Origin: Agrobacterium vitis
GTDB lineage: Bacteria; Pseudomonadota; Alphaproteobacteria; Rhizobiales; Rhizobiaceae
DNA length: 64,000 nt
Direction: 5' to 3'
NCBI RefSeq assembly: GCF_014926405.1
Contig: NZ_JACXXJ020000005.1
Span: 2,299,001-2,363,000, forward strand
Every line of letters begins with the position of its first letter. Positions within the stretch are counted from its first letter, which is position 1. The notes under the pieces were generated by a model that worked only from the letters and a program-made list of their open reading frames with translations, was not told the origin of the DNA and searched no databases. The position numbers and the translations under genes were made by a program. Positions 1 through 64,000 of this stretch are shown here, in pieces.

Positions 1-698
1 CTAAGGCTCGTAGCATCACTCATCACCGGCAAATGTTTTAATATATCAACGGGTAGAAGTAATAAAGGAGTTTTACTAAATGGATTCACAAGAAGTCTAC
101 ACTTAATTCCAGAAATTGATGTAGTAACCGGCCTTTCAACAATTTTTTGTTCCTCAATAAGGGAATCTATTATGCGTTCATTAAACGCAATGATTGATTT
201 GACCGTTATACTAGCTACCATATCAGATATCCGGTCAGCACCAATTCCATCTTCAAACAACGAAAGTGTGGAGAATAGCTCAGGATCTTTAACGCCCATA
301 TTTACTACAGTGCGGGCCCAGTCGAGAGCCTTTTTAGCGAGCTTGACTCCTATTCCACGACCGCTCGCTGTTGAGCTTTTGCCATAACCCAAACACGTCC
401 CCCCGAGCCCTTTGACCTCTCCCGTTTTAAAAAGCTGCAGCGCTGAGTAGTAGGCTTTTTGATCTTCATCCGGCGTTCCTTTCGCCAGGAGCAAACCACA
501 TATTTGTGTAAACCTAGCTTCATACTCGGATGAAGCGTTGTCAGAAAATTCCGGATGCACACTATAATGAAGTAGAAACGGATCAATGAACAAAGGCGAG
601 TCAAGATCAAGAGTAGGATCAAAGACGCCATTTCGTTCTAGCCATTTTGGATCGATTGCAAAATGGTCAGAAAAGCTAACTCCAAATCTATTTCGCAC
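1..698 (-). CDS. Uncharacterised protein, 5' part only (runs off left edge)
   Basis: An open reading frame of 232 codons reads without a stop from a GTG at 698 to the window edge; the 3' end is missing. A GGGAG motif lies about 9 bases before the GTG. The reading frame stays open further upstream, so the start is not certain. The N-terminus has the string FSDHFAIDPKWL, then FIDPFLL near residue 40. A glycine-rich GRGIGVKL patch lies near residue 125 and a FEDGIGADRISDM motif near residue 165. I recall uncharacterised bacterial proteins with this order of motifs but no assigned function, and name none. The gene is AT-richer than its neighbours and lies on the 3' side of a tRNA-Gln, which suggests transfer. 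It is soluble-looking, with no signal peptide from this start. Confidence 0.7.
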   Translation of the reverse strand, partial: MRNRFGVSFSDHFAIDPKWLERNGVFDPTLDLDSPLFIDPFLLHYSVHPEFSDNASSEYEARFTQICGLLLAKGTPDEDQKAYYSALQLFKTGEVKGLGGTCLGYGKSSTASGRGIGVKLAKKALDWARTVVNMGVKDPELFSTLSLFEDGIGADRISDMVASITVKSIIAFNERIIDSLIEEQKIVERPVTTSISGIKCRLLVNPFSKTPLLLLPVDILKHLPVMSDATSL

Positions 699-1030
699 TT
701 TATTTTTCTCCCAGCCCACACATACAAGATGGGTGACCAAAATAAGAAGTGCAACCGTAAAGAGTCGGCGGACCCGCGATATCAACAGAGTTAATTAGCC
801 TGAGCTGATTAAAGATCTAATACACACAAAACCACGCCGCAGCTTGGTCGATATTAACTGCCACTAAGGCGCCCATGACACGCGTATAGATTTTTCTGAT
901 TCTCAACTGCGCGATATCCGCTACAGACGAACCGTGAGTATTACGAAGCCAATTCATGCACCGTAAAAGTGTTCCGGTTTCCGAATTGCTAAAACTCTCA
1001 ACCCATTGATATCGATTGGAAAACACAGTG
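699..1030. other. Non-coding gap between tRNA-Gln and the left-edge gene
   Basis: This AT-rich stretch has no open frame I trust. A 69-codon frame begins five bases past the tRNA 3' end on the minus strand but lacks a ribosome binding site and recognisable motifs. No second copy of the tRNA 3' end is visible, so an attachment-site pair cannot be shown inside the window. Confidence 0.4.
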
Positions 1031-1104
1031 TGGCTGGGGCGCCTGGATTCGAACCAGGGATGGCGGTACCAAAAACCACTGCCTTACCGCTTGGCTACGC
1101 CCCA
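1031..1104 (-). tRNA. tRNA-Gln (anticodon TTG)
   Basis: The minus strand folds as a full cloverleaf. It has acceptor TGGGGCG pairing with CGCCCCA, D arm GCCAAGCGGTAAGGC, and an anticodon loop TTTTGGT giving TTG. The T arm is CCTGG-TTCGAAT-CCAGG, and the encoded end is GCCA. The leading U opposite A is normal for bacterial tRNA-Gln. Its 3' end faces the AT-richer left edge of the window, the classical side for integration of islands. Confidence 0.95.
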
Positions 1105-1308
1105 TCACAATGCACGCGGATCAATGATGCCGCGCGTTTGGCATGCCGGTCATTAGCAAAAGCGCGCACGGGCTGCAATCGCTGATTTGATATTTTTCGT
1201 GGAAAGCGTCGAGGAGTATCGTCTTTCAAAGGTTAATAAATTTCGGAACGATCCCCGGCCCCATCTGTTGTGATGATGAACCACCACGAAACAGAAAAGG
1301 ACTTAGAG

Positions 1309-1869
1309 ATGACAAAGATTAATGAAGCAAAGATCCTTATTCTTGCCACTGATGGCTATGAGCGTTCGGAATTGCGGGTTCCGCTGGATCAGTTGAAGGC
1401 CAAGGGCGCGTCCGTGACCATCGCCTCCTTGAAAAAGCAGCCGATCAAAAGCTGGGACGACAAGAACTGGGGTGACACGGTCGATGTCGACCTCACTGTC
1501 GAAGAGGCTTCCGCCAGCAATTACGATGCGCTGGTTATTCCCGGTGGCCAGATCAATCCGGATATCCTGCGCGCCGATGCCAAGGCCGTCCAACTGGTGC
1601 GCGATTTCGTCGCCTCCGGCAAAGTCGTCGCTGCTGTTTGCCATGGGCCTTGGCTGCTGGTTGAAGCTGATGCATTGCGCGGCCGTCAGGCAACATCCTA
1701 TGCCTCGATCCGCACCGATGTGAAAAATGCCGGTGCGCGCTGGGTTGACCAGACTGTGGTTGCCGATCAGGGGATCATCACCTCGCGAAATCCCGGCGAT
1801 CTCGATGCGTTCGTCGCGAAAATCGTCGAGGAGGTCGAAGAAGGCCGCCATGAGCGGCGCGCCGCCTGA
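1309..1869 (+). CDS. PfpI/DJ-1 superfamily protein (general stress protein type)
   Basis: The 186-residue single-domain protein belongs to the DJ-1/PfpI class of glutamine-amidotransferase-like folds. Members act as stress proteins, deglycases or peptidases; the exact activity here is not known. The nucleophile-elbow motif AAVCHGPW (Cys near residue 118) and the early glutamate in DGYERSEL are the expected active-site features. The start at 1309 is chosen because AAGGA lies eight bases before it; an earlier in-frame ATG at 1270 would add a charged tail with no better signal. A strong terminator follows directly, so it is probably transcribed alone. Length matches the family. Confidence 0.88.
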   Translation: MTKINEAKILILATDGYERSELRVPLDQLKAKGASVTIASLKKQPIKSWDDKNWGDTVDVDLTVEEASASNYDALVIPGGQINPDILRADAKAVQLVRDFVASGKVVAAVCHGPWLLVEADALRGRQATSYASIRTDVKNAGARWVDQTVVADQGIITSRNPGDLDAFVAKIVEEVEEGRHERRAA

Positions 1870-1892
1870 TCTGTTTTCCCATCTGAAAAATG

Positions 1893-1928
1893 AAGCACCC
1901 CTTCCCCTGGAACGGGGTGCTTTCTTTT
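1893..1928 (+). terminator. Rho-independent terminator after the PfpI-like gene
   Basis: A perfect 9-bp stem AAGCACCCC / GGGGTGCTT with a 12-base loop is followed by TTCTTTT. It sits 24 bases after the stop codon. Confidence 0.85.
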
Positions 1929-2011
1929 GGCGCGTCAACAGCTTTACTCCGCAACCAGCATGCTTATCATAGGATTTTTTCGAGACACGCTTGTGTGACA
2001 AGGATTTCGAC

Positions 2012-2308
2012 ATGCCCGGATATTCCGCTCGCCCGCCTGCCATTTCCACGCTTTTGATCGATGATGCCGTGGTGCGGGTGACGCGCTGGGATTTCGAGCC
2101 GGGTGCCGCCACCGGCCATCATGTCCATGGACTGGGCTATGTCGTGGTGCCGATGACGGATTGCGACTTCCTGATCGAGGACAAGGCTGGCGAACGGCGT
2201 GTTACCAGCCGGGCTGGAGAGGCTTACCGGCGCGAGGCGGGCGTGGAGCACAATGTCGTCAATGGCGGCACGCGACCGATGAGCTTTATTGAAATCGAAT
2301 ATAAATGA
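2012..2308 (+). CDS. Small cupin-domain protein
   Basis: The 98-residue protein is a single cupin beta-barrel. The GHHVHGLGYVVVP segment near residue 38 supplies the histidines of cupin motif 1, and VEHNVVNGGTRPMSFIEIE near the end fits motif 2. Cupins of this size may bind a metal or small ligand or modify a partner; no substrate can be read from sequence. ATG 2012 has AAGGA seven bases upstream; a TTG start at 1991 is less likely. The next gene, an MBL-fold hydrolase, starts 54 bases later in the same direction and may be cotranscribed. Confidence 0.75.
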   Translation: MPGYSARPPAISTLLIDDAVVRVTRWDFEPGAATGHHVHGLGYVVVPMTDCDFLIEDKAGERRVTSRAGEAYRREAGVEHNVVNGGTRPMSFIEIEYK

Positions 2309-2362
2309 GGGGGCCTGCCATGTCTGTTCCTGGCACCGTTCGCCCTTGAGTTCTGATAGATC

Positions 2363-3274
2363 ATGACAACCCAGCCACAAATAAGCTCCGATTATCGTGC
2401 CGATCATGGACGCCGCGTGCCCATTATCAGCGGCGTCGAACGGGTCACCGCCAATAATCCTTCCGCCATGACCTATATGGGCACGAACACCTATATCATC
2501 GGCGAAAAATCCGTTTGTGTGATCGATCCCGGCCCCGATAACCCTGCGCATTTCCATGCTTTGCAATTGGCGCTGCGCGGTCGCGAAGTCAGCCATATCA
2601 TCGTCACCCATACCCACCGCGACCATTCCGGCCTTGCCCTTCGGCTGCAAGAGCAGACCGGGGCAAAGCTGGTGGCCGAGGGCCGACACCGGTTGGCGCG
2701 CCCCTTGCACCCTGGCGAGACGGCGGCGTTTACCGAGAGCGGCGACCGGGATTTCGCTCCTGACATTACCCTTGGCGATACCGAGCGGCTGGAGGGGGAT
2801 GGATGGACACTGGAAACCGTGCTGACCCCCGGCCATGCCGCCAACCATGCCGCCTTCGCGCTTGTAGGAACCGGCATCCTGTTTTCCGGCGATCACGTCA
2901 TGGCCTGGGCGTCAACGGTGATTGCGCCACCCGACGGATCGATGCGCGATTACATGGCCTCGCTGGATGTTTTGCTGGCGCGCGACGACCTGGCCTATCT
3001 GCCCGGGCATGGCGGGCCGGTCCTGTCTCCCCTCGACCACGTCTCCAGGCTGAAAGGCCATCGACTGAACCGTGAAGAAGCCATTCTGGCCCGTGTTCAG
3101 GCCGGAGACAGGACGATAGACGAGATGCTGGCCGCCATTTACCACAATATCAGCCCGGATCTCTACAAGCCCGCTGTCCTGTCGATTTTGGCGCATCTGG
3201 AAGATCTGGTGGCAAGGGGCGCCGTTCGATGCGAGGGGCCAGCCTTGGCAGACGGCCGGTTTCATCCGGCTTGA
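2363..3274 (+). CDS. MBL-fold metallo-hydrolase (beta-lactamase superfamily)
   Basis: The 303-residue protein contains the metallo-beta-lactamase zinc motif THTHRDHSG near residue 85. Further metal ligands are found in TPGHAANHAAF and SGDHVM, and LPGHGGPV lies nearer the C-terminus. The C-terminal helical tail is typical of the LACTB2-like hydrolase subgroup, which acts on thioesters or nucleic acids; the substrate here is unknown. It is cytosolic, with no signal peptide. It lies just downstream of the small cupin and converges with the DUF1499 gene. Confidence 0.85.
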   Translation: MTTQPQISSDYRADHGRRVPIISGVERVTANNPSAMTYMGTNTYIIGEKSVCVIDPGPDNPAHFHALQLALRGREVSHIIVTHTHRDHSGLALRLQEQTGAKLVAEGRHRLARPLHPGETAAFTESGDRDFAPDITLGDTERLEGDGWTLETVLTPGHAANHAAFALVGTGILFSGDHVMAWASTVIAPPDGSMRDYMASLDVLLARDDLAYLPGHGGPVLSPLDHVSRLKGHRLNREEAILARVQAGDRTIDEMLAAIYHNISPDLYKPAVLSILAHLEDLVARGAVRCEGPALADGRFHPA

Positions 3275-3314
3275 TCGGCATATGAGCTGAAGATATCACC
3301 GGTCCGATCAGCTA

Positions 3315-4214
3315 TCACTGGCTGGCGATGCCCAGCAATTCGCCATCCAGCGCGGTCAGGTAGCCATTGGCGATGGCGGCGGCAAAACCGAGATCGTGGG
3401 GACCATAGCGGCTGGAAACCCTGATATCGACGAGTACCGTTTCCTCTTCTTCCCGCAGCCGAATGAGAATATCGAAGGGGAAGCCCAGAATGAAATTGCG
3501 GGTGGTGGCCTGAATGCGGATCACCCCAGGCGGCTCGTCATCGGGAATGAGATCCTGGGCTTGCGGCTGGGGACGCGGGGTTGGCACCGGCACGGGTGCA
3601 GGCCCGGCGGGCGTCCCGGAGGCTGGCGCCGGGGCCTGGAAATCCGGGCGGGCATAAGCGGCCCCGCGCGTCGCCGTTACGCTCCAGCGCTGGTCGGACG
3701 CCACTTTGCGCACCGCCTGATAAACCCGGTCCAACGCTCCGTCATAGCGGCGCACGGTCAGGGTCGGATAGGCCTCGGCCTGTAGTCGGGCTTGGACAAC
3801 GGCATCGCTCAGTGGGCGCGGCAGCCAGCTGGATTTCGACGCTGGGGACAAGATCCAGCCGGGCGGATCGGTGAGGTCGCTGACCACTTCATAAAGCTCT
3901 GGGCGCGTCTGGTAGCGCTCAGCGGCCAGACCCAGCACCGAAAGCGGCAGAGCCGCAATCACCAGCGCCCGGCTGGCGGCCATGCCGCCCTTGGCGCCAA
4001 TCGACCAGAGCCGCCACAGGCCCCAGAGAGCAAACGGCACCGATAGCGCCGCCAGCCCGCCGCAAACCAGTACCGCAAGCACGAAGCTCGGCATGGACAG
4101 CGGGCCGAAACGGAACCCAAGCCAGGCCACCACCAGCAACAGCAGGGACAAAAACGCCAGCCGCCAGGCCCAGCGGGCGGCGATGGAAACGGGACGAATG
4201 AAACGGATGGTCAT
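3315..4214 (-). CDS. DUF1499 family membrane protein
   Basis: The 299-residue protein starts with three hydrophobic segments within about the first 100 residues. A soluble region follows from about residue 110. The C-terminal part (LTDPPGW..., IRIQATTRNFILGFPFDI, SSRYGPHDLGFAAAIANGYL) is the DUF1499 signature, whose function is unknown. A proline-rich linker of P, V and Q residues (PAPVPVPTPRPQPQ) interrupts the domain and is unusual for the family. ATG 4214 is preferred over a TTG at 4250 because GGAG lies upstream of it. It converges with the MBL gene with only about 40 bases between the stops. Confidence 0.75.
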   Translation of the reverse strand: MTIRFIRPVSIAARWAWRLAFLSLLLLVVAWLGFRFGPLSMPSFVLAVLVCGGLAALSVPFALWGLWRLWSIGAKGGMAASRALVIAALPLSVLGLAAERYQTRPELYEVVSDLTDPPGWILSPASKSSWLPRPLSDAVVQARLQAEAYPTLTVRRYDGALDRVYQAVRKVASDQRWSVTATRGAAYARPDFQAPAPASGTPAGPAPVPVPTPRPQPQAQDLIPDDEPPGVIRIQATTRNFILGFPFDILIRLREEEETVLVDIRVSSRYGPHDLGFAAAIANGYLTALDGELLGIASQ

Positions 4215-5061
4215 GCGGAATGCGCCGTCTCCAGATCTTCTGCTGAACAATGTCTGAAACCAATGGCGAGTTCTGAAATTGTGCAGCAGGTATCAAAATT
4301 TCCACGATCTCAAAGGCATCAAAAACCCCGGTCGATGACCTGGCAGTGTCAGCTTTCAATGCATGTACAGCCTTGCAGCTGGAAACCGTAGTCTCTCTCA
4401 CCCCATACCGCATAAATTCTCCGGTCGGAATCGATTTCAGGAAAGTTGCCGCAAAACATCCTTCGCGCACTTGATAAAACGCAAGGCGCTTTGCGAGGAC
4501 TTGCTGCATATATGTTGTATGAATATTCGCTATAATAGCTTATTTCTGTTGTATAATTTCATCCGCAGCGCCAACCGGAACCGAGCAACACTCTCATGGA
4601 AACACAGTATGATCAGGCTAGCCTACCGATCTTTTCTGACGGCCGCGTCCACGCCTTTAATGTAAAGGACGAGGAATTCAGCAATTTTTAGTTGCTTTAC
4701 TCTTAAGTTCAGGTTGTCTTGTTCTGAAGTGCTTATTAGAATGTGTCAATATTTGCTCCGGTCTATTTCTTGGGAAAAACCGGTGGGTGGGAGCCTTGGG
4801 AGGGGTGCATGACATGAACCGACATAAAAGCCTTTTGCTTAAAGGTATGCAGACATGCGGCAGATTTCAGAAGATTTAAAATCCCGTCGGAATCAATGGC
4901 TTCAGATATCTTCAAAGTAACGAACATGGCTCGTTTTCAATGATTTCCGACAGGAAATCAAAAGCGGAGGACACAATCGGCGATAACGGCATGCATGATC
5001 TTTGCCGATCCCGATAGGCGGATCGTTTATCCAGGTGAATATCCGCAGTGCCAGCAAATGA
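4215..5061. other. 847-bp non-coding gap before the LacI regulator
   Basis: No convincing gene was found. It contains a partial RIME-like fragment around 4473-4515 (ATAAAACGCAAGGCGC plus TGCTGCATA). A 31-codon frame lies at 4596-4691 and a 21-codon frame near 4815 that follows a GGAGGGG; neither has recognisable content. Base composition is lower in GC than the flanks. Confidence 0.4.
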
Positions 5062-6120
5062 GTGCGCAAGCAAATGACCGGGGGCAGAGTGGGGAAAAAA
5101 ATCAGGGCGTCGGGCAATCGCCTGACATTGAACGAAGTTGCGGAGAAAGTCGGCGTTAGCCCGATTACCATTTCAAGGGCGCTGAACAAGCCGGAAAAAG
5201 TCTCTCCGGGACTGCGCGAAACGATTCTGAAAATCGTCGAGGAACTCGGCTATGTGCCAGACTACGCCGCGCGGGCCTTGGCGAGCAGAAACAGCAATAC
5301 AATCGGCGTGCTGTCCTCGTTGCTCGGCACCAATATTTTTCCCAGGGTCATGAAAGGCATCGAGGATCGGGCCCGGGGCACGGGCCTGCGCATCCAATAT
5401 GTGAATACGCGCTACGATCCCGATGAAGAGCTTTACCAGCTCAGACAGTTTTTCGCGCAGAAGCCGACAGGCATCATCATTGGTGGCGTGCAGGTCGATC
5501 CGCGGGTGACGGAAATGCTGCATGATGCGCCCTGCCCTGTCGTGCAGTTTATCGATATCAGCTATCCGCCGGTCGATATGGCCATCGGCATCAACAATGC
5601 CGCTGCCGCCGATGTCGCCATCCGGCATCTGCTAGATGTTGGCTATCGCCGGATCGCGTTTTGCTCGACCGGTACCGATATTCCGGTGCGGATGCGGCTG
5701 GAGAGCTATCGCAACCGGCTGAGGGAAGCAGGGCTTTACAATCCTGATCTTGAAGTCAATGTCGACGCGAACGATTGCTTCGGATCAGCGGGCAAGACGC
5801 TCGACACATTGTTTGCCGCCGATCCCGAGGTCGATGCCGTCCTATGTTGTCACGACGATCTGGCGCTTGGCCTGCTGTTTGAATGCCAGCGGCGCGGCAT
5901 CAGTATCCCCGACCAGCTCGGACTGTGCAGCTTCACCGACCTCGATTATTGCGCCCACACCGTGCCTGGCCTGACGACGGTGCGCACCCCGCTCTATCAG
6001 CTCGGCTACCGCGCCACCGACATGATCATCCGCAGCCAAGACAAAAGCCGCCAGAAACACACGACGGATCTCGGTTTCGAACTGATCGTCCGAGGCTCCA
6101 CCCGCCGTCTCAAACCATGA
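5062..6120 (+). CDS. LacI-family transcriptional regulator
   Basis: The 352-residue protein has an N-terminal LacI helix-turn-helix (LTLNEVAEKVGVSPITISRALNKPEKVSPG, split here by position about 21-50). A hinge helix DYAARALASR follows, then a periplasmic-binding-like sensor from about residue 75 to the end. The closest recalled group is the gluconate-operon repressor (GntR-LacI) type, but the ligand is inferred only. The GTG start at 5062 is uncertain; an ATG lies at 5074. No obvious sugar transport operon is adjacent, so its targets are probably elsewhere. Confidence 0.85.
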   Translation: MRKQMTGGRVGKKIRASGNRLTLNEVAEKVGVSPITISRALNKPEKVSPGLRETILKIVEELGYVPDYAARALASRNSNTIGVLSSLLGTNIFPRVMKGIEDRARGTGLRIQYVNTRYDPDEELYQLRQFFAQKPTGIIIGGVQVDPRVTEMLHDAPCPVVQFIDISYPPVDMAIGINNAAAADVAIRHLLDVGYRRIAFCSTGTDIPVRMRLESYRNRLREAGLYNPDLEVNVDANDCFGSAGKTLDTLFAADPEVDAVLCCHDDLALGLLFECQRRGISIPDQLGLCSFTDLDYCAHTVPGLTTVRTPLYQLGYRATDMIIRSQDKSRQKHTTDLGFELIVRGSTRRLKP

Positions 6121-6210
6121 ACCATATGGCGGCCCACCAGCCGCCAACCGGGGCTTGAATATCAGCCCAAAACCTGTAGACAGACCCCGAACGCGACCGC
6201 CGTTATCTAT

Positions 6211-6277
6211 AGAACGGGGTCGGGCGGCCGATTGACGTCACGCTGCTGCCACGAGATCACGTGGCCGTTCTTTTGGT
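6211..6277. repeat. Left copy of a 66-bp diverged direct repeat
   Basis: This stretch matches 8105-8171 over its full length at roughly four bases in five. A fully conserved block TGCCACGAGATCACGTGGCC lies within it. The two copies flank the TetR/SDR pair in direct orientation. Confidence 0.75.
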
Positions 6278-6409
6278 TTTGAGTTTCTCTCGTGGCGAAA
6301 CCAAACTGTATTTTCCTTAGACACTTTTTTGTTTTTGTTTGTCTTTTCAGGAAAAACGGATTCCATTTTTCCTCGACAAACTCTATCGTACAGAGCACGT
6401 CTTGAAATG

Positions 6410-7015
6410 TCAGTTCATCTGCCACGGCAAGATAAGATGTCTCGAATGCTCGCAGAGCGTCATTAAACGCGTTTTGCCCAGTCCATCGCGCGCAGCCTGA
6501 GCCAGACCTTGAAGAAGCACGGCGTAAAGATCGGACAATTCCTGAACAGGCGTGTCATCGCGTAGCTTGCCGGCGCGCACATCTTCTCTCAGCCGTTCGG
6601 CTATCTGTTCCGAGCGTTGCCACCGCAATTGTGCCATCGTTTGCGCCAGTTCCAGCCCGTTTGGCGCATTGCTTGCCACCGAGTTGACCACGAAGCATCC
6701 CCCCGGCGTATCAAGGCGCGTAAACAGCTCAATGGCTGCCGCGAACATAGCCTCTATGCCACTTGCGGCATCAGCCGCATCATTCAAAGCTTGAAGCAAT
6801 TCGCTCGCATAGGCCTCACGATAATAATCAATCGTCTCTGCAAACAAAGCTTCCTTTGATCCAAAGGCCGCATAGATGCTTGGCGAATTGATCTGCATTG
6901 CCTCAACAAGATTGTGCATGGACGTCGCCTCGAAGCCGTTTTGCCAAAACGCCATCAACGCCCGGTCCAGCGCTTGTGTACGATCAAAACTCCTTGGGCG
7001 TCCTCGCTGAGCCAT
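6410..7015 (-). CDS. TetR-family transcriptional repressor
   Basis: The 201-residue protein has a TetR DNA-binding domain at residues about 10-55 (ALDRALMAFWQNGFEATSMH, then SIYAAFGSKEALF). An all-helical ligand domain follows. It resembles the group that represses divergently placed oxidoreductase genes in response to small organic ligands; the ligand is unknown. The start ATG at 7015 has a strong AAAGGAG. It is divergent from an SDR gene with 95 bases between, and that gap contains two operator-like dyads, so it very likely represses itself and the SDR gene. Confidence 0.88.
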   Translation of the reverse strand: MAQRGRPRSFDRTQALDRALMAFWQNGFEATSMHNLVEAMQINSPSIYAAFGSKEALFAETIDYYREAYASELLQALNDAADAASGIEAMFAAAIELFTRLDTPGGCFVVNSVASNAPNGLELAQTMAQLRWQRSEQIAERLREDVRAGKLRDDTPVQELSDLYAVLLQGLAQAARDGLGKTRLMTLCEHSRHLILPWQMN

Positions 7016-7028
7016 GCGCGCTCCTTTC

Positions 7029-7044
7029 TGTGTCGATCAACATA
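7029..7044. promoter_or_regulatory. Candidate TetR operator 1
   Basis: TGTGTCGATCAACATA has the same TGTG(T)-N6-ACA(T/C)A dyad plan as operator 2 and lies directly upstream of the tetR ribosome binding site. Binding is inferred. Confidence 0.5.
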
Positions 7045-7080
7045 TAAATCGCTCGACAGGATGAGTCCAACATTCTATTT

Positions 7081-7098
7081 TGTGTTGATTGACACACA
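7081..7098. promoter_or_regulatory. Candidate TetR operator 2
   Basis: TGTGTTGATTGACACACA is an imperfect dyad just before the SDR ribosome binding site. It is related to operator 1 in inverted orientation (TGTTGAT against ATCAACA). Binding is inferred. Confidence 0.5.
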
Positions 7099-7110
7099 AA
7101 TAGGTGATGG

Positions 7111-7860
7111 ATGTCCGACTTCGATTTTTCAGGCAAAACAGTTGTTATTACCGGTGCAGGCAGCGGCATCGGGCGCAGCATCGCCTTGGGCTTCGCCAAG
7201 GCCGGAGCAAAGACAGTCATCGCCGGACGACAGCTCTCAAACCTTGAAGAAACCGCCTGCATGATCCGTGATGCGGGCGGTGACACCCTCACAGTCGCAA
7301 CCGACGTGACCGACGAGGCATCGGTGAGAGCCTTAATGGAGCGCACCGGACCCTTGCATATTGCGGTGAACGCCGCAGGTATAGTGGCTGGCGGATTGAT
7401 CGATGATATGGAGGCGGAGGCGTTTGCCCGGATCTTCAATTCCAACGTGACCGGGCTTTGGCTCTGCATGAAACATGAAATCCGCGCAATGAAAATGACG
7501 GGCGGCGGTGCGATCGTCAACATCGGCTCGAATGTTGGTGCGCGGATTGTCCGCCCAACAATGGGCGCTTACGCCGCCTCCAAAGCCGCGGTCAGCAGCT
7601 TGACGCGCACAGCCGCGCTGGAAGCCATTCCCCATGGCATTCGTATCAATTGCCTTTGCCCAGGCCCAGTGGACACACCACTTTCCATGCGCCCAGGGGA
7701 AGATCGCGCCGCACGCGATGAGCGAATAGCGACGACCAATCCATCCAAACGGGTCGCAAGCACCAGCGAGATTGCAGCCACAGCGCTTTGGCTTGCCTCG
7801 GATTCGGCATCCTATATCGTTGGTCAGGATATCATTATTGACGGTGGGGCATCTGCCTGA
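7111..7860 (+). CDS. Short-chain dehydrogenase/reductase (SDR)
   Basis: The 249-residue protein is a classical SDR. The nucleotide-binding TGAGSGIG lies at residues 14-21, NAAG near 88, the catalytic serine in IGSNVG near 136, and YAASK near 150. The C-terminal SASYIVGQDIIIDGGASA is the usual substrate-loop end. It should be an NAD(P)H-dependent oxidoreductase; the substrate is not predictable. The start has AGGTG close upstream. It is paired with a divergent TetR repressor, a common layout for detoxifying or inducible reductases. The pair sits between two diverged direct repeats, suggesting it arrived as a module. Confidence 0.9.
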   Translation: MSDFDFSGKTVVITGAGSGIGRSIALGFAKAGAKTVIAGRQLSNLEETACMIRDAGGDTLTVATDVTDEASVRALMERTGPLHIAVNAAGIVAGGLIDDMEAEAFARIFNSNVTGLWLCMKHEIRAMKMTGGGAIVNIGSNVGARIVRPTMGAYAASKAAVSSLTRTAALEAIPHGIRINCLCPGPVDTPLSMRPGEDRAARDERIATTNPSKRVASTSEIAATALWLASDSASYIVGQDIIIDGGASA

Positions 7861-7909
7861 TGATTGCCATGTGCAAACAGCATTCTTTCAATAGTCAGCA
7901 TACCAATCG

Positions 7910-8099
7910 CTATCCCTCAACCCCATCTAGGAAATCACGAGCAACAGCCGTTGTCACACGGCGCATTTCCACCCCATCAAGGCGGGACGCTAGAAATTTG
8001 GTTACCATAATCTGATCGCGGGGCGGGCGATAGCAGCACGCGGTTTTCACCTGCATTCACCTCATCCATATCCGAGCGCTTGGGCGTGATCATGCCCCT
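7910..8099 (-). pseudogene. Decayed 3' fragment of a second cysN
   Basis: Reading the minus strand gives GMITPKRSDMDEVNAGENRV followed by LLS, then a frame break. It resumes at MVTKFLASRLDGVEMRRV and ends TTAVARDFLDGVEG-stop. The intact CysN at 9157-10695 ends with the matching series GGMITAKRSDVDGLNTGEARV... ...VELRRVTTAKARDLLDGIEG. So this is about 62 codons of a diverged CysN C-terminus, cut off on its 5' side exactly where the 8105-8171 repeat begins. It has no start and one frameshift and cannot be functional. Divergence from the intact copy suggests a separate ancestral or foreign cysN rather than a recent duplication. Confidence 0.8.
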
Positions 8100-8104
8100 G
8101 CCAC

Positions 8105-8171
8105 AGAACGGAATCGGACGGCGGATTGATTTAACGCAAATGCCACGAGATCACGTGGCCATTCTTTTGAT
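8105..8171. repeat. Right copy of the 66-bp diverged direct repeat
   Basis: It is the partner of 6211-6277. It begins a few bases past the point where homology to cysN stops. From here to the GNAT start at 8322 nothing else was seen. Confidence 0.75.
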
Positions 8172-8321
8172 ATAATGTTATGCCGGAGTAGCGGAGACGG
8201 GTAATGCCAATAGTGTCCGTTGGAATGTCACGCGACCTGCTGTTCAGTTAGATTACAGAGGGCGGGAAAATAACAATTGCTTTAAGTGAGAATTTTGCGT
8301 CATAGGGGATGGCGTATAGGC

Positions 8322-8972
8322 ATGATCAAAATTGAGAATTTCGACAATAAATATACTGATGATCTTTTTTCAATATCGCTCGCCACTGGTCACCTCGGAG
8401 GAGATGCATCGCATCTATATGACGATCCGAAATTAATAGGCCTGATCTACTCAACTCCTTATGCTACTCTGGAACCATCCATGGTTCTCCTTGTAACGGA
8501 TGATCAGGGTGTTGCCGGATTTGCACTTGGGGTGACAGATACTTCGCTTTGGGAGGATCGACTGGAGAGGGATTGGTGGCCGCGACTCCGAGCAGAGTAT
8601 CCAGACCCCAGCTATCTTCCATCGTCAGAATGGACACACGATCAGCGTCGTTTTCATATGATTCACCATCCATCCCGGATACCGACAGCGATTTTGGGCT
8701 CATACCCGGCACATCTCCACATGAATTTACGACCCCGAGCACAGGGAGCGGGTGTAGGGATGCGGCTTCTCAATGCGTGGCTGGATCTTATCGCTCCATA
8801 CGCCCCGTCAGGAGTGCATGTAGGAGCCAATCGGCACAATGAAAGAGCGGTCAACTTTTGGAAACGAGCAGGTTTCCGTGAGCTGGAAATAGAGCCCATG
8901 CAACTTAGTCGGACGATATTGTTGGGCCGTGAATTTTCTGCATCCGAGCCAGCTTTGTCGGGCAATTCCTAA
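8322..8972 (+). CDS. GNAT-family N-acetyltransferase
   Basis: The 216-residue protein has the GNAT acetyl-CoA site LRPRAQGAGVGMRLLNAWLD near residue 138 (Q/R-x-x-G-x-G/A). A C-terminal VGANRHNERAVNFWKRAGF is the usual motif B. The N-terminal half (LATGHLGGDASHLYDDPKL) resembles the acetyltransferase group related to the O-GlcNAcase C-terminal domain. The acceptor is unknown. ATG 8322 is preferred over GTG 8286 because the domain starts there; the ribosome binding site is weak (AGGGGA, about 13 bases away). AT-rich codon use relative to flanking cys genes fits the patchy character of this region. Confidence 0.82.
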   Translation: MIKIENFDNKYTDDLFSISLATGHLGGDASHLYDDPKLIGLIYSTPYATLEPSMVLLVTDDQGVAGFALGVTDTSLWEDRLERDWWPRLRAEYPDPSYLPSSEWTHDQRRFHMIHHPSRIPTAILGSYPAHLHMNLRPRAQGAGVGMRLLNAWLDLIAPYAPSGVHVGANRHNERAVNFWKRAGFRELEIEPMQLSRTILLGREFSASEPALSGNS

Positions 8973-9077
8973 CATCCGCGACAAAATCACCATCCCTGAT
9001 TTTTCAAATAAAATTCCGCCGCAAAACCCTCTCGCAAAACACACACTTCACGGAGATTTTGAAGACGGCCTCATAGC

Positions 9078-9119
9078 AAATAAAAGCCGCCATGCGTTTC
9101 TCCAACACATGACGGCTTT
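9078..9119 (-). terminator. Terminator of the cys operon
   Basis: Stem AAAGCCG-C-CATG / CATG-A-CGGCTTT, read on the minus strand and followed by TTTTATTTG, lies about 40 bases beyond the cysN stop. Confidence 0.75.
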
Positions 9120-9156
9120 CACAAATCAGTTCACCGGCCAATACAGCCGATGAAAA

Positions 9157-10695
9157 TTACCCCTCAATCCCGTCCAGCAAGTCCCGCGCCTTGGCGGTCG
9201 TCACGCGGCGCAGTTCCACTTCATCGCGGCGGGCGGCCAGCAGTTCGGTGGCCATGAGCTGGTCGGCGAGATCGGCGGGCAGCGAGAGAAGAACGCGGGC
9301 TTCGCCGGTGTTCAGGCCATCGACATCCGAGCGCTTGGCGGTGATCATGCCACCAGCCACCGTGTTGTTGGTGTCGGGGTCGATCAGGATGAAGGCACCG
9401 GTCGAGCGGTTCTGCTCGTAGGGGTCAAACACCGCCTTTTCATCGAAGCCCAAATGCACCTTGCCGATGGCGTTCATGGCCAGGCTTTCCGCCGGACCCC
9501 ATTTGCCGTTTTTCAGATCCAGTTGCTGGACTGGCTTGACCTGGACGCGCTGGCGGCGCGATCCACTTTTCAGCCAGTAGCGCTTGTTGGGCAGAATGCC
9601 ATCAGGCTGCAAAGCCACGAGCTGTGCATCGAAGGCCAGGCCAACCTGTGGCTCGGCATCGAGCGAGACGATCATATCGCCGCGCGATACATCCACCTGC
9701 CGGTCGAGCACCAGGGTAATGGCATCGCCAGCCACAGCCGCATTGCGCACCAGGTCGAAGGTGACGATCTGCTTGACATTGGCAATGGCGCCCGAGGGCA
9801 GGATGGCAACGCTGTCGCCTGGCTTGACCGCGCCACCGGCCACCGTCCCCTGGTAGCCGCGAAAGCTTTCACCCGGACGCGACACGCGCTGCACCGGCAG
9901 GCGGAAACCCGTCGATTGTGCCGAACGCGAGGTGGCGCGTTCCAGCGCTTCCACCAGCGTCGGGCCGTCATACCACGGCATACGCTCCTGGCCGGAATAG
10001 ACGACATTTTCGCCCTTCAGCGCCGACATCGGAATGGCCGTGGTCTGGCGCACGCCGAGCGTCAAGGCGATGTCCTTGAATTCCTGGACGATGGCGTCGA
10101 AACCAGCCTTGTCGTAATTGGTCAGGTCGATCTTGTTGACGGCCAGCACGAATTGCTTGATGCCCATCAAGGATGCAATCGTCGCATGGCGACGGGTCTG
10201 CTCCAAAATACCGGCGCGGGCATCGACCAGCAGCACCGCGAGGTCGGCAGTCGAGGCACCGGTTGCCATATTGCGGGTATATTGCTCATGGCCGGGCGTG
10301 TCGGCGACGATGAAGGAGCGCTTGTCGGTGGCGAAATAACGATAGGCGACATCGATAGTGATGCCCTGTTCGCGTTCCGCCTGAAGACCGTCGAGCAGCA
10401 GCGCGAAATCCGGCAGGCCAAGATCGTTCTGCTTGCCGCTGTCGCGTCGCAGCGTTGCCGCCTGGTCTTCCTTGACCGCCTTGGTATCCCACAGCAACCG
10501 GCCAATCAGCGTCGATTTGCCGTCATCGACCGAACCACAGGTGATCAAGCGCAAGGGCCGGGAATCACGACCGGTATAGGCCGCTTCGGACTGAGGAACA
10601 GCATTTGCCAAGGAAAGCCCCTGCGACGATTCTTTGGAGGAAAAATCCGATGTGGACGCCAGATTGGCGGCGAGTGCGGTTGCGCTTGCGGTCAT
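9157..10695 (-). CDS. cysN: Sulfate adenylyltransferase subunit 1 (GTPase)
   Basis: CysN is the GTPase subunit that drives ATP sulfurylase, giving APS from sulfate and ATP together with CysD. The 512-residue protein has the P-loop GSVDDGKST at residues 54-62, the G3 motif DTPGHEQY, and NKID as G4. Two beta-barrel domains follow. It ends at GIEG without a CysC (APS kinase) fusion, in line with direct APS reduction by CysH. The start is ATG 10695, one base past the cysD stop, so the two are translationally coupled. An open frame continues upstream inside cysD and is not used. A related decayed 3' fragment lies at 7910-8099. Confidence 0.96.
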   Translation of the reverse strand: MTASATALAANLASTSDFSSKESSQGLSLANAVPQSEAAYTGRDSRPLRLITCGSVDDGKSTLIGRLLWDTKAVKEDQAATLRRDSGKQNDLGLPDFALLLDGLQAEREQGITIDVAYRYFATDKRSFIVADTPGHEQYTRNMATGASTADLAVLLVDARAGILEQTRRHATIASLMGIKQFVLAVNKIDLTNYDKAGFDAIVQEFKDIALTLGVRQTTAIPMSALKGENVVYSGQERMPWYDGPTLVEALERATSRSAQSTGFRLPVQRVSRPGESFRGYQGTVAGGAVKPGDSVAILPSGAIANVKQIVTFDLVRNAAVAGDAITLVLDRQVDVSRGDMIVSLDAEPQVGLAFDAQLVALQPDGILPNKRYWLKSGSRRQRVQVKPVQQLDLKNGKWGPAESLAMNAIGKVHLGFDEKAVFDPYEQNRSTGAFILIDPDTNNTVAGGMITAKRSDVDGLNTGEARVLLSLPADLADQLMATELLAARRDEVELRRVTTAKARDLLDGIEG

Positions 10696-10696
10696 C

Positions 10697-11728
10697 TCAG
10701 AAATATCCTTCGCGTTTCTTCTTTTCCATCGATCCGGACTGGTCACGGTCGATAGCGCGACCCTGACGCTCGGAGACGGTGGCAATTTCCAGTTCGGCGA
10801 TCACGTCATCCAGGGTCCGGGCCTCGGATCGGAGCGCGCCGGTCAGCGGGAAGCAGCCGAGCGTGCGGAAGCGGATCGAGCCATGCTGGACCTTTTCGCC
10901 CGGCAGCAGTTCCAGCCGCTCGTCTTCTGCCAGGATCATCATGCCATCGCGCTCAATGAAGGGCCGCTTTTCGGCGAAATACAGCGGCACCAGCGGAATG
11001 TTTTCCGCCTGAATATAGCGCCAGATATCGACTTCCGTCCAGTTGGACAGCGGGAAGGCCCGCACGCTTTCACCCCGACGGATCATGCCATTATAGACAT
11101 TCCACAGTTCCGGGCGCTGGTTGCGCGGGTCCCATTTATGGTCGGGCGTACGGAAGGAATAGATCCGCTCCTTGGCGCGCGAGGCTTCCTCATCGCGACG
11201 CGCACCGCCGAAAGCAGCATCATATTTGCCAGCGTCCAGCGCCTGACGCAGCGCCTCGGTCTTCATGATATCGGTATAAAGCGCCGAGCCATGGGAAAAG
11301 GGTGTGACACCTTCGGTCTTGCCACGCGGATTGGTATGGACGACCAGATCCAGATCATAGCGCTTCGCCATCTCGTCGCGGAAGGCGATCATTTCCTTGA
11401 ACTTCCAGCCGGTATCGATATGCAGCAGCGGAAACGGCACCCGGCCCGGATAAAAGGCCTTGCGCGCCAAGTGCAGCAGCACGGACGAATCCTTGCCGAT
11501 CGAATAGAGCATCACCGGATTGTCGAACTCGCCAGCCACTTCGCGGAAAATATGGATCGCCTCGTTTTCCAGCGCCTTCAAATGCGGATCAAGCGGCGCA
11601 CGGGCCACGACCTCCTTGGAATGCGGATCAAACTCGGACTGGTGCAAATGCATGACTTGATTTCCAGATGCGTGCGGCCCAGATTCGGGCTGCGATGACG
11701 GCTGCGGGGGCAGGCTCTGTACGGACAT
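10697..11728 (-). CDS. cysD: Sulfate adenylyltransferase subunit 2
   Basis: CysD is the catalytic ATP sulfurylase subunit of the PP-loop ATPase family. The 343-residue protein has the PP-loop [17 protein letters not shown] near residue 75. The family signatures [16 protein letters not shown] and [12 protein letters not shown] follow. It ends in the usual EKKKREGYF. The first 30 residues are a low-complexity proline/serine/glutamine extension beyond the core. The order is cysH-cysD-cysN on the minus strand; the gap to cysH is 81 bases and cysN starts immediately after. Confidence 0.96.
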
Positions 11729-11809
11729 AAAACATATTCCTAGTTGCCGATGACTGGTCTTGGCTAGCCTTGAACGGGAAAAACCTCGCCAAAAGCCCAG
11801 AAACGGCTG

Positions 11810-12559
11810 TTAAAGGGAACTGGAATTCAGCGATGGGATAGCAGCGTCCGGCACATGCAGGCCGCATTCGCGCTTCTCGTCGTTTTCCCACCACCAGCGG
11901 CCGGCCCGCTCGGGCTCGCCCGGCTTGATCGCACGAGTGCAGGGTTCACAGCCAATCGAGGGATAGCCACGCGCATGCAGCGGGTTGATCGGCACAGCCT
12001 CACTCTCCACATAGGCATTGATATCGTCCAGTGACCAATCGGCCAGCGGGTTGATCTTGATCAGGTTGCGCTCGGCGTCATATTCGGCGAACGGCGTGGT
12101 GGCACGATTGCCGGACTGGCTGCGGCGCAGGCCCGTCACCCAGACAGAAGCACCTTGCAGCGCCCGCGCCAGAGGAACAAGCTTGCGCACATGACAGCAG
12201 GCATGGCGCGCTTCGACGCTTTCGTAAAAGCCGTTCAAGCCATATTTTGCCGCATAGGCGTCAATATCGTCCTGATCGGGCGCATATTGCGTGATGGAAA
12301 GGCCGAAACGCTCTTCAGTCTCAGCGATCAGATCAAGGGTTTCCTTGAACAGGCGACCGGTCTGCAAGGTTGCAACCTCAATGGAAAGACCGGCAAGGCC
12401 GATTGCCGCCGTAATCACCTGATCCTCAAGACCGAGGCTCGTGGTGAACACCGACCGGCCACCAAGCTCCTGAACAAGACGCAGACGGGCGGTGAGATCA
12501 AGATCAGCGAGAGCCGCGTCCAAGGTGGCAACGGCCTGAGGATTGGATTGCGATGTCAT
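11810..12559 (-). CDS. cysH: Adenylyl-sulfate (APS) reductase
   Basis: CysH reduces activated sulfate to sulfite with thioredoxin or glutathione. The 249-residue protein carries both cysteine pairs needed for a 4Fe-4S cluster, RHACCHVRK near residue 120 and GCEPC near residue 206. These mark the assimilatory APS reductase class rather than the cluster-free PAPS class. The final catalytic Cys lies in ECGLH near the C-terminus. The absence of an APS kinase domain on CysN supports APS as substrate. It is first in the cys operon. An AGGA ten bases before the ATG is the last of three tandem 15-bp units. Confidence 0.95.
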   Translation of the reverse strand: MTSQSNPQAVATLDAALADLDLTARLRLVQELGGRSVFTTSLGLEDQVITAAIGLAGLSIEVATLQTGRLFKETLDLIAETEERFGLSITQYAPDQDDIDAYAAKYGLNGFYESVEARHACCHVRKLVPLARALQGASVWVTGLRRSQSGNRATTPFAEYDAERNLIKINPLADWSLDDINAYVESEAVPINPLHARGYPSIGCEPCTRAIKPGEPERAGRWWWENDEKRECGLHVPDAAIPSLNSSSL

Positions 12560-12562
12560 TCG

Positions 12563-12607
12563 TTCTAATTCCTAGAGGGCGATTTCCCAGAGGGTAATTT
12601 CCTAGCG
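12563..12607 (-). repeat. Three tandem 15-bp units directly upstream of cysH
   Basis: On the minus strand the units read CGCTAGGAAATTACC, CTCTGGGAAATCGCC and CTCTAGGAATTAGAA, ending four bases before the ATG at 12559. Each holds an AGGA or GGGA, so the array multiplies a Shine-Dalgarno-like core. Confidence 0.7.
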
Positions 12608-12884
12608 GGCCTACTGAATGTCCGACCAAGGCCCACTCCCAACGGTTGCGCTTGGCATATCCTGGCTGCACCCGGCATAAGCCTGTCATTTGGCCAAGTA
12701 TCGATGGTTTTATCGCCAAAAGACAGGAATTGCCTTTTATGCTGCCGCCAATGCGGAGCAAATATCACTCAAAGCCAAAGATATGGCGCAATTCCTGCCG
12801 CCTCGTCCTTGTCGCTCTTATCCTTCTTGCCACCTCTTTACCTCTTGCCTTTTTGGCTGCCCGCCCGGTTCATTCCAAACGAAA
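12608..12884. other. Upstream region of the cys operon
   Basis: No gene is supported. Short open frames overlap here in several frames without ribosome binding sites or recognisable motifs. It must hold the cysH promoter; no clear CysB-like site or riboswitch was recognised. Confidence 0.4.
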
Positions 12885-12911
12885 ACGCCGGAAAGCAAAG
12901 CTTTCCGGCGT
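12880..12911 (-). terminator. Terminator downstream of the chemoreceptor
   Basis: A perfect 12-bp stem ACGCCGGAAAGC / GCTTTCCGGCGT has a 3-base loop. On the minus strand it is followed by TTTTCGTTT, so it terminates transcription from the chemoreceptor gene. Confidence 0.8.
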
Positions 12912-12993
12912 AATATCATTGATAACAAGGGGATCTCCCCTTTGAGCGTTGCAGCGACAGCGCCTGCAACCCCTTATCAGTCTGGCAAACCAT

Positions 12994-13093
12994 ACAGCGC
13001 CGTGCGTTTTATAAAACGCACGGCGCTGTAACACTTTAAATCTGTTGCATAACTTTCTCCTGCAATCGATTCCGATTTAAGGAATTATGCAAT
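12994..13093. repeat. RIME-like intergenic element 1
   Basis: It contains a perfect 36-bp palindrome at 12994-13029 centred on GTTTTATAAAAC. A second, looser inverted repeat with arms TTGCATAA / TTATGCAA follows, ending near 13093. The two-palindrome plan matches elements at 24469 and 53020. Confidence 0.75.
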
Positions 13094-13097
13094 AGCC

Positions 13098-15071
13098 TCA
13101 GAACTCTTCCCAGGACTGATCGGCAGTGGCAGCCGTCGCTGACGATTTTCCGGAAAAGGCACTGGCGATCTTGCGGCCAAGCGCACGGGCGGGTGAAGCC
13201 ACCGGAGCCTGGGCGGGATGAATGGGGGCGGGACGAACCGGGGCGGCATAGGCCGATCCAGAATTAAACCCACTTTGCCCGCCGCCAGCCAGCTTGAATT
13301 GCGACAGCAACTGGTTCAGCGAGGCGACTTCTCTTGCCAGGCCGTGGCTTGCAGCCGTGGATTCCTCCACCATCGCCGCGTTCTTCTGGGTATCCTGGTC
13401 CATCTGGTTCACAGCGGTATTGATCTGCTGGAGACCGGAAGACTGTTCGTGGGCCGCCTCGACGATAGCGCTGACATGCCGGTTAATTTCCTGCACTTCG
13501 GCCACCATGGTTTGCAGTGCGGTACCAGTTTCACCCACCAGCTGCACACCGGACTGGACCTGGCTGTTGGAGGTGGTGATCAGCGCCTTGATGTCCTTTG
13601 CTGCATTGGCGGAACGCTGGGCAAGCTCGCGCACTTCCTGGGCAACGACTGCAAAGCCCTTGCCTGCTTCACCGGCGCGCGCCGCCTCGACGCCGGCATT
13701 CAGCGCCAGAAGATTGGTCTGGAAGGCGATTTCATCGATGACGCTGATGATGTTGGAAATCTCAGCCGATGATTTTTCGATCTGTTCCATGGCGATCACG
13801 GCGCGGCGCACCACTTCACCGGATTGCTCTGCTCCAGCCTTGGTGCGCGAAACCAGGGTTCCCGCTTCCTGGGCACGACGGGTCGAATCCTTCACCGTGG
13901 TGGTGATCTGTTCCAGGGCTGCGGCCGTTTCCTCGACGGAAGCCGCCTGCTGCTCGGTGCGCTTGGCCAGATCGTCCGCTGCCGATTTTATTTCATTGGC
14001 GCCCGCATCGATTGCCCGGGCATTCTGAGCAACATGGGTCAGCGCTTCCTGCAATTTTTCAGCCGAGCTGTTGAAGCTGGCGCGCACGCCGTCCAGATGC
14101 GAAACGAAAGGCTGTCCAATGCGATAGGAGACATCGCCATCGGACAGATGCGAAAGCCCGTTTGCCAGATTGTCGACCGCAAATTGGATATCCGCCGCTT
14201 CCCTGGCCTTTTGCTCCTCGCGCTCCAGACGCTCTTTTTCCGAGAGGCTGCGATTGGCCGCGGTTTCCTGCTCCAGACGGACACGCTCGATGGCATTGTC
14301 GCGGAACACGCCGACAGCGACAGCCATCTGCCCGACCTCATCCTTGCGCGACAGGCCAGGTATCTCCTGCTGCGATTCACCGTTTGCTAGCGCTATCATC
14401 CGACTGCGAAGCTTATCGATCGGACCGATAATGCCACGCGAGGTGACGAACAGCGCCAAAAGGATGGCCATCAGCATGACGCCGCCAAGAACCGACAGCG
14501 AGGTCAGGATCGTCGAATTGGTCTGATCGGTGAGATCATCGCTTTTCTTGAGAAGAGCTACGGAGTTCGCGTTGTTCCAATCACGCAAGTCATCCCGCCA
14601 TTTGGCAATCAACGGATCCGCCTTGAGCAGCACAAGTCTTGCTTCTGGACGCTTTCCATCAGCAACGAGTTGAACCGCCTGGTCGGTCAGAGCCTGAATG
14701 TCGCGGGCGCGGCTGGCAAATCTATCGATATCGCCGCTCAACTCCGGCGTCAGTGTCTTAGCTGTCTCCAGGCGCTTAAAAACGGTCGCAATCGCGTCCG
14801 TATAAGCCGCATTGACGCTTGCGACATCGACCGACCCGGCATCATAGGAGATCATCTGGTAAGCACCATATCCCATTGCCACAAGCGAGGTTGTGGCGCG
14901 GAACATCTGGCTTGCCGCAATAGTATCCGTCGTCATGAAGTCGGAATACTTCGTATCCGTCGATTTATAGCTGCTGGCCATATAGCCCAGGCCACCGATA
15001 CTGATCACGCAGACCGGAACGATCAGCGACAAAATTTTCGTGCGAATGCTCGCATTGGCCAAAAAAGACAT
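13098..15071 (-). CDS. Methyl-accepting chemotaxis protein
   Basis: The 657-residue transmembrane chemoreceptor feeds the CheA-CheW kinase complex. TM1 is at about residues 10-32 and the periplasmic four-helix-type sensor at about 33-195. TM2 ([17 protein letters not shown]) leads to a HAMP domain at about 215-270, with a second helical insert up to 380. The signalling hairpin contains the conserved [20 protein letters not shown] tip and [16 protein letters not shown]. The C-terminus ends SWEEF, similar to the CheR/CheB-docking pentapeptide, after a proline/alanine-rich linker. The ATG at 15071 has GAGGCGAGG upstream; a longer frame to 15179 lacks support. The ligand is unknown. Confidence 0.93.
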
Positions 15072-15448
15072 TATGCCTCGCCTCTTAAAATTATGGGGGT
15101 GGGGAAGGAACAGAGGGAGAGGCAAGCTCTCACGAACCTGACGCTGCTTTCTTGGCTTGGCAAGAGTGCGACAGGCCACCCATCATGGGTGTTTTTACGA
15201 TAGATTTCATATAGCACAATTAAGATTTAATATTTCCCTAAAATAGGTTGGGTAAATTCGAAAGGTCGAAGTCGTAACGGCAACGAAAAATCTGCCCTCA
15301 CCCAGACCGTGGAAATATTCGACCAAAAGGTATTGAAAACCGGTCGCCGGGACGCAATTTTGCCGCCGTCGCAAGGCCAGATTTCCAAAGAAACCCGTTT
15401 TGAGCAGGTCTGTGCGTGAAAACACGAATCTCTACACGCCGCACACAC
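15072..15448. other. Upstream region of the chemoreceptor gene
   Basis: No gene, RNA or repeat recognised. It should contain the chemoreceptor promoter; no clear sigma factor motif could be picked by eye. Confidence 0.35.
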
Positions 15449-15484
15449 AACAAAAAAGGCGAGGTTGCCTGACAACCTCGCCTT
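15449..15484 (-). terminator. Terminator downstream of the small lipoprotein gene
   Basis: A perfect 12-bp stem AAGGCGAGGTTG / CAACCTCGCCTT, followed on the minus strand by TTTTTTGTTG. Confidence 0.85.
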
Positions 15485-15577
15485 CATCCATTTTCGTGCG
15501 CTTTAGAAGACACGGTTTCGAAAACCGGGCACCGTCAATTGACGTTTGCCCGACCTCTCATCACGCAGATCACAGCA

Positions 15578-15994
15578 TTATGCGCCGCCCAGAAACTCTT
15601 CGCACCAGGTCTTGCCGCTTTCGACAGGCCTGTCGATGACAGGCTTGATCGCACGGATGACATAATCCGGAGAGACTGTGACGCGCACTTCACAGCGCAG
15701 ATATTCGGTGCGCCCGGCCTTGGTAACCTTGCCGCGCTTGCCATCGGGCGTTTGCGCATAGGTCGGAGCGACCGTGCGGGTCCTGAAGCCGCCGCGCCAG
15801 CTATAGACGGTAGCACCACCAGCCTGTTCGTCGTTGATCGGTGGTCCGAACTTGGCAAAGAAGGCGCCCGCCGGCTGGCCGACCCAGCGCTCTTCCACCA
15901 GATTTTTCTTCTGTACAGGTATGACACCCGATGTCGTGGTACATCCAGCCAGCGCCAGCGCCAAGCCAGCCGTCAGCATGATCCGAAAATTCAT
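15578..15994 (-). CDS. Small lipoprotein of unknown function
   Basis: The 138-residue protein begins with a short signal peptide and lipobox LALALAGC with the cysteine at residue 18, so it should be a lipid-anchored envelope protein. The mature part has a pattern EERWVGQPAGAFFAKFGPP and YSWRGG, as seen in SmpA/BamE-like small lipoproteins. Two later cysteines are found in LRCEVRV and TWCEEF. I recognise no definite family. AAGGGA is found upstream of the ATG at 15994. It is monocistronic with its own terminator. Confidence 0.75.
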   Translation of the reverse strand: MNFRIMLTAGLALALAGCTTTSGVIPVQKKNLVEERWVGQPAGAFFAKFGPPINDEQAGGATVYSWRGGFRTRTVAPTYAQTPDGKRGKVTKAGRTEYLRCEVRVTVSPDYVIRAIKPVIDRPVESGKTWCEEFLGGA

Positions 15995-16353
15995 AATTCT
16001 GTCCCTTGGTAACCCGCTTCAAGCGGCCCGGCCGGGCAGAGCCCTGCCCCGGCCACACCTGTGCCACTTTGTCTTTCGCCTTTATCCCCAAAACCTTAAA
16101 TTGGAAATCACCAAGTTTCTTGCTCACGTCAACTTGTTTCAAAACGGCAACATTGAAATACCGCGAACCGAAATTGATAAAAGATAATATTATTCATTAA
16201 ATACAAAGAATTAACTCAATTTTTCCGCAACCGTTCGAGGCACGCGGCACCCTCTGCGTGCGGCATTCTCACCCCTGTTGAAAAGCCATGATTTTTTTAA
16301 AGCCACCCGCTTGTCTATTGTGAAGCCCTGGTTTATACGGGCGCCACTGGTCA

Positions 16354-16430
16354 CGGAGTGTAGCGCAGTCTGGTAGCGCACCACGTTCGGGACGTGGGGG
16401 TCGAGTGTTCGAATCACTCCACTCCGACCA
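16354..16430 (+). tRNA. tRNA-Pro (anticodon CGG)
   Basis: A cloverleaf of 77 bases includes encoded CCA. Acceptor CGGAGTG pairs with CACTCCG, the anticodon arm is CCACG-TTCGGGA-CGTGG, and the T arm is GAGTG-TTCGAAT-CACTC. The region 16431-16767 beyond it shows no gene or island signature. Confidence 0.95.
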
Positions 16431-16767
16431 GGTCAAAGGCTTTTCCCGAAGCCTGTTTTTTCCTCACTATTTAAAGCACCTGCTTCTCGTGGTATCATCC
16501 TATACGATGTTATTTCGTGACCGATTTTAACTGGCTGCGCAGTCAAGGGCCTGAAGTTCAGGTATCTGGGACTAGCCAAAAAATCATAATATGGAGGGAT
16601 TTTTTTTAAATCCTGCATGGTGGAGGGAATTGTACCTTAACGAGAAGATTGTCATAAAGACATAAAAGTCTGGGTTGCAGACTGCGAACGCGGCAAGGTT
16701 CACCAAATGTCGTCATAATAATTTGTTTTTTCTGCATTATTTGTAAAAGTCATTCCCCTCGGAGGGG

Positions 16768-18651
16768 ATGATGCAGAGGCCGGACAGGTCTCAGCCAGGG
16801 GTGGCTGTTCTGTCGGGCTCCGATTCAGGGGTTTTCAATGATCAAGAACTATTCATGAGCCGGAGTAAGACCACGCGCGGCGGCGTCGAGGAGTTACGGG
16901 CAGCCCTGGCGCGCAGCAAGGCGGGCTTCCTGTCCATTGCCCTGTTCAGTTTCTTCGTCAACCTTCTGGTCCTGACCGGACCCTTGTTCATGCTTCAGGT
17001 CTATGATCGGGTGCTGGCGGCACGCTCGGAGGCGACGCTTCTGGTCCTGTTCCTGCTGGTCATCCTGCTCTATGCGATCATGGGCATTCTCGACCACGTC
17101 CGGTCACGCATCGCCGCCCGGATCGGGGCGCGGCTCCAGGGCGAATTTGACATCAGGGTGTTTCGTGCCCTGCTCGATCGATCCGCACTGGCATCGAAGG
17201 GCGTTGCCGGTCCACGCGGCATGCGTGATCTGGACGCCCTGCAAAAAATGCTGTCTTCCTCGGCGATTTTTGCCGTTTTCGACATTCCCTGGACGCCGGT
17301 TTTCCTGTTCGTGATCTTCGTTTTCCATCCATGGATGGGCTATCTGGCGCTGGCGGGCGGGCTGCTGCTGATCGCGCTGACGCTGCTGAACCAGCGCGGG
17401 ACGAAGCGTATCCAGGCAAAAGCTACCGATGCCAGCCGGATCAGCGACGAGATGACCATGGCCTTGGCCCGCGACGCCGAAACGGTCAAGGCCCTGGGCA
17501 TGCGCAAGAGTGCGGCAAGACGCTGGAAGGCGACGCGCCATGCGGCGCTTGCCGCCAACATTGCCTATTCGGATACCAATGGCTTTTACACCGCCATGTC
17601 CAAGACCTTCCGGGTTTTCCTGCAATCGGCCATTCTGGCGCTCGGCGCCTGGCTGGTGCTGCGCGGCGAAATCAAGGCTGGCGCGATGATCGCCGGATCG
17701 ATCCTGATCGGTCGGGCGCTTGCACCGATTGAGACGGCCATTTCCCAATGGGGATTGATGCAGCGGGCGCAGGAAGGCTGGCGCAATCTGTCCCTGCTGC
17801 TGGAACAGATCCCCGAAGACGACACCCGCACCACGCTGCCGCGGCCCCGCGCGCTGTTGCAGGTTCAGCAGGTTACCGCCGTACCACCCGGCGAAAACGT
17901 GGCGACGCTGCGGATGATGAGTTTCGAGCTTGGCCCCGGCCACGCGCTGGGCGTGATCGGCCCCAGTGGTTCCGGCAAATCGACCCTTGCCCGGCTGCTG
18001 ACCGGTGTCTGGCAGCCGATGGCGGGCAAGATCCGGCTGGACGGCGCCGCTCTGGACCAGTATGGCCCGGACGGGCTGGCCGACCATGTCGGCTACCTGC
18101 CGCAGGACGTGGTACTGTTTGAAGGCACGATTGCCGAAAACATCGCACGCCTCACCGCCGATCCCGACCCGGACAAGGTGATTGCCGCCGCTCGCAAGGC
18201 CGCAGCCCATGAGATGATCCTGAAACTGCCACAGGGCTACGACACCCCCCTGCCCGCCACCGGCCAGCGGCTTTCCGGTGGGCAGAAGCAGCGCATCGGC
18301 CTTGCCCGCGCGCTCTACGGCGATCCGGTCCTGCTCATTCTGGACGAGCCGAATTCGAATCTGGATGCAGAAGGCTCCGTGGCGCTGAACATGGCCATCC
18401 GCGCCCTCAAGGCCAGTGGTGGCGCTGCCGTGATCATGGCGCATCGCCCGGCGGCGATTGAGGAATGCGACCTGGTGCTGATCATGGACCATGGCGCCCG
18501 CACCGCTTTTGGCCCGCGCGACGAGGTGCTGCGCACCCATCTGCGCAATGCCCAGCAAGTGGTGGGTACGAAGACAAATACGTCATGGGGGAATGCCAAA
18601 CAGGAAACCACCATGACCGGTTTCGTACCCGGCGCCCCGCGCAAGCCATAG
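16768..18651 (+). CDS. Type I secretion ABC transporter/permease (PrsD-like)
   Basis: The 627-residue half transporter powers ATP-driven export of C-terminally signalled proteins through a type I channel. Six TM helices span about residues 45-330. The nucleotide-binding domain has Walker A GPSGSGKST near residue 393, signature LSGGQKQR near 507, and Walker B LLILDEPN near 528. It groups with PrsD/HlyB-type exporters lacking a peptidase domain. The start is uncertain: GGAGGGG precedes tandem ATGs at 16768 and 16771, while ATG 16855 starts closer to the conserved domain. The fusion-protein gene follows after 10 bases. No substrate gene or outer-membrane channel is nearby. Confidence 0.88.
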   Translation: MMQRPDRSQPGVAVLSGSDSGVFNDQELFMSRSKTTRGGVEELRAALARSKAGFLSIALFSFFVNLLVLTGPLFMLQVYDRVLAARSEATLLVLFLLVILLYAIMGILDHVRSRIAARIGARLQGEFDIRVFRALLDRSALASKGVAGPRGMRDLDALQKMLSSSAIFAVFDIPWTPVFLFVIFVFHPWMGYLALAGGLLLIALTLLNQRGTKRIQAKATDASRISDEMTMALARDAETVKALGMRKSAARRWKATRHAALAANIAYSDTNGFYTAMSKTFRVFLQSAILALGAWLVLRGEIKAGAMIAGSILIGRALAPIETAISQWGLMQRAQEGWRNLSLLLEQIPEDDTRTTLPRPRALLQVQQVTAVPPGENVATLRMMSFELGPGHALGVIGPSGSGKSTLARLLTGVWQPMAGKIRLDGAALDQYGPDGLADHVGYLPQDVVLFEGTIAENIARLTADPDPDKVIAAARKAAAHEMILKLPQGYDTPLPATGQRLSGGQKQRIGLARALYGDPVLLILDEPNSNLDAEGSVALNMAIRALKASGGAAVIMAHRPAAIEECDLVLIMDHGARTAFGPRDEVLRTHLRNAQQVVGTKTNTSWGNAKQETTMTGFVPGAPRKP

Positions 18652-18661
18652 GAGAGAGACG

Positions 18662-20050
18662 ATGAGCCTGTTTTCCCAGACATCGGCGTCAGCCTCCTCT
18701 TCCCCGGCAAGCCTGCCCGCATCGCCCGCCGCAAACCGGGTGTCCTCCACCCCGGAACGCCACGTCTGGCATGCCCACGGTCACACGGCGCTCGGCTATG
18801 GCGCGCTGGCGGTCCTGGTGTTGGGGTTGGGTGCCTGGAGCGCACTGACCACCATCCAGGGCGCCGTGGTCGGCAGCGGCACGGTGGAGGTCGAAACCAA
18901 CCGTCAGGTGGTCCAGCATCAGGCCGGTGGCATTGTGCAGGACTTGCTGGTCAAGGAGGGCGATGTCGTCCAGCCCGGCCAGGTTCTGCTCAGAATGGAT
19001 GAAAAGCTCGACCAATCCGAGCTGACGATCATTGAAAACCAGTTGTTTTCGTTGCTCGGCAATGCCGGGCGGCTGACCGCGGAGCAGGATGGCAAGAGCG
19101 AGATCAGCTTCGATCCTGAGCTTGTAGAACGGGCCAAGACCGACAGCCATGTGCGCGAAATTATCGAGGGCCAGCGCAACCTGTTGCAGGCGCGACAGGA
19201 AAACCGCGACAAACAGGTCGGGCAATTGCAGGAGCGCAAGCACCAGACCGCCCAGCAAATCGAGGGCTTGAACGCCAAGCTCAATGCGCTGCGCCAGCAA
19301 AGGCAGTTGATCAGCGAGGAACTGGCCGTGCAGCAGAAATTGCTGCGCGACGGCCTGACCCAGACCAGCAAGGTGATGACGCTGCAACGGTCCGAGGTCG
19401 AGGCAGACGGCGAGATCGCCTCGTCCATGGCCAGCATTGCCGAAAGCCGCGCCAAGATCGCCGAGATCGAAATCGCTATTCTGAATGTTAGTGGCGAACT
19501 GCGTGAACAATCGATCACCGATCTGCGCAATGCCGAAGCGCAGATTGCCGAATTGCGTCAGAAACGGGTGTCTTCCCTGGAAACCCTTGGCCGCACCGAA
19601 GTGACCGCACCGACCGGCGGCGTGGTGTTCGGCCTGACCGTGCATGCGTTGCGCACCGTGGTCAAAGCGGCGGAACCGATCCTCTATATCATCCCGCAGA
19701 ATGTCGGGCTGGTGATCACCACCAATTTGCCGCCCAATGAAATCGATCAGGTGCATGTCGGCCAGAAGGCCGATCTGGTATTTGCCGCCTTCGATCGCCG
19801 CCAGACGCCGGATATCCATGGCACGGTGATCGAGGTCTCCGCCGACGTGTTCAATGATGAAAAGACCGGCAACAGCTTCTACAAGGCGAAGATCAGACCC
19901 GATGAACAGGAAATTGCCCGGCTGGGCGATGTCCAGGTCCTGCCGGGGATGCCGGTCGAAACCTTTATCCAGACCACGGAACGCTCACCCTTCACCTACC
20001 TCACCAAGCCGCTGGCCAGTTATTTCAACAAGGCCTTCCGGGAGCGATAA
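18662..20050 (+). CDS. Type I secretion membrane fusion protein (HlyD family, PrsE-like)
   Basis: The 462-residue periplasmic adaptor links the ABC exporter to an outer-membrane channel. A serine/alanine-rich cytosolic tail of about 45 residues comes first, then one TM (ALAVLVLGLGAWSAL). The biotinyl-lipoyl half motif VVQHQAGGIVQDLLVKEGD follows, then a long coiled coil at about 130-290. The second lipoyl half is EVTAPTGGVVFGLTVH and the C-terminal barrel ends VETFIQTTERSPFTYLTKPL. AGGAGAG precedes the ATG. It forms an operon with the ABC gene. Confidence 0.92.
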   Translation: MSLFSQTSASASSSPASLPASPAANRVSSTPERHVWHAHGHTALGYGALAVLVLGLGAWSALTTIQGAVVGSGTVEVETNRQVVQHQAGGIVQDLLVKEGDVVQPGQVLLRMDEKLDQSELTIIENQLFSLLGNAGRLTAEQDGKSEISFDPELVERAKTDSHVREIIEGQRNLLQARQENRDKQVGQLQERKHQTAQQIEGLNAKLNALRQQRQLISEELAVQQKLLRDGLTQTSKVMTLQRSEVEADGEIASSMASIAESRAKIAEIEIAILNVSGELREQSITDLRNAEAQIAELRQKRVSSLETLGRTEVTAPTGGVVFGLTVHALRTVVKAAEPILYIIPQNVGLVITTNLPPNEIDQVHVGQKADLVFAAFDRRQTPDIHGTVIEVSADVFNDEKTGNSFYKAKIRPDEQEIARLGDVQVLPGMPVETFIQTTERSPFTYLTKPLASYFNKAFRER

Positions 20051-20072
20051 CGCTGATGCATATTTAAAGCGC

Positions 20073-20110
20073 TACAGCACCCTGCGTTTTATAAAACGCA
20101 GGGTGCTGTA
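20073..20110. repeat. RIME-like palindrome 2 / likely terminator
   Basis: A perfect 38-bp palindrome has the same GTTTTATAAAAC core as the element at 12994. It lies between the convergent secretion operon and thrH-like gene and can serve as a bidirectional terminator; the second palindrome half is missing here. Confidence 0.75.
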
Positions 20111-20147
20111 AAGAAAACTATAGCTTTACGCGTGGCCGTATACGCCG

Positions 20148-20819
20148 TCAGCCGAAGGCGCTCCCCAGGAAAGTCGTGGCCCTCTTTGAGGCCGATCTGC
20201 CATTGATATAAATGGCTTCATCGAGGATATCGAGGACTTCACTATAGGATGATGTAGCCCGCAGATCCGGCGCGGCCAGCAGCGTCGCCATCGAGGGCTG
20301 AAACAGCACGCCATAGGTCGCCGCACGGATCATTGAAATGTCGTTCAACGCGTCGCCCATTGCAAAATGGGCGCACCCCTCGGTATCGACGGCGTCGAAA
20401 CAGAGATGTTTTCCAGCCAGCCCATTCCAGAAGTCGAAGCCGGTGACGATATCCTCGTCATTGGTCTGAAAACTGTGACAGAGGACCTGATCTGCAGCGA
20501 TCTGCTCGATAAAATGCCGGTTCATCGGGCTGAAGGAATCTGAGACGATCACCACACGCCCACGCAGCTTGAGCGCGGCGAGGAATTCCACCGCCCCATT
20601 GAACAGATCGAGTTCCGCGACACTGGCGCAGATTTCGGCCAGGGTAACGTGGTGATCGGCCAGATGCTTAATCCGCTGGTCCAGCAATTGACGGTAATCG
20701 GGAATTTCCCGCGTGGTCGCCTGGAGTTCTGGAATTCCGAACGACTTGGCGATATGCGGCCACATTTCCGGAACGAGAACGCCTTCGAGATCGATGAAGG
20801 AACAGATGGATGCGGTCAT
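20148..20819 (-). CDS. ThrH-like HAD phosphatase / phosphotransferase
   Basis: The 223-residue HAD-fold protein resembles ThrH, the phosphoserine phosphatase that can also move phosphate from phosphoserine to homoserine. The nucleophile motif is CSFIDLEGVLVPEMWPH, with ThrH-style LEG instead of the common DGT. ATTREIPDYRQLL, motif II VVIVSDSF and motif III-IV GDALNDISMI follow. Its ATG at 20819 overlaps the stop of the LysE-type exporter by four bases, so it is the third gene of the dioxygenase operon. In this setting it may act on an amino-acid phosphate linked to the hydroxylated product; that role is inference. Confidence 0.82.
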   Translation of the reverse strand: MTASICSFIDLEGVLVPEMWPHIAKSFGIPELQATTREIPDYRQLLDQRIKHLADHHVTLAEICASVAELDLFNGAVEFLAALKLRGRVVIVSDSFSPMNRHFIEQIAADQVLCHSFQTNDEDIVTGFDFWNGLAGKHLCFDAVDTEGCAHFAMGDALNDISMIRAATYGVLFQPSMATLLAAPDLRATSSYSEVLDILDEAIYINGRSASKRATTFLGSAFG

Positions 20820-21445
20820 TGAGCGCCACTCCCCAAAGTGCCCGCGGTGAACAGAATGGCCCCCAGCGAGGCGAGCACGACCCCGATCAGGATATTGAAC
20901 AGGCGCTGGCGACGCAGCACAACGGTTCGAATGGCCGGGTTGGACAGAAAGGTCGAAACGGACGCAAACCACAGAAAATGCGACAGGGAGATGAACAGGC
21001 CCCAAAGCAATTGGTGAGACAGCGGCGTGTCCTTGCCAATGAATTGCGTGTAGAGACTGATCACGAAAATCGACGTCTTCGGATTGAGACCATTGGTCAG
21101 AATACCGGTCATCATTTCCCGGCCCATGGATCTGTCGCTGGGAACCAGACTGCCTTCGATATCGCGTATCTTGCTGAAGGCCGTGGCCAGGCCCGCATAA
21201 ACCAGATAGGCTGCGCCGACGAATTTAATGATATCCAGAATATTGGGGAAAATATGCTGGATGATCGCAATGCCGAACATGGCATAGATCACATGAAACC
21301 AGCAGGCGATGGCAATACCCATCGACGCTGCAAGCCCGGATTTGCGGCCATAGAGAAAACTATTGCGCGACACCATGGCAAAATCCGCGCCGGGGCTGAG
21401 AACGGCCAGCCAGGTTATCGAAGCAATCAGAAGTATTTGTTCCAT
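20816..21445 (-). CDS. LysE/RhtB-family amino-acid exporter
   Basis: The 209-residue inner-membrane protein has about six TM helices and the LysE family pattern TWLAVLSPGADFAMVSRNS near the N-terminus. GILTNGLNPKTSIFVISLY follows in the middle. Such carriers export amino acids or derivatives with proton exchange. The frame is open to 21505, where an ATG directly follows the dioxygenase stop (TAAATG); the 21445 start is preferred because TM1 begins right after it. The longer start would still give a coupled operon. Its stop overlaps thrH. A GC hairpin lies in the spacer at 21473-21494. Confidence 0.88.
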   Translation of the reverse strand: MEQILLIASITWLAVLSPGADFAMVSRNSFLYGRKSGLAASMGIAIACWFHVIYAMFGIAIIQHIFPNILDIIKFVGAAYLVYAGLATAFSKIRDIEGSLVPSDRSMGREMMTGILTNGLNPKTSIFVISLYTQFIGKDTPLSHQLLWGLFISLSHFLWFASVSTFLSNPAIRTVVLRRQRLFNILIGVVLASLGAILFTAGTLGSGAQ

Positions 21446-21472
21446 AAATATGTGGGCTCCGGCTCCGGCAAC

Positions 21473-21494
21473 AGCCGCGCGGTTCCGCGCGGCT
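21473..21494 (-). promoter_or_regulatory. GC-rich hairpin between dioxygenase and exporter genes
   Basis: AGCCGCGCGG-TT-CCGCGCGGCT can form a 9-10 bp stem in the operon transcript 12 bases after the dioxygenase stop. There is no T run, so it is more likely an mRNA-stability or partial attenuation element than a terminator. Confidence 0.5.
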
Positions 21495-21505
21495 GACATC
21501 TGCAT

Positions 21506-22264
21506 TTATTTTCGGCGGAAGGTCAGGACCAGAACATCGCGCAGGCCTTGTTGGTCGGGATCGAGCTTGGTGATTGGCGTTACGCCATGGGCAACGCGTT
21601 CATCATTGACAATGGCAGCATCGAAGGGGTCCGTCAGCGTAAATTCCGCCAGCTTGACGCCGTCCCGATCCAGAATGGAGGTTTCGCCTCCAACAATATT
21701 CTGCCGGTTGATGAGCACCATCAGCACGAAATCCACACCATCGCGGTGAACACCTTCAGGTGTTGGCTTGCCACCGGTCTGCACAGCCTCAATGCGGAAC
21801 TGATGCAATTCGACATGCCATGTCGAAAAAGGCGACAGGGCGCCAAAGGTGGAAGAGGCGAACGAGAAAATCGCCTGCATCACCGGATTTTCAATGGTCG
21901 ATGCCAATACCGGCTCGAAATGGCGCTCAATGCCGCCATTCAGAGGATTGTAGGAGGTCGTCTGGAAATGCGGCTGATGCTTTTCGAGACTGACGGGCCC
22001 GCCCTTAGGCGCGCCCGTCAGGGTTGCGTGCCGGCGAAGGCGATATTTGCCGCCGTCGGCCATATAGGTATCCGGCTTAAGATCATCCCAGGATGCCTGA
22101 AAATCAGCAATATCCTGGCTGCTAAAATGGCTTTGATGAATGACATTGAGAAAATTGTTGCCTTCAAGAAACACAAAATCGAAGTCATGCAACTGTTGGC
22201 AGACATCGATATTGGTCACATTGGCCGGATCGCTGTGCTTTAAAACTGTAATATTGCCTTGCAT
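21506..22264 (-). CDS. 2-oxoglutarate/Fe(II) dioxygenase of free L-amino acids (IDO family, PF10014)
   Basis: The 252-residue protein aligns by eye with the Bacillus L-isoleucine 4-hydroxylase (IDO) family. The iron triad is H173 and D175 in GVHRDGVDF and H226 in ERVAHGVTP. The 2-oxoglutarate-binding arginine is R242 in GLRDVLVLTFRR. The core spans about residues 70-250. The family hydroxylates free aliphatic or sulfur amino acids; the substrate here is unknown. ATG 22264 has GGAG nine bases upstream; ATGs at 22285 and 22318 are alternatives. It is first in an operon with a LysE exporter and ThrH-like phosphatase, and a LysR gene diverges from it. Confidence 0.85.
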   Translation of the reverse strand: MQGNITVLKHSDPANVTNIDVCQQLHDFDFVFLEGNNFLNVIHQSHFSSQDIADFQASWDDLKPDTYMADGGKYRLRRHATLTGAPKGGPVSLEKHQPHFQTTSYNPLNGGIERHFEPVLASTIENPVMQAIFSFASSTFGALSPFSTWHVELHQFRIEAVQTGGKPTPEGVHRDGVDFVLMVLINRQNIVGGETSILDRDGVKLAEFTLTDPFDAAIVNDERVAHGVTPITKLDPDQQGLRDVLVLTFRRK

Positions 22265-22283
22265 TGAAAATGGCTCCGATTTC

Positions 22284-22308
22284 ATCGGCGTAACCCGCCG
22301 ACACCGAT
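22284..22308. promoter_or_regulatory. Candidate LysR-regulator site
   Basis: ATCGG-N15-CCGAT forms a dyad in the gap between the divergent dioxygenase and LysR genes. It contains an inner CGGCG/CGCCG repeat. Placement suits a LysR-type activator; binding is inferred. Confidence 0.35.
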
Positions 22309-22379
22309 TATCAATCATATGTTGTGTTTCGTGAAAACCGATATATTTTCGAGCAAACGCGTGAGGTAAATTCACACAT

Positions 22380-23330
22380 ATGTCCGACAATTCCGAATTC
22401 AGATCCAGGATGGCGCGCCTGCCGCAATTGGGGGCTTTGAAGGCCTTTTCGGTGGCGGCGCGGTATGAAAGTTTTGTGCTCGCGGCCCGGGAATTGCACG
22501 TTACACATGGGGCAATCAGCAAGCAGGTCAAGAATCTGGAGGAAAGTCTGGGCGAGCCGCTGTTCCTGCGTCGCAACCGAGCGGTCTTCCTGACGGAGCG
22601 GGGTCGTCAATTGGCGGCCAGGCTTGCCTCCGTGTTCCAGGATCTGGAAAATGTCGTCACGGATTTTCGCAGCAATGCCTATGCCCAACCCCTGATCGTC
22701 TCCTGCGAACCAACGCTCTGCCTGAAATTCCTCATCCCAAACCTTGGCGATCTGAAAGAAAGGACCGGTCTGGATGTCAAGGTTCTCGCAGCGGGCGGAA
22801 AAATCGATTTTCGCCGCGATCACGTCGATCTTGCCGTGCGGCGCAACGATTTTGCCATCGACCCCCGCCTGCATGTGAGGGAGCTGGCGCCGGAAGCGAT
22901 GGGCATGGTCTGCACGCCGCAGGTGGCGGCTGACCTCAGCAAAGCGCCTCGCCCCAGCGTGCCTGCTCTGCATACCCGCTCGCGCCCCGATGCCTGGCTG
23001 AACTGGTGCAAGACCCAGCCAGGGACCCGCAAGTTCAACTCGGACATTTTTTACGAGCATTTCTATCTGGCCCTTGAGGCGGCGATGGCCGGCCAAGGCG
23101 TCGCACTGGCATCGATCCATATGGTGACGACGGATATGGCAGCCGGACGACTGGCCGCGCTCGGTGCGTTTCATGAGGATGGCACCCATTATCTCGCCGT
23201 CTCCAATAGCGATTTTGCCGCCGACGAAAGACGGCTGGTGTTTACCGACTGGCTGTCACGACGCATGCGCGCCCATCTGGCGCAGGCATCCACTGCGCGT
23301 CCGACCGCAGAAACCCGGCATCTGCCATAG
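22380..23330 (+). CDS. LysR-family regulator (GcvA-like)
   Basis: The 316-residue protein has an N-terminal winged helix at residues 15-75. It includes LGALKAFSVAARYESFVLAA, then THGAISKQVKNLEESLGEPLF. An effector domain runs to about residue 300. It resembles the GcvA group, which often responds to amino acids. It diverges from the dioxygenase-exporter-phosphatase operon with a 115-base shared promoter region, so it is the obvious candidate regulator of that operon. The start at 22380 lacks a good ribosome binding site (GAGG about 14 bases away). Confidence 0.88.
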   Translation: MSDNSEFRSRMARLPQLGALKAFSVAARYESFVLAARELHVTHGAISKQVKNLEESLGEPLFLRRNRAVFLTERGRQLAARLASVFQDLENVVTDFRSNAYAQPLIVSCEPTLCLKFLIPNLGDLKERTGLDVKVLAAGGKIDFRRDHVDLAVRRNDFAIDPRLHVRELAPEAMGMVCTPQVAADLSKAPRPSVPALHTRSRPDAWLNWCKTQPGTRKFNSDIFYEHFYLALEAAMAGQGVALASIHMVTTDMAAGRLAALGAFHEDGTHYLAVSNSDFAADERRLVFTDWLSRRMRAHLAQASTARPTAETRHLP

Positions 23331-23336
23331 GCATTC

Positions 23337-24380
23337 TCATCCACCAATTTTCGGCGTTTTCAGCCCCTCAAACACGGAGGGCGCATTGGGATCGGGCTTT
23401 GGCTCCTCTTCCAGAAAATCGGGCACCTGCGTGCCATTGGAATTCATCGAGCCGTAAGCGCCCTTATCCTGCAAGGCAGAGGGGTCCTGCAAGGCAGAAG
23501 GGTCGCTCGGAGCCGTACCGGGGTCCTCGCCATCGATCGACAGGTCCGGCTGACCGAGATCGACGGGCGGCTGGGTCTTGATTGGTAGCGGCACATAGAG
23601 CGAGACGGTGACGATAATGGCAATGACCAGCAGCCAGCTGCCGAGGATGCGCGAGGGAATGTTCAGCCAGGGGCCCTTGAAGCAGCGTAGCAGAAAGGCC
23701 GGGGTGAGGATGATCCACAGGGCCGAAAGCACAGAGGCAATCGCAAAGGACGGAATGCCGACGCCGAAATCGTCCAGGCCAAGAAACAGCGAGAAGGAAA
23801 AGGCAACAACGGCAGCGGATGCCAGCATAGCCCGATCCCGCCAGCGCCCCGAAAGCCAGAGACTGGCGCCGGTGATGGCGACGGCCACCGGCGCGATCAG
23901 GTACAGCACCTGCCCCAGCGCGCTGTCGCGGATGACGACGAAGATCGGGTCGAAAAACAGCAGCATGACCGACAGCACGCCGAGAAACACGCCGATGGTG
24001 ATGGCGAATTGCCGGACGCTGGGCATCAGCGCACACGCAACCGCGATGCCCAGCATGGCCAGAACCAGGTCATAGACTGAGAAGGTGAACAGCGCGCCCA
24101 GTTCGGTAAAGCCATAATCGTGCGGCAGGCTTTGCGACACCGCCAACAGGAACAGGCCGAAACCGGCCAGAAGCGCACTGGCACGAAAACGATCCGTCTT
24201 CATAACGCGACGGGCTTGCGCCCATTTATCAGTGCCGGGCGCAGCCGCAGGAACGGCCTTGCCCTGGCCCTCGCGCTGCTGCTTGCCGGAATGAGAGCCA
24301 GGCGGCGGCGTGTCGCGGCCCTTCCGACGGCGTTTGCGGGAGGTGGGCGCCGTGGAGGATGTCCGGTGGGTGTCGTTCAT
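23337..24380 (-). CDS. Multi-pass membrane protein of unknown function
   Basis: The 347-residue protein has a basic, proline- and glycine-rich cytosolic N-terminus of about 65 residues. Some seven hydrophobic helices follow between about 68 and 270, then an acidic, proline-rich tail. The tail has a tandem DPSALQ-DPSALQ repeat encoded by an 18-bp DNA repeat near 23470-23505. I do not recognise a family. It converges with the LysR gene, the stops being six bases apart. Confidence 0.7.
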   Translation of the reverse strand: MNDTHRTSSTAPTSRKRRRKGRDTPPPGSHSGKQQREGQGKAVPAAAPGTDKWAQARRVMKTDRFRASALLAGFGLFLLAVSQSLPHDYGFTELGALFTFSVYDLVLAMLGIAVACALMPSVRQFAITIGVFLGVLSVMLLFFDPIFVVIRDSALGQVLYLIAPVAVAITGASLWLSGRWRDRAMLASAAVVAFSFSLFLGLDDFGVGIPSFAIASVLSALWIILTPAFLLRCFKGPWLNIPSRILGSWLLVIAIIVTVSLYVPLPIKTQPPVDLGQPDLSIDGEDPGTAPSDPSALQDPSALQDKGAYGSMNSNGTQVPDFLEEEPKPDPNAPSVFEGLKTPKIGG

Positions 24381-24468
24381 CGGGCCTGGCCTTTGCGAGT
24401 GTGACGACCCGGCCTATCTCACAATCAAGGCAATTTGTCACCCATGCCGCGATTGATCCTGCCTTTCC

Positions 24469-24568
24469 AGCGCCCTGCGTTTTATAAAACGCACAAAGGA
24501 CGCTGTAACATTCTAAATATGCTGCATAATTCCTTCAATCGAGTCCGATTGAAGGAATTATGCAGCAG
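24469..24568. repeat. RIME-like intergenic element 3
   Basis: An imperfect palindrome with the GTTTTATAAAAC core lies at the left. About 20 bases later comes a near-perfect hairpin with arms GCTGCATAATTCCTTCAATC and their complement. Total about 100 bp, same plan as elements at 12994 and 53020. Confidence 0.8.
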
Positions 24569-24577
24569 CCGTCCGGT

Positions 24578-26014
24578 TCACTGCGTCAGCCGCACCGTGC
24601 TGCCGATGATGTTTTTGGAGATCGCCGTATAGACATCCTTGATATTGGTGGTGGAGGCGCTGAAGTAATATTTGGTGCCGCTGGAGCAGGTCTGCAAATT
24701 CTGGACATCGGCTTCCGAACTATAGGAAATCGCATAGATATCGATATTATTGGACTTGATCGAATTGCAGGTGGTTAGAAGCGCGTCAGTGGCGGTGTTG
24801 TTGCAGCTGTCCGTACGGTCCTTGTCACAGATCCAGTCGAGCTTGTCCTTATTTCCCGGGCCGTATTTCACATTCATCTCGCCATCGGTCATGAAGACGA
24901 TGACTTTTTTGACCTTTTCGGAATAGTCGGCGGGCGCGGTCCCGCCACCCCATGCCGAGCGCCATTTTGGCGACAGCGTATACCAGCCCGCCAGCATTCC
25001 GGCATCAAGCCGGGTGGAGCCTTCCGACGTCATGTCCGCGATAGCACTTTGCAACGTGCTAAAGCTCGACGTCAGGGGAACGATCGGCGGTGGGCAGAAG
25101 CTGGTGGAAGAACCGGTGTTGTAATCCTGCGCCACGAAGGCCTCGGTGCTGGGTGAAACATCGCTCAGGCCATTGGTGCCGATGGCGCCATTATCCTTCA
25201 TTTCCACGTCGGCGCGCGGCTCGACGCAGCCGATCCAATAATAGTTACTGGAGGTATAGGCGAGCGTCGTGACATTATCGATCCACTGGCTGAAACTATA
25301 TTTCGAGTCCTTATAATAGGATTTGGGATCGGTCCAACGGCTGGGCACGGCGGCATTGCCGCCATAGGCTTTCAGCCAGTCCTTATGGGTGAGGCCGATG
25401 TTGAAACGGCTGGAAAACGGCGCGATGGCGATCTTGCTGCGCTTGGCAACCGTGGCATCATTGGCAAAGGAGGTCAAAAAGCTCTTCACCGCCGTCTGCA
25501 TCGGCACAAAACGGCCTTCCTCGATCATCGAGCTGGAGACGTCGAGCACCAGGGACACTTCGAGATCAATATTGCCCGGCAGCGCTGCACAGGATTTGGC
25601 CGAGACATCTACGGTCTTGACGCCAGCGAGCTGCATGAAACTGGTCGGCACGCCCTCGCCAACGACAATGCAAATTTCCTTGCCGTCCGCCGACAAGGTC
25701 GGCCCACTCAACCGCTTGGGCACCGCGGCGGTATCAACGTCATTGGAACCCTGATCCGCCAATTTGGACTCGAGATAGCTGTCGATCCCCGCCGCAAGGG
25801 CGTCGACGCCGGAAGACGAGGAATAGCTCGACGCCGCAGCCAGGATAGCCGAATCGGCGGTCACCTGAATATCATTGCGATGATCGCGTGCCGAACTGTA
25901 ATCTACCGCCGCACCGACAGCCAGAAGCAACGGCATAAGCAAAATAGCCGACATGACGGCGAAATTGCCCTTGTCATCGGCGAGAAGCTTTGAAACTGTA
26001 TCTTTAAGGCGCAT
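24578..26014 (-). CDS. TadE/TadG-like protein with von Willebrand factor A domain
   Basis: The 478-residue protein has a short cytosolic N-terminus and one TM segment (AVMSAILLMPLLLAVGAAVDYSSA, positions about 21-44), characteristic of Tad pilus-associated TadG. A large extracytoplasmic region then carries a von Willebrand A fold. The metal-site motif DVSSSM lies near residue 160, a second loop threonine in GSTRLDAGM, and VIFMTDGEMN near residue 395. Paired cysteines occur in the C-terminal part. No other tad/cpa genes are adjacent, so it stands alone. The first ATG at 26014 is preferred to a TTG at 26023. Confidence 0.82.
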   Translation of the reverse strand: MRLKDTVSKLLADDKGNFAVMSAILLMPLLLAVGAAVDYSSARDHRNDIQVTADSAILAAASSYSSSSGVDALAAGIDSYLESKLADQGSNDVDTAAVPKRLSGPTLSADGKEICIVVGEGVPTSFMQLAGVKTVDVSAKSCAALPGNIDLEVSLVLDVSSSMIEEGRFVPMQTAVKSFLTSFANDATVAKRSKIAIAPFSSRFNIGLTHKDWLKAYGGNAAVPSRWTDPKSYYKDSKYSFSQWIDNVTTLAYTSSNYYWIGCVEPRADVEMKDNGAIGTNGLSDVSPSTEAFVAQDYNTGSSTSFCPPPIVPLTSSFSTLQSAIADMTSEGSTRLDAGMLAGWYTLSPKWRSAWGGGTAPADYSEKVKKVIVFMTDGEMNVKYGPGNKDKLDWICDKDRTDSCNNTATDALLTTCNSIKSNNIDIYAISYSSEADVQNLQTCSSGTKYYFSASTTNIKDVYTAISKNIIGSTVRLTQ

Positions 26015-26179
26015 TTTACCCAACCATGTGTTGAAGCGTCCGGGACATCAGTCCTGACCTTCAATCCTTGTTGGGTAACTGTTTTATAAAACCATTTAAA
26101 ACAAAGCCGAAATCTAATTGATAAAATGCAACTCAACAGGCGATTTTGTGCCGAAACGGCGAATAAACATACGGTAGCT

Positions 26180-28864
26180 TCAAACTTCCTTCGCCATGAG
26201 GCGCCTCTGCTTTATGCTTGCCTGGGCGGCGGACAGCCGGGCGATCGGCACCCGGAAGGGTGAGCAGGAGACATAATCCAGCCCGACATCCTCGCAGAAA
26301 TGGATTGAGGCCGGGTCGCCGCCATGTTCGCCGCAAATACCGAGCTTCATATCGGGACGGGTCTGGCGACCGCGCTCGGCGGCCATGCGGATCAACTCGC
26401 CGACCCCGTCGAAATCCAGCGAGATGAATGGATCGCGCTCGATAATCCCCTTGCGTTGATAGGTGGGAATGAAGGCGGCCGCATCGTCGCGTGACATGCC
26501 GAACGTGGTCTGGGTCAGGTCATTGGTACCGAAGGAGAAAAATTCCGCAGCCTCGGCAATCACATGGGCGCGGATGGCGGCGCGCGGCAACTCGATCATC
26601 GTGCCGACCAGATAGGAGATTTCCAGCTTGCCTTCCCGCATCACTTCGGAGGCAATCCGGTCGATCACGCCCTTCACATAATCCAGCTCGGAACGCAGCC
26701 CGACCAGCGGCACCATGATCTCAGGCACGACCGGTGCACCGGTCTCAAGGCCTGCGGCAACAGCGGCTTCGAAAATCGCCCGCGCCTGCATCTCGGCAAT
26801 TTCAGGATAGGAAATCGCCAACCGGCAGCCGCGATGGCCGAGCATGGGGTTGAACTCGTGCAAAGCCTCGACCCGCTGCGCCAGAGCGCGCGGCTCCATG
26901 CCCATCGCCACCGCCACCTCGGCGATTTCCTTGACGGTCTTCGGCAGGAATTCATGCAATGGCGGATCGAGCAGCCGAATCGTCACCGGCAGGCCATGCA
27001 TGATGGTAAACAGCTCGGTGAAGTCCGAGCGTTGCATCGGCAACAGCTTGTCGAGCGCGGCGCGCCGTCCGGCCTCGTTTTCAGCCAGAATCATCTCTCG
27101 CATCACATGGATGCGCTCACCTTCGAAAAACATGTGTTCAGTGCGGCAAAGGCCGATACCCTCCGCTCCAAAAGAGCGGGCGGCACGGGCATCGCCCGGC
27201 GTATCGGCATTGGTGCGCACCGTCATGCGACGCGTGCGGTCGGCCCATTGCATCAGCTGGGCAAAATCCCCCGACAGTTCCGGTTGCAGCATCGGCACGG
27301 CGCCCTGCAAAACCTGGCCGGAGGAACCATCTATGGTGATGATATCACCCTTCTTCAGCTTGACGCCGACGCCCAGCAGCACGCCATTGCGGATATCGAC
27401 CCGCATGCTGCCCGCACCGGCCACGCAGGGAATGCCCATGCCGCGCGCCACCACCGCCGCATGGCTGGTCATGCCGCCACGGGTGGTCAGGATGGCTTCG
27501 GCGGCATGCATGCCGTGAATGTCTTCCGGGCTGGTTTCCATGCGCACCAGAATGACCTTGCGGCCTTCTTCCTTGGCGCTGACAGCATCTTCGGCGGTAA
27601 AGACGATTTCGCCGGTAGCCGCCCCCGGCGACGCCGGCAGGCCTGAGCCGATCACATCCCGCGCCACGCGCGGATCGATGGTGGGATGCAAAAGCTGGTC
27701 CAGCGACGCCGGCTCGATGCGCGACACCGCCTCGTCCTCGTCGATCAGCCCTTCCGCCACCATATCGACAGCGATCTTCATGGCCGCCTTGGTGGTGCGC
27801 TTGCCGGAGCGGGTCTGCAACATCCATAGCTTACCGCGCTCGATGGTGAATTCCACATCCTGCATGTCACGGTAATGGGTTTCAAGCTGCGCGCAGACCG
27901 CCGTAAACTCGGCAAAGGCCTTGGGCATCAGCTTTTCCATCGACGGCTTGTCGGAACCGCTTTCCAGCCGCGCCCGCTCACTCAGGGATTGCGGGGTGCG
28001 GATACCCGCTACCACGTCCTCACCCTGGGCATTGACCAGAAACTCGCCGTAAAGCTGGTTTTCGCCCGTCGACGGATTGCGGGTAAACGCCACCCCTGTG
28101 GCCGAACTGGAGCCGAGATTGCCAAACACCATGGCCTGGATATTGACCGCCGTGCCCCAATGGCCGGGAATATTGTGCAGCTGCCGATAGGTGATGGCGC
28201 GGGCGTTCATCCAGCTGGCAAACACCGCGGCCACCGCCCCCCAGAGCTGAACCTCAGGGTCCTGTGGAAAGGGTTCGCCCAGCTCATCCTCGATCAATTG
28301 CTTGTAGAGGTCCGTCACATGCTGCCATTCATCGGCGCTCAGTTCGGTGTCGAGTTCATGGCCAAACCGGCCCTTCTCATGCTCAAGGATTTCCTCGAAC
28401 ACTTCATGATCCAGCCCCAGAACGACATCGCCATACATCTGGATGAAGCGGCGGTAACTGTCCCAGGCAAAGCGGGCGTCTCCGGCGCGATGGGCAAGAC
28501 CGACCACCGTCTCATCGTTCAGGCCGAGATTGAGAACCGTATCCATCATGCCCGGCATGGAGGTGCGCGCACCCGAGCGAACCGACAAAAGCAAGGGATT
28601 TTTGGCATTGCCGAACGTGCGTCCTGTCTCGGCTTCGATCAGGTCGATACCGGCCAACACCTCTGCCTTCATGTCGTCGGCCAAACAGCGACCATGGGCG
28701 TAGAAATGCGTGCAAGCATCCGTGACAATCGTCAAACCCGGCGGCACGGGCAGGCCGAGACCCGCCATTTCGGCAAGATTGGCACCTTTACCGCCCAAAT
28801 GTTCAACATCGCCAGCACCGCCTTCAGCCTTGCCACCACCGAAGCTGTAGACCCACTTCCCCAT
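26180..28864 (-). CDS. ppdK: Pyruvate, phosphate dikinase
   Basis: PPDK interconverts pyruvate, ATP and phosphate with PEP, AMP and pyrophosphate. The 894-residue enzyme has the N-terminal ATP-grasp domain (GGKGANLAEM, SVRSGARTSMPGMMDT). The swivelling phosphohistidine domain TTRGGMTSHAAVVARGMG lies near residue 455. The C-terminal PEP barrel follows with FGTNDLTQTTFG and the catalytic cysteine in LGICGEHGGDP. Length fits the family. ATG 28864 starts at the conserved MGKWVYSFGGG; the frame continues to 29017 but that part is not conserved-looking. It is monocistronic. Confidence 0.96.
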   Translation of the reverse strand: MGKWVYSFGGGKAEGGAGDVEHLGGKGANLAEMAGLGLPVPPGLTIVTDACTHFYAHGRCLADDMKAEVLAGIDLIEAETGRTFGNAKNPLLLSVRSGARTSMPGMMDTVLNLGLNDETVVGLAHRAGDARFAWDSYRRFIQMYGDVVLGLDHEVFEEILEHEKGRFGHELDTELSADEWQHVTDLYKQLIEDELGEPFPQDPEVQLWGAVAAVFASWMNARAITYRQLHNIPGHWGTAVNIQAMVFGNLGSSSATGVAFTRNPSTGENQLYGEFLVNAQGEDVVAGIRTPQSLSERARLESGSDKPSMEKLMPKAFAEFTAVCAQLETHYRDMQDVEFTIERGKLWMLQTRSGKRTTKAAMKIAVDMVAEGLIDEDEAVSRIEPASLDQLLHPTIDPRVARDVIGSGLPASPGAATGEIVFTAEDAVSAKEEGRKVILVRMETSPEDIHGMHAAEAILTTRGGMTSHAAVVARGMGIPCVAGAGSMRVDIRNGVLLGVGVKLKKGDIITIDGSSGQVLQGAVPMLQPELSGDFAQLMQWADRTRRMTVRTNADTPGDARAARSFGAEGIGLCRTEHMFFEGERIHVMREMILAENEAGRRAALDKLLPMQRSDFTELFTIMHGLPVTIRLLDPPLHEFLPKTVKEIAEVAVAMGMEPRALAQRVEALHEFNPMLGHRGCRLAISYPEIAEMQARAIFEAAVAAGLETGAPVVPEIMVPLVGLRSELDYVKGVIDRIASEVMREGKLEISYLVGTMIELPRAAIRAHVIAEAAEFFSFGTNDLTQTTFGMSRDDAAAFIPTYQRKGIIERDPFISLDFDGVGELIRMAAERGRQTRPDMKLGICGEHGGDPASIHFCEDVGLDYVSCSPFRVPIARLSAAQASIKQRRLMAKEV

Positions 28865-29286
28865 GGTCGTTTTCTTTCTCCGCCCGACTGTTCTTGTTTT
28901 CGCATCGGATTGCCCGAAAACCGGTTTCCACTTTTCGGTCCGATGCTTGTATCCCTCAAAAGACTTAGCGCATTCGTGATCCGTTGAAAATCTCATAATA
29001 TCAATCGTATCCCGCATTGCAGCATAATTGCGGCATCCCGCGCGAAAGATCCGTGTGTCGAGGCTCGACGCGGTATAGAGCGATGACTGATACCGGAACG
29101 CGGCCTACATCTGTTTCGATGGTAATTTTCTTGGTCAATCCATTGATATTTCACGAATTTGCGACGGAATGTCGCAAATTGGCTCAACCAATTGTGAAGA
29201 GAAATTAACGCCTCGGTAACCTCATGGCTGGCGGATTGGGGTAGAGAACGAACCGCGACCCACTCAACCAAAGGAGATTGCCAGAT
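28865..29286. other. Divergent promoter region of ppdK and the IalB-like gene
   Basis: Contains a 45-bp imperfect palindrome at 28902-28946 with ends GCATCGGA / TCCGATGC and core AAAACCGGTTTCCAC. I recognise this as a scattered repeat of rhizobial genomes. No gene was seen in the rest. Confidence 0.5.
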
Positions 29287-29790
29287 ATGTCATCACTACA
29301 AACCGTTGCATTAATGCTTGCCATTCTTGGGTTTTCGGCGAGCTTTGCATCGGCAGCCCCTCGGATGGTCAAGCAGTTCGATCACTGGGGGCTGTTTTCC
29401 TACAAGGATGGCGGCAAGACCGTTTGCTATGTGCTGTCCGTGCCTTCAAAGGAAGATCCTGTGGGCATTGACCATGGCAAGAATTTCTTCCTGATCGCCC
29501 CGAAAAAGACCGGCGGCGTCAATTATTACCCCCAGGCCGTGATGGGCTACAACGTCGCTCAGGGCTCGACCATCGATGTGAACGTCGATGACAAGACGTT
29601 CCAGATGGTGCCGAAAGCCAATGTCGGCTGGACCCGGCTGGAAGCAGAGGACGCCAAGGTGATTGCCGCCATGAAGCAAGGTCGCCGGATGACCGTGAAA
29701 ACCACCTCGAAGCGCGGCACCCACACGACCTATACCTATTCGCTACAGGGCGTTTCGGCGGCGCTGAAACAGGCCCAGGCCTGCCGCTGA
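29287..29790 (+). CDS. Invasion-associated locus B (IalB) family protein
   Basis: The 167-residue exported protein starts with a signal peptide (VALMLAILGFSASFASAA). The mature domain of the IalB family follows: QFDHWGLFSYKDGGKTVCYV, then APKKTGGVNYYP. A first cysteine in VCYVLS and a C-terminal QACR could form a disulfide. The family is periplasmic and of unclear function outside Bartonella. AAGGAG lies 11 bases before ATG 29287. The SH3-like gene follows after 17 bases. Confidence 0.85.
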   Translation: MSSLQTVALMLAILGFSASFASAAPRMVKQFDHWGLFSYKDGGKTVCYVLSVPSKEDPVGIDHGKNFFLIAPKKTGGVNYYPQAVMGYNVAQGSTIDVNVDDKTFQMVPKANVGWTRLEAEDAKVIAAMKQGRRMTVKTTSKRGTHTTYTYSLQGVSAALKQAQACR

Positions 29791-29807
29791 GATGTCCAAA
29801 ACCGACA

Positions 29808-30527
29808 ATGCCTGAAAAACGCCCCCTGACCGCCAAAGGTGGTTTCACACAAAGGCTCCAAGATGACGACGCCTTCTCACCGTCAACAGATTTCGCCGAT
29901 CTCAAATGCAACAAAGGCTTGAGACAGTCGAAAACTGAATACGGTCCGTCATGTTCAGTGGCTCCCCGTGTGAACCGCCGCGCCCTGCTGGCCACCCTGT
30001 TGCTGACCCCGTTGATCGGGGCGGCAAGCCTGCTTGCGCCCGGCACGGCTGCGGCCATGCCGATGCTCCGGCAGACGGGCCGCGTCACCGGCTATCCCCT
30101 GCCCCGATTTGCCTCGTTGAAGGCCGACAGGGTGCGGATGCGGGCTGGCCCTTCCACCGATTACCCCATCCGCTTTATCTACGAGGCTCGGGGCCTGCCG
30201 GTGGAAATCATCGAGGAATATGACAATTGGCGGCAGGTTCGCGATAGCGACGGCACCAGCGGCTGGATGTCGGCTGTCATGCTCAGCGGCGCGCGCACCG
30301 GTCTTGTCGCCCCCTGGCGCGGCTCAAAAGGCGATCTCGTCATGCTGCGCACCCGCCCGCTTGCCACGGCTGCCATCACCGCCCAACTCCAGCCACGGGT
30401 ACGGCTGAAAATCGGTGGCTGCGATGGGCATTGGTGTTCCGTCTCGGTAGAACGAGGTGGCCCTTCCGGCTTTGTCCGGCAAGGCCTGGTCTGGGGCGTT
30501 TATCCCGGAGAAACCATCGGCAATTGA
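29808..30527 (+). CDS. Exported bacterial SH3-domain protein
   Basis: The 239-residue frame has a hydrophobic segment LLATLLLTPLIGAASLLAPG near residue 65, after which two SH3b repeats are visible. The first is RVRMRAGPSTDYPIRFIYEA...WRQVRDSDGTSGWM and the second LVMLRTRPLATAAITAQL...SVSVERGGPSGFV. Such proteins sit in the periplasm and may bind peptidoglycan. The true start may be a GTG near 29970, which would put the signal peptide at the N-terminus; the longer start is kept because it follows the IalB gene closely. Function unknown. Confidence 0.78.
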   Translation: MPEKRPLTAKGGFTQRLQDDDAFSPSTDFADLKCNKGLRQSKTEYGPSCSVAPRVNRRALLATLLLTPLIGAASLLAPGTAAAMPMLRQTGRVTGYPLPRFASLKADRVRMRAGPSTDYPIRFIYEARGLPVEIIEEYDNWRQVRDSDGTSGWMSAVMLSGARTGLVAPWRGSKGDLVMLRTRPLATAAITAQLQPRVRLKIGGCDGHWCSVSVERGGPSGFVRQGLVWGVYPGETIGN

Positions 30528-30578
30528 GGTTTTACAACCAGAATGCCAGATGGTTTCCCAAGCAAGATCCGCAGCCGG

Positions 30579-31829
30579 TCAAGGCTTGACCATGGAGGGC
30601 GTTGCATGGCCTGGCACGCCCTTCGCGGTGCTATCCTGCGGCAGGTCGCGCAGCCGTGACAACAGCAGAACGGTTGCGATACCAGCGATAACAGCCACCG
30701 GCACGATCGCCATCAACACCTCGGTCGGCGAGCGTCCAGCGGCAATCAAACCACCGGCAAACAGCGGCCCGACCACCGAGCCGACCCGTCCGACGGCGAC
30801 AGCAAGCCCGACACCGGTGCCACGAACATCCGGCGCATAGCATTGCGGCGCAATGCCGTAGAGCAGCGACTGAGCCGCCATGACGCTCACCCCGATCAAC
30901 GCACCGGCAATGGCATTGGCGGCAAAATTGGCCGGTGCCAGTCCCAGCAGCACAAGAGAGACCACCAAAAGAAGGAAGCAGAGCGAACCGTTGAGAACCT
31001 TGCGCTTCCCATCAAGGAACCATCCACCCGTCAAGCCACCCACGGCCCCGGCGATATTGAAAATCACCTGAATGAGGCCAGCCTGCTGGCGATCCAGCCC
31101 GCGCGTCACCAGAAGGGTCGGCAACCAGTTGAGAAGCAGATACAGGACCATAATGCCAAAGAAAAAGCCCGTCCAGAGCAGGACGCTACGCAGCGCCGTA
31201 TCGGCGGAGAACACCTGACGCCAGGCACCCTCCTTCTTGGTCTTTTCTGACTTTTCGACCTTGAGCTGCGGCAGCATCATAAACAGCGGCAACACGAGCA
31301 GCATCGGCATGATGCCGCCGGCAATGAAGATGGTGCGCCAGTCGTCGTGCAGACCGGCCATAGCCACCACGCTGGCAATCGCGCCGCCAAACGGAATACC
31401 GGCATACATGATAGACACCGCCCGGCCGCGCCGCTCCGGCGTGGTCGATTCGACAGCAATGGCCACCAGATTCGGCAGCGCCCCGCCCAAGCCGACGCCG
31501 GTGAGGAACCGCATGGCGATCAGCCCTTCCACGGATGTGACTGCTGCCGTGGCGAGCGAGAAGATCCCGAAGATGAAAAGCGCCAGGCTAAGGCCCAAAC
31601 GGCGTCCGAACCGGTCGGAGATCATACCGCCGGAAACGGCGCCAAAGATCAGGCCGAAGGTAGCGGAAGAAAAGAACAGTCCCATCTGGGCGGGTGTCAG
31701 CCCGAAGACCGGCGCCAGTTTCGGTGCCGCCACGCCCGCAGCCTGAAGGTCGAAACCTTCAATCATCGCCGCCAGAAAAATCAGAAAAATGATCCGGGAC
31801 GAGCCCGGTCGCGATGTTGTCGACAGCAT
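30579..31829 (-). CDS. MFS transporter, aromatic acid:H+ symporter type (MhpT-like)
   Basis: The 416-residue protein has 12 TM helices. The AAHS-family N-terminus is FLAAMIEGFDLQAAGVAAPK and the loop motif SDRFGRRLG follows TM2. The second-half loop motif is GWFLDGKRK. The aspartate in EGFD in TM1 is the family signature for uptake of aromatic acids such as phenylpropionates or protocatechuate. No aromatic catabolic genes are adjacent, so the substrate is open. ATG 31829 has a perfect GGGAGG five bases upstream and is favoured over 31841. Confidence 0.88.
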   Translation of the reverse strand: MLSTTSRPGSSRIIFLIFLAAMIEGFDLQAAGVAAPKLAPVFGLTPAQMGLFFSSATFGLIFGAVSGGMISDRFGRRLGLSLALFIFGIFSLATAAVTSVEGLIAMRFLTGVGLGGALPNLVAIAVESTTPERRGRAVSIMYAGIPFGGAIASVVAMAGLHDDWRTIFIAGGIMPMLLVLPLFMMLPQLKVEKSEKTKKEGAWRQVFSADTALRSVLLWTGFFFGIMVLYLLLNWLPTLLVTRGLDRQQAGLIQVIFNIAGAVGGLTGGWFLDGKRKVLNGSLCFLLLVVSLVLLGLAPANFAANAIAGALIGVSVMAAQSLLYGIAPQCYAPDVRGTGVGLAVAVGRVGSVVGPLFAGGLIAAGRSPTEVLMAIVPVAVIAGIATVLLLSRLRDLPQDSTAKGVPGHATPSMVKP

Positions 31830-32115
31830 AATGCCTCCCATTGATGCCGATAACGGTTCAACCGCTCGCCTCCTCGCGCCCGGTCAGACCTTTTGGATAA
31901 TCCCTCAGCCATCCTGACCGCGCTATCTGCGCGGCAAGATGCCGTAAAGTATGTTGAGCATACTATTGGAATTGGCATTTAGCAATCGTGGCTTGCCAGC
32001 GAGGAGAAAATACCTCCGCAAAAAGGAAAACCTATATTTTCTATTTCAATACAAAGGATTGCGATCTTTCATCCGTCGCACCTAGCATGATTTAAAATCG
32101 CTATTTCTCAGACCA

Positions 32116-32532
32116 TCAGCCGGGAGCGCGCGCCAATGCGGTCTTTTCCGCCTCGCTTGGCGTGCCGAGGAAGATCTCGCCTTCCGCCTGGTCCTGAATA
32201 CGCATCACCGCATGCTTGCCATCGGCGGAAAACAGCACACGAACGGCGCTTTGCTCGCATCGTTTTGGCTGGCAGGCGTAGAATAATTGCATGGGCTTGG
32301 CGTCAACAGGCATTTCGACCGAAGCCAGCCCGATATAATCATCCTTACGGACCATGTTCAGCACCCAGAGCGGAATGCCCTGCCGCCCGCGCACCAGCCT
32401 CGTCAGCGCCTCGCGATGCGGCTTGGAGGTTTTCACGGTCTGCGCAAGGAAATTGCCGGAAAGATTTTCGGCTGCTGCTGGAATCGCAAAAAAGCAGGCA
32501 AGAGCGGTCAGCAGCAGTATCCAGCGGGGCAT
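32116..32532 (-). CDS. Ivy-like periplasmic lysozyme inhibitor
   Basis: The 138-residue protein has a signal peptide (ILLLTALACFFAIPAAA). A compact domain with ACQPKRCEQSAVRVLF follows near residue 88, which matches the C-K-P-H-D-C-type loop that blocks the lysozyme active site in Ivy inhibitors. Here the central residues are PKR rather than the canonical histidine-containing loop, so potency against lysozyme is uncertain. It would protect peptidoglycan against host or self lysozymes. Family assignment is by motif and size only. Confidence 0.7.
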   Translation of the reverse strand: MPRWILLLTALACFFAIPAAAENLSGNFLAQTVKTSKPHREALTRLVRGRQGIPLWVLNMVRKDDYIGLASVEMPVDAKPMQLFYACQPKRCEQSAVRVLFSADGKHAVMRIQDQAEGEIFLGTPSEAEKTALARAPG

Positions 32533-32620
32533 GGCGATCTCCTGTTGTATGCCTGCCCGACAGGTTCACGTTGAACCAGCCAGGCCATCCCTTCCTCTGT
32601 GTTTCTTTTGGTCCGATGCT

Positions 32621-32917
32621 CTATTTGCCTGCTAAATCGACGATGTCATGGATGTTGACCTCGCCAAGCCGCACAAGAGCTTCAGCAGATGCCAGCCTTA
32701 CGCCCGGATTTTCTTCGACCGCTCGCCCATACCAGTATTTGGCGGCATGCAGATCGCCGATTGCCTCGTAACAGATCCCGAGTCGCTCCCCAAGATATCC
32801 ACCATCGAGAGACTGATCGCCATCGGCCATGAACAGATAGATCTTGATCGCATCCGCGCTCCGGCCCGCTTTGATGAGGTCCTTGGCACGCCGCTCAAGC
32901 TGATTGAAATTGTACAC
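32621..32917 (-). CDS. Small TPR-like repeat protein
   Basis: The 98-residue protein is mostly helical with tetratricopeptide-like spacing (LIKAGRSADAIKIYLFMADG, then ICYEAIGDLHAAKYWYGRAV). It is probably a protein-protein interaction module; partner unknown. GTG 32917 is preferred because GAGGAAA lies seven bases upstream, whereas the longer ATG at 32962 lacks a good site. The smc stop lies a little upstream on the same strand. Confidence 0.65.
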   Translation of the reverse strand: MYNFNQLERRAKDLIKAGRSADAIKIYLFMADGDQSLDGGYLGERLGICYEAIGDLHAAKYWYGRAVEENPGVRLASAEALVRLGEVNIHDIVDLAGK

Positions 32918-32983
32918 GACGCTTTCCTCTGTATCTAAGGTGGACTTGCTCCCGTAGAGCATTCCAATCGGCCTTGTGAACCC

Positions 32984-35900
32984 TCACACAGCCTCGCGTA
33001 GCTGCTCCGCCGTCTGCAAATCCACGGACACCAGTTGCGAAACGCCCTGTTCGGCCATGGTGACGCCGAACAGCCGGTTCATGCGGGCCATGGTGATCGG
33101 ATTGTGGGTGATGATCACGAAACGGGTCTGGGTCGAGGCGGCCATTTCGTCCATCAGGTTGCAATAGCGCTCGACATTGTGGTCATCGAGCGGGGCGTCC
33201 ACTTCGTCAAGCACGCAGATCGGCGCTGGATTGGTGAGGAAGACGGCGAAGATAAGCGCCATGGCCGTCAGCGCCTGTTCGCCGCCCGATAGCAGCGTCA
33301 TGGTCTGCGGCTTCTTGCCAGGCGGACGGGCGAGGATTTCGAGGCCAGCATCCAGCGGATCGTCACTTTCGATCAGCTGCAATTCCGCCGTGCCGCCGTT
33401 AAACAAGTGGGTGAACAGCCGCTGGAATTGCGCATTGACCACGTCGAACGCCGCCACCAGCCGTTCCCGGCCCTCGCGGTTCAGGCTCTGGATCGCGCCA
33501 CGCAGCTTGCGGATCGCGTCGATCACGTCGTCGCGCTCCTTGATCAGGGCCGCGAGCTTGTCGGACAATTCCTTCTGTTCTTCATCGGCGCGCAGGTTGA
33601 CGGCACCCAGCCGTTCGCGCTCGATTTTCAGCCGGTCCAGATCGCGCTCAACTTCGCGCAGGTCAGGGATCGCGTCATCGGGTTTCAGCCCGGTCAGGCG
33701 GAAGGCTTCGTGCGGGCCGACATTGAGCGCTTCCTGAATACGGGCTTCGGCATCCTTGCGCCGCTCGCGTCCAGACAGCAACCGTTCTTCCGCCCGGCCC
33801 CGGCGCTCCCTTGCTTCGGCCAGCGCTGACAAGGCGCTAGCAGCGACCTGATCGGCTTGACGCTGGCGGGCCTCGGCTTCCACCAGCCGGTCCGCGGCAG
33901 TGCGCCGTGCGGCTTCAGCCTTGTCCAGCTCGCTCATCAGCAGGCGGCGCTTTTCATCGAATTCGTCGGGGGCAGCGTCCAGGTCGGCCATTTCGTCGCG
34001 GGCTTCCGCCTCGCGCTCCCTCAGCGTGGCGATATGCTGGCTGGCACTTGCCGCCCGCTGCGCCCAGCTTTGCCGTTCCTGACGGATCGCCATGATCCGG
34101 CGCTGGCGCTGGTCGTTTTCGCGGGCAAACCCTTCATGGCGGGCGCGAGCTTCGGCCACCAGTCCGCGACCGGTGGCAACCTCCATCTGTAATTGCCGCA
34201 ATTGGTCGTCCAGCGCCGTCAGGTCGGCCTGATCGGCAAGAGCGATCTGCGCCTCTTCGGCCAGGCTTTCAGCCTCTTCGATCTGGGCGCGAAGACCGTT
34301 TACCGCCTCTTCCACCACGGCGCGGCGGCGCAGCAGATCGCCGCTGGCCCGCTCGGCAGCGCTTAACGCATCGCGGGCTTCCGACAGCTGACGCAGGATC
34401 AACCGCTGGCGCTCACGCCCTTCGCCAAGACGCGCTTCGCTCGACGTTACCGCCTCGCGCCCTGCCTTCAATCGTTCTTCAGCCTCTTCCAGCCCGATGC
34501 GAGCCTCGTCCGTTTCTTCCTCCAGCACCGCCAAACGGTTTTTCTGGGCAAGACGAAGAGCCGCAGCACTTGGCGCTTCCGAACCGGTAACATGGCCGTC
34601 CCAACGATAAACCGCCCCCTCCCGCGTCACCAGCCGCTGGCCGGGTTTCAGGTCCGGTTGCAGGCGTTGCGCGGTATCGGCATCGGTGATGCCGATCTGT
34701 TTTAGCCTACGCAGCAAAGCTTGCGGTGCCGAGACATGCGTGGCGAGAGCGACGATGCCAGCAGGCAAAGCCGGGTCATCACTATCAGGCCCGGGCATGG
34801 CCCAATGGGCGGGCGCACGCGCATCGAGTGGGCTTTCCAGATCATCACCAAGCGCCGCCCCCAGCGCAGTTTCAAAGCCGCGCTCCACCGTCAGTGCGTC
34901 GGCCACCGGCGAAAATTCTCCGGCGCTGGCTGAAGCGGCCAGCATTTTGGCAATGGTTTTCGCCTCGGTTTCCAGCGCCGCCAATGCAGAGCGGGCCGCT
35001 TCCACCGGGCCGCGGGCCAGTGCCTCGGCCCGGCGCGCGGCACTTAAAGCCTCTTCCGCTTGCGCAACCGTGCTTTCGGCCTCTTCCACGGCATATTCAC
35101 CGGCTTCCACCGCCTCGCGCTTTTCCTCCGGGTCCGGCAGGGCCGCGAGCTTTTCGGCCACGGCGTCGAGTTCGCGGCCTGCCTCATCGGCCTGACGCTC
35201 CAGCCGCAGCCGCTTGTCGGCGAGGTCGCGCAGCGCCCGTTCCAGCTGGTTGCGCCCGGCTGCCGCCTCGGCGCGGTCAGCAGTGGCGGCGGAAAAGCGG
35301 GCTTCGCTATCGGCAAGGGTTGCCGATGCTTCCTCGAAAGCAATGCGCAGATCGTCCGCCTCCTGACCGCTTTCCGTCAGCACGTCTTCCAGTTCGGATT
35401 CCTCGGCAGCGAGCCGCTCGAGAATTTCGGCATTGTCATCGACCAGCCGCTGTTCGCGGGCAATGTCCTCTTCAAGCTGCAACAGCCGCCGGGTCAGTTC
35501 GTCGCGGCGCTTGAACAGCCGTCCGGCATCTTCCTCCAGCTGGCTGCGGGCAATCTGCAAGCGTTGCAGGCTGGCTGCGGCCTTGACCTCTTCGTCACGC
35601 AACGCAGGCAATTGCAGACTGGCAATGGCTTGGGCCTTGGCCGCTTCCATCTGCGCCTGCGCCCGCTCGGCAACCAGCGATGTCGTCTCGTTGAGCGAGG
35701 CTTCCGCCTCGGCCTCGGCCTGCCGCGCTTCCGTCCAGCGGATGTGCAGCAGCATGGCATCACGGGCGCGGATATCGGCAGACAGCATCTTGAAGCGATT
35801 GGCCTGACGGGCCTGACGTTTTAGGCTCTCGATCTGGCTTTCCAGCTGGGCGACGATATCCTCCAGCCGCTCCAGATTGGTTTCGGCGGCACGCAGCCGC

Positions 35901-36445
35901 AGTTCTGCCTCATGGCGGCGCGAATGCAGGCCGGAAATACCGGCGGCCTCTTCCAACAATTGCCGTCGTGCCTGCGGCTTGGCCTGGATCAGTTCGCCAA
36001 TCCGCCCCTGGCCGACCATCGACGGCGACCGCGCCCCGGTCGAGGCATCGGCAAACAGCAATTGCACATCCTTGGCGCGGGCTTCCTTGCCATTGATGCG
36101 ATAGACCGAACCGTTTTCCCGCTCAATGCGGCGGCTGACCTGGATTTCGTCGCTGTCGTTGAAGGCGGCGGGCGCGGTGCGGTCTGAATTGTCGAGATAA
36201 AGCCCAACCTCCGCCGAATTGCGGGCGGGGCGGTTGCCGGAGCCGGAAAAAATCACGTCATCCATGCCGGAAGCGCGCATGTTCTTATAGGAATTTTCCC
36301 CCATCACCCAGCGCAGCGCCTCTACCAGATTGGACTTGCCGCAGCCGTTCGGCCCGACCACGCCGGTCAATCCGCGTTCGATGATGAATTCGGTGGGCTC
36401 AACGAAGGATTTGAAGCCGACGACCCGAAGCTTGGTGAACTTCAT
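32984..36445 (-). CDS. smc: Chromosome segregation protein SMC
   Basis: SMC is the ATPase core of the bacterial condensin. The 1153-residue protein begins [14 protein letters not shown] with Walker [10 protein letters not shown] near residue 32. Long coiled-coil arms at about 170-490 and 660-970 flank a hinge around 500-640. The C-terminal head has signature [11 protein letters not shown] and Walker [17 protein letters not shown] 36445 has GAGG seven bases upstream. No scpA/scpB are nearby. It leads the smc-side of the smc, dsbA, DUF721, mutY group common in Rhizobiales. Confidence 0.96.
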
Positions 36446-36501
36446 GGGCGGGCCTCTTGGGGACGGGTCTGATGAGATGCAGGAAACGCTTCGGCCAAGG
36501 A

Positions 36502-36684
36502 TACCCCCCTCTGGCTTGCCAGCCATCTCCCCCTCAAGGGGGGAGATCGGGTCAGGATGGGTCTCACTCCATCATTTCGGCGGGCTTGCGCAGATCCGGG
36601 CGGACAATACCTGGGAACGACGGCAGCGTCTCTTGCCGATCTCCCCCCGTGAGGGGGAGATGTCCGGCAGGACAGGGGGGGGTA
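36502..36684. mobile_element. 183-bp TA-bounded inverted-repeat element A
   Basis: Two 49-bp arms in inverted orientation lie at 36502-36550 and 36636-36684. Each starts TACCCCCCTC or its complement and contains CATCTCCCCCTCAAGG and GGAGATCGG. The centre is 85 bp with no coding. Element B at 61063 has the same length and arms. TA at both ends fits the target duplication of IS630/Tc1-type elements; a MITE is inferred. Confidence 0.7.
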
Positions 36685-36778
36685 GACCCCACGCTCATCA
36701 CGCCAAAACCCTGACATCGGGCACGAAAAAACGGGCGCATGGCTTTCGCCACCGCCCGCCTTGATCGGATGCGCAGTG

Positions 36779-37462
36779 TCAGAGAAGGCTGTCGATGAGC
36801 GCCGACATGGATTCAACCGACATATCTCCAGAATAGCTTTTGCCGTTGATCAGGAAGGTCGGGGTTGCGTTGACGCCGAATTGCTTGGCGCCAAGGTCCC
36901 GCATTGCGGTTACATCACCGGCAAGCTTGGTGTTCGTCAAGCAAGCCTGGAAGCTTTCCTGTGTGAAACCGGCCATTTTCGACATTTGCAGCATGGCACC
37001 GCGCACATCGCCATTGTCAGGCGCGGCCCAGGAGCGCTGCTGCTTCAGGAACATGGTGATGAAGGGATAATATTGATCCTTCGGGGCGCAACGCGCCAGC
37101 ATGAAGGCGGCGGTGGCGGCGGGATCGAAAGGAAACTCGCGGAACACGAAATAGACCTTGCCGGTATCGATGTATTTTTCCTTGATCGTATCGAAGGTCG
37201 TGGCGTGGAAATGGGCGCAATGCGGGCAGGTCATCGAGAAATATTCAACGATCTTGACTGGCGCGTCGGGCTTGCCGAGTGCCATATCCGGCAGCGGGCC
37301 GGGTTTCATCACCTCTGCCATATCGACATCATGGTCAGACTTGGGCATTTCGGCAGCCGCAAAGGCCGGGCTTGCCACGGTAGACACGGCAATGCCCGTA
37401 GCCACGGTGGCGATACCAGCCAGAAGATGGCGCTTGGTCAGGATCAGTTCAGAATTCGACAT
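36779..37462 (-). CDS. DsbA-family periplasmic thiol:disulfide oxidoreductase
   Basis: The 227-residue protein has a Tat-like or Sec signal region (LTKRHLLAGIATVATGIAV) and then a thioredoxin fold. The active site is SMTCPHCAHFH near residue 90, and the cis-proline is in VNATPTFLINGK near residue 200. It would introduce or isomerise disulfides in exported proteins. Start ATG 37462 is preferred over GTG 37474. It sits between smc and the DUF721 gene, the usual alphaproteobacterial place. Not identical to classical DsbA, more like the BdbD/DsbA_2 group. Confidence 0.9.
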   Translation of the reverse strand: MSNSELILTKRHLLAGIATVATGIAVSTVASPAFAAAEMPKSDHDVDMAEVMKPGPLPDMALGKPDAPVKIVEYFSMTCPHCAHFHATTFDTIKEKYIDTGKVYFVFREFPFDPAATAAFMLARCAPKDQYYPFITMFLKQQRSWAAPDNGDVRGAMLQMSKMAGFTQESFQACLTNTKLAGDVTAMRDLGAKQFGVNATPTFLINGKSYSGDMSVESMSALIDSLL

Positions 37463-37649
37463 TATTTCACCCACATAGAGTAACGATCGTGCTTTAAAGT
37501 CCTGAGCCGGTTATACCCGCCTGATCTGGCGAGGCAAGGTCGATGGCAAAGCAGGCTTGCGAAGCCGTGCAACCCTCAGCACGGTTTCCCCAACACAGTT
37601 TCCAACTGTATGTGAAGCGTCCGGCCCCTCAATTCAAATTACAAAGCTG

Positions 37650-38219
37650 TCATTTCGGCTTTTTTTGCGACAATACCGCCCGGCCCAGCCGCTCGACTGC
37701 TTTTTTGAGCTTGTCGCTCTCAATCCCCTCAGTCATTTCCGAGAGCTTTTTCGCCTGCACCGCGTCCAGACGGCCCGGCCCGCGCCGGTGCTTGGCGGTA
37801 TTCGACACCGGTTTTTGCACGATGCGAATCTGCCCGATGGCCGGATAGCCGAAAAACCCGTTGATGCGGGCAATCAACTCGCCCTGCGCATGGTTGAGAA
37901 ACAGCGCGCGCGCGCCTTCGCAGGCAATGGTCAGCACGCCCGCCTGATACCCGCCGGAACGACCGGCAGGCGCACTCGACTTCGGGCCGGATTTCTGACC
38001 CGAATCCTGACCGGCATAATCACGCCGCGGCCAGACGATTTTCTCGGGCCGGGTGCAATCGGCAAAATCGGCCCCGGCAATCTCGTCCCAGGACGACAGC
38101 AGCGCCGTCGAAATCCCGGCGCGCCGTGCAATCACCGGATCGATGATACCGTTGGCCAATTCGGAAATCTGGGCAGCGCCGCGTTTTTTGAAGGCCATGG
38201 CTGGATGGTGCCTCGTCAT
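37650..38219 (-). CDS. DUF721 (DciA-like) protein
   Basis: The 189-residue protein has a basic N-terminus and the DUF721 core ISTALLSSWDEIAGADFADC, then PEKIVWPRR. GVLTIACEGARALFLNHAQG follows near residue 105. DUF721 proteins include DciA, which loads the replicative helicase DnaB in most bacteria lacking DnaC; that role is from family knowledge. It is divergent from mutY with about 50 bases between. A lysine-rich tail (LKKAVERLGRAVLSQKKPK) follows a low-complexity linker. Confidence 0.82.
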   Translation of the reverse strand: MTRHHPAMAFKKRGAAQISELANGIIDPVIARRAGISTALLSSWDEIAGADFADCTRPEKIVWPRRDYAGQDSGQKSGPKSSAPAGRSGGYQAGVLTIACEGARALFLNHAQGELIARINGFFGYPAIGQIRIVQKPVSNTAKHRRGPGRLDAVQAKKLSEMTEGIESDKLKKAVERLGRAVLSQKKPK

Positions 38220-38270
38220 TGCAATCCGGAACGCTTGATATGCGCCGTGATTCGTCACCATATATATAGT

Positions 38271-39437
38271 ATGAGCATGAAAACCCGAAAACCTGCCGAA
38301 CAAACCCTTCACGAAGACGGGCTTCACCAAGATGGGCCTCACCAAGATGGGCCAAGCGCTGACGAGCTTCTCGCCTGGTATGACCGCCATCACCGTGATC
38401 TGCCCTGGCGGATTTCGCCGCCGATGGCGGCGCGCGGTATCAGGCCCGATCCCTATCACATCTGGCTGTCGGAAGTGATGCTGCAACAAACGACGGTGCA
38501 GGCGGTCAAACCCTATTTCCTGAAATTTCTGGCCCGCTGGCCGAAAGTCACCGATCTGGCTGCCGCCCCCACCGAGGACGTGATGGCGGCCTGGGCGGGC
38601 CTTGGCTATTATGCCCGCGCGCGCAACCTGAAAAAATGCGCCGAGGCCGTCGCCGATCTGCATGGCGGTGTCTTTCCCGACACCCAGGAAGGCCTGCAAT
38701 CGCTGCCGGGCATTGGCGATTATACCTCCGCTGCCATTGCCGCCATTGCGTTTAACCGGCAGGCGGCGGTGATGGACGGCAATGTCGAGCGGGTGATATC
38801 AAGGCTATACGCGATTTCCGATCCGCTGCCCGGCGCCAAACCGGCGATCAAGGCGCGGGTCGCAGCGCTGACGCCCACTGAGCGGCCCGGCGATTTTGCG
38901 CAAGCGATGATGGATCTGGGCGCGACGATCTGCACGCCGAAACGGCCTGCCTGTTCGCTCTGTCCGTTCAACACCCACTGTCTGGCGCTGCAAGCCCATG
39001 ACCCCGAGCATTTTCCGGTCAAGGCAGCGAAGAAGACTAAGCCGGTGCGGCTTGGCGCCGCCTTCATCGCCCTTGACGACTGCAACCGCATCCTGCTGCG
39101 CAAGCGCGCCGACAAGGGGCTTCTGGGTGGCATGACAGAAGTGCCGACCACCGAATGGACGGCTCGCATCGACGGCGACGACAGCGAGGCCAGCGCGCCG
39201 ATGGACGCCAATTGGCGGTCCTGCGGGGTCGTCACTCATGTGTTTACCCATTTCGAGCTACGGCTGACGATCTTCCGCGCCGATGCGGTCAAAGGACGGC
39301 CCGATGATTACCATTGGGCCGATCACGGATGGTGGGAGCCGCTCATCAATCTTGAAGCCCAGGCCTTGCCGACGGTGATGAAAAAGGCGATCACCCAGGC
39401 TATACCCGAGGCCTTCGCAGCCAGAAAAATGGAATAG
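38271..39437 (+). CDS. mutY: Adenine DNA glycosylase
   Basis: MutY removes adenine opposite 8-oxoguanine. The 388-residue protein has the catalytic glutamate region WLSEVMLQQTTV, helix-hairpin-helix LPGIGDYTSAAIAAIAF, and catalytic aspartate in MDGNVERV. The 4Fe-4S ligands are CTPKRPACSLCPFNTHC. A C-terminal NUDIX-like recognition domain (GLLGGMTEVPTTEW) completes it. The first 30 residues hold a small tandem repeat (LHQDGPHQDGP) not seen in typical MutY. ATG 38271 begins the protein; a long frame upstream overlaps DUF721 antisense and is ignored. A HAD gene starts three bases after the stop. Confidence 0.95.
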   Translation: MSMKTRKPAEQTLHEDGLHQDGPHQDGPSADELLAWYDRHHRDLPWRISPPMAARGIRPDPYHIWLSEVMLQQTTVQAVKPYFLKFLARWPKVTDLAAAPTEDVMAAWAGLGYYARARNLKKCAEAVADLHGGVFPDTQEGLQSLPGIGDYTSAAIAAIAFNRQAAVMDGNVERVISRLYAISDPLPGAKPAIKARVAALTPTERPGDFAQAMMDLGATICTPKRPACSLCPFNTHCLALQAHDPEHFPVKAAKKTKPVRLGAAFIALDDCNRILLRKRADKGLLGGMTEVPTTEWTARIDGDDSEASAPMDANWRSCGVVTHVFTHFELRLTIFRADAVKGRPDDYHWADHGWWEPLINLEAQALPTVMKKAITQAIPEAFAARKME

Positions 39438-39440
39438 AGC

Positions 39441-40049
39441 ATGGCAGAGATCCGGCATATCGTTTTCGACATCGGCAAGGTACTGATCCATTACGACCCC
39501 AACCTGCCCTTCAGCCGGATCATCCCGGATGCCAAGGAGCGGCAATGGTTTTTCGACAATGTCTGCACCCATGACTGGAACATCGAACAGGACCGGGGCC
39601 GTACATGGGCCGATGCCGAAGCCCTGCTGATTGCCCAATATCCCGACCGCGAAGCGCATATCCGCGCCTTTCGCCAGCATTGGCGCGAAATGGTGCCGCA
39701 TGCCTATGACGGCACCGTCGAGATCTTCAATGGCCTGATTGATGAGGGCCGCGATGTGACCATGCTGACCAATTTCGCCGCCGACACATTCACTGAAGCC
39801 CGCGAGATGTTTCCCTTCCTCAACCGCCCGCGCGGCGTCACAGTGTCGGGCGAGATCGGCCTGATCAAGCCGGATGTGGCGATTTATCACCGCCATGCCA
39901 CGGATTTTGGTCTCGATCCCGCCCATTCGATTTTCATTGATGACAGCCTGCCCAATGTGGTGGGTGCCAAGGCTGCTGGTTGGCAGGCGGTGCATTTCGA
40001 GAGCCCGGAAAAGCTCAAGGCCGATCTCACAAACGTCGGCGTGCTCTGA
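39441..40049 (+). CDS. HAD-family hydrolase (YihX-like)
   Basis: The 202-residue protein has HAD motif I VFDIGKVLIHYDP at the start, with glycine-lysine after the first aspartate as in the YihX/epoxide-hydrolase-like subgroup. Motif II is TMLTNFA near residue 110, motif III GLIKPD with its lysine, and motif IV FIDDSLPN. It likely dephosphorylates a small sugar phosphate; the substrate is unknown. It is third-party coupled: the stop overlaps the next ATG by one base (TGATG). Confidence 0.88.
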   Translation: MAEIRHIVFDIGKVLIHYDPNLPFSRIIPDAKERQWFFDNVCTHDWNIEQDRGRTWADAEALLIAQYPDREAHIRAFRQHWREMVPHAYDGTVEIFNGLIDEGRDVTMLTNFAADTFTEAREMFPFLNRPRGVTVSGEIGLIKPDVAIYHRHATDFGLDPAHSIFIDDSLPNVVGAKAAGWQAVHFESPEKLKADLTNVGVL

Positions 40050-40324
40050 TGGCCAAAGTGTTTCTCGACGGCCATATCGACGTGCCGGAGGATCGGCTGG
40101 AAGCCGTAAAGGCGGCTCTGCCTGAGCATGTCGCCCTGACGCGGGCCGAGCCGGGGTGCCTGTCTTTCAACGTCGAAGCCTGCCCTACTATCGCCGGACG
40201 TTTTCTTGTTTCGGAAGTCTTTGTTGATCAGGCATCTTTCGACGCGCATCAGCAGCGCACGAAAGCATCGAACTGGTTCGCGGTGACGCAGGGCATCGCC
40301 AGGGATTATACGATCAGGGCTTGA
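40049..40324 (+). CDS. ABM-domain protein (putative quinol monooxygenase type)
   Basis: The 91-residue dimeric alpha/beta-barrel-type protein shows the antibiotic-biosynthesis-monooxygenase pattern. It has TRAEPGCLSFNVEACP in the centre and RFLVSEVFVDQASFDAHQQ near residue 55, followed by a C-terminal strand. Members include YgiN-like quinol monooxygenases; activity is not certain. It is translationally coupled to the HAD gene and forms an operon with mutY. A hairpin overlaps its stop codon. Confidence 0.85.
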   Translation: MAKVFLDGHIDVPEDRLEAVKAALPEHVALTRAEPGCLSFNVEACPTIAGRFLVSEVFVDQASFDAHQQRTKASNWFAVTQGIARDYTIRA

Positions 40325-40336
40325 TAGCCCTGATCG
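40311..40336. terminator. Hairpin over the stop codon of the ABM gene
   Basis: A perfect 11-bp stem CGATCAGGGCT / AGCCCTGATCG has the TGA stop in its 4-base loop. It lacks a T run but lies between convergent operons and may stop transcription weakly from either side. Confidence 0.45.
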
Positions 40337-40360
40337 CCAGCCTACTCCCTCAAAGCCTCG

Positions 40361-42061
40361 TCATAGGAACGGCCTTGCCGGAACATCCATGTGATCCGGC
40401 TCCAGCCCGGCCTTGGCGCGCGCCACCATCATCTCGTAGGCATCTTCGAGGTGGCGCGTGAAGCGTTCGGTATCGAACAATGGCATTGTGCGCCGGTTGG
40501 CGGCGATCCTGTCGCGCAAGTCTTGAAGACGGTTTCTGTTGTGCGCAAGGTCTTGCGCCTGGGCAATGTAATCATCAACGGTCGCAGCCACCAGTTCCGG
40601 TACGCCAAGCGCGGTCAGCAGGCTTTCAGAAACGCGGGAGGCGAAATTCTGGCCCTTCAGCGCCAGAACGGGCACTCCGGCCCAAAGGCAATCGGATGTG
40701 GTCGTATGGCCACAATAGGGAAAACTGTCGAGGACAAGATCTGCTGCGGACAGCCTGGCGAGGTGATACGGGTAGGCAAGTGGCGGCGTGAAAATCAGTC
40801 GTTCCGCTGACAGGCCATGACGCGCGAACAGTGTCCGGAGATTGTCCTTGGCAATGTCGTTTCTGCACAGGATCCACAGGATGCTGTCCGGCAGATCCGC
40901 CATAATCTTCAGCCATGCCTCGACAGTTTGCGGGCTGAGCTTCTTGATGCTGTTGAAGGATGCCAGAACGAACCTGTCCTGCGGCAAGCCCAAAGCTGCT
41001 CGCGGCACTGCTGGCGGCAAGGGCCGGTTGATATTGTCATTAGGTTGATAGGTTTCCGGCAAACGGCAAAACTTTTCCTGGTAAAACGGCTTGCTGGACT
41101 GAGGCGTCACAATCGGATCGCTGATGATATAGTCACAGTCTATGCCGATGCCGCTGCCCGGAAAACCAAGCCAGGCCACCTGTATCGGCGCAAGGCCGGA
41201 ATTGACCAGGCCTATTCTGGCATCCTTGGTATGGCCTTTCAGATCGACAAGAATGTCCAGGTCGTTATTCTGGATCATCGTGCTGGCTGCCGCATCAGAC
41301 AGGTCGCCGATTTGCTTGATCATGCCCATGCGAGCGCGCGATCCATTATCGCTTTCGACCAATGCCTTGCTTGAATAGCAATAGAGGATAATCTCGAAAC
41401 GGTTCCTGTCATGGCGCTCAAGCACGCCCTGCAACAGGATCATCGTCGCATGAGCACTGAAAAAATCGTTGGAAAGATAGCCAATCCTGACCTTATCACC
41501 AAAGACATGCGGTTTTTGCCGGCGCATTGCGCGGATCTGCGGGGATATGTCTGGCCGGCCCTCGCCCAGGATGCGGGCTTGAATGCTCTCATCGCTGCAC
41601 CAGTGAAGAATGTTGAACGGCAGCTCGCAGGACATGGCAAATTCATCACCCGCCAGGATTGCCGCCAATGCCGCGTCATTGGCGGCTTTCAGCTCATCCA
41701 ACCGGAGAAAATCGAACAAATGATGCCGGCGAAAAATAGCGGCAGCATGATCTCTCGGCTCAACCTGCAATATGCGTTCGGCTGAGGCAAAGGCTTTTTC
41801 AGTATGCCCGGCCTTTTTATAGAGTTCGAATGCAACTTTGTTCAGCCTTATGCCATCGGTGGCAACGAGGTTCGCTGCACCGCTATAATGATCCGCCGCC
41901 GCCTCCAAATGCCCAAGCCGATAATGGCATTGGGCAGCCATGATGACCATTCGCGGATCTTGCCTGGCAGGCGGCAAGAGTGCGGCAAGTTCATCGAGCG
42001 CCTGTTGAAACAGACCCTGTTTATAGGATGAGGTGACTTTCTCGGTAGCATCCAAGGTCAT
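40361..42061 (-). CDS. SPINDLY/OGT-like glycosyltransferase (GT41) with TPRs, copy 1
   Basis: The 566-residue protein has about four TPR-type helical repeats in the first 180 residues. The GT41 catalytic core follows: RIGYLSNDFFSAHATMILLQ, DILVDLKGHTKDARIGLV, IQVAWLGFPGSG, then CGHTTTSDCLWAGVPVLALKG. These are the UDP-sugar binding and acceptor elements of O-GlcNAc transferase-like enzymes. It probably adds a sugar to protein Ser/Thr residues; sugar and target are unknown. It is a paralogue of the gene at 42775. Confidence 0.87.
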   Translation of the reverse strand: MTLDATEKVTSSYKQGLFQQALDELAALLPPARQDPRMVIMAAQCHYRLGHLEAAADHYSGAANLVATDGIRLNKVAFELYKKAGHTEKAFASAERILQVEPRDHAAAIFRRHHLFDFLRLDELKAANDAALAAILAGDEFAMSCELPFNILHWCSDESIQARILGEGRPDISPQIRAMRRQKPHVFGDKVRIGYLSNDFFSAHATMILLQGVLERHDRNRFEIILYCYSSKALVESDNGSRARMGMIKQIGDLSDAAASTMIQNNDLDILVDLKGHTKDARIGLVNSGLAPIQVAWLGFPGSGIGIDCDYIISDPIVTPQSSKPFYQEKFCRLPETYQPNDNINRPLPPAVPRAALGLPQDRFVLASFNSIKKLSPQTVEAWLKIMADLPDSILWILCRNDIAKDNLRTLFARHGLSAERLIFTPPLAYPYHLARLSAADLVLDSFPYCGHTTTSDCLWAGVPVLALKGQNFASRVSESLLTALGVPELVAATVDDYIAQAQDLAHNRNRLQDLRDRIAANRRTMPLFDTERFTRHLEDAYEMMVARAKAGLEPDHMDVPARPFL

Positions 42062-42086
42062 GGCTTTCTGAAAACTCTACCGAGGA

Positions 42087-42695
42087 TCAATACAGGCTAT
42101 TCCTTGATCGCTCCGGCAATTCCTTGTCATAGGCTTCGCCATCGAAGCCATTGACGATGTTTTTCAGCATCAAGCCCGGTGATGGCAGGGTGGAGCGCTC
42201 GACATAGCGGGAGGCGTCCCAGAGATTTGAGCGGAGAATAGCCTTGGCGCAGTGGAAATAGACGCTGTCGATGGCAAGCAAAATTACGCTTTTCGGCAGC
42301 TTTCCATCGACGGCAAAGCGGGCCAGCAGGTCCGGGTCGGCGCTGATCGTAGCCCGGCCATTGACCCTCAGCGTTTCGCCGACGCCGGGGATGAGAAACA
42401 GCACAGATGTCCGACCGTCTTCGATGATGTTCTTCAGGTTATCGATCCGATTGTTGCCAGGGCGGTCGGGGATGGCCAGCGTCTTGCGGTCAAGAATTGC
42501 CACGAAGCCAGGCGCATCGCCCTTGGGCGAGCAATCGGTGCCATCAGCGCCGACTGTAGCGAGCAGGATGAAAGGCGAAGCGCTAACGAAGGCGGCGTAA
42601 TCATCGTTCAGATGGTCGATTTCCTTGGCAAGTGACGTCTCCTTCACTGTGCCATAGAGGGCTTCCAGCTGTTGCAGCGTGGTAATGGTCATCAT
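42087..42695 (-). CDS. Pyridoxamine 5'-phosphate oxidase-like flavoprotein
   Basis: The 202-residue protein has the split-barrel FMN-binding fold of the PNPOx family. SPFILLATVGADGTDCSPKG lies near residue 40, then AIPDRPGNNRIDNLKNI near 78. FLIPGVGETLRVNGRATIS follows. It belongs with the MSMEG_1061-like subgroup of uncharacterised FMN proteins rather than true PdxH. It lies between the two GT41 genes on the same strand, 26 bases before the first, so it is probably in the same transcript; a functional link is not evident. Confidence 0.85.
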   Translation of the reverse strand: MMTITTLQQLEALYGTVKETSLAKEIDHLNDDYAAFVSASPFILLATVGADGTDCSPKGDAPGFVAILDRKTLAIPDRPGNNRIDNLKNIIEDGRTSVLFLIPGVGETLRVNGRATISADPDLLARFAVDGKLPKSVILLAIDSVYFHCAKAILRSNLWDASRYVERSTLPSPGLMLKNIVNGFDGEAYDKELPERSRNSLY

Positions 42696-42774
42696 CCGCC
42701 TCCCGCGTTATCGCGCTTTATACCATGCCAGATTGCGCGCCATAATCATCGTTTACCGTGATGATTCACCCGGA

Positions 42775-44631
42775 TCAACCCTTGGCGGCATCCGCGCAGA
42801 TCGCCTCCAATGCCGCCTCGAAATCGCGGGTGAAGCGGGGGGTATCAAACAGCGGCGCGGTATCACGGGCTTGAAGGAGGTTCTGGCGCAGGTGAGATTG
42901 GCGGACCTCATCCTGCGCCAGTTCGACCGCCAGGCGGCCGAATTCGGTAAGATCGTCGGCGACCAGTTCGGTCAAGCCAACGGCACTCAAAAGACTTTCG
43001 CTGACGCGGCCGGCAAAATTCGTGCCTTTCCAGGTCAGAACCGGCACACCAGCCCAAAGGGCATCCGCCGTGGTCGTATGGCCGTTACAAGGCCCGGTAT
43101 CGAGGGCGATATCAGCATAAGGCAACCGGCGCAAATGCTCCGAGAGCGGTTTTTTCGGCGCAAAGATCAATCTCTCGGGCGCCACGCCAAGCCGGATGGC
43201 GGCGGCGCGAAGATTGTCTCGCGTCGTTGGTAGCATATCAATCAGCCAAAGCACCGACCCATCAACCGATTTCAGGATTCCCATCCAGGTTTTGAACACC
43301 TGATATCGAATTTTCACCGCTTGATTGAAGGAGCAGAACACTACACCCTGCTCCGGCAGACCGTGGAGGCTGCGCGGGCCGTCGCGCATCACTTTTTCAC
43401 GGGTGTTGTCGTTGCACTGGTAGCTATTGGGCAGCCGGATGATTCTCTCGGCGTAAAACGGGTCCGATGACGGCGGGACAACGATGGAATCGGCAATGGC
43501 ATAATCGATGCCGACACCGACGACGCTGCCTGGAAAGCCGAGATAGGCCACCTGTATAGGGGCCGGACGGCGACAGAAAATCCCCAGCCGGTTCTCGAAA
43601 GTAAATCCCTTGAGGTCGATCAGGATGTCGAGATCAAGCTGCCGTATGGCGGCAGCGGCCTGATCGTCATCCAAGTCAAGAATGTCGACATAGTGATCGA
43701 TGGCCTCAAGGAAACGTTGGCGCAGCATGCCCTTGCGGTTCTTGGCTGCGGTATGGCAAATGCCGAAAATCTCAAAACGGTCGCGATCATGGTTTTCGAT
43801 CACGCCGGTCAAAAGAGACAGCGTCGCATGCTGGTATAAATCCGCTGAGACATAGCCGACCCTCAGCCTTTGTCCGGGCCGCACCGTATAAGGCCGCCGC
43901 GGCGCAACCGTGGCTCGATGCTTCTCCCCTGTCCGGATCGCACTCAGGACATGATAGGCCTCATCGCCAGACCATTGCAGCGCCCGGAAGACGCTTTCGC
44001 GGATGTCCAGCACCGCGCCATCCGCAGCATAGGCAGCCTCAAGCTCTCCCTGCAGCCGCGTGGCCAGATCAAAATCGCAGAGGTTCATGGCGCACCAGAA
44101 CAATTCCGTCAGCGCCAGCCGTTCCGTCGGGCGGGCCTCATAGGCGGCCTTCAGCACGTTAAAGGCTTTCTCTGCCTGATCAGCACCCAGCAGTACCATG
44201 CCTGCATTCAACCAATTGTCGAAATCGCGGCCAATCGTTAGCAGCTTAAGCGCATAGGGTAGCGCCTCCGGATAGCGGCCCGCTTCGCGGTAAAGGCTGC
44301 AAATCGAATGATTGGCATCGACATCGTCAGGCATATAGCGGTGCAGCACCAGCAAGGCACGCAGAGCCAGATCGTCGTGACCGGTTTCCAGATAATGAGA
44401 GCAAGCGCGAAAAGCGACATCACGTTTGCGCGACGGTGTAAGCGCAATCACACGCTCAAACAGTCCGGCGGCCTCAAGCCGGTTGCCGAGACGCTCATGC
44501 ACGGTGGCGGCGAGAATATGGGCTTCGGCATTGCTTCGTTCGGCTTGCAACAGGCGCGAAACGGTGTTCAGGGCCGCCTCATAGGCGCCCTCCCCGTATT
44601 GCTCCAGTGCCTGCCTGTATAAAGCCGCCAA
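42775..44631 (-). CDS. SPINDLY/OGT-like glycosyltransferase (GT41) with TPRs, copy 2
   Basis: The 618-residue protein has six or so TPR-like repeats in the first 240 residues, then the GT41 core. The core includes LRVGYVSADLYQHATLSLLT, DILIDLKGFTFENRLGIF, IQVAYLGFPGSVVG, then CNGHTTTADALWAGVPVLTW. The catalytic half shares obvious motifs with the 40361 gene but the TPR region is longer and differs, so these are old paralogues. Targets may be surface or flagellar proteins; that is inference. Confidence 0.87.
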   Translation of the reverse strand: MAALYRQALEQYGEGAYEAALNTVSRLLQAERSNAEAHILAATVHERLGNRLEAAGLFERVIALTPSRKRDVAFRACSHYLETGHDDLALRALLVLHRYMPDDVDANHSICSLYREAGRYPEALPYALKLLTIGRDFDNWLNAGMVLLGADQAEKAFNVLKAAYEARPTERLALTELFWCAMNLCDFDLATRLQGELEAAYAADGAVLDIRESVFRALQWSGDEAYHVLSAIRTGEKHRATVAPRRPYTVRPGQRLRVGYVSADLYQHATLSLLTGVIENHDRDRFEIFGICHTAAKNRKGMLRQRFLEAIDHYVDILDLDDDQAAAAIRQLDLDILIDLKGFTFENRLGIFCRRPAPIQVAYLGFPGSVVGVGIDYAIADSIVVPPSSDPFYAERIIRLPNSYQCNDNTREKVMRDGPRSLHGLPEQGVVFCSFNQAVKIRYQVFKTWMGILKSVDGSVLWLIDMLPTTRDNLRAAAIRLGVAPERLIFAPKKPLSEHLRRLPYADIALDTGPCNGHTTTADALWAGVPVLTWKGTNFAGRVSESLLSAVGLTELVADDLTEFGRLAVELAQDEVRQSHLRQNLLQARDTAPLFDTPRFTRDFEAALEAICADAAKG

Positions 44632-44825
44632 AACCCGTCCCCCATCTGTTGAAGATGGGAAATAAAGCGGCAGACTTGTCCGAACCTGTTTAGTGCTTCG
44701 AGAATAACCGCTAAGTGCTTATAACTAGATATCTAATTTATATTAGCTGCACATATGCAACTTGAAGATACGACAACCTAGACCTATCATAAAAATTACA
44801 ACCTGCGTACTTGAGGCAATGCCAA
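44632..44825. other. AT-rich gap beyond ccrM
   Basis: No gene recognised. It contains the upstream region of the GT41 gene and ends at the ccrM terminator. Confidence 0.35.
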
Positions 44826-44856
44826 AATGCCCGGCGCGGAAACCGTGCCGGGCATT
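44826..44856 (-). terminator. Terminator of ccrM
   Basis: Stem AATGCCCGGCGCGG / CCGTGCCGGGCATT with one G-T pair; on the minus strand followed by TTGG. It lies 111 bases after the ccrM stop. Confidence 0.65.
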
Positions 44857-44967
44857 GTCACTTTCATCGGGACTGAATACAAAAACCGACGAAGATAGTC
44901 AGCATCGGCGCCGATGATTAAGAAATCGTAACGGCGGCAGACACTGCGCCGACCCGACACGATAAAC

Positions 44968-46146
<1,179 letters not shown>

Positions 46147-46285
46147 CTATGGTTACCGAACTTGGTTACCAAATGCTGAACGGTGAGCTTAAATTTCCAT
46201 GCAATTTCAGGTCGGCAGCCAGATTGCCTCTTGTCGGGTCTCAACGGCCAGGGAATTCGAGGACGGATGATCCCGAGATGGGCGA

Positions 46286-46717
46286 TCAAGCCGCGGGCGG
46301 ATTCACCAACGCTCCGCTGTAGCCCTCAGCCGCTATGCCATCGCAGAGCGACGACCATTCGCAATCATGACAGGCAGACCGCACCGAGCCCGTGGCAAAG
46401 GCGGCCCGCAACCGCGCCAGCAGGGTGGCATCCGGGGTGATGACCGTGCCGGTCGCCACCGGGCGAGACAGCAACTGGGCCACGGCATCCTTGGCTTTCC
46501 GGTCGCGCTCCAGCACACTGTCGCGGAAACAATGAGCCGTTTGCGAATGGGTCAAGGGCTGACAGAGATCGTCGGGGCCATCGACGATCTCAATGGTTTC
46601 GCCCTCGGTCAACCGCGCTGCGACGCGGCGATAATTGGCGACGAAATCGGCAGTATAGCCTTCACCGACAAAGGTCAGCATGCAGAGCAGATGATGACCG
46701 CGCAACCGCACCGTCAT
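46286..46717 (-). CDS. DUF1284 cysteine-containing protein
   Basis: The 143-residue protein begins VRLRGHHLLCMLTFVGEGY, the DUF1284 signature. It has four cysteines besides the first (DLCQPL, HCFRD, ACHDCEW, LCDGI), which suggests metal or cluster binding. Function is unknown. It lies between ccrM and a GntR regulator on the same strand. Confidence 0.8.
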   Translation of the reverse strand: MTVRLRGHHLLCMLTFVGEGYTADFVANYRRVAARLTEGETIEIVDGPDDLCQPLTHSQTAHCFRDSVLERDRKAKDAVAQLLSRPVATGTVITPDATLLARLRAAFATGSVRSACHDCEWSSLCDGIAAEGYSGALVNPPAA

Positions 46718-46823
46718 GGCATTAATCCTTCATTCGTTGGGCTTTATAGGTTGGGCTGGGCTTTTCCGCCTGATCAACACGTTTGTCGTTTTTTACCGAC
46801 CGTTTTTGCGCGCTCACGCCTCA

Positions 46824-47492
46824 TCATCCGACAATCGCAAAACGCTCCGGCTGCGGCTCACCGCGGCGCGGCGCGGGCGCCCGGCCAATCCACTGCACAT
46901 GCCGCTCCAGGATGGCTGTCGCCTCACCCACGGCGTTGCGGCGCAAGGCATCCAGGATGGCGCGATGGTCATGATCGGTGCGGCGCTCCCAGCCACTTTG
47001 CCAGCCTGCCAGCAGGAAATGAGCGCTGACCGCGTGCAGGTCGTCGATGGCGGTCAACAGGCGCGGCATATCGCAGGTGGAAACGATCAACCGGTGAAAG
47101 CGTCGATTGGCCGCCTCCCAATCCTCGACATTGTCGGCGCGATCGCAGGCGGAGGTCGCGGCTTCCGCTTCGTCCAGCAGCGCGGGCGTCAGATGGGGAG
47201 CGGCATGCTTCAGCGCCAGCACTTCAAGTGCGGCGCGCATTTCCGCCACTTCACGCACCTGTTTCAGATCGAAACTCGCCACCCGGACCCCGCGGCGCGG
47301 CAGACTGACGACAAGGCCCTGCGCCTCCAGACGCCGGAAGGCCTCCCGCACCGGCACCTGGCTTACCGAAAATTCCTCGGCAATATGGTCCTGTGCAAGC
47401 CGAATGCCGGGCTGCAAGTCTCCATGCACGATGCGTTGCGCCAACACGCGGGCAATCCTCGCGGCTATAGTGTCGTCCTTGGCTTTGCTCAT
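46824..47492 (-). CDS. GntR-family regulator (FCD subfamily)
   Basis: The 222-residue protein has an N-terminal winged helix (RIVHGDLQPGIRLAQDHIAE, then QVPVREAFRRLEAQGLV). An all-helical FCD ligand domain has metal-site histidines in FHRLIVSTCD, HAVSAHFLL and DHRAILDAL. Such proteins sense organic acids or related metabolites. It diverges from a HAD phosphatase gene, and the gap contains two identical 10-bp palindromes. Confidence 0.88.
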   Translation of the reverse strand: MSKAKDDTIAARIARVLAQRIVHGDLQPGIRLAQDHIAEEFSVSQVPVREAFRRLEAQGLVVSLPRRGVRVASFDLKQVREVAEMRAALEVLALKHAAPHLTPALLDEAEAATSACDRADNVEDWEAANRRFHRLIVSTCDMPRLLTAIDDLHAVSAHFLLAGWQSGWERRTDHDHRAILDALRRNAVGEATAILERHVQWIGRAPAPRRGEPQPERFAIVG

Positions 47493-47534
47493 GTCTCCTG
47501 ATTAGGCTTAAGGGGCAAATTTGTCGAGAGATAC

Positions 47535-47581
47535 GCAGATCTGCCCTGAACATCTGGGCCAAGAACATTCGGCAGATCTGC
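47535..47581. promoter_or_regulatory. Twin GCAGATCTGC palindromes between gntR and the HAD gene
   Basis: The perfect 10-bp palindrome GCAGATCTGC occurs at 47535-47544 and again at 47572-47581, 37 bases apart. Two identical dyads upstream of a FCD regulator are good candidates for its operators; binding is inferred. Confidence 0.5.
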
Positions 47582-47640
47582 GCAATTGTTCTTTACCGCC
47601 ATATCGTGTAGTCAGGCATTTCCCCCGACAACAGGATATG

Positions 47641-48336
47641 ATGTGCATGGCTGGCTTCGACCTCACCCTTTTCGATTGTGACGGCGTGCTCGTCGATTCC
47701 GAAATCATTGCCGCCAAAGTGGAATCCAAGCTGCTGACCGAGGCAGGCTACCCGATTTCAGTCGAGGAAATGGGTGAGCGTTTTTCCGGCATGACCTGGA
47801 AAAACATCCTGATGACCATCGAGAAGGAAGTGGATATTCCGCTCTCGGCCAGCCTGATCGACAAATCGGAAGCCCTGCTGGACCAGCGACTGGCCCGCGA
47901 GGTCAAGCTGGTGGAAGGGGTCACCTACGCCCTGTCACGTCTGCAGGGACCGCGCTGCATCTGCTCCAATTCCTCGTCACAGCGGCTGGACATGATGCTG
48001 ACCAAGGTTGGCCTCAAGGAGTTTTTCGCGCCGCATGTCTATTCCGCCAAGGATCTCGGCGCTGACCGGGTCAAGCCGAAGCCGGATATCTATCTGCATG
48101 GCGCCGCCCAGTTCAACGTCAAGCCGCAAAATTGCGTGGTGGTTGAAGACAGCGTGCATGGCATCCATGCCGCCCGCGCCGCTGGAATGCGGGTCATCGG
48201 CTTTACCGGCGCCTCCCACACCTACCCCTCCCATGCCGACCGCCTGACCGAAGCCGGGGCCGAAACCGTGATCGCCCGAATGATGGACCTGCCAGCCGTG
48301 ATTGCCGCCATGGCCGAATGGGACCATGTGATCTAA
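47641..48336 (+). CDS. HAD-family phosphatase (phosphoglycolate/beta-PGM type)
   Basis: The 231-residue protein has motif I LFDCDGVLVDSE near residue 10, and a helical cap domain. Motif II is CICSNSSSQ, motif III is ADRVKPKPD and motif IV VVEDSVHGIHAARAAGMR. It belongs with YcjU/phosphoglycolate-phosphatase-like hydrolases of sugar phosphates. The start is one of several ATGs; 47641 has AGGA four bases before it, 47647 with a ten-base gap is equally possible. The longer frame to 47521 would run over the palindromes. Confidence 0.88.
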   Translation: MCMAGFDLTLFDCDGVLVDSEIIAAKVESKLLTEAGYPISVEEMGERFSGMTWKNILMTIEKEVDIPLSASLIDKSEALLDQRLAREVKLVEGVTYALSRLQGPRCICSNSSSQRLDMMLTKVGLKEFFAPHVYSAKDLGADRVKPKPDIYLHGAAQFNVKPQNCVVVEDSVHGIHAARAAGMRVIGFTGASHTYPSHADRLTEAGAETVIARMMDLPAVIAAMAEWDHVI

Positions 48337-48373
48337 AGCTCGCTTCCAGCTTTTTGAAAGCGCCTGCGCTCAT

Positions 48374-49300
48374 TCACCCAGGCGCCACTACTGGCGGGAG
48401 GCGAACGGTGAGCGCTTGTGGCAGAATGCTGAAGCGCAATGCGCCGGGCCTGATCACTTCACCATCGGCCTCGGCCATGGGGATCTTGCCGTGCGGCTCG
48501 ATGTCGATCACCTGGCCGCGATGGGTCTCGATCGCGGCCGAATTCGCCGGACTGCCATTGGCGAAAGCGGCAAAGATCTTCAGATTGCCGATGGCGCCGC
48601 AATGGCGTGCAAAGACCAGATCGAGCTGGCCATCGTCCAGCAAAGCCTGCGGCGCGGCGCGCACTCCGGCGCCAAACCAGCTGCCATTGGTAACGGCGGC
48701 CACAAGAACCGCGCCGTCATAAACGCATCTTCCATCCACCGAAATGCGCAGGGCCGCTCCCTTGTAGCGGGCGATGCGCGCCAATGACATGAGCCGGTAG
48801 CGCAGGAAAGCCGGCAGACGCGAGGGTCCACGGTTTGCCTCGATCGCAGCGACGATCTCGCCCGAGACGCCGGTACTGGCGACATTGATGAAATGCGTGG
48901 TCTGCGCCTCGCCACCGCCCACATGGCTTTGCAGAACTCCGACATCGATACGGCGCGGGGCGGCCGTAGCAATCGCCTGCAATTGGCGCTCGGTTGTTGC
49001 GGGCCAATCGAAATTACGGGAAAAATCCGCGCCCGTGCCACCCGGCAGGAAGGCAAAGGCGGTTTTCGGATAAAGCGACGTCAGCAGCCCATCCACGGCC
49101 TGACCAACCGTGCCATCGCCACCCACCACCAGCACCAGATCGGTTTCCGGCGTGACGGCGGCACGCGCCTGGGGACCCGTCATGCCCTTGACGGTTTCGA
49201 CCAGCGAATAGCCGGGAAAAATCTCCGCAAGGGCACGGGCCGTGGCAGGCCATGTATGAGCCCCGCCCGCCACCGGATTGCGAACGACCGTCACCCTCAT
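48374..49300 (-). CDS. Diacylglycerol/lipid kinase family protein (YegS-like)
   Basis: The 308-residue protein has the DAGK catalytic start NPVAGGAHTW and the ATP-binding LVVGGDGTVGQ near residue 60. LPGGTGADFSRNF follows and AEADGEVI lies near the C-terminus. It phosphorylates a lipid or sphingoid-like substrate; specificity is not clear. It converges with the HAD phosphatase gene. Confidence 0.88.
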   Translation of the reverse strand: MRVTVVRNPVAGGAHTWPATARALAEIFPGYSLVETVKGMTGPQARAAVTPETDLVLVVGGDGTVGQAVDGLLTSLYPKTAFAFLPGGTGADFSRNFDWPATTERQLQAIATAAPRRIDVGVLQSHVGGGEAQTTHFINVASTGVSGEIVAAIEANRGPSRLPAFLRYRLMSLARIARYKGAALRISVDGRCVYDGAVLVAAVTNGSWFGAGVRAAPQALLDDGQLDLVFARHCGAIGNLKIFAAFANGSPANSAAIETHRGQVIDIEPHGKIPMAEADGEVIRPGALRFSILPQALTVRLPPVVAPG

Positions 49301-49347
49301 GCCGGACTCATTGATGCAAGACCCATTATTGCCGCGTCACGACAGGC

Positions 49348-50034
49348 TTATTTACGCTTTTTGCCGGACGGCTTGCCCGTGGTCTTGGCCGGACCTTCAT
49401 CGAAGCCGACAAAGATCTGCGTCGCCGCCGTGGCATTGGCAGCCATGGTGATATCGCGGCTAAACAGGAACTGGGCCGGCTGATCGGCGCTGGCGAGGTT
49501 GGCGGTAAACGGCACCAGTTCCGAGGACACCACCGTATCGCCATCGACGACGGCAACCCGGATCGGCATGTTGATCGATCCGGCATGGCCCTGCGGACCC
49601 GCCACCAGCCGTCCGGCCACCTGGACCTTGACGGTCAGCGTGGTGTCGGACTGGGTGCAGGCGCGGGTGGTTTCGGCAAGCGAGGCCTGGAACACCACAT
49701 CCTGCGGGTCCTTGGAACCCGACTTGGCATAGGTGCGGTAGAAAGACGTGCCATCGCGCAGGGAGATCTTCGGGCAGACGGCCTGAACCACGGCGCCAGA
49801 AGACGCTGCCGGGGCGCCAGCCGTGGCTGCACCAGAGACCGATGTCGTGGCATTGGAGCTGAACAGGCTGCCTCCACTGGCGCCAGAACTGGAGCCGGCC
49901 CCGGAGCCGCTGGTATTGCAACCGGCCAGAAAAACCGCCAGGACCGGAACAATAACCAGAGCCGACTTATTAACCTGAGCCAAATTATTCACCTGAGATG
50001 AGGCGGACGAGCCGCGCATTATAGATTGAAACAC
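49348..50034 (-). CDS. Putative lipoprotein of unknown function
   Basis: The 228-residue protein has an N-terminal tail of about 24 residues, then a signal segment ending LAVFLAGC with the lipid cysteine at about residue 39. A serine/glycine/alanine-rich linker of about 40 residues follows, then a beta-rich domain of about 130 residues. The C-terminus is basic (GKPSGKKRK). An internal ATG at 50019 gives a shorter leader. No family recognised. Its C-terminal core resembles a secreted beta-sandwich. Confidence 0.75.
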   Translation of the reverse strand: MFQSIMRGSSASSQVNNLAQVNKSALVIVPVLAVFLAGCNTSGSGAGSSSGASGGSLFSSNATTSVSGAATAGAPAASSGAVVQAVCPKISLRDGTSFYRTYAKSGSKDPQDVVFQASLAETTRACTQSDTTLTVKVQVAGRLVAGPQGHAGSINMPIRVAVVDGDTVVSSELVPFTANLASADQPAQFLFSRDITMAANATAATQIFVGFDEGPAKTTGKPSGKKRK

Positions 50035-50282
50035 CGGGTCACACCTTCTGCATCATGACTTCGTCTCACCGCATGGAGAATGCGGTCTGGAAACAGGAAA
50101 ATCTCCCGCAATCAGCCTTTCCTTATCGGTTGGCGATGGTCTATACCAGCGGCGTGGCAAAAAATCGATCAGCTAGCACGTGCTTTGTTGCAATTTTCAG
50201 CAAGGCATCGGCAAGACTCTGAATCATTGTGGCGGCCATGAAACTTTAGACCGGGCGTGACCTTTAGACCGAGGATACTGGC

Positions 50283-51680
50283 ATGGACTTTATTTCCACT
50301 CGCGGCGAGGCGCCCGCTCTCAATTTTTGCGACGCGCTTCTGGCAGGCCTCGCCCGTGACGGTGGCCTTTATCTGCCCCGCGAATGGCCGAAAATGCGCA
50401 AGCGCGACATTCGGGCGCTGCGCGGCAAGACCTATCAGGAGGTCGCGTTCGCGGTGCTAAAACCCTTCGTGGACGGCGAAATCAAGGATGATGCCCTTCA
50501 GTCGATGATCCATGACGCCTATGCCACCTTCCGCCATCCTGCTGTCGCGCCTTTGGTGCAGACCGGGCCGAATTCCTATATTCTCGAACTGTTCCACGGC
50601 ACGACGCTGGCCTTCAAGGATGTCGCCATGCAATTGCTTGGCCGGCTGATGGATCACGTTCTGCGCGAACGCGGGCAGCGCGCCACCATTGTCGGCGCCA
50701 CCTCGGGCGATACAGGCGGGGCGGCCATCGATGCCTTTGCCGGTCTTGATAATATCGACATGTTCATTCTGTTTCCCAAGGGCAAGGTCTCACCCGTGCA
50801 GCAGCGGCAGATGACCACATCCAAGGCCGGGAATGTCCGGGCGGTGGCCATCGAGGGCAATTTCGACGATTGCCAGGATCTGGTCAAAGCCATGTTCAAC
50901 CATGTCGCTTTTCGCGACAAGGTGCAGCTATCCGGCGTCAATTCTATCAACTGGGCGCGAATCATGGCCCAGGTGGTCTATTATTTTACCGCCGCCCTTT
51001 CGCTGGGGGGACCGGACCGGAAGATTTCCTTCACCGTGCCGACCGGCAATTTCGGCGATATTTTCGCGGGCTATGTGGCGCGCGAAATGGGCCTACCCAT
51101 CGACAAGCTGGTGATTGCCACCAATGATAACGACATTCTGGCCCGCACGCTGAAAACCGGACGCTACGAGATGCGCGGCGTCATGGCCACCACCTCACCA
51201 TCGATGGATATCCAGATCTCCTCGAATTTCGAGCGCCTGCTGTTTGAAGCCAGCGGCCGCAATGCCGGTGAGATCCGTTCGCAGATGGCGTCCCTCAAGC
51301 AATCCGGCGCTTTCGAGATCAAGCCGGATGCGCTCAAAACCATCCGCAAACTCTTCCGGGCCGGGCGCGCCACCCAACAGGACGTGGCCAAAACCATCGC
51401 CACCACTTTGGCTGAAACCGGCTATCTGCTTGATCCCCATACGGCTTGCGGCGTGGTGGTCGCATCGAAATTCGAAAAGCCGCAAAGCCCGATGGTGACG
51501 CTGGCCACAGCCCATCCCGCCAAATTTCCGGCGGCGGTAAAATCGGCATCGGGTATTGACCCCGCGCTTCCGACGTGGCTTGCTGATCTCATGGATAGGG
51601 AGGAGCGTTTCGACGTCCTTGCCGGCGAGCTCGACGTGGTGGAGGCATTCATCTCCGCTCACTCGCGCGCCGGTGCTTAA
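50283..51680 (+). CDS. thrC: Threonine synthase
   Basis: ThrC turns O-phosphohomoserine into threonine with PLP. The 465-residue protein has the N-terminal STRGEAPALNFCDALLAGLARDG, split here by motif. The PLP lysine is in GTTLAFKDVAMQLLG near residue 113 and the phosphate cup is TSGDTGGAA. The substrate-binding FTVPTGNFGDIFAGY is near 260. Length is normal for the proteobacterial type 2 enzyme. GAGG lies upstream of ATG 50283. An M16 peptidase gene follows after 20 bases. No other thr genes are near, apart from the ThrH-like gene 30 kb away. Confidence 0.95.
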   Translation: MDFISTRGEAPALNFCDALLAGLARDGGLYLPREWPKMRKRDIRALRGKTYQEVAFAVLKPFVDGEIKDDALQSMIHDAYATFRHPAVAPLVQTGPNSYILELFHGTTLAFKDVAMQLLGRLMDHVLRERGQRATIVGATSGDTGGAAIDAFAGLDNIDMFILFPKGKVSPVQQRQMTTSKAGNVRAVAIEGNFDDCQDLVKAMFNHVAFRDKVQLSGVNSINWARIMAQVVYYFTAALSLGGPDRKISFTVPTGNFGDIFAGYVAREMGLPIDKLVIATNDNDILARTLKTGRYEMRGVMATTSPSMDIQISSNFERLLFEASGRNAGEIRSQMASLKQSGAFEIKPDALKTIRKLFRAGRATQQDVAKTIATTLAETGYLLDPHTACGVVVASKFEKPQSPMVTLATAHPAKFPAAVKSASGIDPALPTWLADLMDREERFDVLAGELDVVEAFISAHSRAGA

Positions 51681-51700
51681 GAAACGCGGAAAGATAGACC

Positions 51701-53005
51701 ATGAATGTTGAGTGCACCCGCCTGCCTTCGGGGCTGACGGTCGTTACCGAAAAAATGCCGCATCTGGAAAGCGTCGCGCTGGGCGTCTGGGTTAAATCCG
51801 GTTCGCGCGATGAAACCGCCGAGGAACATGGCATTGCCCATCTTCTCGAACACATGGCTTTCAAAGGCACGAAACGGCGCAGCGCTCGCCAGATTGCCGA
51901 GGAAATCGAGAATGTCGGCGGCGAGCTGAATGCCGCGACATCGACCGAGACCACCTCTTATTACGCCCGGGTTCTGAAGGACGATGTGCCGCTGGCCGTC
52001 GATATTCTTGCTGACATCCTCACTGATTCGGCCTTCGATGACGAAGAATTGATCCGTGAAAAGCATGTGATCCTGCAGGAAATCGGCGCTGCCTTCGATA
52101 CACCTGATGACGTTGTCTTCGACCGTTTCGCCGAAACCGCCTTTCGCGACCAGACGGTCGGACGCGGCATTCTTGGCACGCCACAAACGGTGGATGGTTT
52201 CACCAGCGACCAGATTCGCGCCTATCTTGCCCGCAACTATACCACCGACCGGATGTTCGTGGTGGCGGCTGGCGCCGTCGACCACGAAAGCTTCGTGCGC
52301 CAGGTTGAAGACCGCTTCAGCACGCTGCGCACCAAGCCCGCCGTCTCGCCGATTATCACCCCTGCCCGCTATACCGGCGGCGAGGTGCGTGAAAGCCGTG
52401 ACCTGATGGACACCCAGCTTTTGCTCGGTTTCGAAGGCCGCGCCTATCATGCGCGCGATTTCTATGCCTCGCAGATTCTGGCCAATATCCTCGGCGGCGG
52501 CATGTCCTCCCGTCTGTTTCAGGAAGTACGCGAGTTTCGCGGTCTCTGTTATTCGGTCTATGCCTTTCATTGGGGCTTTTCCGATACCGGCATTTTCGGC
52601 ATTCATGCCGCGACCGGCGGCGAAAACCTGCCGGAACTGGTGCCTGTGATCATCGACGAACTGCGCAAATCGGCTGAACAGATCGAGCAGCAGGAAATCG
52701 ACCGGTCCCGCACCCAGATCCGGGCGCAATTGCTGATGGGGCAGGAAAGCCCTGCGGCGCGCGCCGGACAGATCGCCCGGCAGATGATGCTGTATGGTCG
52801 GCCGATTTCCAATCCGGAACTGATGGAGCGGCTGGAAAGCATTACCGTTGACCGGCTGAAGGACCTTGCTGGGCGGCTGTTCTTCGATGGTAGCCCACCA
52901 ACATTGTCGGCCATCGGCCCGCTCGAACAACTCGCGCCCATGGAAGACATTCTTTCTGCCCTGTCGGGATCGCGCGACACGGTACTGAAGGCGGCGCGCG
53001 GCTGA
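51701..53005 (+). CDS. M16-family zinc peptidase (processing-peptidase-like)
   Basis: The 434-residue protein has the inverted zinc motif HLLEHMAFKGT (HxxEH) near residue 49, with the second glutamate region EELIREKHVILQEIG near residue 125. A second, inactive M16 half follows: ILGGGMSSRLFQEVREFRGL. It is closest to the alphaproteobacterial relatives of mitochondrial processing peptidase beta. It is soluble, with no signal peptide. It follows thrC and precedes a GNAT, the normal Rhizobiales order. Confidence 0.92.
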   Translation: MNVECTRLPSGLTVVTEKMPHLESVALGVWVKSGSRDETAEEHGIAHLLEHMAFKGTKRRSARQIAEEIENVGGELNAATSTETTSYYARVLKDDVPLAVDILADILTDSAFDDEELIREKHVILQEIGAAFDTPDDVVFDRFAETAFRDQTVGRGILGTPQTVDGFTSDQIRAYLARNYTTDRMFVVAAGAVDHESFVRQVEDRFSTLRTKPAVSPIITPARYTGGEVRESRDLMDTQLLLGFEGRAYHARDFYASQILANILGGGMSSRLFQEVREFRGLCYSVYAFHWGFSDTGIFGIHAATGGENLPELVPVIIDELRKSAEQIEQQEIDRSRTQIRAQLLMGQESPAARAGQIARQMMLYGRPISNPELMERLESITVDRLKDLAGRLFFDGSPPTLSAIGPLEQLAPMEDILSALSGSRDTVLKAARG

Positions 53006-53019
53006 GGGGATTGCTCAAT

Positions 53020-53127
53020 CTGCTGCATAAGTCTTTAAACCGGAATCGGTTTAATGAGAAAATTATGCAGCAGATATAATAAGCGACAGCGACCCTTCGT
53101 GCGCCCTATAGGGTGAGAGGCGCTGTA
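53020..53127. repeat. RIME-like intergenic element 4
   Basis: Same two-palindrome family as at 12994 and 24469 but in reverse order. First comes the hairpin with arms CTGCTGCATAA / TTATGCAGCAG, then a diverged copy of the other palindrome ending GGCGCTGTA. About 108 bp, between convergently unrelated genes. Confidence 0.75.
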
Positions 53128-53246
53128 GCTGATGGCTGGCAGATGGGCTGGCCTTAGGGATTGAGCGATATCTTTCAGCAGGGTAGCGTAATCCCTCCTG
53201 CATTCGATGCAATGGGGCCGGAACTGTTTGGGTGGGGGTATGACAA

Positions 53247-53861
53247 ATGACGCGGTCTGTGTTCGGGTTTCTGTCCCGCCAACCGGAACGGCCTGAACTG
53301 CGTGACGGGACACGTCTGCTGCGGCTGCCGCGCAATGGCGATTATAACCAATGGTACAGGCTGCGGTCTGAAAGCCGGGGCTTTCTCCAGCCCTGGGAAC
53401 CGCTTTGGCGCCCGGACGAGCTGACCGAAAGCGCCTTTCGGTCCCGCGTCATACGCAATACCCAGGAACATGCCAGTGGACTGGCCGTGCCGTTTTTTCT
53501 GTTTCGCGAAAGCGACACTGTGCTGATGGGCGGGCTGACCATCGGCCTGATCCGGCGCGGCGTATCACAGGCCTGCATGATCGGATATTGGATGGGCGAA
53601 CGTTTCGCTGGCCAAGGCCATATGTTTGCCGCACTTCAATTGGCAAAACCGTATATCTTCAAGGAACTTGAGTTGCATCGTATCGAAGCCGCCTGTATTC
53701 CTGACAATGATAAAAGCATACGGCTGCTGGAGCGGGCCGGTTTTGAACGGGAAGGTCTGTTGCGCGGATATTTGAACATCAACGGACAGTGGAGAGATCA
53801 TGCGATCTACTCGCTTCTGGCGGAACCCGGCGCCGCTTCCGGCAAAAAATTCTATTCATGA
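53247..53861 (+). CDS. GNAT acetyltransferase (RimJ/RimL type)
   Basis: The 204-residue protein has the GNAT motif A MIGYWMGERFAGQGHMFAAL near residue 110 (the Q-G-x-G/M loop). The RimJ/RimL-type AACIPDNDKSIRLLERAGFE follows, then GYLNINGQWRDHAIYSLL. Such enzymes acetylate N-terminal amines of ribosomal or other proteins. Its stop overlaps the next ATG by four bases (ATGA), coupling it to the GGDEF/EAL protein. Confidence 0.88.
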   Translation: MTRSVFGFLSRQPERPELRDGTRLLRLPRNGDYNQWYRLRSESRGFLQPWEPLWRPDELTESAFRSRVIRNTQEHASGLAVPFFLFRESDTVLMGGLTIGLIRRGVSQACMIGYWMGERFAGQGHMFAALQLAKPYIFKELELHRIEAACIPDNDKSIRLLERAGFEREGLLRGYLNINGQWRDHAIYSLLAEPGAASGKKFYS

Positions 53862-56815
53862 ATATAGTCAGAAACTCATCCGAGGCCAATTCCCTGCGGT
53901 TTTTTGAGCCGAAAAAGGGCTTATCCAATTCGGGCCTGTTGCGGTTTGCCGCTGGCCTTCTGGTGCTGGTCATGGCGCTAACCGGGTTTGGCGCGGGCAT
54001 GGGCCATGCCGCCGAACCGGTGAAGATCTCGCGTGATGACACCGCGCTCGACCTGACCGCGACCACGGAAATCCATCTCAATCAGGGCGAGGCGTTTCAG
54101 GTCTCCACCGCCGCTGGTTCGGATGGCATCCGCCGCCGTATCGAAGTGCGCGCCTCGTCAGCGCAGCACCAGGGCGATTGGGCGGTGTTTGCGCTCGCCA
54201 ATGTGTCCGACGAGCAGCTGGAGCGGGTGATCGTCGCGCCACATTATCGTCTCGTCAATTCCAAGGTGTTCTGGCCGGATCTCGGCTCGCAGCGGATCAT
54301 TTCCATCACCCCCAGCGAGGGATTTTCGCTGGACCGGGTGCCGAGCGACGATGCCGACGTGTTTCGCATCACCCTCAATCCGGGCGCGGTGGTGACGTTC
54401 GTGGCCGAACTGGCAACGCCGAACCTGCCGCAGATTTACCTGTGGGAGCCGGATGCCTATAAGGATACGATCAACTCGTTCACGCTCTATCGCGGCATCG
54501 TGCTGGGCATTTCCGGCCTGCTGGCGGTGTTCCTAACCATTCTGTTCGTGGTGCGCGGCACCTCCATGCTGCCCGCCGCCGCCTCGCTGGCCTGGGCAGT
54601 GCTCGCCTATATCTGCGTCGATTTCGGTTTCCTCGGCAAGCTGATCAGCATCACCACCCATAGCGAGCAGATCTGGCGAGCCGGGGCCGAAGTGGGTCTG
54701 GCCTCCGGCTTCGTGATCTTTCTCTTTACCTATCTCAACCTCAATCGTTGGCATGTGAACCTCGGCTACGCAACCTTTGCCTGGATCTTGGGCCTGGTGC
54801 TGCTGTTTGGCGTGGCAATCTACGATCCGTCGATTGCCGCAGGTATTGCCCGACTGTCCTTTGCGCTGACAGCCACGGCGGGGATCGCGCTGATCGTCTA
54901 TCTCGGCTTGAACCGTTATGACCGCGCCATCCTGCTGGTGCCGACCTGGACGCTGATCATCGTCTGGCTGATTGCCGGCTGGATGACGGTGACGGGACGG
55001 TTGTCGAACGACATCATCCAGCCTGCTCATGGCGGCGCGCTGGTGCTGATCGTGCTGCTGATCGGCTTCACCGTCATGCAGCACGCCTTTGCTGGCGGTG
55101 GCTATAACCAGGGCCTGTTTTCCGATCTGGAGCGGCAATCCCTGGCGCTGACCGGGGCTGGCGATATCGTCTGGGACTGGGATGTGGCCCGCGACCGGGT
55201 GGTGACCATTCCCGACATTTCCACCCGGCTCGGCCTGAGCCACGGCGCGCTGCACGGGGCTGCCCGCAACTGGATTCCCAGCCTGCATCCCGATGACCGC
55301 GACCGGTTTCGCGCCACACTGGACGTGCTGCTGGAACACAAGCGCGGGCGGCTGAACCACGAATTCCGCATCCGCGCCGATGACGGGCATTTCCACTGGC
55401 TGCATATCCGTGCCCGGCCCGTATTGGGAGCCAACGGCGAAATCATCCGCTGCATCGGTACGATTGCCGATGTCACCGAACAGAAAAACACCGTCGACCG
55501 GCTGTTGCAGGATGCGATCAACGACAATCTCACCGGCTTGCCGAACCGAGAAGTGTTTCTGGACCGTTTGCAGACGCTTTTGACCGTGACCGCCACCGCC
55601 GATACGGTGCGCCCGACGGTCATGATTGTCGATATCGACAATTTCGGTCGGGTCAACGACATGCTCGGGATTTCCGCCGGAGACAATATCCTGATCGCGC
55701 TGACCCGGCGGTTGCGGCGGCTATTGAAGCCGCAGGATACGCTGGCCCGGCTTTCGGGAGACCAATTCGGCCTGATCCTGATTTCGGAGCGCGATCCGGC
55801 CAAGGTCGCCGATTTTGCCGATGCGATGAGCAAGGCGATCATGGTGCCGATCAATTTCGCCAATCGGGAGATCAATCTGACCGCCTCCATCGGCCTGGTC
55901 TCCTGGGTGGACCAGCAGGAAAGCGCTGCCGGACTGTTGTCGGATGCCGAGCTTGCCATGTACCGCGCCAAGCGCGGTGGCGGCAACAAGGTGGAGCCGT
56001 TCCGCCCGGCCTTCCGGGGCACCGTCTCGGAAAAGCTTCAGCTGGAAACCGAACTTGCCCGCGCCGTCGAGCGCGGCGAATTGACCATGGTCTATCAGCC
56101 GATCGTCCGGCTGGATGACGAGGAGCTGGCCGGTTTCGAAGCGCTGATGCGCTGGGAACACCCCAAGCGCGGCACCATCTCCCCCTCCGAATTCATACCC
56201 CTGGCGGAAAGCTGCGACCTGATCATGCCGCTCGGCATGTTCGCGCTGGAGCGGGCGGCAACGGATCTGGTGGAATGGGAAAAACAGACGGGCGAAATGC
56301 CGATTTTCGTCTCCGTCAACCTGTCCAGCGCCCAGCTGATCAACAACACGCTCTATACCGACATCCGCAGTCTGCTCAGCCGAGTCAATTGCAATCCGGC
56401 CCGGCTGAAACTGGAGCTGACCGAATCCGTCGTCGTCGAAAATCCGGAACAGGCAAGGCTGGTGCTGGAGAAGCTGAAGGATATCGGGCTCAGTCTCGCT
56501 TTGGATGATTTCGGCACCGGCTATTCCTCGCTGTCCTATCTGACCCGCTTTCCCTTCGATACGCTGAAACTCGACCGGGAACTGGTGACCGACACCAGCG
56601 AGCGGCGCAATATCCTGCTGCGCTCAGTCATCGGCATGGCCAAGGACATGGGCATGGATGTCGTGGCGGAAGGCGTTGCCAGCGAGGACGATGGGGACGA
56701 ACTGGCCCAGATGGGCTGCCACTATGGCCAGAGCTTCCTCTACGGCGCTCCGGTCGGCCCGGAAGCGGTCATGCGTCTTTTGAAAGACCAGCAACAGCGA
56801 GCAAAGCGGGCTTGA
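53858..56815 (+). CDS. Membrane GGDEF-EAL protein with PAS domain, degenerate GGDEF
   Basis: The 985-residue protein has a signal or first TM near residue 30 and a periplasmic 7TMR-DISM-like domain at about 60-200. Some seven TM helices lie at about 205-410, PAS at about 430-540, GGDEF at about 565-715 and EAL at about 735-975. The cyclase motif reads SGDQF instead of GGDEF, so synthesis of c-di-GMP is doubtful. The EAL part keeps EALMRWEHP, VNLSS, ELTES, LDDFGTGYSSL and AEGV, so a phosphodiesterase is likely. ATG 53858 overlaps the GNAT stop. Confidence 0.92.
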   Translation: MNIVRNSSEANSLRFFEPKKGLSNSGLLRFAAGLLVLVMALTGFGAGMGHAAEPVKISRDDTALDLTATTEIHLNQGEAFQVSTAAGSDGIRRRIEVRASSAQHQGDWAVFALANVSDEQLERVIVAPHYRLVNSKVFWPDLGSQRIISITPSEGFSLDRVPSDDADVFRITLNPGAVVTFVAELATPNLPQIYLWEPDAYKDTINSFTLYRGIVLGISGLLAVFLTILFVVRGTSMLPAAASLAWAVLAYICVDFGFLGKLISITTHSEQIWRAGAEVGLASGFVIFLFTYLNLNRWHVNLGYATFAWILGLVLLFGVAIYDPSIAAGIARLSFALTATAGIALIVYLGLNRYDRAILLVPTWTLIIVWLIAGWMTVTGRLSNDIIQPAHGGALVLIVLLIGFTVMQHAFAGGGYNQGLFSDLERQSLALTGAGDIVWDWDVARDRVVTIPDISTRLGLSHGALHGAARNWIPSLHPDDRDRFRATLDVLLEHKRGRLNHEFRIRADDGHFHWLHIRARPVLGANGEIIRCIGTIADVTEQKNTVDRLLQDAINDNLTGLPNREVFLDRLQTLLTVTATADTVRPTVMIVDIDNFGRVNDMLGISAGDNILIALTRRLRRLLKPQDTLARLSGDQFGLILISERDPAKVADFADAMSKAIMVPINFANREINLTASIGLVSWVDQQESAAGLLSDAELAMYRAKRGGGNKVEPFRPAFRGTVSEKLQLETELARAVERGELTMVYQPIVRLDDEELAGFEALMRWEHPKRGTISPSEFIPLAESCDLIMPLGMFALERAATDLVEWEKQTGEMPIFVSVNLSSAQLINNTLYTDIRSLLSRVNCNPARLKLELTESVVVENPEQARLVLEKLKDIGLSLALDDFGTGYSSLSYLTRFPFDTLKLDRELVTDTSERRNILLRSVIGMAKDMGMDVVAEGVASEDDGDELAQMGCHYGQSFLYGAPVGPEAVMRLLKDQQQRAKRA

Positions 56816-56854
56816 TCATACCGGAGGGTGGGGCTGCTCAGGCCCTGGTTTTCT

Positions 56855-57562
56855 TCACGCCATCCAGTCTTCCGTAACCCCGAATTGCGCCCGAAAGCCC
56901 TGCTGTCCGGCCTGCGTGATCCGCAGCGCCCTGCCCTGCGGCTGGCGCGCCACCCAGCCCAGTTCCAGCATTCTGTCCAGCAAGGCCGCGCCCAGCCGTC
57001 CGGCCAGATGCGGACGACGCTCGCTCCAGTCGAGACAGGTGCGGCAGAACGGTCGTCCGCGGGGTGTGGTCGGGGAAAGGTTGATGCCGAAATCGCAGAA
57101 AAACTGCTGCCCGGGTGGTGTCAGCGTAACCGCCTCCTCCCCCAGCTCGATATAGGCCTTGGTCTGCAAGCCGTCAGCCAGCGCCACGCCAAGACGACCG
57201 GCGATGTGATCGTAACAGCTGCGCGCCGAGCGTAGCGCCAAGTCCTTCGGGCCGACCGGATGCAGGCGCCGTGGCCCATCGGCAGCAAGCGACATCAGCG
57301 TCTCCATGGTCGCAGCGACAGCGCGTCCCGCCAAACGGTAATAGCGGTGACGGCCCTGTTTTTCGACCGATAGCAGACGGCCCTCCACCATTCTGGCCAG
57401 ATGGCCACTGGCGGTCGGGGCGCTGACGCCACCATGCAGCGCCAACTCGCCCGCAGTCAACGCCTGCCCGCCCATCAAGGCGATCAGCATATTGGCGCGG
57501 GCCGGGTCCCCCATCAGGGAGGCAATTTCAGCCAGCATGTTTCCAGACGCGATGTTCGACAT
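56855..57562 (-). CDS. ArsR-family transcriptional regulator
   Basis: The 235-residue protein has an ArsR winged helix (LMGDPARANMLIALMGGQALTAGEL and APTASGHLARMVEGRLLSVEKQGRHRYY) in its first 90 residues, the two parts given separately. A C-terminal domain has two Cys-x-x-Cys-like features (FCRTCLDWSERRPHLAGRLG). The start is placed at 57562. The frame is open to 57739, but a dyad at 57601-57630 and the divergent transporter start suggest promoter there. It should control the adjacent DMT transporter; the ligand is unknown. Confidence 0.82.
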   Translation of the reverse strand: MSNIASGNMLAEIASLMGDPARANMLIALMGGQALTAGELALHGGVSAPTASGHLARMVEGRLLSVEKQGRHRYYRLAGRAVAATMETLMSLAADGPRRLHPVGPKDLALRSARSCYDHIAGRLGVALADGLQTKAYIELGEEAVTLTPPGQQFFCDFGINLSPTTPRGRPFCRTCLDWSERRPHLAGRLGAALLDRMLELGWVARQPQGRALRITQAGQQGFRAQFGVTEDWMA

Positions 57563-57600
57563 GGCCTCACTATAGGCCGCTGAAGACGGACTGTCATCAT

Positions 57601-57630
57601 GCAACACTTCGGTTATGGCCGAAGCATTGT
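57601..57630. promoter_or_regulatory. Candidate ArsR operator
   Basis: CTTCGG-N6-CCGAAG with weaker CAA/TTG flanks is a dyad between the divergent arsR and transporter genes. Binding is inferred. Confidence 0.45.
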
Positions 57631-57687
57631 CGCCAGCGACTGGGCTACCAAGGCGCATCAAACCATCCCGACAGAAAGTGATAATCC

Positions 57688-58620
57688 ATGGAAAAACCGG
57701 TCCTTTTGAAAGAACTTGCCCTGCTTTTGGCTTTGGCAACAGTTTGGGGCGCTGCCTATAGTTTCATCCGCATCGGGGTGGAGACCATTCCACCGATCAC
57801 GCTGATTGCCGCCCGCACCCTGCTGGCCGGCGGGTTGTTGCTTGCCATTCTGTGGATGCGCGGCATGACACTGCCCCGCGACAGCGCCACCTGGCGGCGG
57901 TTCTTCATCCAGTCCTGCCTCAACAGCGCCCTGCCCTTCACCCTGATTGCCTGGGCGGAACTGCATGTCGAGGCAGGGCTAGCGGTGATCCTCAATGCCC
58001 TGACGCCAATCTTCACCTTCCTGATCACTGTCGCCTTCACCCGGCATGAACACGTCGGCCTGCGCAAACTGCTTGGCGTCTTGCTGGGGATTTCCGGCAC
58101 CTGCCTGATCGTCGGCTTCAACGCCTTTCATTCCGCCGGAACCGATCTCCTCGCGCAATGCGCCGTCATCCTGGCATCGGTCTGCTATGCGATGGCCGCG
58201 ATTTTCGGACGGAATTTTAAGGGACTAGATCCAATGATGCCTGCCACCGGCTCGCTTTTGTGTGGGGCGGCCATGCTCATTCCGCTCAGCCTGATCGTGG
58301 ACAAGCCCTGGACGCTGGCGGTCTCCGCCTCTTCACTGGCAGCATTGCTGGCACTCGCGGTGTTTTCCACCGCGCTGGCTTTTGTGATCTATTTCCGGCT
58401 TGTCCACACGCTGGGCTCGGTCGCCACCACATCCCAGGCCTATCTGCGGGTGCCGATCGGGGTCGGCATCGGCGCGATTTTTCTTGGGGAGCGCTATAGC
58501 CCGACCGTGCTCGCCGGTCTCGTCCTTGTCGTGGCCGGTGTCATCGTCATGACCTTGCCCGCTTCGCTCAAGCTACCCCGCATCCTTCGTCCGTTGCGCC
58601 GAAAACCTCAACAGCCCTGA
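57688..58620 (+). CDS. EamA/DMT-family transporter
   Basis: The 310-residue protein has ten TM helices in two EamA repeats. The first begins LALLLALATVWGAAYSFIRI and the second includes LASVCYAMAAIFGRNFKG. Such carriers export amino acids, nucleotides or drug-like compounds. It diverges from an ArsR regulator. Its TGA is directly followed by the YqgE stop on the other strand, so the two genes meet tail to tail without a gap. Confidence 0.88.
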   Translation: MEKPVLLKELALLLALATVWGAAYSFIRIGVETIPPITLIAARTLLAGGLLLAILWMRGMTLPRDSATWRRFFIQSCLNSALPFTLIAWAELHVEAGLAVILNALTPIFTFLITVAFTRHEHVGLRKLLGVLLGISGTCLIVGFNAFHSAGTDLLAQCAVILASVCYAMAAIFGRNFKGLDPMMPATGSLLCGAAMLIPLSLIVDKPWTLAVSASSLAALLALAVFSTALAFVIYFRLVHTLGSVATTSQAYLRVPIGVGIGAIFLGERYSPTVLAGLVLVVAGVIVMTLPASLKLPRILRPLRRKPQQP

Positions 58621-59226
58621 TCAGGCGTGGCCAGCCTCTGCCGACAGGGTCGCGGGGCTGATGCCGATCAGAGCCAGCGCCCGGTCATATTTGTTGTCGA
58701 GGACCGGATCGAAGATCAGGTCTTCGGAGGCCGGGCAGTTCAGCCAGCCATTGTTGGCGATTTCCGCCTCCAACTGGCCCGGCCCCCAGCCTGCATAGCC
58801 AAGCAGCATCGTGGCGCGCGCCGGGCCGCGTCCGTCGGAAATGGCGCGGACGATGTCGAGCGTCGCGGTCAGGGAAATATCGTCGCTGACCGGAATGCTG
58901 CTGTCGCTCAGGTAATCGTCGGAATGCAGCACAAAGCCACGGCCAGTTTCCACCGGGCCGCCGCATTGAATGGGGAAGTTGCGGGCATGGTCAGGCAGCA
59001 TGATCGCATCGTTCTGGTCGATCAGGTCGAGATGCAGCAGGATATCGGCGAATTTGACCGGCTGGGTGCGGTTGATGATGAAGCCCATGGCGCCAGCCGT
59101 CGTATGGGCGCAGACATAGACGACACTGCGGGTAAAATTACCGTCCACCATGCCGGGCATGGCGATCAGGAAATGGCCGTCGAGAAACCCACGTTCACGA
59201 TCGGACTTCAAAGTGGAAAAAGCCAT
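58621..59226 (-). CDS. YqgE/AlgH family protein
   Basis: The 201-residue protein has the family signature [20 protein letters not shown] at residue 19, then GAMGFIINR. Mid-protein are [14 protein letters not shown] and [16 protein letters not shown]. The family (DUF179, AlgH/YqgE) is widespread with unclear molecular function. It diverges from the DsbD-domain gene downstream, with about 240 bases between the starts. Confidence 0.93.
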
Positions 59227-59467
59227 GCTGCCTCCGGTTTGTTCGGAACGCCGATCTATCGGAAAAGAACATCATACGCCGTCGTGCCGGGCATTCCCCT
59301 CGCATCTGCCAAGCGCCGCCCGGCATTTCATATCTGCTTCTGGCGCAAGTCATATCCTTAAGCCATGGTCTTCAAGATGGGGCATAGTTGCGCATCAATC
59401 AACCGAAAATGATAAAACCGTAAAAAGCGTGATTGGCAGCGGTGATCGGGCTGGTCTAAATAGCCGC

Positions 59468-60349
59468 ATGATCCTTCCTTTGTTTTCCAACGGTCCGGTT
59501 TTTCCTGCGCTAGCCGGCCTGCTCTTTGCGGGTCTCCTGGCGCTGACACCTCTTGGCGATGCCTGCGCCGCCACCTCCGACTGGGCAACCAGCGATGGGG
59601 GCCGGATGCGGGTGATCGTGCTGCCACCGGCTCCGGATGGAACCCGGCAGGCAGGCCTGCAGATCGAGCCGAATGACGGCTGGTTTACCTATTGGCGCGA
59701 GCCCGGCGACAGCGGAATCCCTCCGCAGCTGACCGCCGCGCCGGAGGCGAAGGTCACGCCCTCGCCGCTGAGCTTTCCGGTGCCCAAGCGCATGGATATC
59801 GGCAGCGTGCGCGATGTCGGCTATGACCACGCTGTGGTGTTTCCCTTCACCTTGAAAAGCAGTGGCGAGGATTGGCAGAGCCCCCTCAAGCTAACGGCCT
59901 TCATCGGCATGTGCCGCAATATCTGCATTCCGTTTCAGGCGGAGTTGAGCATCGATCTCAGCCACGAGGAAACCACCGATGTCGGCGAGGTTAAGCTGAT
60001 CGACAAGGCCAAATCCAAACTGCCTGCGGCGGCTGCGGAGGATTTTTACGTCTCGGACTTCGAGATGGCCCACGATCTCTCCAGCCTTGACGTGTCGCTG
60101 GTCCTGCCCGATGGCTCCAAGGAAGAGCCGCGCATTCTGGTGACCGGACCGGAAGGCTATCTGTTTACCGAATACAAGGCAGTGCAAAGCAAAGGCAATA
60201 GCCGCACCCTGCGCATCGCCCTGCCGAAGCTTCCGCGCAATTATTCGGTGAGCGGCAAGACCTGGCACATTCTGGTGGCAGCCGGCAACAAACGGACCAT
60301 GGAAGCCCCGCTTGCCTTCGCAACAGCCCGCCCTATAGTGCAGCCCTGA
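59468..60349 (+). CDS. DsbD N-terminal-domain-like periplasmic protein
   Basis: The 293-residue protein has an N-terminal signal peptide (FPALAGLLFAGLLALTPLG). An immunoglobulin-like domain of the DsbD-alpha type follows, with WFTYWREPGDSGIPPQL near residue 55. The cysteine pair is in FIGMCRNICIPF near residue 150. This Cys-x3-Cys pair is the equivalent of the thiol-exchange site of DsbD-alpha. No transmembrane electron conduit is fused, so it must receive electrons from another protein. ATG 59468 lacks a clear ribosome site. A peroxiredoxin gene follows at 60421. Confidence 0.82.
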   Translation: MILPLFSNGPVFPALAGLLFAGLLALTPLGDACAATSDWATSDGGRMRVIVLPPAPDGTRQAGLQIEPNDGWFTYWREPGDSGIPPQLTAAPEAKVTPSPLSFPVPKRMDIGSVRDVGYDHAVVFPFTLKSSGEDWQSPLKLTAFIGMCRNICIPFQAELSIDLSHEETTDVGEVKLIDKAKSKLPAAAAEDFYVSDFEMAHDLSSLDVSLVLPDGSKEEPRILVTGPEGYLFTEYKAVQSKGNSRTLRIALPKLPRNYSVSGKTWHILVAAGNKRTMEAPLAFATARPIVQP

Positions 60350-60420
60350 CAGTCAATGGCCGCTGGCGGGCTGCGCTTTTGGAACAGACTGAGACATCAA
60401 GCACAATGAGGAGAGATTTC

Positions 60421-60906
60421 ATGACGATTGCAATTGGCGATACGGTTCCAGCGGCAACATTCAAGGAAAAAACCGCCGACGGCCCGGTCGAGATCAGCAC
60501 CGAAGACCTGTTCAAGGACAAGAAGGTCGTGCTGTTTGCCGTGCCTGGCGCCTTTACCCCGACCTGCACGCTGAACCATCTGCCCGGCTATCTGGAGCAC
60601 CGCGATGCGCTTCTGGCCAAGGGCGTCGATGAGATCGCCGTCCTCTCCGTCAATGACTGGCATGTCATGGGCGCCTGGGCGCAGCATAGCGGCGGCATGG
60701 GCAAGATCCATTTCCTCGCCGATTGGGATGCAAGCTTCTCCAAGGCGCTCGGTCTCGACATGGACCTTTCGGCGGGCGCACTCGGGGTGCGTTCCAAGCG
60801 CTACTCCATGCTGGTGGAAAATGGCGTGGTGAAAAGCCTCGATATCGAGGAAAATCCCGGCCAGGCCACGGTTTCCTCGGCTGAAGCCATGCTGGAACGG
60901 CTGTAA
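60421..60906 (+). CDS. Peroxiredoxin (Prx5 family)
   Basis: The 161-residue protein has the Prx5 active site PGAFTPTCT with peroxidatic Cys49, and the conserved arginine is in LGVRSKRYSML. There is no glutaredoxin fusion. It reduces peroxides with thioredoxin or glutathione. GAGGAGAG precedes the ATG. A strong terminator follows. Confidence 0.93.
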   Translation: MTIAIGDTVPAATFKEKTADGPVEISTEDLFKDKKVVLFAVPGAFTPTCTLNHLPGYLEHRDALLAKGVDEIAVLSVNDWHVMGAWAQHSGGMGKIHFLADWDASFSKALGLDMDLSAGALGVRSKRYSMLVENGVVKSLDIEENPGQATVSSAEAMLERL

Positions 60907-60967
60907 GCTTTCTCTTATTCCCCGGTTTTCTGGAAAGCTGTCTTTTAGCGTTCCACCAAGACAAAGA

Positions 60968-60997
60968 CCCCGGAGGCTCATGCTTCCGGGGTTTTTT
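60968..60997 (+). terminator. Terminator of the peroxiredoxin gene
   Basis: CCCCGGAGGC-TCAT-GCTTCCGGGG stem (one G-T pair), followed by TTTTTT. Confidence 0.88.
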
Positions 60998-61005
60998 ATG
61001 AAGCT

Positions 61006-61303
61006 TAGAGTCTGTCAGGTTCAGATTGATACAGTAAACGACGCAACGGTTTTGCTCCTGGTCTACCCCCCTCTGTCCTGCCGGACATCTCCCCCTCAAG
61101 GGTGGAGATCGATACGCGGAAGCTACTTAACCTAAAGAAACCTCTTTATTTCCAGCATATTAAATCGCTAAAAAAGTATGCGGTCTGTGCTCATTGCCGA
61201 TCTCCCCCCTTGAGGGGGAGATGCCTGGCAAGGCAGAGGGGGGTAAGCGGCACATAAAAACGTTTGCGTCGTGTACTATGTCAGATTGACCAGACGGACT
61301 CTA
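61006..61303. repeat. 298-bp outer inverted repeat enclosing element B
   Basis: The left flank, starting TAGAGTCTGTC at 61006, matches the inverse of the right flank, ending GACGGACTCTA at 61303. Both arms also share CAGATTGA and an ACGACGCAA-CGTTTT stretch before the inner element. TA-type ends again. Confidence 0.6.
61063..61245. mobile_element. 183-bp TA-bounded inverted-repeat element B
   Basis: Arms at 61063-61111 and 61197-61245 are near-copies of those at 36502-36684, and total length is identical (183 bp). The central 85 bp differ. No coding. Probably a MITE-like non-autonomous element. Confidence 0.7.
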
Positions 61304-61371
61304 GATGGCCTGGGATAAGGCTTCCACATCCGCGAAGAACACTTGCCATCGATTTGCCATTATTGTTATAT

Positions 61372-61385
61372 CGTTACACGTAACG
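61372..61385. promoter_or_regulatory. Candidate Zur-type operator upstream of the zinc importer
   Basis: CGTTACACGTAACG is a 14-bp dyad within an AT-rich stretch that also has GTTATA to the left and GTTATTAC to the right. It lies 26 bases before the first coupled start. Zur control is inferred from the operon type, not from a confirmed match. Confidence 0.45.
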
Positions 61386-61410
61386 TTATTACATATAATC
61401 CACGATCGGA

Positions 61411-61545
61411 GTGCAGGCCTTGCAGGACGAAGATCCCATCTTTCCCAGTTTGCTGGCACGGTCCGCCGTTATGCGGCTGGGTTTTGCTTTGGCACTGATT
61501 GGCCTGACCTGGCTTGCCATCCAATGGGCGGTGGCCCTGCCATGA
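61411..61545 (+). CDS. Small membrane ORF coupled to the zinc ABC ATPase
   Basis: The 44-codon frame has a GTG start (GGA just upstream) and ends TGA overlapping the ATPase ATG by four bases (ATGA). The peptide has an acidic start and one membrane segment LGFALALIGLTWLAIQWAV. An internal ATG at 61471 would leave just the membrane part. No family known. The overlap and TM segment support a real gene, perhaps a transporter subunit or a leader for coupling. Confidence 0.55.
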   Translation: MQALQDEDPIFPSLLARSAVMRLGFALALIGLTWLAIQWAVALP

Positions 61546-62306
61546 GCAATCCTGTGATCCGGCTCACCAATCTGACCGTCGCCTATGACCGGCATCCGGC
61601 TGTACATCACGTCAACGGCGTGATCGAGACCGGCAGCCTGACGGCGATTGCCGGGCCGAATGGGGCAGGAAAATCCACCCTGCTGAAGGCGATCATCGGC
61701 GAATTGCGCCCCGCCGAAGGCACGGTGGAGCATAAACTGAAACGCACAGATTTCGGCTATCTGCCGCAGGCCGCCGATATCAATCGCCGGTTTCCGATCA
61801 GCGTATTGGACACCGTGTTGCTCGGTGCCTGGAGCAATAGCGGCGCTTTTGGCCGCATCGCCCGATCCGACATGGACAAAGCAGGCCAGGCCCTGGCGAT
61901 GGTCGGGCTGGAAGGATTTGAGAAGCGCCATATCGGCGCGCTCTCCGCCGGCCAGTTCCAGCGGGTGCTGTTTGCCCGGCTGTTATTGCAGGATGCCAAG
62001 GTGATCCTGCTGGACGAGCCTTTCACCGCTATCGATGCCCGCACCACCCGCGACCTGATTGACATTATCCACGGCTGGCACGGCGATGGCCGCACGGTGG
62101 TTGCGGTCCTGCATGATTTCGACCAGGTGCGCAGCCATTTCCCCGAGACTTTGCTTCTCGCCCGCGAACTGGTCAGCTGGGGTCCGACCCAGGACGCCCT
62201 GTCGTCTGCCAATCTGCTCAAGGCCCGCGCCATGGCTGAGCGCTGGGACGAGGATGCCGAGGTTTGCCGCCCGGCAGATCAGAAAACATCAAGGCCTGCC
62301 GCATGA
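61542..62306 (+). CDS. Zinc-type metal ABC transporter ATPase (AztA-like)
   Basis: The 254-residue protein has Walker A AGPNGAGKST near residue 40, signature LSAGQFQRVLFARLLL near 142, Walker B VILLDEPFTAIDA near 160, and the switch histidine in VAVLHDFDQ. The order ATPase, permease, binding protein matches the AztABC zinc importers, as does the binding protein below. ATG 61542 overlaps the small membrane ORF and its stop overlaps the permease start by four bases. A longer frame to 61305 is not used. Confidence 0.9.
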   Translation: MSNPVIRLTNLTVAYDRHPAVHHVNGVIETGSLTAIAGPNGAGKSTLLKAIIGELRPAEGTVEHKLKRTDFGYLPQAADINRRFPISVLDTVLLGAWSNSGAFGRIARSDMDKAGQALAMVGLEGFEKRHIGALSAGQFQRVLFARLLLQDAKVILLDEPFTAIDARTTRDLIDIIHGWHGDGRTVVAVLHDFDQVRSHFPETLLLARELVSWGPTQDALSSANLLKARAMAERWDEDAEVCRPADQKTSRPAA

Positions 62307-63175
62307 CCGCTTACGATCTGCTGATCGCGCCATTTGCCGATTACGGCTTCATGCGCCGGGCGCTGGTGGCCTCGCTTTGCCTCGGTCTCGGCTCCGGCCC
62401 GATCGGCGTGTTTCTGATGCTGCGGCGCATGAGCCTGGTTGGTGATGCCATGAGCCATGCGGTGCTGCCGGGGGCTGCGATCGGCTACCTGATCGCCGGA
62501 TCCCTGTCGCTAACCGCCATGGGGCTGGGCGGGCTGGTGGCCGGTCTCTCCGTGGCGCTACTATCAGGCTTTGTCACCCGGTCGACCGTGTTGCAGGAGG
62601 ATGCCAGCTTTGCCAGTTTTTACCTGACATCCCTGGCACTGGGCGTGCTGATCGTGTCGCTGCGCGGTTCCAACATCGATCTTTTGCATGTGCTGTTCGG
62701 GACGATCCTGGCCATCGACAATGATGCGCTGGTGCAGATCGGCGCCATTGCCTCTTTCTCCCTACTGGCACTGGCCGTCATCTACCGGCCACTGGTGACC
62801 GAATGCCTCGACCCCGGCTTCCTGCGGGCCGTCGGCGGTCGTGGACCGGTCTATCATTTCCTGTTCCTGTTTCTCGTCGTGCTCAATCTGGTCGCCAGTT
62901 TCCAGGCGCTCGGCACGTTGATGGCCGTGGGGTTGATGATGCTGCCCGCCGCCATCGCCCAGCTCTGGTGCCGCAGCCTGCCCGGCATGATGGTGGTGGC
63001 AGCGGCAAGCGGCATCGTCGCCAGCTATCTCGGCCTGATTGCCTCCTACCATCTGGAACTCGCCTCCGGGCCGACGATCATCCTGGTCGCGGCGCTGTTT
63101 TACGGCCTGTCCATTCTGTTTGCTCCCTCCGGTGTTTTCCGGCGGTTTCTTCCAAGTTCCCATCTGAAAGCCTGA
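62303..63175 (+). CDS. Metal ABC transporter permease (AztB-like)
   Basis: The 290-residue protein has about eight TM helices and the family loop MRRMSLVGDAMSHAVLPGAAI near the N-terminus, here written only in part as SLVGDAMSHAVLPG. Helices continue to RRFLPSSHLKA. It forms the membrane channel of the zinc/manganese importer. It is coupled to the ATPase by ATGA and precedes the binding-protein gene by 15 bases. Confidence 0.9.
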   Translation: MTAYDLLIAPFADYGFMRRALVASLCLGLGSGPIGVFLMLRRMSLVGDAMSHAVLPGAAIGYLIAGSLSLTAMGLGGLVAGLSVALLSGFVTRSTVLQEDASFASFYLTSLALGVLIVSLRGSNIDLLHVLFGTILAIDNDALVQIGAIASFSLLALAVIYRPLVTECLDPGFLRAVGGRGPVYHFLFLFLVVLNLVASFQALGTLMAVGLMMLPAAIAQLWCRSLPGMMVVAAASGIVASYLGLIASYHLELASGPTIILVAALFYGLSILFAPSGVFRRFLPSSHLKA

Positions 63176-63190
63176 TCACAGGAGATCATT

Positions 63191-64000
63191 ATGAACCGTA
63201 AACTGTTATTGTCCGCAGCCCTGCCACTGTTGATGGCGCTGTCTACCGCACCAGCCTTTGCCGACACACTGAAGGTTGTCGCGTCCTTCACTGTGTTGGC
63301 CGATGTCGTCAAACAGGTTGGCGGCGATCATGTCACCGTCTCCAGCCTAGTTGGCCCCGATGGCGACCCCCATGAATTCGAGCCGTCGCCAGCCAATGCC
63401 AAGGCTCTGAAGGCCGCCGATGTGACATTCGTGTCCGGTGAAGGCCTGGAAGGCTGGATGGACCGGCTGATCACCGCCTCCGGCTACAAGGGCAAGCCAG
63501 TCGTCGCCTCCGAGGGCATCAACACCCGCACCATGGAAGAGGATGGCAAGACCGTGACCGATCCGCATGTGTGGAACAGCCCGGTCAATGTGAAGGTCTG
63601 GGTCGCCAATATCGAAAAGGCGCTGACCGCCGCCGATCCGGCCGATGCCGAAGCCTTCAAGACCAATGCCAGCGCCTATACGAAAAAGCTTGAAGACATG
63701 AACGCCTATGCTCATGCCAAGTTTAACACTATCCCTGAATCCGAACGCAAGATCCTGACCAGCCACGACGCCTTCGGGTATCTCGGCCGCGAATACAAGA
63801 TCAGCTTCCTGTCGCCGCTCGGTCTTTCCACCGAAAGCGAGGCCTCAGCCGCCGATGTCGCCAAGTTGATCGAGCAGATCAAGACCGAGCATGTGAAGAG
63901 CTATTTCTTCGAAAACTCCAACGATCCCCGTCTCGTCAAGCAGATCGCCAAGGCAACCGGCGCCACATCCGGCGGCGAGCTTTACGTAGAAGCCCTGTCC
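63191..64000 (+). CDS. Metal ABC transporter substrate-binding protein (AztC-like), 3' end cut
   Basis: The first 270 residues are seen; the rest lies beyond the window. A Sec signal peptide (LLSAALPLLMALSTAPAFA) precedes a TroA-type cluster A-I fold. Metal ligands are expected in GDPHEFEPSP, DPHVWNSP and LTSHDAFGYLG, and an acidic ligand later. No histidine-rich loop is present between the first two ligand motifs, as in AztC and in contrast to ZnuA. AGGAGATC precedes the ATG. Confidence 0.9.
   Translation, partial: MNRKLLLSAALPLLMALSTAPAFADTLKVVASFTVLADVVKQVGGDHVTVSSLVGPDGDPHEFEPSPANAKALKAADVTFVSGEGLEGWMDRLITASGYKGKPVVASEGINTRTMEEDGKTVTDPHVWNSPVNVKVWVANIEKALTAADPADAEAFKTNASAYTKKLEDMNAYAHAKFNTIPESERKILTSHDAFGYLGREYKISFLSPLGLSTESEASAADVAKLIEQIKTEHVKSYFFENSNDPRLVKQIAKATGATSGGELYVEALS

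What the first reader, a model, noticed from the sequence alone, without database searches (positions are those of the whole stretch)
20148..23330. Operon for hydroxylation and export of a free amino acid, with a dedicated phosphatase
A PF10014/IDO-type 2-oxoglutarate dioxygenase (full H-x-D...H iron triad and 2OG arginine) comes first. A LysE-type amino-acid exporter follows, starting either at TAAATG or 60 bases on. A ThrH-like HAD protein is third and overlaps by ATGA. A GcvA-like LysR gene diverges. Known Bacillus IDO makes 4-hydroxyisoleucine from free isoleucine and sits near an RhtA exporter. Pairing with LysE plus a phosphoserine/homoserine-type phosphatase in a rhizobial chromosome is not something I can recall as described. 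Inference: the cell makes and exports a hydroxyamino acid, possibly a plant- or competitor-directed signal or antimetabolite. The HAD may tie it to serine/threonine metabolism or act on a phosphorylated intermediate.
Basis: partly seen in the sequence, partly recalled or inferred. Interest (0 to 1): 0.78.

Follow-up and report, generated by a model that had tools for sequence, protein, structure and literature searches.

The report
Amino-acid hydroxylation and export operon
A grapevine-associated bacterium carries a compact gene set that probably adds an OH group to free threonine, pumps the product out, and includes its own enzyme to strip phosphate off it inside the cell; each part is a familiar type, but this combination, shared by quite different bacteria, looks undescribed and easy to test.

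Summary
Window 20148-23330 has a PF10014 Fe(II)/2OG dioxygenase, a LysE/Rht exporter and a ThrH-like HAD in one co-directional unit, with a GcvA-like LysR gene diverging. The order is not chance. The four-gene set occurs in five of 80 fetched loci with a related dioxygenase (Allorhizobium, Gluconacetobacter, Pseudomonas, two Burkholderiaceae); others have LysE without the HAD. In 60 same-genus genomes the operon-type dioxygenase and the HAD are in the same 7; the other 53 have neither. All four genes are intact in five relatives and under purifying selection. The genome has a separate SerB, so the HAD is not the serine-pathway phosphatase.

The window lies in an A. vitis-like genome with one PF10014 gene, so AVI may well be this gene or its ortholog; I could not check the accession. 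4-Hydroxythreonine is an antimetabolite that homoserine kinase phosphorylates.

Best reading: threonine 4-hydroxylase, exporter, and a phosphatase that removes the phosphate ester. Known parts, new combination; substrates untested.

The parts
21506..22264 (-). PF10014 Fe(II)/2OG dioxygenase (252 aa, starts MQGN); probable L-threonine (possibly homoserine or leucine) hydroxylase
20816..21445 (-). LysE/Rht-type amino-acid exporter (209 aa), start MEQILL
   Evidence: PF01810 99.9 bits; best NCBIfam relative is homoserine/threonine efflux TIGR00949, 121 bits, below its cut-off 183.95; start from relatives
20148..20819 (-). ThrH-like HAD phosphatase (223 aa), ATGA overlap with the exporter; proposed 4-phosphohydroxythreonine phosphatase
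22380..23330 (+). divergent GcvA-like LysR regulator
   Evidence: PF00126 and PF03466; GcvA model 219.8 bits, below cut-off 288; co-travels with the dioxygenase
22265..22379 (.). 115-bp divergent promoter region; promoter-like TTCACG-17-GATAAT at 22335-22307 on the - strand
   Evidence: strongly conserved to A. taibaishanense; the consensus match itself is no more than chance gives (1 found, 2.1 expected)
20073..20110 (.). perfect 38-bp palindrome between the HAD and the convergent secretion-system gene; probable two-way terminator
   Evidence: the repeat finder, 19-nt arms, 100% complementary; not flagged by the terminator scan; one looser second copy in the genome at up to 2 mismatches

Best explanation
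This is a LysR-controlled hydroxylate-and-export operon. The dioxygenase hydroxylates a free L-amino acid, most likely threonine, giving 4-hydroxy-L-threonine. The LysE/Rht exporter pumps the product out. The ThrH-like HAD removes phosphate from the 4-phospho ester that homoserine kinase (ThrB) makes from hydroxythreonine inside the producer; this protects the cell from its own antimetabolite and returns the product to the exporter. Shown here: gene content, order, conservation, selection, co-occurrence. From the literature: an A. vitis PF10014 enzyme acts on threonine; ThrB phosphorylates 4-hydroxythreonine, which is toxic to B. subtilis. Inferred: that this gene is that enzyme, the export substrate, the HAD substrate, and the biological purpose.
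For: Synteny: full LysR-dioxygenase-LysE-HAD order in 5 of 80 fetched loci (alpha-, beta- and gammaproteobacteria), LysE next to the dioxygenase in 9 of 80, plus Ahrensia and G1138 with LysR-dioxygenase-LysE. Tree of 83 rows: the LysE link needs 2 changes, shuffled mean 10.5, 0 of 500 shuffles as low. Co-occurrence: operon-type dioxygenase and HAD in the same 7 of 60 genus genomes, HAD in 0 of the other 53 (one clade, so not independent); HAD in 2 of 394 family genomes, both with the operon. Selection: dN/dS 0.019-0.170 in 16 comparisons. Chemistry: AVI of A. vitis and BPE of Bordetella petrii are called the only two hydroxylases known to act on threonine (PMC8948231, passages); PF10014 (DUF2257) members convert threonine to 4HT and ThrB converts 4HT to 4HTP (PMC7954711, passages). 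The genome has one PF10014 gene, its own SerB and ThrB. The eleven best fold rows of the HAD model are ThrH (1) and phosphoserine phosphatases (10), and E18 and R49, recalled as the substrate-ammonium and carboxylate contacts of this fold, are invariant in 25 sequences.
Against: I could not open the AVI accession (ABG82019.1) or Smirnov 2012, so identity with this gene is unproven; some A. vitis strains carry other PF10014 genes on plasmids. AVI also acts on leucine, so threonine may not be the natural substrate. The kcat of IlvA is given as about 16,000 times that of AVI or BPE, so threonine turnover is slow. BPE may belong to another clade; I could not place it. The HAD is missing from Ahrensia, Salinisphaera and three Streptomyces genomes and from the 8.5-kb stretch opened in G1138, so it is not obligatory. 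Chromobacterium locus L003 sits among the LysE-linked rows of the tree (support 83) without a LysE neighbour. Most relatives lack the partners: 71 of 80 loci have no adjacent LysE (some cut by contig ends), and 246 of 299 Burkholderiaceae genomes hold some PF10014 gene, so the family has other roles. No activity was tested.
Confidence: 0.48

Rival explanations
1. The product is a hydroxylated branched-chain amino acid (4-hydroxyleucine or 4-hydroxyisoleucine), a signal or antimetabolite as in the Bacillus IDO-RhtA operon; the HAD serves something else.
For: AVI also hydroxylates leucine at C4 (PMC8948231); the IDO operon pairs hydroxylase, reductase and RhtA exporter (PMC3684760).
Against: No reductase gene stands in this unit; the HAD belongs to an amino-acid phosphatase family, and I recall no phosphorylated form of branched-chain hydroxyamino acids in cells; exporter nearest to homoserine/threonine efflux models, though below their cut-offs.
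Confidence: 0.2
2. The HAD is a biosynthetic step: the dioxygenase works on, or downstream of, a phosphorylated amino acid (phosphohomoserine, phosphoserine or phosphothreonine) and the HAD, or its phosphotransferase activity, finishes the product.
For: ThrH is named a phosphoserine phosphatase/homoserine phosphotransferase; ATGA overlap with the exporter.
Against: Several organisms have the dioxygenase-exporter pair without the HAD, so the HAD is not needed to make an exportable product there.
Confidence: 0.15
3. The dioxygenase is not a hydroxylase but closes a ring (aziridine or cyclopropane), like its fold relatives TqaL and HrmJ/BelL (reactions recalled).
Against: No HrmI-like or other partner gene in the unit; the fold does not discriminate; a published A. 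vitis family member hydroxylates.
Confidence: 0.08
4. The operon feeds vitamin B6 synthesis by making 4-hydroxythreonine.
For: 4HTP is the PdxA substrate (PMC7954711).
Against: An exporter and a phosphatase would both drain that route; [quoted passage not shown]
Confidence: 0.04

Closest known systems
IDO operon of Bacillus thuringiensis (IDO, AMKP reductase, RhtA exporter; PMC3684760, part 1 of 5 and passages seen)
   Same: PF10014 hydroxylase for a free L-amino acid next to an amino-acid exporter
   Different: here LysE-type rather than RhtA exporter, no reductase, a ThrH-like HAD and a divergent LysR; dioxygenase 20% identical to IDO in the fold alignment
Hil operon (HilR, HilP, HilA, HilB, HilC; PMC3684760)
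   Same: LysR regulator and a PF10014 dioxygenase
   Different: no hilA, hilP or hilC within the unit; HilB model 49.8 bits against a cut-off of 350
AVI, threonine/leucine C4-hydroxylase of Agrobacterium vitis (PMC8948231, passages; Smirnov 2012 not seen)
   Same: same organism group and Pfam family; perhaps this gene or its ortholog
   Different: reported as an enzyme; I saw nothing about exporter, regulator or HAD neighbours in ten searches
ThrH, phosphoserine phosphatase/homoserine phosphotransferase of Pseudomonas (1rku)
   Different: 32-37% identity to the canonical-clade rows aligned; operon HADs fall outside that clade (23 of 64 rows, SH-aLRT 99); the subfamily of this HAD mostly has [ST]DSFxPMN and WNxLxGKHLC where canonical rows mostly have SDTFxxF
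MpDO, BsmA homolog 3pl0 of Methylibium
   Different: has W and V at the places of H122 and M189 (alignment), as do all 62 rows of the unlinked clade, against H in 10 and M in 11 of 11 LysE-linked rows

Membership tests
PF10014 2OG-Fe dioxygenase | Pfam model above cut-off; H-x-D...H and R | tested here: met
   237.4 bits, cut-off 23.1; residues invariant in 19
AVI threonine 4-hydroxylase | same gene as accession ABG82019.1 | tested here: inconclusive
AVI threonine 4-hydroxylase | makes 4-hydroxythreonine from threonine | not testable with these tools
   needs an assay
HilB / Hil operon | HilB model; tandem hilA | tested here: not met
   49.8 bits against 350; only three genes in the unit
IDO operon | hydroxylase, reductase and RhtA exporter | tested here: not met
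   no reductase gene in the unit; exporter is PF01810
LysE/Rht exporters | PF01810 model | tested here: met
   99.9 bits, cut-off 25.6
LysE/Rht exporters | threonine/homoserine subfamily TIGR00949 or RhtC above cut-off | tested here: not met
   121 of 183.95; 71.6 of 288
ThrH | NCBIfam ThrH models | tested here: inconclusive
   NF010109 met (261 of 133), TIGR02137 not met (134 of 223.4)
ThrH | clusters with canonical ThrH | tested here: not met
   11 operon HADs (5 of them placed in operons only by equal contig length) lie outside a 23-row canonical clade in a quick tree of 64 rows that I chose, SH-aLRT 99; rooting not inferred, 1rku itself not in the tree
ThrH | phosphotransfer from phosphoserine to homoserine | not testable with these tools
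   needs an assay
GcvA | NCBIfam GcvA model | tested here: not met
   219.8 of 288

The most novel reading that the evidence does not exclude
A portable antimetabolite cassette: a threonine 4-hydroxylase, an exporter and a self-immunity phosphatase that works on the activated (phosphorylated) form of the product. The target cell's own homoserine kinase would arm the compound, while the producer disarms it with the HAD, the first dedicated 4-phosphohydroxythreonine phosphatase that I know of.
Probability: 0.32. Interest if true: 0.72.

Novelty: new variant of a known kind. Interest (0 to 1): 0.52.

Why it matters
If right, it gives a genetic home and a physiological role to threonine hydroxylation by PF10014 enzymes, which in the papers seen here appears as an in vitro and biotechnology reaction. 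It names a plausible immunity step for a known antimetabolite and a plant-associated source of it, and it offers a marker (H122/M189 dioxygenase plus LysE plus ThrH-like HAD) for finding others.

Tried and rejected
HAD as the cell's serine-pathway phosphatase: rejected, the genome has a SerB over the curated cut-off (217.3 of 144.15 bits) and no second match to the HAD.

Chance adjacency in one strain: rejected.

Plasmids: 10 of 72,556 records have a ThrH-like match, all 31-35% identical to the HAD; their neighbourhoods were not opened. 45 records have a PF10014 match; five regions were opened and none shows LysE next to the dioxygenase (by annotation for the first three, by blastp for the other two).

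Other neighbours: a clustering of reading frames over the 80 loci returned largely overlapping frames of the same genes; it was useful for the LysE cluster (9 loci), the HAD cluster (5 loci) and methionine-type genes near some Rhodanobacteraceae copies. Three of those genomes were opened: G1138 has LysR-dioxygenase-LysE, G1058 and G936 have no LysE.

Shared contigs, by equal contig length only: 8 dioxygenase-exporter, 5 dioxygenase-HAD and 8 exporter-HAD pairs, three lengths in all three lists; I compared the first 35 of 120 listed dioxygenases (own cluster left out), the first 33 HADs and the first 50 exporters. Rhizobium lemnae: exporter (89%) and HAD (64%) share a length, but no dioxygenase among those 35 does; not resolved.

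Class search: 9 of 385 alphaproteobacteria have a HAD match at E 1e-20; eight are 28-37% identical and their neighbourhoods were not opened. In one search the P. entomophila match runs over one stop codon; the operon gene itself is an open frame of 201 aa.

dN/dS left out G442 (dioxygenase identical) and A. taibaishanense.

Literature: ten paper searches. Smirnov 2012 and the PF10014 structure paper are not held. PMC8948231, PMC7954711, PMC9997740 and PMC8226366 were seen as passages only; PMC3684760 as part 1 of 5 plus passages; all others as search listings.

I lowered the best explanation from 0.50 to 0.48 and the novel case from 0.33 to 0.32 for it.
Full report
What is there. On the minus strand, in order, lie a PF10014 dioxygenase (22264-21506), a LysE exporter (21445-20816) and a ThrH-like HAD (20819-20148, overlapping the exporter by ATGA); a LysR gene runs the other way from 22380. 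The unit ends at a perfect 38-bp palindrome, 20073-20110. The 115-bp divergent promoter region is strongly conserved in A. taibaishanense.

Where it is. The window is part of contig C5 (3.79 Mb) of a 6.40-Mb genome in 7 contigs. The dioxygenase is 93-100% identical in G442, G402, G422, G405 and G430 and 82% in G289. G405 matches Agrobacterium vitis VAR06-30 by equal coordinates of a plasmid gene, and G430 matches A. vitis CG957 by near-equal ones. So this is an A. vitis-like genome; that is an inference, as no name is given.

It is conserved as a unit. Of 80 loci fetched with a dioxygenase profile, 9 have a LysE gene directly after the dioxygenase; 6 of these also have the divergent LysR, and 5 the HAD: A. 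taibaishanense, Hydromonas, Gluconacetobacter sacchari, Pseudomonas entomophila and a Burkholderiaceae MAG. The other 71 have no adjacent LysE. Ahrensia kielensis and G1138 have LysR-dioxygenase-LysE without an adjacent HAD. In the dioxygenase tree (83 rows, quick method) the LysE link needs two changes where shuffles need 10.5 on average, and 62 unlinked rows form one clade (SH-aLRT 99); ten other unlinked rows lie outside it, one of them, Chromobacterium L003, among the linked rows. Three residues mark the linked rows: H122 (10 of 11), M189 (11 of 11) and N227 (9 of 11), against W (62 of 62), V (62 of 62) and D (54 of 62) in that clade (P0001 numbering).

The HAD goes with the operon. In 60 same-genus genomes the operon-type dioxygenase is in 7 and the HAD in the same 7; an eighth genome has a distant PF10014 gene, and two of the seven have a second, distant copy or fragment. 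These seven form one group of relatives, so the agreement is not seven independent events. In 394 Rhizobiaceae genomes the HAD is in 2, both with the operon; the dioxygenase search found 5, of which Ahrensia has the operon without the HAD and two are distant (37-38%). Of nine genomes reached through loci, the five with a HAD in the operon have that one HAD only; the four without it there (Salinisphaera and three Streptomyces) have none. Operon HADs fall outside the canonical ThrH clade.

It is maintained. All four genes are open in five relatives, and 16 pairwise dN/dS values (4 genes, 4 relatives) lie between 0.019 and 0.170.

Limits. Identity with AVI, the export substrate, the HAD substrate and the ecological role are untested. 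The HAD is absent in several lineages, so it is an added part, not the core. PF10014 genes are common outside this operon: 246 of 299 Burkholderiaceae genomes have one at E 1e-40; three were opened, two without a LysE neighbour and one (G1138) with it.

Novelty. Hydroxylase plus exporter is known from the Bacillus IDO operon (PMC3684760). The combination with a LysE exporter, a dedicated ThrH-like phosphatase and its regulator was not found in ten searches of the open library, which lacks most subscription journals, Smirnov 2012 among them; that paper may show part of this gene order.

Noticed in passing
L083:3877-5651 (NZ_AP023281.1, A. vitis VAT03-9 plasmid pRvVAT039a): An HrmI-like protein (9n1a HrmI, 346 bits, E 1.7e-102) directly before a PF10014 protein close to HrmJ and BelL (216 bits each), followed by a gene annotated dapF: looks like a nitrocyclopropyl-alanine cassette of the hormaomycin/belactosin kind in a plant-associated rhizobium (pathway recalled).
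   Followed up: partly
L082:4719-7615 and L095:2738-5234 (A. vitis VAR06-30 and CG957 plasmids): A second PF10014 cassette: DMT transporter, argininosuccinate-synthase-like protein and PF10014; in CG957 short frames with IS5 transposases between and around them.
   Followed up: no
search of 299 Burkholderiaceae genomes: 246 of 299 genomes carry a PF10014 gene at E 1e-40, close to a core gene; its role is unknown to me. Only three neighbourhoods were opened.
   Followed up: partly
P0127 and P0245 (Rhizobium lemnae): LysE (89%) and HAD (64%) share contig length 61409, but none of the 35 dioxygenases compared has that length: perhaps an operon with another or no dioxygenase.
   Followed up: no
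window 12995-13028 and 20075-20108: Two related long palindromes with the same GCGTTTTATAAAACGC core and compensated arms, the only two in the genome at up to 2 mismatches.
   Followed up: partly
L020, L035, L040, L074, L079: Rhodanobacteraceae/Lysobacteraceae PF10014 genes lie near reading frames that look like a homoserine acyltransferase and a Cys/Met-metabolism PLP enzyme; judged by eye, not by a family search.
   Followed up: no
L053:2-760: A second PF10014 gene (41%), on the other strand, beside the four-gene operon in a Burkholderiaceae MAG.
   Followed up: no
L004:8778-9200: In a Methylophilaceae MAG the LysE-less dioxygenase is followed by a hydrophobic frame (140 aa) that looks like a DMT/EamA-type exporter piece, so other exporters may take the LysE place.
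   Followed up: no
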